From a virus: DNA of 20,655 bases. The position numbers were made by a program, and so were the translations under genes. The notes beneath the pieces are model-generated. The model saw nothing but the letters and a program-made list of their open reading frames with translations. It ran no database searches and had not been told where the DNA came from. How positions within the stretch are numbered: position 1 is the stretch's first letter; the number at the start of each line of letters is the position of its first letter. Location: positions 1 through 20,655 of IMG/VR virus record IMGVR_UViG_3300042879_000665; one strand, given 5' to 3'. Below, one piece after another: positions 1-20,655 of the stretch.

Positions 1-1
1 T

Positions 2-88
2 ATCGGCCAGTTCCACAAATCCAATGCGATGGTGATTACCGATATGTCGCTGCTTAAGCAGTTGAACAAAGGGGGGTTAGTGCGATGA
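2..88 (+). CDS. 3' end of an unidentified gene (partial)
   Basis: Reading frame 2 is open from the left edge to a TGA at 86-88 and gives 28 residues ending in NKGGLVR. The stop overlaps the next start as ATGA (85-88), the junction type used throughout this window, so this is probably the true C-terminus of a gene beginning outside the window. The fragment is too short to assign a function. Confidence 0.6.
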   Translation: MGQFHKSNAMVITDMSLLKQLNKGGLVR

Positions 89-291
89 ATGAGAAAATAG
101 TGGTTCACGTAGTTGAGTGGTTGGTCGATGACACGGCGACACTCTTATCTGTCCATACTGACGCAGAGTTGGCGAGGGAAGCCATAACTGCGTATCTAAA
201 TGACACGCCCTATTTTGGTGGTGCGTTAAGTCACTACCGGATCAGACCGATGGTGCTGAATTCGACTGGATTGAATGGGGCTGAGTTATGA
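85..291 (+). CDS. Hypothetical phage protein, 68 aa
   Basis: I do not recognise this 68-residue acidic protein. It starts at ATG 85, preceded by a strong purine run (AAAGGGGGG, 68-76). It overlaps the gene before it and the gene after it by 4 nt (ATGA), so translation of the three is probably coupled. A beta-rich start (IVVHVVEWLV) is followed by a helix (DAELAREAITAYL). No cysteines, signal peptide or membrane segment are visible. The overlaps, start context and plus-strand setting support a real gene. Confidence 0.65.
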   Translation: MNEKIVVHVVEWLVDDTATLLSVHTDAELAREAITAYLNDTPYFGGALSHYRIRPMVLNSTGLNGAEL

Positions 292-398
292 CAGACGACG
301 AATTCGCATCGTTTATTTGGAGAGTTTACCGCCGTGGGGTTATCCATGGGGGGATGGTGGCTGTAGCAACCGCTGCAGTCTGGTTGTTCGTTAAATAA
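288..398 (+). CDS. Tiny single-pass membrane protein, 36 aa
   Basis: ATG 288 overlaps the preceding TGA as ATGA, and the frame runs to TAA 396-398. It encodes an N-terminal soluble or basic part (MTDDEFASFIWRVYRRG) and a hydrophobic stretch at about residues 21-35 (GGMVAVATAAVWLFV) ending in a single Lys, the shape of a small single-pass membrane protein. The gene would otherwise leave an unexplained gap of about 115 nt in a fully packed region. Its function is unknown. Small membrane proteins in phage early regions sometimes act on host envelope or exclusion functions, but nothing specific can be claimed here. Confidence 0.5.
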   Translation: MTDDEFASFIWRVYRRGVIHGGMVAVATAAVWLFVK

Positions 399-408
399 GG
401 AGATATTG

Positions 409-591
409 ATGAAGCGTTTATTCGTACTGAGGTACGGCAAAGGTGGAAGTCTGGTACGTGATGACGACGGTACGCCGTTGTATTTCGGCAACAAGGCTGA
501 AGCCAAGAGGATAAGAGACACGATCAAGGATGCCGTAGTTTCATTCGGCCCTGATCACAACAAGTTCAATCAACAGCATGGAGTGAAGTGA
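409..591 (+). CDS. Hypothetical small phage protein with VSFGPDH motif, 60 aa
   Basis: I place the start at ATG 409, not at the in-frame TTG 406, because AAGGAGA at 398-404 is well spaced for it. The 60-residue product has a beta-strand start (MKRLFVLRYG), a hairpin-like DDDGTPLYF, an Lys/Arg-rich helix (NKAEAKRIRDTI) and a conserved-looking VSFGPDH near residues 45-51. This layout resembles small unnamed proteins that recur in tailed phages, but I cannot give a function. The next gene starts 2 nt after its stop. Confidence 0.65.
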   Translation: MKRLFVLRYGKGGSLVRDDDGTPLYFGNKAEAKRIRDTIKDAVVSFGPDHNKFNQQHGVK

Positions 592-592
592 A

Positions 593-1591
593 ATGCGACC
601 GACATTACTGAAAGATACTCTCAAGTCTTTACATGCCAAGTTACGTACGGTGGCTATTGAAGGCCCACCTGGGGGTGGCAAGACTACTGTAGTACGAGAG
701 ACTGCCAAGGAACTGGATAAGCACTATATCGAACGGCACGTACCGACGATGCTTGTCGAGGACTTTGGTGTTCCCGATATGATGAGTGCTGCACAGTCCT
801 TCGGGTACAAGATTCCAGAGTGGTTCCCTGCCAAGGGTAGCAAGTGGGACGATGGACGCGGCGGTATCCTGTGCTTCGATGATCGCAACCAAGCAAGTGC
901 CGATATCCAGAAGGTAATCGCTAACATTCAACAAGCACGTAACTTGCACGGTGTGCCAATGGCCGATGGGTGGCAGGTTATTGGTACTGGCAATCGCCAG
1001 TCTGATAGAGCCGGTGCTAATCGTGTGCTGTCTCACCTTCGTGATCGTGAGACTGTGTATGAGTATGAGACTCACCTTGATGACTGGACTGCGTGGGCTA
1101 TTGATCACAACGTACAGCCTGAGGTTATTTCATTCATCCGCTTCCGTAGTGGGTTGTTGCATGACTTCGATTCACAGCGTGACAAGAATCCTACGCCACG
1201 ATCATGGGTCGAGGGTGTTAGTGATGTGATGGGACTGGTTCCACCGGAGGCTGAATACGAGACTTTCAAGGGTGCTGTTGGCGATGGTGCTGCTGCAGAG
1301 TTCACCGGCTACTTGCGTATCTATCGGAAGTTGCCTAACCCCGATGGCATCTTGCTGAATCCTGACAAGGGTGAAGTGCCGACTGATCCTGCGACGTTGT
1401 ATGCCTTGTGTGGTTCGCTTGCACAGCGTTGTAGTGAGGCCAACTTCGATAGGGCTTGCACGTACTTCGAACGTATGCCGCCAGAGTTTAGTGTGCTTGC
1501 AGTATCTCATGCGGTACGACGCAACCCTGATCTTGCTAACACGCAAGCGTTTATTAAGTGGAGTGTGAAGCACCAGACGGTGCTGTTCTAA
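593..1591 (+). CDS. MoxR-type AAA+ ATPase
   Basis: This 332-residue protein has the core of a MoxR/CobS-like AAA+ ATPase. The Walker A motif is GPPGGGKT at residues 24-31. Walker B is GILCFDD at 91-97, with Asp at the position that is usually the catalytic Glu. Sensor 1 is GTGNR with Asn134, and an arginine-finger-like HLRDR lies at about 149-152. MoxR ATPases generally work with a VWA-domain partner to remodel or activate target proteins, sometimes by metal insertion. A VWA protein lies two genes downstream (2689-3843), so this is probably its motor. The C-terminal half (residues 180-332) is helical and not recognised. The start follows the previous stop by 2 nt. Cobaltochelatase CobS is unlikely, as no cobalamin gene is nearby. 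Confidence 0.85.
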   Translation: MRPTLLKDTLKSLHAKLRTVAIEGPPGGGKTTVVRETAKELDKHYIERHVPTMLVEDFGVPDMMSAAQSFGYKIPEWFPAKGSKWDDGRGGILCFDDRNQASADIQKVIANIQQARNLHGVPMADGWQVIGTGNRQSDRAGANRVLSHLRDRETVYEYETHLDDWTAWAIDHNVQPEVISFIRFRSGLLHDFDSQRDKNPTPRSWVEGVSDVMGLVPPEAEYETFKGAVGDGAAAEFTGYLRIYRKLPNPDGILLNPDKGEVPTDPATLYALCGSLAQRCSEANFDRACTYFERMPPEFSVLAVSHAVRRNPDLANTQAFIKWSVKHQTVLF

Positions 1592-1616
1592 CAACAACGA
1601 CAGAGGAGTAACGACG

Positions 1617-2465
1617 ATGAATCTGAACGACAAAGCCCTGCTTGTCTCGCTGAATATCGGCGGATGGGCAGGACGCAAGTTAGACAAGCGAGTGACCAAG
1701 GATGTAGCCGTGGCTAACAATGTGTCCACTAGTGCAGGACGCTATAACAAGTCTCTGCTTCCTAACTGCACCATGCTCGAGAACATCCATAGCAAAGCAG
1801 GACTCATACGGACTGAGTTCTATGATAACACTCTGCCTTGGAATCTTGAGGGTGTGCAGTTGCTTCCGACCAGTAACTACCTTGGGTTTATGACTCAGTT
1901 CCGACGCAATCGGACTGACTGGGAATCATTGGTCGATCAGTTTGTGGATGCTTACCCTGCACTACGGGCTGATGCACAGAACAGTCTTGGCCCTTTGTAT
2001 TGTGACTCTGACTATCCAAGCCAAGACGATATGCGTAGCAAGTTCTACATGGATATCAGCGTTATGCCTATGCCGAGTGCTGACTTCCGTGTGCAGTTGT
2101 CATCCGATGAGGTAGCACGTATCCGCTTGCAGGTTGAGGAGCAAGTGAAGTCTGCTCAGTCTGCTGCCATGCAGGACTTGTGGGCTAGGGTCTACGACAA
2201 GGTGAAACATATTGCTGAGAAGTGTGCTGATCCCAAGGCGATCTTTAGAGACAGCATGATCGACAATGCCCGCGACTTGTGTGAGTTGCTGCCGAGACTG
2301 AACTTCGCTGATGACCCACGACTGGAAGCCATGCGACAGGAGATCGAAAGCAAGTTGCTTAAGAATCCTGAGATTCTGCGATTGCATCCAGAGATTCGAC
2401 GAGATACAGCGGCCGATGCCAAGGCCATCATGGACAAGATGTCCGCTCTTATGGGAGGTATGTGA
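1617..2465 (+). CDS. Hypothetical protein of the MoxR/VWA cassette, 282 aa (possibly DUF3150-like)
   Basis: ATG 1617 follows a good ribosome site (GAGGAG, about 1602-1607). The N-terminal stretch VSLNIGGWAGRKLDKRVT, then TEFYDNTLPWNL, LLPTSNYLGFM, a Tyr/Trp-rich middle (DQFVDAYPALRADA, LGPLYCDSDYPS) and a long helical C-terminus (about 160-282) are reminiscent of the DUF3150 proteins that I recall beside CobS/CobT-like genes in phages. I could not verify this. It lacks recognisable catalytic motifs, a signal peptide and membrane segments. Its place between the ATPase and the VWA protein, with an overlapping downstream stop/start (TGATG), suggests a subunit or substrate adaptor of the same complex. 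That role is inference from position. Confidence 0.75.
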   Translation: MNLNDKALLVSLNIGGWAGRKLDKRVTKDVAVANNVSTSAGRYNKSLLPNCTMLENIHSKAGLIRTEFYDNTLPWNLEGVQLLPTSNYLGFMTQFRRNRTDWESLVDQFVDAYPALRADAQNSLGPLYCDSDYPSQDDMRSKFYMDISVMPMPSADFRVQLSSDEVARIRLQVEEQVKSAQSAAMQDLWARVYDKVKHIAEKCADPKAIFRDSMIDNARDLCELLPRLNFADDPRLEAMRQEIESKLLKNPEILRLHPEIRRDTAADAKAIMDKMSALMGGM

Positions 2466-2692
2466 TGAACGAACAAGAGCGATTGAAGCAAAAGATGGAG
2501 GCGTTAAGAGAAAACCCGATTGATACTTCCAAGCGGCATATTCATCTGCTCTTTGATCATTACCTGATATGGGTGAAGGATCGCAATACCTACGTTGTCA
2601 ATGGAGGACAGCGAGGTGCGGAAGAATTTGAAGCAAAGGTAAACGAGTTAATAGGCAAAGTGATTGAACTACAACAGGAGAAGTCACAATGA
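2465..2692 (+). CDS. Hypothetical small protein, 75 aa
   Basis: I choose ATG 2465, which overlaps the previous TGA by 1 nt, over the in-frame GTG 2462. The upstream GGGAGG (2453-2458) serves it. The product has a charged helical start (NEQERLKQKMEALREN), a middle with HIHLLFDHYLIWVKDRNTYVV and a C-terminal amphipathic helix (EEFEAKVNELIGKVIELQQE) that could form a coiled coil. It overlaps the VWA-zincin gene by 4 nt (ATGA), so it probably works with the MoxR/VWA cassette. No family is recognised. Confidence 0.65.
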   Translation: MNEQERLKQKMEALRENPIDTSKRHIHLLFDHYLIWVKDRNTYVVNGGQRGAEEFEAKVNELIGKVIELQQEKSQ

Positions 2693-3843
2693 CTAGCGTA
2701 ATGCCACGACGGAAGGAGCAGGTAACCCCTGCTCCGCTTACCCCACAGCGTGAAGCCAAGATCAAAATGCGACTGGCTAAAGCCAAGACTAACCTTGTGC
2801 TTGAGCATCCATTCGTTGGCTCTATTGCATTGGGCTTGCCCTATTACATCGACCAGTCGATACCGACTGCAGCAACCAACGGTAAGTGCATCAAGTTTAA
2901 CCCTGACTTTGTTGACCAACTGACGGATGAGGAGTTGAAATTCTTGGTAGCACATGAGTGCTTCCACCCAATGTTTGAACACAACTTCCGTCGAGGTGAG
3001 CGTGACCCACGCAAGTGGAACCAAGCCGGTGACTACATCATCAACAAGCATCTGACCGATGAGAAAATTGGCAAGATGCCAGAAGGTGGATTGCTCAACG
3101 ATGGTATCTATCAGGCTGGCGGCGGTACTACGGATGGAATCTATAACATCCTGCCAGATAATCCTGACGGTGATGATCCGCTTGATGACTGCGAGGATGG
3201 CGAGGGTACTCCTGCCGAGAAGGAGCAAGCCCGTAACGAATGGAAGGTCAAGGTTGCACAAGCCGCACAAGCGGCCAAGATGATGGGCAAGTTGTCTGCC
3301 AATATGCAGCGGCTAGTCGGTGAGGTATTGCAACCCAAGGTTGACTGGCGTGATGTGCTACGCCGGTTTATTGAGAAGGCCAAAAACGACGAGCGTAGTT
3401 TCGCTAGACCTAACCGTAGGTTTGTGCAGCAGGGTATGTATCTGCCAACTATTACCGGCGAGGTGATGGGCGAGGTTGCCTTCTGCGTAGATATGTCTGG
3501 CTCTATTGACGAGGCTACGGCTAACCAGTTTGCTGCCGAGGTGCGTAATGTGTTTGAGGATGCACGACCATCCAAGTTGCATATTATTTTCTTCAGCCAT
3601 GAGGTATGTGCGTACGACTTGATCGAACGTGACGGTGACTTTGAATTCAACCCTCGCGGCGGCGGTGGTACAGCATTCAGCCCATGCTTCAAGTATATGC
3701 AGGATAACGATATCAACCCTGTCGCTTGCATCTTCTTGACTGACTTGTGCTGTGACGACTTTGGAAATCAACCGGATTATCCGGTGCTGTGGGTTAGTAC
3801 CGAGAATGGTACTGCGCCCTTTGGTGAAGTGGTGTTGATGTAA
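2689..3843 (+). CDS. Zincin-like metallopeptidase fused to a VWA domain (DUF2201-type)
   Basis: This 384-residue protein combines two recognisable parts. The N-terminal region carries VAHECFHPMFEH at residues 87-98, which contains the zincin HExxH motif (His89, Glu90, His93), followed by WNQAGDYIIN with Asp115 as a possible third metal ligand. This matches the putative metallopeptidase domain known as DUF2201_N. An acidic Asp/Glu/Gly linker (about 155-185) leads to a VWA-like domain from about 260, with the full MIDAS set: DMSGS (Asp268, Ser270, Ser272), Thr328 in GGGGT and Asp352 in LTDL. VWA proteins of this kind pair with MoxR ATPases, and one lies at 593-1591. The start overlaps the previous stop by 4 nt. 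The substrate is unknown. Both active-site sets look intact. Confidence 0.85.
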   Translation: MTSVMPRRKEQVTPAPLTPQREAKIKMRLAKAKTNLVLEHPFVGSIALGLPYYIDQSIPTAATNGKCIKFNPDFVDQLTDEELKFLVAHECFHPMFEHNFRRGERDPRKWNQAGDYIINKHLTDEKIGKMPEGGLLNDGIYQAGGGTTDGIYNILPDNPDGDDPLDDCEDGEGTPAEKEQARNEWKVKVAQAAQAAKMMGKLSANMQRLVGEVLQPKVDWRDVLRRFIEKAKNDERSFARPNRRFVQQGMYLPTITGEVMGEVAFCVDMSGSIDEATANQFAAEVRNVFEDARPSKLHIIFFSHEVCAYDLIERDGDFEFNPRGGGGTAFSPCFKYMQDNDINPVACIFLTDLCCDDFGNQPDYPVLWVSTENGTAPFGEVVLM

Positions 3844-3863
3844 TTATTACGGAGGTAACAACA

Positions 3864-4532
3864 ATGGCTACTGTACGATTTAGTAATGAGTTGAAAGAGA
3901 ACATTCTTGAACGAGCGAAAGCCCCGTTTGATAAGCGCAATATCGAAATCAAAAAGATACCTGTCGAGGAAGGTTTGTTCGATCTTATCTACAAGCGTGC
4001 GCTTGGGGATTGGTTTGCACCTGTCCAGAACTTACCCGATGGTTTTATGGAGGTGTACCAACAGTTCACCCTGACTCGCGTAGTTGTTCCAAACCATCCT
4101 GATATCTCTTTGCATTACACGTTTCAGTTACCGCAGCCTGTCCGTTGGGTGCAGAACTACACGGGTATCAGCAACCGAGCAGTACAAGATGGATGGGGTA
4201 GCACTAACTTCAAGTACATCGCTGACCTTAACAACGAGGACGATGCGCGTATCCACAATGTCTTTCTCCACATGAACGACCTGCTTCGACAGAATCAGGA
4301 GCGCAAGGAGAAGTTTGTGAATGGTGTGAGTATTTTGATGGAGACTCACACTACCCTTGCACCTGCACTCAAAGCGTGGCCTGCACTCTGGGACTTGCTG
4401 CCGCAGTCAACCAAGGACAAACATCTTGAGGTGAAGGAGAAGTCTGCAGCGCAGGAGAAGAAGGCAGTCATTGAACAACTGGACTTGGCTTCCATGACTG
4501 CAACTGTGGTGGTCAACAAGATGGTGCGCTAG
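3864..4532 (+). CDS. Hypothetical protein, 222 aa
   Basis: ATG 3864 is preceded by an excellent Shine-Dalgarno (ACGGAGG, about 3849-3855). Residues 1-130 are mixed alpha/beta, with a helical N-terminus (NELKENILERAKAPFDKRNI) and a strand-rich middle (EVYQQFTLTRVVV, SLHYTFQL). The C-terminal 90 residues are charged helices (NQERKEKF, KDKHLEVKEKSAAQEKKA). The N-terminal layout, with a short LPDGF-type segment, loosely recalls the phage Nmad5-type family, but I cannot support that assignment. It is the last large member of the cassette that starts at 593 and overlaps the next small gene by 1 nt. Confidence 0.7.
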   Translation: MATVRFSNELKENILERAKAPFDKRNIEIKKIPVEEGLFDLIYKRALGDWFAPVQNLPDGFMEVYQQFTLTRVVVPNHPDISLHYTFQLPQPVRWVQNYTGISNRAVQDGWGSTNFKYIADLNNEDDARIHNVFLHMNDLLRQNQERKEKFVNGVSILMETHTTLAPALKAWPALWDLLPQSTKDKHLEVKEKSAAQEKKAVIEQLDLASMTATVVVNKMVR

Positions 4533-4687
4533 TGGACGAGGACGATACTGCTGCTCACCATGAGCAGCGGCAACAAGAACTCCGACTCAAGGAAGAGTTG
4601 GAGCGTGAGTTACATGGAGATAAGTGGAAGTTGCTTGAGTTGCAACTAGAAGAAGTTATGTCTGAATTCTTTAAGAGGAAAGACTGA
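4532..4687 (+). CDS. Small charged coiled-coil protein with GTG start, 51 aa
   Basis: The frame opens at GTG 4532, which overlaps the previous TAG by 1 nt (TAGTG), and closes at TGA 4685-4687, which overlaps the next ATG by 1 nt. The 51-residue product is almost entirely Glu, Gln, Arg, Lys and Leu, with heptad-like spacing (QQELRLKEELERELHG, WKLLELQLEEVMSEFF), so a continuous amphipathic or coiled-coil helix is likely. It fills what would otherwise be a 154-nt gap with 1-nt junctions on both sides, the strongest argument that it is real. Its function is unknown. It could be a multimerisation or adaptor peptide. Confidence 0.55.
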   Translation: MDEDDTAAHHEQRQQELRLKEELERELHGDKWKLLELQLEEVMSEFFKRKD

Positions 4688-5532
4688 TGGACTACACCGA
4701 ATACACAAGACGAATGTTCAACGATTCACAAATACATTCCTACACAGGTATAGATAAATACTTTGCAACCTGCCGCAATCCAGAGAAGGGCAAGCCGCTT
4801 AAATCATGGGCACGTATCTTTAAGCGTGGTGATGACTACGTTATCTGCTGCGATGGCGTCGATGTGCTGAAGATAACACCTGATAATAAGTTGACGTTTC
4901 TTATCGACGGTGTGCAGGGTCGAACGATTGGACAGACACTAGCATCTAGCCTACATCGTGCCGTCCCTATTGCATGGTCAAGAGTTAGCACTAACCGCTA
5001 TCGTGTGATCCACCTACTTGCCGCAGAGAAAACAGGTAAGTCTTTGTGGCAGTCACTCAAGACTGCGCCCGAGTTGTTTGAGGGTATCACCTTTGACCTG
5101 ACGACAGGCGAGTGTGTCAACGCACGTAAAGATCTTAAGGAATCTATCCGCCCCGAGATACGCAAGGAGTGGCTACGCAAACTGCGTGTGTTCAAACGCA
5201 ACATCAAGTTGCGCGCCAAGATGGGTGTGATTGATGGTCTGATTAAACAAATGAGAGAGGAGCGGGATAACTCAGGCAACGGGTTTCGTAGACCAGACTG
5301 GAACTCCCCGCCGTGGTTTGATCTACTGTATAATTCAATCTCCAACGAAGAATGCTCCACGGAATTACTCCGAGGGCTGATTGCAAGCAGCGGCTATGCC
5401 GCATGGTATATGTCCATGCCTACCTCTAATCATGTGGTGGGCTTGAGCGATACCCTTTTGAATCAGTTAAGCATTGCTTTACGTGAGAAGTTTGGTGTGT
5501 TTGATATTCAACCGAGAGGCAAAGCAGCATGA
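4687..5532 (+). CDS. Hypothetical phage protein, 281 aa
   Basis: ATG 4687 follows AAGAGGAAAG and overlaps the previous stop by 1 nt. The first 110 residues look like a mixed alpha/beta domain (SWARIFKRGDDYVICCDGVDVLKI, LTFLIDG). The middle is rich in Arg/Lys helices (about 150-195: KEWLRKLRVFKRNIKLRAKM), which suggests nucleic-acid or acidic-surface contact. The C-terminal part is helical with several Trp and Tyr residues. There is no metal-binding cluster, Walker motif, signal peptide or membrane helix. I do not recognise the family. It overlaps the DUF3310 gene by 4 nt. Confidence 0.75.
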   Translation: MDYTEYTRRMFNDSQIHSYTGIDKYFATCRNPEKGKPLKSWARIFKRGDDYVICCDGVDVLKITPDNKLTFLIDGVQGRTIGQTLASSLHRAVPIAWSRVSTNRYRVIHLLAAEKTGKSLWQSLKTAPELFEGITFDLTTGECVNARKDLKESIRPEIRKEWLRKLRVFKRNIKLRAKMGVIDGLIKQMREERDNSGNGFRRPDWNSPPWFDLLYNSISNEECSTELLRGLIASSGYAAWYMSMPTSNHVVGLSDTLLNQLSIALREKFGVFDIQPRGKAA

Positions 5533-5951
5533 CAAAGCAAGAAAAGATTGTTGATCTAATCAGCCAAGGCTATTCAGTACATGACGTAGCCAAGATGGTT
5601 AAGGTCAAACCTAATTATGTTTACCATTCCCTGTGGATACAACGTAAGAAAAAGAAAGCATCTGAACCTGTGAACTACACCGAGCAAATGCAAAGAGCGA
5701 ATGAACTCACGGACTACTGCGTTAATACAGAGGATAGGTCTGTCATTGAACACCCGAGTCACTACACCATAGGTGGTATCGAAACGTGGGACTTCATCGA
5801 AGCGAAGCGTTTGAACTACAACCTTGGCAGCGTGGTCAAATACATCAGCCGCGCAGACTACAAGGGGCATGATATTCAAGACCTTAAGAAGGCACGACAA
5901 TTCTTGGATCGGGAGATCGCACGCCGTGAAGGTGGCGAAGTTGCCTTTTGA
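5529..5951 (+). CDS. HTH-DUF3310 protein (T7 gp1.7-like domain)
   Basis: The C-terminal half (about residues 73-135) is a clear DUF3310 domain: HPSHYTIGGIETWDFIEAK, then LGSVVKYISRADYKG and DLKKARQFLDREI. The family is widespread in phages, and its best-known member is the T7 gp1.7 nucleotide kinase. The N-terminal 40 residues (IVDLISQGYSVHDVAKMVKV, PNYVYHSLW) read as a helix-turn-helix, followed by a basic RKKKK segment. So the protein may combine DNA binding with a nucleotide-metabolism domain. It overlaps the genes on both sides by 4 nt (ATGA at 5529, TTGA at 5948). The DUF3310 call is firm. Kinase activity is inferred from distant relatives only. Confidence 0.85.
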   Translation: MTKQEKIVDLISQGYSVHDVAKMVKVKPNYVYHSLWIQRKKKKASEPVNYTEQMQRANELTDYCVNTEDRSVIEHPSHYTIGGIETWDFIEAKRLNYNLGSVVKYISRADYKGHDIQDLKKARQFLDREIARREGGEVAF

Positions 5952-6061
5952 GGTGGCTCATCGAACTGTACCGCAGGGTAATACAAAGACGCCATGATGA
6001 GTGGCGTCGAGTACCTAACCCAGAGTGGGCAGCAAAGCGTGGATGGAGGGATTACTGGTGA
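5948..6061 (+). CDS. Possible tiny basic Trp-rich protein with TTG start, 37 aa
   Basis: After the DUF3310 stop there is an open frame with only one usable start, TTG 5948, which overlaps that stop as TTGA. It ends at TGA 6059-6061, overlapping the next GTG as GTGA. The 37 residues are strongly basic and aromatic (LRWLIELYRRVIQRRHDEW, then WAAKRGWRDYW), unlike the noise expected from random sequence. No strong Shine-Dalgarno is well spaced (GAAGG lies about 15 nt upstream), so expression would depend on coupling. An overlapping ATG frame at 5995 encodes a less protein-like peptide and seems less likely. Confidence 0.4.
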   Translation: MRWLIELYRRVIQRRHDEWRRVPNPEWAAKRGWRDYW

Positions 6062-6276
6062 CACTAGATGACATATCCCCTGCCGGTGCGTGGCGTAAGG
6101 AGTGGGATGCCAGATCACACACCGATAAAGAATACCGAGAGAAGATCAGGGAACTGCGTGATCGTAACCGTGACTATGCCGCCGAGATATATCGGCTACG
6201 TGGTTTGATCGCAGACCTTGAGGAAGAACTAGCCATAGTTCACAAACATATTTACGGAGGCGAGAAGCGTGATTAG
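6058..6276 (+). CDS. Coiled-coil hypothetical protein, 72 aa
   Basis: The frame is open from GTG 6025, but I place the start at GTG 6058. A strong GGAGGG (about 6045-6050) sits correctly before it, and it overlaps the previous stop as GTGA. The product begins MTLDDISPAGAW, followed by a long charged helix with heptad character (about 25-65: YREKIRELRDRNRDYAAEI, LIADLEEELAIV), so a coiled coil is likely. It overlaps the next gene by 8 nt. No known family is recognised. Confidence 0.6.
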   Translation: MTLDDISPAGAWRKEWDARSHTDKEYREKIRELRDRNRDYAAEIYRLRGLIADLEEELAIVHKHIYGGEKRD

Positions 6277-6460
6277 GAAACACGAATACAAGTATGATCG
6301 TATGCAAGACGAGATCAACCTACTTAAGCAGGAGGTTTCGGAACTAGAGCATACACTTGCAAGGCGTGAGGGTGAGTCATTCATCATGTCCCTCATGTGG
6401 TTCTTTATTGGTTCAGCATTGACGGCTGCGCTTCTATCTCTGTGGTGCATCAATGCTTGA
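6269..6460 (+). CDS. Coiled-coil plus transmembrane small protein, 63 aa
   Basis: GTG 6269 follows ACGGAGGCG at good spacing. Residues 8-37 form a charged, heptad-patterned helix (DRMQDEINLLKQEVSELEH). Residues 38-59 form one strong transmembrane helix (SFIMSLMWFFIGSALTAALL), followed by a four- or five-residue tail. By topology this is a tail-anchored protein with its coiled coil in the cytoplasm. The position, among early genes and far from the lysis genes, argues against a classic spanin or holin. A membrane anchor for phage replication or a superinfection or host-envelope role is possible but unproven. It overlaps both neighbours by 8 nt. Confidence 0.6.
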   Translation: MIRKHEYKYDRMQDEINLLKQEVSELEHTLARREGESFIMSLMWFFIGSALTAALLSLWCINA

Positions 6461-6647
6461 GAAACAAGACACCATAGATGCCGCTAACCTAGTACGTGAA
6501 CTGCGTGGGTGGGCGAAGATACATCCTGCTAGTCCCATGACTGATTGCTTAAACGAATCAGCAGCCATCATCGAAAAGTTTCTTTCTGAGAGACAGACGA
6601 TGGAGCAGTACATTTCAGAACGTGAGTGGCTGCACCGTGAAGGTTAG
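6453..6647 (+). CDS. Hypothetical small helical protein, 64 aa
   Basis: ATG 6453 overlaps the previous stop by 8 nt. The product is mainly helical and acidic (TIDAANLVRELRGWAKIHP, DCLNESAAIIEKFLSERQ), with a single Cys and no membrane segment. The general pattern (two helices around a short Pro-rich turn, ending in a Trp-containing tail) resembles many small phage proteins of unknown role. I do not recognise a named family. It overlaps the start region of the zinc-finger-like gene. Confidence 0.6.
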   Translation: MLEKQDTIDAANLVRELRGWAKIHPASPMTDCLNESAAIIEKFLSERQTMEQYISEREWLHREG

Positions 6648-6819
6648 CCAGATACGTAGGTGTACCGAGTGCAAGCGTACGTTTGTCGGAGCCGAGTCAT
6701 TCAGACAGCACCGCATTATCGGCATGAGTTGTCGGTCTGAAGAAGCATTGAAGGCAGCGGGGTTTGCCGAGACACCGAAGGGGTACAAACAACAACGACC
6801 TTGGAGGACTGGCACATGA
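6637..6819 (+). CDS. Small C2HC zinc-finger-like protein, 60 aa
   Basis: Two GTG starts are possible, 6622 and 6637. I prefer 6637 because GAGTGG (6625-6630) lies about 6 nt before it, whereas the nearest purine run for 6622 is too far away. The product has Cys9-x2-Cys12 (RCTECKRTF), His25 in SFRQHR and Cys32, a plausible C2HC zinc site, followed by a basic tail with Lys, Gln and Arg. Small zinc-binding proteins of this shape are common in phages and usually contact nucleic acid or host proteins, but no role can be given. The stop overlaps the next ATG as ATGA. Confidence 0.6.
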   Translation: MKVSQIRRCTECKRTFVGAESFRQHRIIGMSCRSEEALKAAGFAETPKGYKQQRPWRTGT

Positions 6820-7025
6820 AGATTGAGATTGACAACAGGTTATTAGAAGAAATTGCAGCAGCCGAACTCAAGCGCACCGTTGCTTCCTTGAAAGAGGATC
6901 ACAAGAAGCGTAAGGCAGGGGTGAAGATAGCCATATTCGATTTGGACAAAGCCAAAGATGTTGCCGAACTGAAGCGACACATCGATGCGTTTGAACTAGT
7001 ACTTAAGTACTACACAGGAGTTTGA
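6816..7025 (+). CDS. Hypothetical helical protein, 69 aa
   Basis: The in-frame TTG 6801 lies before this start, but its GGAGG (6803-6807) is the ribosome site for ATG 6816, which also overlaps the previous stop as ATGA, so I use 6816. The product is a charged helical protein (LLEEIAAAELKRTVASLKED, KDVAELKRHIDAFELVLKYY) with a short strand KIAIFDL between helices. No family, metal site or membrane segment is seen. Confidence 0.6.
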   Translation: MKIEIDNRLLEEIAAAELKRTVASLKEDHKKRKAGVKIAIFDLDKAKDVAELKRHIDAFELVLKYYTGV

Positions 7026-7026
7026 T

Positions 7027-7227
7027 ATGACTGACCTACGCAAAGCCGCCGAGGATGCACTCGCCCTACTAGAAAGATGGGCTGTCCTAATAGACAGCGA
7101 GTGGGGAGACTGCTTTGACTTGGATGAGTTAGAAGCACACGGACGTTTACCTGACGAGATAATACATCTCAGAGCCGCGCTCCGTAGTAGTGATAACAAA
7201 GGAATAAAGTGGGAGGTAGAACCATGA
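7027..7227 (+). CDS. Hypothetical acidic helical protein, 66 aa
   Basis: ATG 7027 begins 1 nt after the previous stop, preceded by CAGGAG (about 7016-7021). The sequence is a helix (DLRKAAEDALALLERWAVLI), an acidic loop with one Cys, and a second helix (LPDEIIHLRAAL). Small proteins with the opening AAxxALxxLE are common in phages without a known function. Its stop overlaps the next ATG as ATGA. Confidence 0.6.
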   Translation: MTDLRKAAEDALALLERWAVLIDSEWGDCFDLDELEAHGRLPDEIIHLRAALRSSDNKGIKWEVEP

Positions 7228-7412
7228 ACCAGACACAGTACAACCCGATTGAATACGCAAACCATGTACGCATTGGGAAAGTAGATTTATACGAGGAAGA
7301 TTTAGCGCGGATGAAACTTGCCGCTGCATTCCTTGAGTGGGTAGAAGGAAGCGACACGGAACTGAAACGCCAGTGGGTAGCGTTCAAGGCGTTCAAAAGG
7401 ATTACTAAGTAG
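7224..7412 (+). CDS. Hypothetical small protein, 62 aa
   Basis: I use ATG 7224, with GGGAGGT (7210-7216) as its ribosome site. The in-frame GTG 7209 would place that site inside the gene. The product has a polar start (NQTQYNPIEYANHVRIG), an acidic helix (LYEEDLARMKLAAAFLEWVE) and a basic C-terminus (FKAFKRITK). It immediately precedes and overlaps the polymerase gene by 1 nt (TAGTG), so the two are probably coupled. No family is recognised. Confidence 0.6.
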   Translation: MNQTQYNPIEYANHVRIGKVDLYEEDLARMKLAAAFLEWVEGSDTELKRQWVAFKAFKRITK

Positions 7413-9277
7413 TGAACATCGTAACCATAGACTTTGAGACATACTACGACAAGGACTACAGTCTCAAGAAGATGACGACGGAGGCATACATTCGTAGCCC
7501 GTTGTTCCAAGTCATTGGCGTGGGCGTTAAGTACAACAACTACGATGCCGATTGGTACTGCGGGTATAACCCCGAGGGATTTCTCAAGTCTTTGGATTTC
7601 AGCAAGTGCGCGGTGCTTTGCCACAACACTATGTTCGACGGTGCGATCCTGTCATGGAAGTACGGGATCAAACCTAAACTGTGGCTCGACACATTATCTA
7701 TGGCGCGTCCCCTACATGGGGCTGTGGTTGGCGGTTCGCTTGATGCCCTGACAACTTACTATGGGTTGGGCAAGAAGGGTAACGAGGTGGTCAATGCAAT
7801 GGGCAAGCGGCGATCAGAGTTTAGCGAACAAGAACTCATGGATTACGGTGCGTACTGCACCAACGACGTTGAACTAACGTACAAGTTATTCAAGAAACTA
7901 AAGCAGGGTTTCCCCGTGTCTGAACTCATGGTCATCGACCAGACGATACGGATGTACACCGAGCCTACCATCGAACTCAGTAAGCCCTTGCTTGAGGAAC
8001 ACTACAAGGATGTTATCAAGCGCAAGAACGAACTGATCATATCTCTACCCGGTGGGGAGAACTCAATCCAACTACTGATGAGCAACGATAAGTTTGCACA
8101 ACGATTGCAGATGTTGGGTGTCGATCCACCTACCAAGATCAGCCCGAGAACTGGCAAGTCAACGTGGGCATTCAGCAAGACAGACAAGGGGATGACCGAC
8201 TTACTGGATCATCCCGATCCACAGGTACAGATGTTAGTGGCTGCACGACTAGGCACGAAGTCCACCATTGAGGAGACACGGACGCAAGCGTTCATAGGTA
8301 TAGCCGAGCGTGGCCGACTGCCGATCATGCTTAATTACTATGGCGCACACACCGGCCGCTTTAGCGGCGGCGACAAGATCAACCTACAAAATCTCCCTGC
8401 TCGTGGGAACAACAAGATTAGACAGGCGTTACGAGCACCGGAGTACCACAAGATAATTGCCTGTGACTCCAGTCAGATCGAAGCCCGTATGGTTGCGTGG
8501 CTTGCAGGACAGGAGGATTTGGTTCAAGCATTCCGTGAGAAGCGGGATGTGTACTCCGAGTTTGCAACGGAAGTCTACGGCCGCACCATCACCAAGGCAG
8601 ACAAGGTAGAGAGGTTCGTAGGTAAGACTTGCGTGTTGGGTCTGGGCTACGGCATGGGAGCCGAGAAGTTTCGGCGCACCCTTGAGATAGGACAGGCTGG
8701 CATATCCGTAAAGATAGATACCAACGAGGCCGAACGTATCGTCAGACTCTACCGCCAGAAGAACTGGAAGATCGTGGAGTTATGGCAGCGATGTGGCTAC
8801 GCACTGCAGGGGATCTTGAACGGAGGTTCAGGAACCATTAACAAATGTATCGACTACGACTGCGAAGGAATCATCCTGCCCAACGGATTCAAACTGCGGT
8901 ACACCGCCCTGCGTGCCAACGGTAACGGGTTCGAATACATAGCCGACGCACGTACATATAAGAAGTATCTCGCTAGTAAGTTGGGTGGCGGCGCTCCGGT
9001 CAAGTTAGATTGGACGAAGATATACGGTGGTAAGGTCGTAGAGAATATCGTCCAAGCCCTAGCCGCACTGGTTATCCGTGAGCAGATGGCCAAGGTAGGA
9101 CAGAAGTATAAGGTCGCCTTCCAAGTACACGACGAGATCATCATTACCGCCGGTGCTGCGGATGCCGATCATGCAGAAAGATATTTGGTTGAGTGTATGT
9201 CTACCCCACCTGCGTGGGCTGCTGATTTGCCAGTGGCCTGTGAGTCAGGACAGGCTGATAACTATGGAGACACATGA
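7412..9277 (+). CDS. polA: Family A DNA polymerase with 3'-5' exonuclease domain
   Basis: This 621-residue protein is the phage replicative polymerase. The exonuclease domain has DFET (Asp7, Glu9), HNTMFDG (Asp76) and YCTNDVE (Tyr148, Asp152). The polymerase domain has motif A ACDSSQIEAR (Asp352, Glu357), motif B RFVGKTCVLGLGYG (Arg401, Lys405, Leu409, Tyr413) and motif C VHDE (His573, Asp574). There is no 5' nuclease domain, as usual for phage PolA. All catalytic residues are present. The position equivalent to E. coli Phe762 is Leu409, which comparative studies of phage PolA link to temperate or slow replication. It starts at GTG 7412, overlapping the preceding TAG by 1 nt, and overlaps the next gene by 4 nt. 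Its partners are the SSB-like protein (12748) and the primase-helicase (14039). Confidence 0.95.
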   Translation: MNIVTIDFETYYDKDYSLKKMTTEAYIRSPLFQVIGVGVKYNNYDADWYCGYNPEGFLKSLDFSKCAVLCHNTMFDGAILSWKYGIKPKLWLDTLSMARPLHGAVVGGSLDALTTYYGLGKKGNEVVNAMGKRRSEFSEQELMDYGAYCTNDVELTYKLFKKLKQGFPVSELMVIDQTIRMYTEPTIELSKPLLEEHYKDVIKRKNELIISLPGGENSIQLLMSNDKFAQRLQMLGVDPPTKISPRTGKSTWAFSKTDKGMTDLLDHPDPQVQMLVAARLGTKSTIEETRTQAFIGIAERGRLPIMLNYYGAHTGRFSGGDKINLQNLPARGNNKIRQALRAPEYHKIIACDSSQIEARMVAWLAGQEDLVQAFREKRDVYSEFATEVYGRTITKADKVERFVGKTCVLGLGYGMGAEKFRRTLEIGQAGISVKIDTNEAERIVRLYRQKNWKIVELWQRCGYALQGILNGGSGTINKCIDYDCEGIILPNGFKLRYTALRANGNGFEYIADARTYKKYLASKLGGGAPVKLDWTKIYGGKVVENIVQALAALVIREQMAKVGQKYKVAFQVHDEIIITAGAADADHAERYLVECMSTPPAWAADLPVACESGQADNYGDT

Positions 9278-9567
9278 TGTTTCACGAAGCCATGTTCGCT
9301 GCGTTCGTAGTGCTACAGGTGACCGATGCCATCTCGACTATCCATGGAACTAACCTAGGTTACGGGGAGAAGAACCCGCTACTGGCATGGTTGTTCGACA
9401 AGGTCGGAGTAACATATGCGTTACTATGTGTTAAAGGTTTGGCGATTTTGTTAACACATCATTACTTGGAGGATATCCCCACATTCATACTGGTCGTAGC
9501 CAATCTTGTGTATACGTTTATTGTATTCAACAACCTAAAGATAATCTCAGAGGACACCAATGACTAA
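9274..9567 (+). CDS. DUF5658-like membrane protein, 97 aa
   Basis: The start is ATG 9274 (ATGA overlap with polA). An in-frame ATG 9277 is equally possible. Three hydrophobic segments are visible, at about residues 5-20, 46-62 and 70-88. Between the first two lies DAISTIHGTNLGYGEKNPLL, which matches the typical DUF5658 signature (Asp, Thr, then a Gly-x-Gly-Glu-x-NP loop). The family consists of small integral membrane proteins of unknown function found mostly in bacteria and archaea. Its place within the replication genes is unusual. It could tether replication to the membrane or be an accessory gene, but neither is shown. Confidence 0.7.
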   Translation: MMFHEAMFAAFVVLQVTDAISTIHGTNLGYGEKNPLLAWLFDKVGVTYALLCVKGLAILLTHHYLEDIPTFILVVANLVYTFIVFNNLKIISEDTND

Positions 9568-9790
9568 CATTAGCGAAGTAAAGTTTGCCCCCCGTAACCA
9601 AGACGCCCTGCAACTAGCCGAGGCTCTAGTGGATTACGTAAAGACCAACGAGAACGCCACTGAGTTATTTGCACTGGTCAAGATAGGCACGGATTACCAC
9701 AGGTTTTCTACCAATATGAAGGACATGATGTCCCTAGTTTCAATCCTAGAACTATCAAAATTTGATTGCTTGAAACGGATGAATGAGTGA
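9560..9790 (+). CDS. Hypothetical protein, 76 aa
   Basis: ATG 9560 overlaps the previous stop by 8 nt and has AGAGGA upstream. The product is an ordinary soluble alpha/beta sequence: helix DALQLAEALVDYVKTN, strand ELFALVKIG, then helix MKDMMSLVSILELSKFDCL. It is the last gene before the 58-nt leader of the nuclease gene. No family is recognised. Confidence 0.6.
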   Translation: MTNISEVKFAPRNQDALQLAEALVDYVKTNENATELFALVKIGTDYHRFSTNMKDMMSLVSILELSKFDCLKRMNE

Positions 9791-9817
9791 GATAGACTCA
9801 GGCTTCCAATGACTACC

Positions 9818-9840
9818 GCCCCGGACTAACCCTCCGGGGC
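9818..9840 (+). promoter_or_regulatory. GC-rich hairpin before the nuclease gene
   Basis: GCCCCGG (9818-9824) and CCGGGGC (9834-9840) form a perfect 7-bp stem around a 9-nt loop. The region 9791-9848 contains no other gene. No T-run follows on either strand, so a classical intrinsic terminator is not supported. The GGGG in the 3' arm (9836-9839) lies about 9 nt before ATG 9849 and is the only ribosome-site-like stretch there, so the stem may hide it and limit translation of the nuclease gene. Confidence 0.5.
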
Positions 9841-9848
9841 AACAACCC

Positions 9849-10508
9849 ATGCGTTTATCACATTCATATTCTGCAATAAAGTTGTATGAGAATTGCCCGT
9901 TACGATACTACCGTCAACGTATCCTCAAGGATGTTACTGATGATGGTGGTGAAGCGAGTAAGTACGGGGAACGTATCCACGAGTACCTTGAGCGCAGGCT
10001 TAAGGAGGACGCCGAGTTACCGCAGGACATTGCACATTACGAAGTCCTCTGTACCACGGTCGAGAAGATTGCTAACGGAGGAGAACTCCACATCGAAAAG
10101 GAATTGGTTCTTACAGAAGAACTGAAACCTACGGGGTGGTGGGAACCAGACGCATGGCTACGTAGTAAGTTGGACGTATTGGTACTGCGTGACGATACTG
10201 CCTACGTAATGGATTGGAAAACTGGTAAGCGCAACCCTGACTTCTTTCAGATGCAGATGTTTGCTTGCCAAGTATTCAAACACTATCCGCACGTAAACAA
10301 ATGTAAGACCAGTCTCGTATGGCTGAAGCACTTGCAGATGGATACCGAGGAGTACACAAGGGAGCAGTCCAATGAGATGTGGGCTGTGATCATGGGGAAG
10401 ATACGACGTATCTACAATTCGTTGGAGCATGACAAGTGGCCAGCCCGACCGAGTGGATTGTGCCGCTTCTGTCCTGCACGACACGACTGTGACTACGCTG
10501 CGCTATGA
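9849..10508 (+). CDS. PD-(D/E)XK nuclease, Cas4/RecB-like, with Fe-S cysteines
   Basis: This 219-residue protein matches the Cas4/AddB-like nuclease layout found in phage replication modules. It has Cys16 (NCPLRYY), His44 in GERIHEYLE, Asp109 (SKLDVLVL), the DxK pair Asp122-Trp-Lys124 (VMDWKTGK), a Gln-rich QMQMFA motif (134-139) and three C-terminal cysteines, Cys205, Cys208 and Cys214 (CRFCPARHDC). The four Cys probably hold a 4Fe-4S cluster. Such enzymes resect DNA ends in recombination. It is followed by a VRR-NUC and an SNF2 helicase with overlapping starts, suggesting a recombination or replication-fork module. The start ATG follows the hairpin at 9818-9840. Confidence 0.85.
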   Translation: MRLSHSYSAIKLYENCPLRYYRQRILKDVTDDGGEASKYGERIHEYLERRLKEDAELPQDIAHYEVLCTTVEKIANGGELHIEKELVLTEELKPTGWWEPDAWLRSKLDVLVLRDDTAYVMDWKTGKRNPDFFQMQMFACQVFKHYPHVNKCKTSLVWLKHLQMDTEEYTREQSNEMWAVIMGKIRRIYNSLEHDKWPARPSGLCRFCPARHDCDYAAL

Positions 10509-10807
10509 CACCCGAAGGCAAGATCAAACGTAAAGTTGTTGAGGTATTACGGAAGCATGATGTTTGGTATTTCTTTCCCGGCAACAACGGGTTTGGTAAG
10601 TCAGGCATCCCCGACATTATCGCCATCGTTGGCGGTAGGTTTGTAGGTATCGAATGTAAGGCCGACCCAAGTAAGAAGCCCACCGAATTACAACGTAGAT
10701 GCGGAGAAGAAATAGAAGCCGCCGGTGGTAGATGGTTCTTGGTGCGGAGTGTTGAAGATATTAACGAGGTTGAACAATGCTTATTGTCGAGAGTGCTAGA
10801 GCACTAG
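10505..10807 (+). CDS. VRR-NUC domain nuclease
   Basis: This 100-residue protein is a stand-alone VRR-NUC domain, a PD-(D/E)XK-fold nuclease. Visible motifs are Glu4, SGIPDI (Asp37), GIECK (Glu50, Lys52) and Gln63 on the following helix, the expected set. Stand-alone VRR-NUC proteins in phages act on branched DNA, like Holliday junction resolvases, and often lie beside an SNF2-type helicase as here. The gene overlaps the upstream nuclease by 4 nt (ATGA) and the downstream helicase by 31 nt, so expression is tightly linked. The length is normal for phage versions. Confidence 0.9.
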   Translation: MTPEGKIKRKVVEVLRKHDVWYFFPGNNGFGKSGIPDIIAIVGGRFVGIECKADPSKKPTELQRRCGEEIEAAGGRWFLVRSVEDINEVEQCLLSRVLEH

Positions 10808-12339
10808 CACTTAAGTTAAACAACCCTGACCGTGTGTTGGAGTGCATCCCAACAGCGAAGCCATTGGTCAAGGACGGTGTGAAGTTGGTGGTTACACCCC
10901 ACCGACTGGATGAGGTACGCATACTGCGGAACCTTGGCATCAAGGCTCCCTCTCCCATCCTGCATTACTACGACTGGCCCGGCCCGCACAAACCGTACAA
11001 CCACCAGAAAGAAACTGCTGCGTTCTTGACTCTCAATACTCGAGGGCTAGTGCTCAACGAGATCGGTACAGGCAAGACGCAATCGGCACTGTGGGCTGCT
11101 GACTATCTGATCAAGACCAAGCAAGTGAGAAAGGTTCTCATCTTGTCCCCGCTATCTACACTTGAGCGGGTATGGGGCGACGGTATCTTCACTGGCCTAG
11201 TCAACAGATCGTTTGTCACTCTGCATGGCACAGCCGAGCGCAGACTTAAACTGCTAAAGACTGATAATGATTTCTACATCATCAATCATGATGGGTTTCA
11301 GATCATATCCCCACACTGCAACGGGATGTTCGACCTGATCATCGTGGATGAGGCGGCAGTCCTACGTAACCCATCGACTACGCGGTTCAAGGTATTCCGC
11401 AAGTTCATGGAACAGAATCCAACAACACGTTTGTGGTTGATGACTGGCACACCGACGCCGAACCTGCCGACAGACGCATGGTCATTGGCCAAGTTGGTTA
11501 ATAGCCCGTACTGCACCAAGACGTACACTGCGTTTCGTGATCAGGTGATGATGAAAGTTGGTCAATGGAAATACGTTCCACGGCCAGAGGCGATTGAGAC
11601 AGTCAAACATATTCTCACACCTGCTGTGCGGTACACCCGAGAAGAATGCTTTGACCTACCGGACACCATCATCCAGACCCGTAGCGTGGAACTGACTCCG
11701 GTGCAGAAGAAGCACTACCAAGCCATGCTCAAACATTTCGTAACCGAACTGGCTGCAGACAGGAAGCAGGGGACAATCACTGCCGTCAACGAGGCGGTGA
11801 AGATTCAGAAACTGGTACAGATATCTTGCGGTGTAGCGTATGACGATAACGGACAAAACCTTGAAATCGACGCATCGCCGCGTGTAAACTTAGTCAAAGA
11901 GTTGATTGAGGAAGCGGGAGAGAAAGTGATTCTGTTCGTGCCACTGACTGGCACGTTGCATATGCTGAGCCGCGAACTAGAGAAGCACTGGCCTGTCGGT
12001 GTGGTGAATGGCGAAGTACCTGCAAGCAGACGGAATCAAATCTTTCACGACTTCCAACATTTGAAAGAGCCGCACGTTTTGATTGCACATCCCGGCACGA
12101 TGGCGCATGGTCTTACATTGACCAGTGCATCAACCATCATTTGGTACGGGCCGATCAATCAGAACGAGCAGTATGTTCAAGCCAACGGTCGCATTGAGCG
12201 TATTGGTAAACGGCACGTATCCAACGTGATACACATTGAGGCGACCGAGTTAGAACACAAGATGTACGAGAGACTGAAGAACAAGCAGAAGTTACAAGGC
12301 TTACTGCTAGATTTAATTAAAGAAGAAACAGAGAGGTAA
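10777..12339 (+). CDS. SNF2-type DEAD/H helicase
   Basis: This 520-residue superfamily 2 helicase is of the SNF2 type common in phages. It has Gln77 before the core (NHQKETAAF), Walker A NEIGTGKT (94-101), DEAA (191-194) in place of DEAD/DEGH, TGTP (223-226) and motif VI QANGRIERIGK (468-478). The N-terminal 70 residues (VESARALALKLNNPDRVLEC and PHRLDEVRILRNLG) match the usual leader of this phage family. The 31-nt overlap with the VRR-NUC gene, with GAGG about 8 nt before ATG 10777, implies coupled synthesis. The pair probably processes recombination or replication intermediates. No separate DnaB-like helicase is seen; fork unwinding may instead come from the 14039 protein. Confidence 0.9.
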   Translation: MLIVESARALALKLNNPDRVLECIPTAKPLVKDGVKLVVTPHRLDEVRILRNLGIKAPSPILHYYDWPGPHKPYNHQKETAAFLTLNTRGLVLNEIGTGKTQSALWAADYLIKTKQVRKVLILSPLSTLERVWGDGIFTGLVNRSFVTLHGTAERRLKLLKTDNDFYIINHDGFQIISPHCNGMFDLIIVDEAAVLRNPSTTRFKVFRKFMEQNPTTRLWLMTGTPTPNLPTDAWSLAKLVNSPYCTKTYTAFRDQVMMKVGQWKYVPRPEAIETVKHILTPAVRYTREECFDLPDTIIQTRSVELTPVQKKHYQAMLKHFVTELAADRKQGTITAVNEAVKIQKLVQISCGVAYDDNGQNLEIDASPRVNLVKELIEEAGEKVILFVPLTGTLHMLSRELEKHWPVGVVNGEVPASRRNQIFHDFQHLKEPHVLIAHPGTMAHGLTLTSASTIIWYGPINQNEQYVQANGRIERIGKRHVSNVIHIEATELEHKMYERLKNKQKLQGLLLDLIKEETER

Positions 12340-12341
12340 CT

Positions 12342-12743
12342 ATGAGTGTAAAGGTAGATGATGTTATCGCTACGTACATGAAGTTACGTGGTCAGAAGGA
12401 AGCCATCGAAGCGCAGATGAAAGAGCAGACTGCTGCTATCAAAGCCAAGATGGAGAAGTTGGAATCGTGGATCAAGGAACAGGCTGACGTACAAGGCGTC
12501 ACTAGTTTCAAGACCAAGCATGGCACTGCATTCCTTACCACTAGTGACTACGCAAACGTGGCTGACTGGGATGCTATGCTTTCGTTCGTCAAAGAAAACG
12601 AAGCGTATGATCTCTTTGAGAAGCGCGTCAGTAAGGTCGCTGTGCGTGGATATATTGAACAGACCAAAACCGTTCCGCCCGGTGTGAATTATGGAACACG
12701 ACTGGATGTGAACATTCGTAAGCCGACTGCATCAGTGGAGTAA
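12342..12743 (+). CDS. Coiled-coil hypothetical protein, 133 aa
   Basis: ATG 12342 lies 2 nt after the helicase stop and is served by AGAGAGGTAA. Residues 10-50 are a coiled coil (KEAIEAQMKEQTAAIKAKMEK). The rest is a small alpha/beta domain (GVTSFKTKHGTAFLTTSDYA, then KTVPPGVNYGTRLDVNIRK). The architecture resembles phage proteins sometimes compared with Gam-like nuclease inhibitors, because both have a coiled coil near recombination nucleases, but I cannot confirm that. It sits between the helicase and the SSB-like gene, so a role in recombination or replication is likely from context only. Confidence 0.7.
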   Translation: MSVKVDDVIATYMKLRGQKEAIEAQMKEQTAAIKAKMEKLESWIKEQADVQGVTSFKTKHGTAFLTTSDYANVADWDAMLSFVKENEAYDLFEKRVSKVAVRGYIEQTKTVPPGVNYGTRLDVNIRKPTASVE

Positions 12744-12747
12744 TCAG

Positions 12748-13722
12748 ATGACTAATATCGTTCCTGCAAACATCAAAGTTCCTGCTCACCTTGCCGCACG
12801 GGTAGGCGTCCAATCAGCACTTGCTCAGTCGTTGACGGGCGGTCTGTCTAGTGGCGGTACGGGTGAGTCCTATCCACGCATCAGCATCAAGGGTGCGCGG
12901 TTCCGTATTGTCGATGGCGATACTGAAACCGTACTGGATTCCACCACGCTTGAAGTTGTTATCGTTGGTGCTAACCCGCGACTGTCCAAGATTTGGTACG
13001 CCAAGCAATGGACTCCTGACGCTGAGCCGAGCGCACCAGACTGCTACTCGCTTGATGGTATCGGCCCCGATCCTCAGGCTACCAACCCACAGAATGATCT
13101 CTGTGCTTCCTGTCCGCAGAACGCATGGGGTTCCAAGGTGACTCCGCAAGGCCAACAGATCAAAGCCTGTGCTGACCAGAAGCGTCTTGCTGTGGTTGCT
13201 GCTGACGATCCTAACGGCCCTGTGTATTTGTTGCAGGTCACACCTGCTGCGCTGAAGGGATTGAACCAGTACCAGAAAGAACTTTCTGTGCGTGGTATCC
13301 CGCCTGAGATCGTCAAGACCAAGGTATCGTTTGATACCGACGCATCCTTCCCGAAGTTGAAGTTTAGTTTCGGCGGCTTCTTGGATGAGGAAACTCAGGC
13401 TGTCGTTGACGAACTGTTTGGGTCTACCAAGGTTAAAGATATTACTGGTGAGACTCCCCGAACCGCAGTTGCAGTGCCGAAGATTGCTGCTCCTGCCCCC
13501 GTTGCGCCGAAACCCGCTGTAGCAGTTGCAGAGGTAGAGGAGGTTGAAGCCCCCATCCCAGCCCCTGCCCCTGCCCCTGTGAAGCGTGGTTTCGGTGCTG
13601 CTAAACCTGAGGCTAAGCCGAAGGCGGCTGCTCCTAAGGCGGCTGCTGCCCCGACTCCTGCCGCTGCTAACTCACTGGCCGACGAGATTGCGGCCCTTGT
13701 AGGCGAGGTTGCGGATGATTGA
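12748..13722 (+). CDS. Probable ssDNA-binding protein with zinc site and acidic tail
   Basis: I infer a single-stranded DNA-binding protein from layout and context, not from a firm family match. Residues 42-230 form a globular, strand-rich part (SYPRISIKGARFRIV, TLEVVIVGANP) with four cysteines, Cys99, Cys119, Cys122 and Cys141, that could bind zinc as in T4 gp32-type proteins. It is followed by a Pro/Ala-rich disordered linker (about 240-310) and an acidic C-terminal tail ending VADD. An acidic tail after a flexible linker is characteristic of SSBs, where it contacts partner proteins. The neighbours are nucleases, a helicase and the primase-helicase. The linker DNA is repetitive. Confidence 0.65.
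   Translation: MTNIVPANIKVPAHLAARVGVQSALAQSLTGGLSSGGTGESYPRISIKGARFRIVDGDTETVLDSTTLEVVIVGANPRLSKIWYAKQWTPDAEPSAPDCYSLDGIGPDPQATNPQNDLCASCPQNAWGSKVTPQGQQIKACADQKRLAVVAADDPNGPVYLLQVTPAALKGLNQYQKELSVRGIPPEIVKTKVSFDTDASFPKLKFSFGGFLDEETQAVVDELFGSTKVKDITGETPRTAVAVPKIAAPAPVAPKPAVAVAEVEEVEAPIPAPAPAPVKRGFGAAKPEAKPKAAAPKAAAAPTPAAANSLADEIAALVGEVADD
13561..13578 (+). repeat. Short tandem repeat GCCCCT x3 in the SSB-like gene
   Basis: Three perfect copies of GCCCCT encode part of a Pro-Ala run in the linker. Further Ala/Pro-coding GCTGC-rich repetition follows to about 13672. Replication slippage here would change linker length by pairs of residues without breaking the frame. Confidence 0.6.
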
Positions 13723-13996
13723 GCAACCACCAGTAGACTTTACAAAGGTGGAAACTCTGCGTAGACACATGCTTTTGACCACTGGGAATATGTCCACATT
13801 GTTTGGCGTTTCCCGCATGACGTACTATGGTTGGGTGAAGGGCAAGCCCCTCCGCAAATCCAATGACGTTACGGTTAGGCGTGTGCTGAGACAACTTCTT
13901 GACGTAATGAAGAATCACCAATGGCCTACGCCCGAAGTGATTGCATCAGGACAGCGAGATAGGTTTTCACGCTTACAGGAATTGCTTAATACTTGA
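13715..13996 (+). CDS. Small helix-turn-helix DNA-binding protein, 93 aa
   Basis: ATG 13715 is preferred to the in-frame TTG 13709 because GGCGAGG (about 13702-13708) is well spaced for it. It overlaps the previous stop by 8 nt. Residues about 13-45 (TLRRHMLLTTGNMSTLFGVS then MTYYGWVKG) form an XRE/Cro-like helix-turn-helix; the rest is helical and basic (VTVRRVLRQLLDVM). Such proteins are usually phage regulators. The gene lies directly before a leader containing a perfect 16-bp palindrome, a plausible operator for autoregulation or for control of the primase-helicase gene. That link is inference. Confidence 0.75.
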   Translation: MIEQPPVDFTKVETLRRHMLLTTGNMSTLFGVSRMTYYGWVKGKPLRKSNDVTVRRVLRQLLDVMKNHQWPTPEVIASGQRDRFSRLQELLNT

Positions 13997-14000
13997 ATGG

Positions 14001-14034
14001 TGGCGGGGGGAGAAATCCCCCCGCTATAGCGGGG
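14001..14034 (+). promoter_or_regulatory. Overlapping alternative hairpins and 16-bp palindrome
   Basis: TGGCGGGGGG (14001-14010) pairs with CCCCCCGCTA (14017-14026) around a 6-nt loop, including one G-T pair. The same 3' arm also pairs with GCGGGG (14029-14034) around a TATA loop, forming the perfect palindrome CCCCGCTATAGCGGGG (14019-14034). The two hairpins cannot form together. The second covers GGGG just 4 nt before ATG 14039. No T-run follows, so a terminator is unlikely. As DNA, the palindrome could be an operator for the HTH protein; as RNA, it could be a translation switch. Confidence 0.55.
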
Positions 14035-14038
14035 CGCT

Positions 14039-16870
14039 ATGGACACGTTGAGTTTTCTTCAGCGGGTTCTACCATCGGAAGGCTTCTTTGTTACGACTGT
14101 CATTAACCCTGACGGTAACAAGCAGGGATTCTTTTCGACTGTAGAAGAACTCGCCAAAACCGTGGTCGCATTAGACCAACGGGGTAACAACACATATTTT
14201 GCTATCTCTGCATTCATTGAGAAGGGTAGCCGTAAGCAGGATAATGTCCGTGCTACGAAGGTGCTTGCCCTAGATATTGACTGCGGCGAAACCAAACCGT
14301 TCCCTTCATGGAAGGAGGGACTCGTAGCCTTGGGTAAGTTCGTCAAGGATGTTGGCTTACCCAAACCCATGATTGTTCACTCCGGTAACGGCTTGCACGT
14401 TTACTGGGTACTAGACCGTGAGTTGCCACCCGACGAATGGAAGCCACTGGCTGAGGCACTCAAGGCTGCAACAATCGCCAAGAAGTTTGAGGTTGATACC
14501 GGGCTGACTGCGAACAGCGCACTGGTACTGCGTCCTGTTGGAACCCACAACCCGAAGAATGGTAAGGAAGTTTCTCTACTTCTGGATGCCGAGCCGACGA
14601 CTGTCGCTACGATGCAAGTTGCACTAGCGGATCATGTTTTGATCCGGAGGCATCACACACCCACAAGTAAGTTATCACAAGCCCTTGTTGTCGAGAACAC
14701 GCTGCCGCCGTCTAACCCCATGGCTGTGGCTGCAAAGTGCCAACAGATCGGATGGGCTATCAAGAACCAAGCAGATGTTTCCGAACCCATGTGGTACTCC
14801 CTCTTGGGTGTGGCTGCGTATTGCCAAGACCCAGAGGCCACGGCTATTGCATGGAGCGAACAGCATCCATCGTTTGATGTAGACAACACACTCCGTAAGT
14901 TGGAGCAATGGAAGCGCGTCACCACTGGCCCGACTACTTGCGCTAAGTTCAACACCGACAGACCAGACGGCTGTAAGGGCTGCAAGTTCAAGGACAAGAT
15001 CGGTTCACCGGCTAGGCTTGGCGTTCAGTATCAAGAGGTGGCTGCGCCGACCGACGCTATTGATCCAGTATCCACCGATATCCCTGTGCCAAAACCCTAC
15101 AAGCGCACAGCAGATGGCATCAAGTTGACCATCGACGATACGGATGTGGATGTATGTAAGTTCGATCTGTACCCAGTTTCGTATGGTCGGGATGAATCTC
15201 TTGGTTACGAGACTGTGCGTTACCACTGGAAGCGTCCGCATATCGGGTGGCAAGAACTTGTCCTGAGGCAAGCGTATCTTGCTGAGGGCAGTCGAGAGTT
15301 CCCCGCTGCAATCGCAGACCAAGGCATCGTCCTAAACGGTAAACACCAGACAGGATATTTCCAGCATATGCTCCGTGCTTACATGGAAGAACTGCGGCAG
15401 CGCCGCACCATGACTAACCTCTATGCCACGATGGGCTGGAAGGAGAACTACAACCAGTTCGTTATTGGCGACACGATCATGCGCCGCAACCCAGACGGTA
15501 GCGTGTTGGAGGATTCAATCACTCTGGCATCTATTAACAGTAAGTTGAGCCATGACTTGTACGGTGTGTCTGGCGACATGGATAGTTGGGTTGAGTTCAC
15601 CCGATTAGCAGAGAAGGCCAACTTGGACACGCATATGTTTGCGCTGTGCGTTAGCCTGTCGTCACCACTGTATGCGTTCACAGGTTTGAAGGGATTAACC
15701 ATCTCACTTTATGGCCCGACTGGTGGCGGTAAGACACTGGCACAGTTGTGGATGCAGTCTGTATGGGGCAACCCTGACAAGTTGCACTTCGCTGCTAAGT
15801 TCACACAGAACACTTTGTTCAGCCGCATGGGACTGTATTCGAATATGCCCATGACGATTGATGAAGCCACGATGATGCAGGACAAAGACGTTGGTGACTT
15901 CCTCTACTGGGTAAGCCAAGGTCGAGACAAGGCCAGACTGAATCGCAACGCAGAGGAACGAGACGCCAAGACGTTTGCTATGCCGGTGACGGTATCCACA
16001 AATAAATCTATGGCTGCGAAACTTGTCTCGTCCGGTATGGATACAGATGCGCAGATGGCACGACTGCTTGAGGTTACGGTCAAGCCTAGCCCGTTGTTCA
16101 CCAAGGACAGCGATGCAGGACGTAAGGTCTATGACTTCCTCAATAGTACGTATGGGCACGTAGGTCGAGCATTCATTAAGAACCTATTGGAACTCGGACC
16201 TTCTGCCCTGAAGACCATCATCGCAGATGCAAACGCTACGTTCGCCAGCCGATACGACTGCAAGTTTGCGGGTGAGGAACGGTACTGGGAGCAAGCCATT
16301 ATCCTTGCAGACTTGGCCGGTAAGTTAGCCAAAGACTGGGGACTTATTAAGTTCGACCACGTTAGAGGTATTACGTGGGTGCTTGATCAGATGGGTGCTA
16401 TCCGTAAGACAGCACAGGAAAGCAAGGTCGATGCGTTTGATCTACTTGGTGAGTACCTTAACGATACTGCCTCCAGTGCGCTTACCGTATTCCATCAGGA
16501 CGGACAGAAGGCAACCGTGGACTACAGCCGACTGCCACGATCAAGCATCTACGTCCGGTTCGACCTGCACCGCAAGACTGTTGGGGATCACTTCGACCAC
16601 GGTGTTGTCATGCTCGACAGGGCGCACTTCCGTAAGTGGTTGTCTGTTAGAGGCGGCGACTACAAGTCGTTCATACAGGAACTTACTGAGGAAGGCATTG
16701 TCGCTACGCCCAAGTCCCAGAAGGCGTATTTGGGTAAGGACTCGCCCATCAAACTCGGGCAGACCTACGTCATCGGTGTCAACCTCAATCACCCCAGACT
16801 CCAAGGTATCCTAGATAAAGAAAGCCAGAACGCGGAAGACCTAGCCCTAGGTCAGTTGAAGGCGCTTTAG
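14039..16870 (+). CDS. AEP-type primase fused to DUF927/D5-like helicase
   Basis: This 943-residue protein appears to combine primase and helicase. The N-terminal third resembles an archaeo-eukaryotic primase (AEP/PrimPol) catalytic domain: ALDIDCG (Asp79, Asp81), HSGNGLHVYW (His114 to His120) and LRPVGTHNPKNG. A zinc site follows (Cys301, Cys312, Cys315 in a Cys-Lys-Phe…CKGC context). The C-terminal part from about 420 is a DUF927-like P-loop domain with Walker A GPTGGGKT (559-566) and Walker B MTIDEA (Asp608, Glu609). Such proteins prime and unwind at phage replication origins. No separate DnaG or DnaB gene is in the window. The 3' end overlaps the convergent lysozyme gene by 4 nt. ATG 14039 is the natural start, but its ribosome site lies within the hairpin leader. 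Confidence 0.88.
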   Translation: MDTLSFLQRVLPSEGFFVTTVINPDGNKQGFFSTVEELAKTVVALDQRGNNTYFAISAFIEKGSRKQDNVRATKVLALDIDCGETKPFPSWKEGLVALGKFVKDVGLPKPMIVHSGNGLHVYWVLDRELPPDEWKPLAEALKAATIAKKFEVDTGLTANSALVLRPVGTHNPKNGKEVSLLLDAEPTTVATMQVALADHVLIRRHHTPTSKLSQALVVENTLPPSNPMAVAAKCQQIGWAIKNQADVSEPMWYSLLGVAAYCQDPEATAIAWSEQHPSFDVDNTLRKLEQWKRVTTGPTTCAKFNTDRPDGCKGCKFKDKIGSPARLGVQYQEVAAPTDAIDPVSTDIPVPKPYKRTADGIKLTIDDTDVDVCKFDLYPVSYGRDESLGYETVRYHWKRPHIGWQELVLRQAYLAEGSREFPAAIADQGIVLNGKHQTGYFQHMLRAYMEELRQRRTMTNLYATMGWKENYNQFVIGDTIMRRNPDGSVLEDSITLASINSKLSHDLYGVSGDMDSWVEFTRLAEKANLDTHMFALCVSLSSPLYAFTGLKGLTISLYGPTGGGKTLAQLWMQSVWGNPDKLHFAAKFTQNTLFSRMGLYSNMPMTIDEATMMQDKDVGDFLYWVSQGRDKARLNRNAEERDAKTFAMPVTVSTNKSMAAKLVSSGMDTDAQMARLLEVTVKPSPLFTKDSDAGRKVYDFLNSTYGHVGRAFIKNLLELGPSALKTIIADANATFASRYDCKFAGEERYWEQAIILADLAGKLAKDWGLIKFDHVRGITWVLDQMGAIRKTAQESKVDAFDLLGEYLNDTASSALTVFHQDGQKATVDYSRLPRSSIYVRFDLHRKTVGDHFDHGVVMLDRAHFRKWLSVRGGDYKSFIQELTEEGIVATPKSQKAYLGKDSPIKLGQTYVIGVNLNHPRLQGILDKESQNAEDLALGQLKAL

Positions 16871-16879
16871 AACAGCGCC
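16861..16879. other. Hairpin across convergent stop codons
   Basis: GGCGCT (16861-16866) and AGCGCC (16874-16879) form a 6-bp stem with a 7-nt loop that holds the TAG (16868-16870) of the plus-strand gene and the TAA (complement of 16867-16869) of the minus-strand lysozyme. GAAG and CTTC can extend the stem past a small bulge. There is no T-run on either strand, so it is at best a weak bidirectional terminator. Confidence 0.45.
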
Positions 16880-17322
16880 GCTTCTGCTTTACGCCTTCGC
16901 ACAAGACCGGGAAGAACGATGCCGCCGCCCCGCACCCATCGGCTAAGTTGATCCTTAGCACCTTCCCAGTCTTGTGCGTCCACTCTCCTACGCAATGTAC
17001 TGGCCCGGTATCTACCCACGCCCAAGTTATAAGTAAAGTCGATCATCGCAGCCAAAGCGCGTGGGTTGCTAACCAAACCGGGGGACGCTTTAAGTACGCC
17101 AGTGGCGTAGGTTCCTCTAAGTTCCCGCATCAACCAATCATTAGCAACTTCTCGTGAGATCGGCGGGTGATCCATAGTCACTTTAGTTCCGTCTGGTTTC
17201 CATACCGTGCCATAGCCAATGGTCGGATACCCAGCGGGACAGATATACGGCTTTGATCTGAAGCCTTCAAAGTGCCGACACAAGTCTGCCGCTAACGGGA
17301 TGGCCTCATCTAGTGCGCTCAT
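16867..17322 (-). CDS. Endolysin, GH24 phage lysozyme
   Basis: This 151-residue protein is a glycoside hydrolase family 24 (T4/P21-type) lysozyme that cleaves the peptidoglycan sugar backbone. The catalytic region is FEGFRSKPYICPAGYPTIGY: Glu19, then Cys28 where many members have Asp, then Thr34, with the usual spacing E-8-C-5-T. The start is ATG 17322; an in-frame TTG at 17337 is less likely. The DFTYNLGVGRY and RRRKAEAALF segments are typical of the family. No signal peptide or signal-anchor is visible, so release probably depends on the holin encoded just upstream, which it overlaps by 17 nt. The stop codon overlaps that of the convergent primase-helicase. Confidence 0.9.
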   Translation of the reverse strand: MSALDEAIPLAADLCRHFEGFRSKPYICPAGYPTIGYGTVWKPDGTKVTMDHPPISREVANDWLMRELRGTYATGVLKASPGLVSNPRALAAMIDFTYNLGVGRYRASTLRRRVDAQDWEGAKDQLSRWVRGGGIVLPGLVRRRKAEAALF

Positions 17323-17773
17323 ACACGCGCCCAACAAACCAGAACGACAGAATCATATTCAACACGGCCATATCATCTACGCCCCACATGGAGGTCAGCA
17401 CCTGCCGCCAGTCGCCGTTCTGTTCTAGCGCGATCAGGAAGCTGGCAACCTTCACCGTAGCGTACGCAATAACAAATAAATACGTGACGAACGGTCGGAC
17501 TAGTGCAGAGATAGCCGCCACCCACTTACCTGCGGCACGGGCCGTAGCAGATTGCTCCTTAAAAGCCTCACCAATGGCATCTACCTCAGCCATAGTCATC
17601 TGCGCCTCGGTCTGGCGCATGGCAATCTCACCCCTGACTTGGGCAAACCGCATCTCTGCTTCGACCATGGCAAGCTCATGCTTGCGTTCGTTCTTCTGAT
17701 CAAAGAACTTAAGTGCCTCAGGTGCTAGGCGTAATAGCCCACCAAATACGCCACCTAATAACGTCTCAATCAT
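17306..17773 (-). CDS. Holin-like membrane protein (3TM type)
   Basis: The 155-residue product has a hydrophobic N-terminus (about residues 1-18, MIETLLGGVFGGLLRL), a charged coiled-coil region (28-80, rich in Glu, Lys, Met and Ala), and two membrane helices (about 93-115, RPFVTYLFVIAYATVKVASF; and 132-149, VDDMAVLNMILSFWFVGRV). This resembles the three-segment holins found in phages and gene transfer agents. Holins form membrane lesions that release the endolysin. The gene directly precedes the lysozyme, overlapping it, and follows the large upstream gene with an ATGA overlap (17770-17773), a classic lysis order. The long soluble coiled coil is unusual for simple holins but seen in this family. 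I judge the family assignment from layout only. Confidence 0.75.
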   Translation of the reverse strand: MIETLLGGVFGGLLRLAPEALKFFDQKNERKHELAMVEAEMRFAQVRGEIAMRQTEAQMTMAEVDAIGEAFKEQSATARAAGKWVAAISALVRPFVTYLFVIAYATVKVASFLIALEQNGDWRQVLTSMWGVDDMAVLNMILSFWFVGRVYERTR

Positions 17774-20655
17774 TGCAGTTCTCCCGGTTCAATACCGTAG
17801 ATTTCCAGCAGTTCCAAAGTCTCAGGACGCACGTTCTTGGGTGCAGCCTTGAGGAAACGCATGGCAGTCGGACGCGCTGCTTCTCGGGCAGCACGGTTAG
17901 CAGACCGGATGAAGTTGTTGATCTCCAGTCCAGTACCCGCAGCCGCTTCGTTCCAGTTACGCACGTTCTCTAGCGTCTGTTCCATGGCGTCAGTGTCACC
18001 AGCCAAACGCGCCTTAACGTATGCCGCTGTGTAGTCAGCCTTGATCGCCTTAGCGTAATCGCTCACGTACTTGGACAAGCGGACGATATCGTTCTGCTGA
18101 GTAGCAATGGCAGGATAGAAACCAAGGAACCTTGCCAGAGCCACATGAGTGCCAACATCTTCAGACACCACCTGACCGCGAGTGTTAGTGATGCGACCGT
18201 CACTCAGGTACGCAGTGCCATCACCCACCGCACGCATCAGCGCAATCGGAGAGTCACGCAGCAACGAGTTGAGTGATGTGGTGTCATCGCGCAACCCGAC
18301 AGTCTCTGCACCATACTTGGCTAGGCCACCAGCCATACCAACAAGACCAGAGATACCACCGACCACCGGGCCAGCAAAGTTCTCCAGTTCTCGGATCGGG
18401 TCTGCACCAGCACGGAACGCTCCAGTCAACGGCAGCAAGTCACCCATACCCAAGCGGCTCGACAACGTAGCACCAGTGGTTCTATCCAACACACCACGCA
18501 TCAGGTACGGGGTCATGCCCGGAGCCACGGCATCAATCCACTCGGAGAGTTGTTTCTCTACGCTTGGCGTACGCAACCCAAGTTTCTGCAGGATAGTATC
18601 CAGAACATCCATCAAGTCTTCTGCAAACGGAAGCCCCTTGATACCGCTGACCAGCAGCAAGAAGCCCAGCATCAACAGCCGACCTTCTGCAGGCATGGCT
18701 CTGAGTAACTGCACGGTGATGATCACGAACTGCTTGTACATAAAGACGTACTGCAGCACGTTGCCGCGTGCCATCTCAGGGCGGTTAAACATGGCGTACT
18801 CGCCTTGCGAGGTGTTCACCGCTGTGCGTGCAGCCTCCGCTGCTTCGCGTTCGATACGGTTCTGATCCGTAATCCCTTCAGCCTGCAGTCGCTCCTTCTC
18901 CAAGCGGTACGCAGCCAGAGCCGTTGCACGACGGTTGATCTGTTCCGTGTAAGAGAACATTCCCATCCACAACTTAATGGCTGCTTGCGCTCGGTTGGAG
19001 AAGACCTTACCGCGTGCTGTACCCACAAGTGCATTGAACTGAGCCGCCTGCAGTGTGCCTTCTTCCGTCTGTTGGAACAGGAACTCTGCTTCGTCTCGGG
19101 TCAAACCGTACTGCTCGTAGGTTCCTTCGGACAAAAGGTTCTGGATAAATTCACCATCGGCAAAGCCGGGGTTACCAATATCCTTGATGGCGTTCGAGAG
19201 TTGTGTGCTTGCCTTGGAGAACCCGTAGCCACCACCCACGCCAGTCTTTGGGTTGTAGAAGGAAAGATACGGCAGCGTGTTAGACGCAAGGGACGCCAAG
19301 TTAATGAACGCCGTGGCGACAGAACCACCCAACTGCATAAGCACGGTGGCCATCTTGATGGTTGAGCCAGTCTCTCCAGACAGCATATCTTCTGTGCTGT
19401 CCGTAATGTTTCCAGCTTCGCTATACCAACGGAGTACTTGCTTGGCTTCTTCGCGGTAGTCTTCACCACGACCAAGGGTCGGTACTTCCTTGCCATCAAT
19501 CTCGACGGTGTTCTCTCCAGCCGTCGCACGCATATACCTATACATATAAGCATATTGGTCGTACTCGCGTTGTGCGCGGGCGCGTTCCAGATCATTACGT
19601 GCGCTATCCACTGCAGCCTTCAACGACGCAAGTTTCTGCGGATCGCCAAGCCACAGGCTGTTGTTCAACAGGATATCGTCAAGCCGGTGCTTGAACAGTT
19701 TCTTGGCTGCTACGTGAGAAGTAGTTTCCAGATGTTCTGACACAGACCGGATAACATCTTTATCCCAGCCCGGAGTACCAGAGCGTTGCAGGTTCTTACG
19801 AGCGCGTTCGTTCTGGTTAGTCAGCGTGGTAACAATCCGCTCGCGGACTTCCGGAGTGATGTTCACGTTGAGTCGGTTAAGCACGTAGATGAACTCGTTA
19901 AAGTTCACGGCTTCAGTCAGGTCAGACGACTGGCGAACTCGGGATATCTCCGGACGCAACTTAACGGTGACTTCTTTACCGTCATCATCCAAGAAGGTCC
20001 ATGTGTTATCGCCACCGAACTCCTTCTCCAAATCCTCAGCAGTCTTGAGTGCTTCGCTACGGCTATCGAACTGGAAGTACGGCAGTGTGGCGCGTGTCGC
20101 CTCATCCAATCGAACCGCATTACCCTTGGAGTCGTAAGCAGCAAGACGTACTTGCTCAGTACCACGGCGGGTAAACGGAACGTAAGAACCAAGGATCGTA
20201 CGCTTGGCGTAGTAGTCAGCGTTCCTCGACTGCAGGTCAAACAAGAACAAGTCTCGGATGGCTTTCTGCATTGAGAAGGACTGACCTTCCTTGGCTTCCT
20301 TACTGCCAGTGATCTTCTGGCGCAGACTCGGAAGTGCAGCACGCAAGTCGTCGTACTCTGCCTTCTGGAATTCCTTCAGGTCTTCGACGATTTTCGGGTC
20401 AGCATCCGCTTCCTTCATCCAAACCTTGTACACGCTGTCGTTAAACAAGGCGCGACCAAAGGCAATGACGAATTCTTCCGAACGCTTGAGCGCATCTTTA
20501 TCCAACGCAACCGCAGCACTGGCAACGTCTTGACCAGCGTAACGCATACGCTTGTAGGCTTCTGCAGCCTTGCGGATAGCAGTCAAGTCATCATCAGTAA
20601 ATACGTTATTACCACGGCGCAGATCATTCAGTCGGTTGATAACGCGCTTGCCTTC
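17770..20655 (-). CDS. Large PLxRFG-type polyvalent phage protein, C-terminal part (5' end outside window)
   Basis: The reading frame stays open to the right edge, giving 961 residues without a start. A TTG at 20586 is internal: the codons above it continue in the same style (GKRVINRLNDLRRGNNVF). PFTRRG (20161-20178) in the context GSYVPFTRRGTEQVRL fits the PLxRFG signature, and GIKGLPFAED (about 18622-18651) with its hydrophobic surround fits the conserved C-terminal segment. Further hydrophobic stretches (SVATAFINLASLASNTLPYL; VGGISGLVGMAGGLAKYG) could contact membranes. PLxRFG domains occur at the ends of giant phage polyvalent proteins that are thought to be injected with the genome and to act against host defences. 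Enzymatic domains may lie beyond the window. A large virion or internal core protein is the alternative. Confidence 0.8.
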   Translation of the reverse strand, partial: EGKRVINRLNDLRRGNNVFTDDDLTAIRKAAEAYKRMRYAGQDVASAAVALDKDALKRSEEFVIAFGRALFNDSVYKVWMKEADADPKIVEDLKEFQKAEYDDLRAALPSLRQKITGSKEAKEGQSFSMQKAIRDLFLFDLQSRNADYYAKRTILGSYVPFTRRGTEQVRLAAYDSKGNAVRLDEATRATLPYFQFDSRSEALKTAEDLEKEFGGDNTWTFLDDDGKEVTVKLRPEISRVRQSSDLTEAVNFNEFIYVLNRLNVNITPEVRERIVTTLTNQNERARKNLQRSGTPGWDKDVIRSVSEHLETTSHVAAKKLFKHRLDDILLNNSLWLGDPQKLASLKAAVDSARNDLERARAQREYDQYAYMYRYMRATAGENTVEIDGKEVPTLGRGEDYREEAKQVLRWYSEAGNITDSTEDMLSGETGSTIKMATVLMQLGGSVATAFINLASLASNTLPYLSFYNPKTGVGGGYGFSKASTQLSNAIKDIGNPGFADGEFIQNLLSEGTYEQYGLTRDEAEFLFQQTEEGTLQAAQFNALVGTARGKVFSNRAQAAIKLWMGMFSYTEQINRRATALAAYRLEKERLQAEGITDQNRIEREAAEAARTAVNTSQGEYAMFNRPEMARGNVLQYVFMYKQFVIITVQLLRAMPAEGRLLMLGFLLLVSGIKGLPFAEDLMDVLDTILQKLGLRTPSVEKQLSEWIDAVAPGMTPYLMRGVLDRTTGATLSSRLGMGDLLPLTGAFRAGADPIRELENFAGPVVGGISGLVGMAGGLAKYGAETVGLRDDTTSLNSLLRDSPIALMRAVGDGTAYLSDGRITNTRGQVVSEDVGTHVALARFLGFYPAIATQQNDIVRLSKYVSDYAKAIKADYTAAYVKARLAGDTDAMEQTLENVRNWNEAAAGTGLEINNFIRSANRAAREAARPTAMRFLKAAPKNVRPETLELLEIYGIEPGELQ

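Follow-up and report, generated by a model that had tools for sequence, protein, structure and literature searches.

An aquatic phage unit of MoxR ATPase, DUF3150-like and VWA genes, also found on plasmids, probably acts early by remodelling or cleaving a protein

A gene cluster on a 20.7-kb virus record (the window, i.e. the whole stretch of 20,655 nucleotides that was analysed) raises the question of what a MoxR-type AAA+ ATPase and a VWA protein with an apparent protease site do ahead of the replication genes of a phage. The genes, their intact motifs, their order and their shared occurrence on plasmids and phages are direct observations. We propose that this aquatic phage carries a three-protein, ATP-driven machine with a probable protease site, whose genes keep their order on large conjugative plasmids. 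The machine probably remodels or cleaves a protein at an early stage in the life of the mobile DNA, and is probably not just a helper of virion assembly.

The genes of the locus

The first-pass annotation had called six ORFs in this region, and all six were confirmed at their coordinates, on the + strand and ahead of the replication genes as claimed. Its description of one overlapping unit holds at most of the joints but fails at two of them, the junctions being, in order, a 25-nt gap, a 4-nt overlap, a second 4-nt overlap, a 20-nt gap and a 1-nt overlap. A plausible ribosome-binding site precedes each of the six ORFs except the overlapping 51-aa ORF. Candidate promoter and terminator sites were no more numerous than in shuffled sequence, and an Rfam search gave no match.

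The first gene (593..1591, + strand) encodes a 332-aa ATPase whose assignment to the MoxR clade is borne out by matches to phrog_1297 (E 1e-63) and to Pfam AAA_5 (26.3 bits, above the cut-off of 22), and by its motif columns; the best PDB match of its profile is Midasin (E 1.6e-26). The motifs comprise a Walker A GPPGGGKT, a Walker B FDD, sensor-1 N134, an Arg finger candidate R152 and sensor-2 R203, and the Walker A, sensor and Arg columns are invariant. The second acidic residue of Walker B is Glu in most AAA+ proteins and is Asp in this ATPase; the DD form is found throughout the window clade and in the Burkholderiales plasmid relatives, and the DE form in the ATPases of MinM2, Rhodovastum and schitovirus SBP1. 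Asp in place of Glu could slow hydrolysis, a point that counts against the machine proposed below.

The 282-aa protein encoded next (1617..2465, + strand), predicted to mix beta structure with long helices, had been listed as unknown and can now be described as DUF3150-like: it appears to be a distant relative of DUF3150, its homology to the canonical family being remote and below the Pfam threshold for membership. A search of Pfam DUF3150 (PF11348) with the window protein gave no match at E<1, and its nearest plasmid relative scores 22.1 bits, below the cut-off of 24.9. Profile–profile comparison of the window clade with eight canonical DUF3150 proteins gave E 1.9e-7 (probability 94, 224 columns), and E 1.3e-12 (probability 98) when intermediates were included; the window-clade profile alone retrieves the plasmid homologues with E values of 1e-55 to 1e-84. 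The homologue in cyanophage MinM2 (30% identity over 97%, E 2e-29) is annotated as DUF3150, and its gene sits between a MoxR ATPase gene and a VWA-like gene; the 282-aa gene shows this DUF3150 arrangement, lying between the MoxR-type ATPase gene and the VWA gene. The AlphaFold2 model of the 282-aa protein (pLDDT 79, pTM 0.51) matches a viral DUF3150 protein in fold (E 3e-17), and no convincing relative of the DUF3150-like protein was found among solved structures, by sequence or by fold. The following 76-aa ORF (2462..2692, + strand) is lineage-specific and lies outside the fixed unit, with relatives in only 7 of 160 loci.

The 384-aa protein (2689..3843, + strand) carries both Pfam DUF2201 domains in the expected order and above cut-off: DUF2201_N (PF13203, 'putative metallopeptidase domain') with E 4.5e-47 (161 bits, cut-off 23.2), and the VWA-like DUF2201 (PF09967) with E 5.7e-22 (79 bits, cut-off 26.4); it also matches phrog_1314 (1e-99). 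The N-terminal zincin-like motif consists of the HExxH H89-E-C-F-H93 together with H98 and N111xAxD115xxIN, and the C-terminal VWA MIDAS is complete (D268-x-S270-x-S272, T328, D352). When 37 VWA proteins were aligned, i.e. those of the window clade and of five outside phages (MinM2, SBP1, phage G, phiFa and CRP-7), H89, E90, H93, H98, N111, D115 and the five MIDAS residues were invariant. The claimed fusion of a zincin-like domain to VWA thus stands, with its motifs intact, and the invariance of HExxH and of further H/N/D residues is a pattern typical of a catalytic zincin. H98 and D115 are candidates for the third zinc ligand. The label HNH endonuclease, which PHROG gives to phrog_1314 and which several N4-like records carry, was rejected, since both DUF2201 domains match strongly and since the VWA gene of SBP1 has a genuine HNH_3 gene beside it.

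The 222-aa protein (3864..4532, + strand), likewise once listed as unknown, appears to be Nmad5-like: the window protein scores 16.3 bits against Nmad5 (PF18757, cut-off 27), and of its 62 relatives 42 have an Nmad5 hit with E<0.1, the lowest being 1.2e-7. Its AlphaFold2 model (pLDDT 89) gives weak fold matches (about E 1e-3) to phage proteins named nucleotide modification associated, and one strong match to an unnamed phage protein. Beyond a lineage-specific, charged helical 51-aa ORF (4532..4687, + strand; relatives in only 9 of 160 loci) lies the gene for a 281-aa protein without a Pfam family (4687..5532, + strand). It is the fifth and likewise fixed member of the phage unit, with relatives in 141 of 160 loci and the order kept. 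The next gene in the early block (5529..5951, + strand) encodes a DUF3310 protein (PF11753, E 3.7e-16) with an N-terminal HTH-like stretch, and a DUF3310 gene adjoins the unit in 18 loci.

Occurrence in phages and on plasmids

Viral contigs yielded 98 distinct VWA-bearing loci, 54 of them with enough flank on both sides. The genes do travel together in part: the ATPase, 282-aa and VWA genes follow one another in this order in all 54 well-flanked loci of the phage clade, and the exact order ATPase–282–VWA–222–281 is kept in 49, but the 76-aa and 51-aa genes are not fixed. The conserved unit is therefore not the six genes of the first-pass annotation, and takes in the 281-aa gene that lies beyond them. 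The 222-aa and 281-aa genes are fixed parts in this phage clade only; MinM2 has no counterpart of either, and the 222-aa gene is absent from the plasmid triads.

The nearest relative, of 47 kb, shares unit genes that are 91–99% identical (85% for the 76-aa one). Its unit lies on the replication strand, where genes for DNA polymerase, nuclease, helicase and DUF927 follow it, and occupies the end remote from the late genes; these are on the opposite strand and include those for tail-spike-like and internal virion proteins. Schitoviridae are marked by a giant virion RNA polymerase and the N4 core set, and this phage encodes a 2225-aa protein whose PHROG matches carry no function. A second relative, of 57 kb, has an SU10-like portal, Terminase_3 and a capsid protein among its late genes. 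In Schitovirus SBP1, Thermus phage phiFa, phage G and CRP-7, ATPase and VWA genes occur without detectable DUF3150, so the third subunit is not universal. A known anti-phage defence system was considered and rejected, PADLOC having given only weak P-loop matches.

The view of the unit as a curiosity of phages is not supported, since it also occurs on plasmids. For the nearer branch, the neighbour coordinates of 42 plasmid records with a DUF3150-like gene were compared by eye, and in 40 of them a DUF2201 gene follows in the same orientation at a distance below about 100 nt; of the two exceptions, one has its DUF3150 gene in two pieces and the other, Manganitrophus, has no VWA gene nearby. Each of the 17 loci that were scanned in plasmids and genomes has an ATPase gene upstream, which in Simplicispira is 3.6 kb away. 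A chromosomal origin was considered and rejected: among 274 genomes of the class of a Cupriavidus carrier, only the carrier itself matched, and the unit therefore looks mobile.

The deeper, canonical DUF3150 branch, represented by 1139 plasmid records of which 983 are typed as conjugative, is the MoxR/CbbQ–DUF3150–VWA set of conjugative plasmids (pCAR1, IncC, IncT). In seven canonical plasmids examined, the VWA gene directly follows DUF3150 in every case and an AAA/MoxR ATPase lies just upstream in six; on the IncC plasmid an ATPase that may be of this type lies about 4 kb upstream of DUF3150. RecT and lambda-exonuclease genes are usually near the triads of these seven plasmids. All seven VWA proteins have an N-terminal HExxH (residues 57–64) and five have a DxSGS motif, and the combination of HExxH, VWA, DUF3150 and MoxR is for this reason present in both branches. 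The order ATPase–DUF3150–VWA is thus common to the phage clade, MinM2, the DUF2201 plasmids and the canonical DUF3150 conjugative plasmids, with the HExxH and MIDAS motifs retained in both deep branches.

A role as a conjugation factor was also considered and, with a reservation, rejected. All genes but repA have been deleted in the IncT plasmid Rts1, and the available part of that report names 32 genes with altered transfer (PMC10838148); as they are described there, and with ORF numbers matched by gene order only, no MoxR, DUF3150 or VWA gene is among them. The Rts1 triad lies between RecT/exonuclease genes and thioredoxin-family/TraH genes. The VWA gene of Rts1, however, is broken by a copy of IS2 in that record, and the unit may for this reason already be dead there.

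A proposed machine and its alternatives

We propose, at about even odds (a probability of roughly 0.5), that the locus encodes an early-expressed, three-component AAA+ remodelling machine of mobile DNA with a non-virion target. By analogy with the NorQD system, the MoxR ATPase would form a hexamer that engages its VWA partner through the pore and pulls or twists the DUF2201 co-chaperone, and the VWA domain would use the metal site of its MIDAS to grip a target protein. The fused zincin-like domain would then be placed to cut, open or clamp the gripped target. DUF3150 is the proposed dedicated third subunit, probably a helical adaptor that would connect the ATPase to the VWA protein or face towards the target. 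That target, which would not belong to the virion, may be a protein that matters shortly after the DNA has entered, such as a host, replisome or recombination protein. We infer early action from the position of the genes, from N4 gp24/gp25 being middle genes, and from plasmid carriers, which need no virion.

A broader version of this proposal is doubtful: MoxR–DUF3150–[HExxH+VWA] would be one ancient ternary machine of conjugative plasmids and diverse phages that aids the establishment of entered DNA. It would do so by unfolding a conserved host protein or defence complex and cleaving it, and DUF3150 would be the subunit that confers specificity and that these lineages cannot do without.

A different role has been proposed for jumbo phages, by analogy with Acidianus two-tailed virus (PMC7824862): virion assembly or maturation, in which the MoxR–metallopeptidase–VWA pair would fold and process structural proteins. 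This is consistent with a MoxR-like ATPase among the co-purified proteins of a Staphylococcus jumbo phage, a result for which the authors want confirmation (PMC10638138), and with roseophages encoding some virion proteins near their gp24/gp25 homologues (PMC4193335). The same three genes, however, are carried by conjugative plasmids, which make no virions, and in the phage clade the unit is part of the replication block, with the late genes on the other strand, the N4 pair being middle genes. Because of these virion-free carriers and the early/replication position of the phage genes, we judge a virion-assembly role less likely than an early one and, overall, unlikely; the argument weakens that role only in part, and in phages the machine could act on another target. 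It seems quite improbable that the unit inserts a metal or cofactor or activates a complex in the manner of NorQ-NorD, CobS-CobT and CbbQ-CbbO, with HExxH binding a metal and cutting nothing. Most MoxR–VWA pairs whose function is known serve as activators or insert metals, and in the DUF3150 unit of pCAR1 the ATPase is of the CbbQ_C type and the VWA part is NorD/CobT-like, but no metalloenzyme or cofactor gene recurs beside the unit in phages or plasmids, and the invariant HExxH and H/N/D residues of DUF2201 are typical of a catalytic zincin.

Rather unlikely, too, is counter-defence or host takeover, in which the machine would bind and then cut or unfold one class of host protein, e.g. a defence complex, at entry. 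Phages and conjugative plasmids both carry the unit and both face host defences, and the early position and the kept zincin motif would suit such a task. The phage unit also adjoins an Nmad5-like gene, and a point mutation of nmad5 in Dhillonvirus leads to escape from the Tmn defence, whereas deletion of the gene does not (PMC11846954). Against this, PADLOC revealed no link to defence beyond the weak P-loop matches, and the pair remains among the core genes of N4-like phages whatever their host, a pattern more in keeping with housekeeping than with a lineage-specific weapon. An early remodelling machine with a non-virion target is the reading that we prefer.

Relation to known systems

Several elements were already known, namely MoxR–VWA chaperones, the metallopeptidase–vWA fusion in phages, the N4 core pair, and MoxR and VWA genes on pCAR1 and its relatives (PMC2642839). 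The view of the protease–VWA fusion as new is accordingly not supported, the fusion being present in the core pair of N4-like phages (PMC4193335, PMC7650795) and in jumbo phages (PMC7824862). In the open-licence literature searched, we did not find DUF3150 as a recurring third gene, HExxH in the VWA proteins of conjugative plasmids, or a link between the plasmid and phage units; a full-text search of open-licence papers returned none naming DUF3150, and an earlier description elsewhere is possible. In N4-like phages the ATPase and VWA genes belong to the core set. Their function would become testable if they have a third partner and share an origin with the plasmid units, since a laboratory plasmid and coliphage N4 would then both give access to one machine. 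The working hypothesis shifts from virion assembly to an early function common to phages and plasmids.

Closest among phages are gp24 (AAA+ ATPase) and gp25 (vWFA), core genes of N4-like phages (PMC4193335, PMC7650795) that are expressed as middle genes (PMC4193335). The Schitoviridae pair belongs to the same ATPase and DUF2201-type VWA families (phrog_1297 and phrog_1314) and lies in the early/middle region, but SBP1 has no DUF3150 between or beside the two and has a real HNH gene between them instead. Group 2.2 jumbo phages (Iyer et al. 2021, PMC7824862) likewise combine MoxR with a VWA protein that has an N-terminal metallopeptidase; as set out in the available part of that paper, the system differs in having two parts and in being proposed for virion assembly, with no third subunit or plasmid occurrence reported there. 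ORF100-103 of pCAR1 and their counterparts (R478, Rts1, SXT, R391; PMC2642839) share the ATPase–DUF3150–VWA order and the N-terminal HExxH, but have a CbbQ_C-type ATPase and a NorD/CobT-like VWA protein of 600+ aa that is not DUF2201; MoxR and VWA were noted on pCAR1 and its relatives, and DUF3150 and HExxH were not (PMC2642839).

NorQ-NorD, CbbQ-CbbO and RavA-ViaA share a MoxR AAA+ hexamer and a MIDAS-bearing VWA co-chaperone, but are two-part systems with defined cellular substrates and a VWA partner that lacks a zincin. In NorQ–NorD, the finger of the VWA protein reaches into the pore of the AAA+ partner, and activity depends on the MIDAS, which presumably holds the target (PMC13036017, PMC9976466). 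The vWA-MoxR ternary conflict systems (Kaur et al. 2020, PMC7159879) are also three-component MoxR–VWA systems, sometimes with a peptidase fused to VWA; their third component, however, is VMAP or iSTAND, their effectors are mostly trypsin- or caspase-like, and they belong to multicellular bacteria, whereas the window and plasmid units combine DUF3150 with a zincin and are carried by phages and plasmids.

Phage genes and their database names

The DUF2201 metallopeptidase-VWA protein carries the label 'HNH endonuclease' in PHROGs (phrog_1314) and in many N4-like records, the phage records concerned including NC_055784, NC_023719 and others; on this protein the name looks like a propagated misannotation. 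The Acinetobacter record NZ_CP110465 (L187, 75 kb), which was deposited as a plasmid, has an N4-like gene order in which a phage-type RNA polymerase occurs together with an AAA ATPase, an HNH gene and a VWA-like gene, and may be a phage genome.

In L180, the nearest relative of the window phage, the gene at L180:71-6748 encodes a 2225-aa protein, the last 961 residues of which correspond to the portion inside the window (17770-20655, minus strand); a match to phrog_11358, a 3431-aa family with no assigned function, spans its C-terminal 500 residues.

Plasmid units with absent or interrupted genes

On the Manganitrophus plasmid, genes for an AAA ATPase, DUF1257, DUF2997 and DUF3150 are consecutive (L194:1689-4711), and no VWA gene lies near this row, so that DUF3150 occurs there without its usual partner. 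Synechocystis pSYSA has a two-gene unit of MoxR and a VWA-like gene (L186:3964-6242) from which DUF3150 is absent, and this pair is surrounded by PIN, HepT and GNAT genes. The record of plasmid Rts1 has an ATPase-DUF3150-VWA unit (L196:24030-27192) whose VWA gene is split by an IS2 element; because of this break, conjugation tests with Rts1 may not reflect an intact unit.

Walker B of the ATPase

The Walker B motif of the window-clade ATPases (window gene, 593-1591) has DD rather than DE. The same DD is found in the ATPases of Burkholderiales plasmids, while those of the cyanophage MinM2, Rhodovastum and the schitovirus SBP1 have DE; besides the window gene, the loci concerned are L163, L164, L165, L171, L174 and L195.
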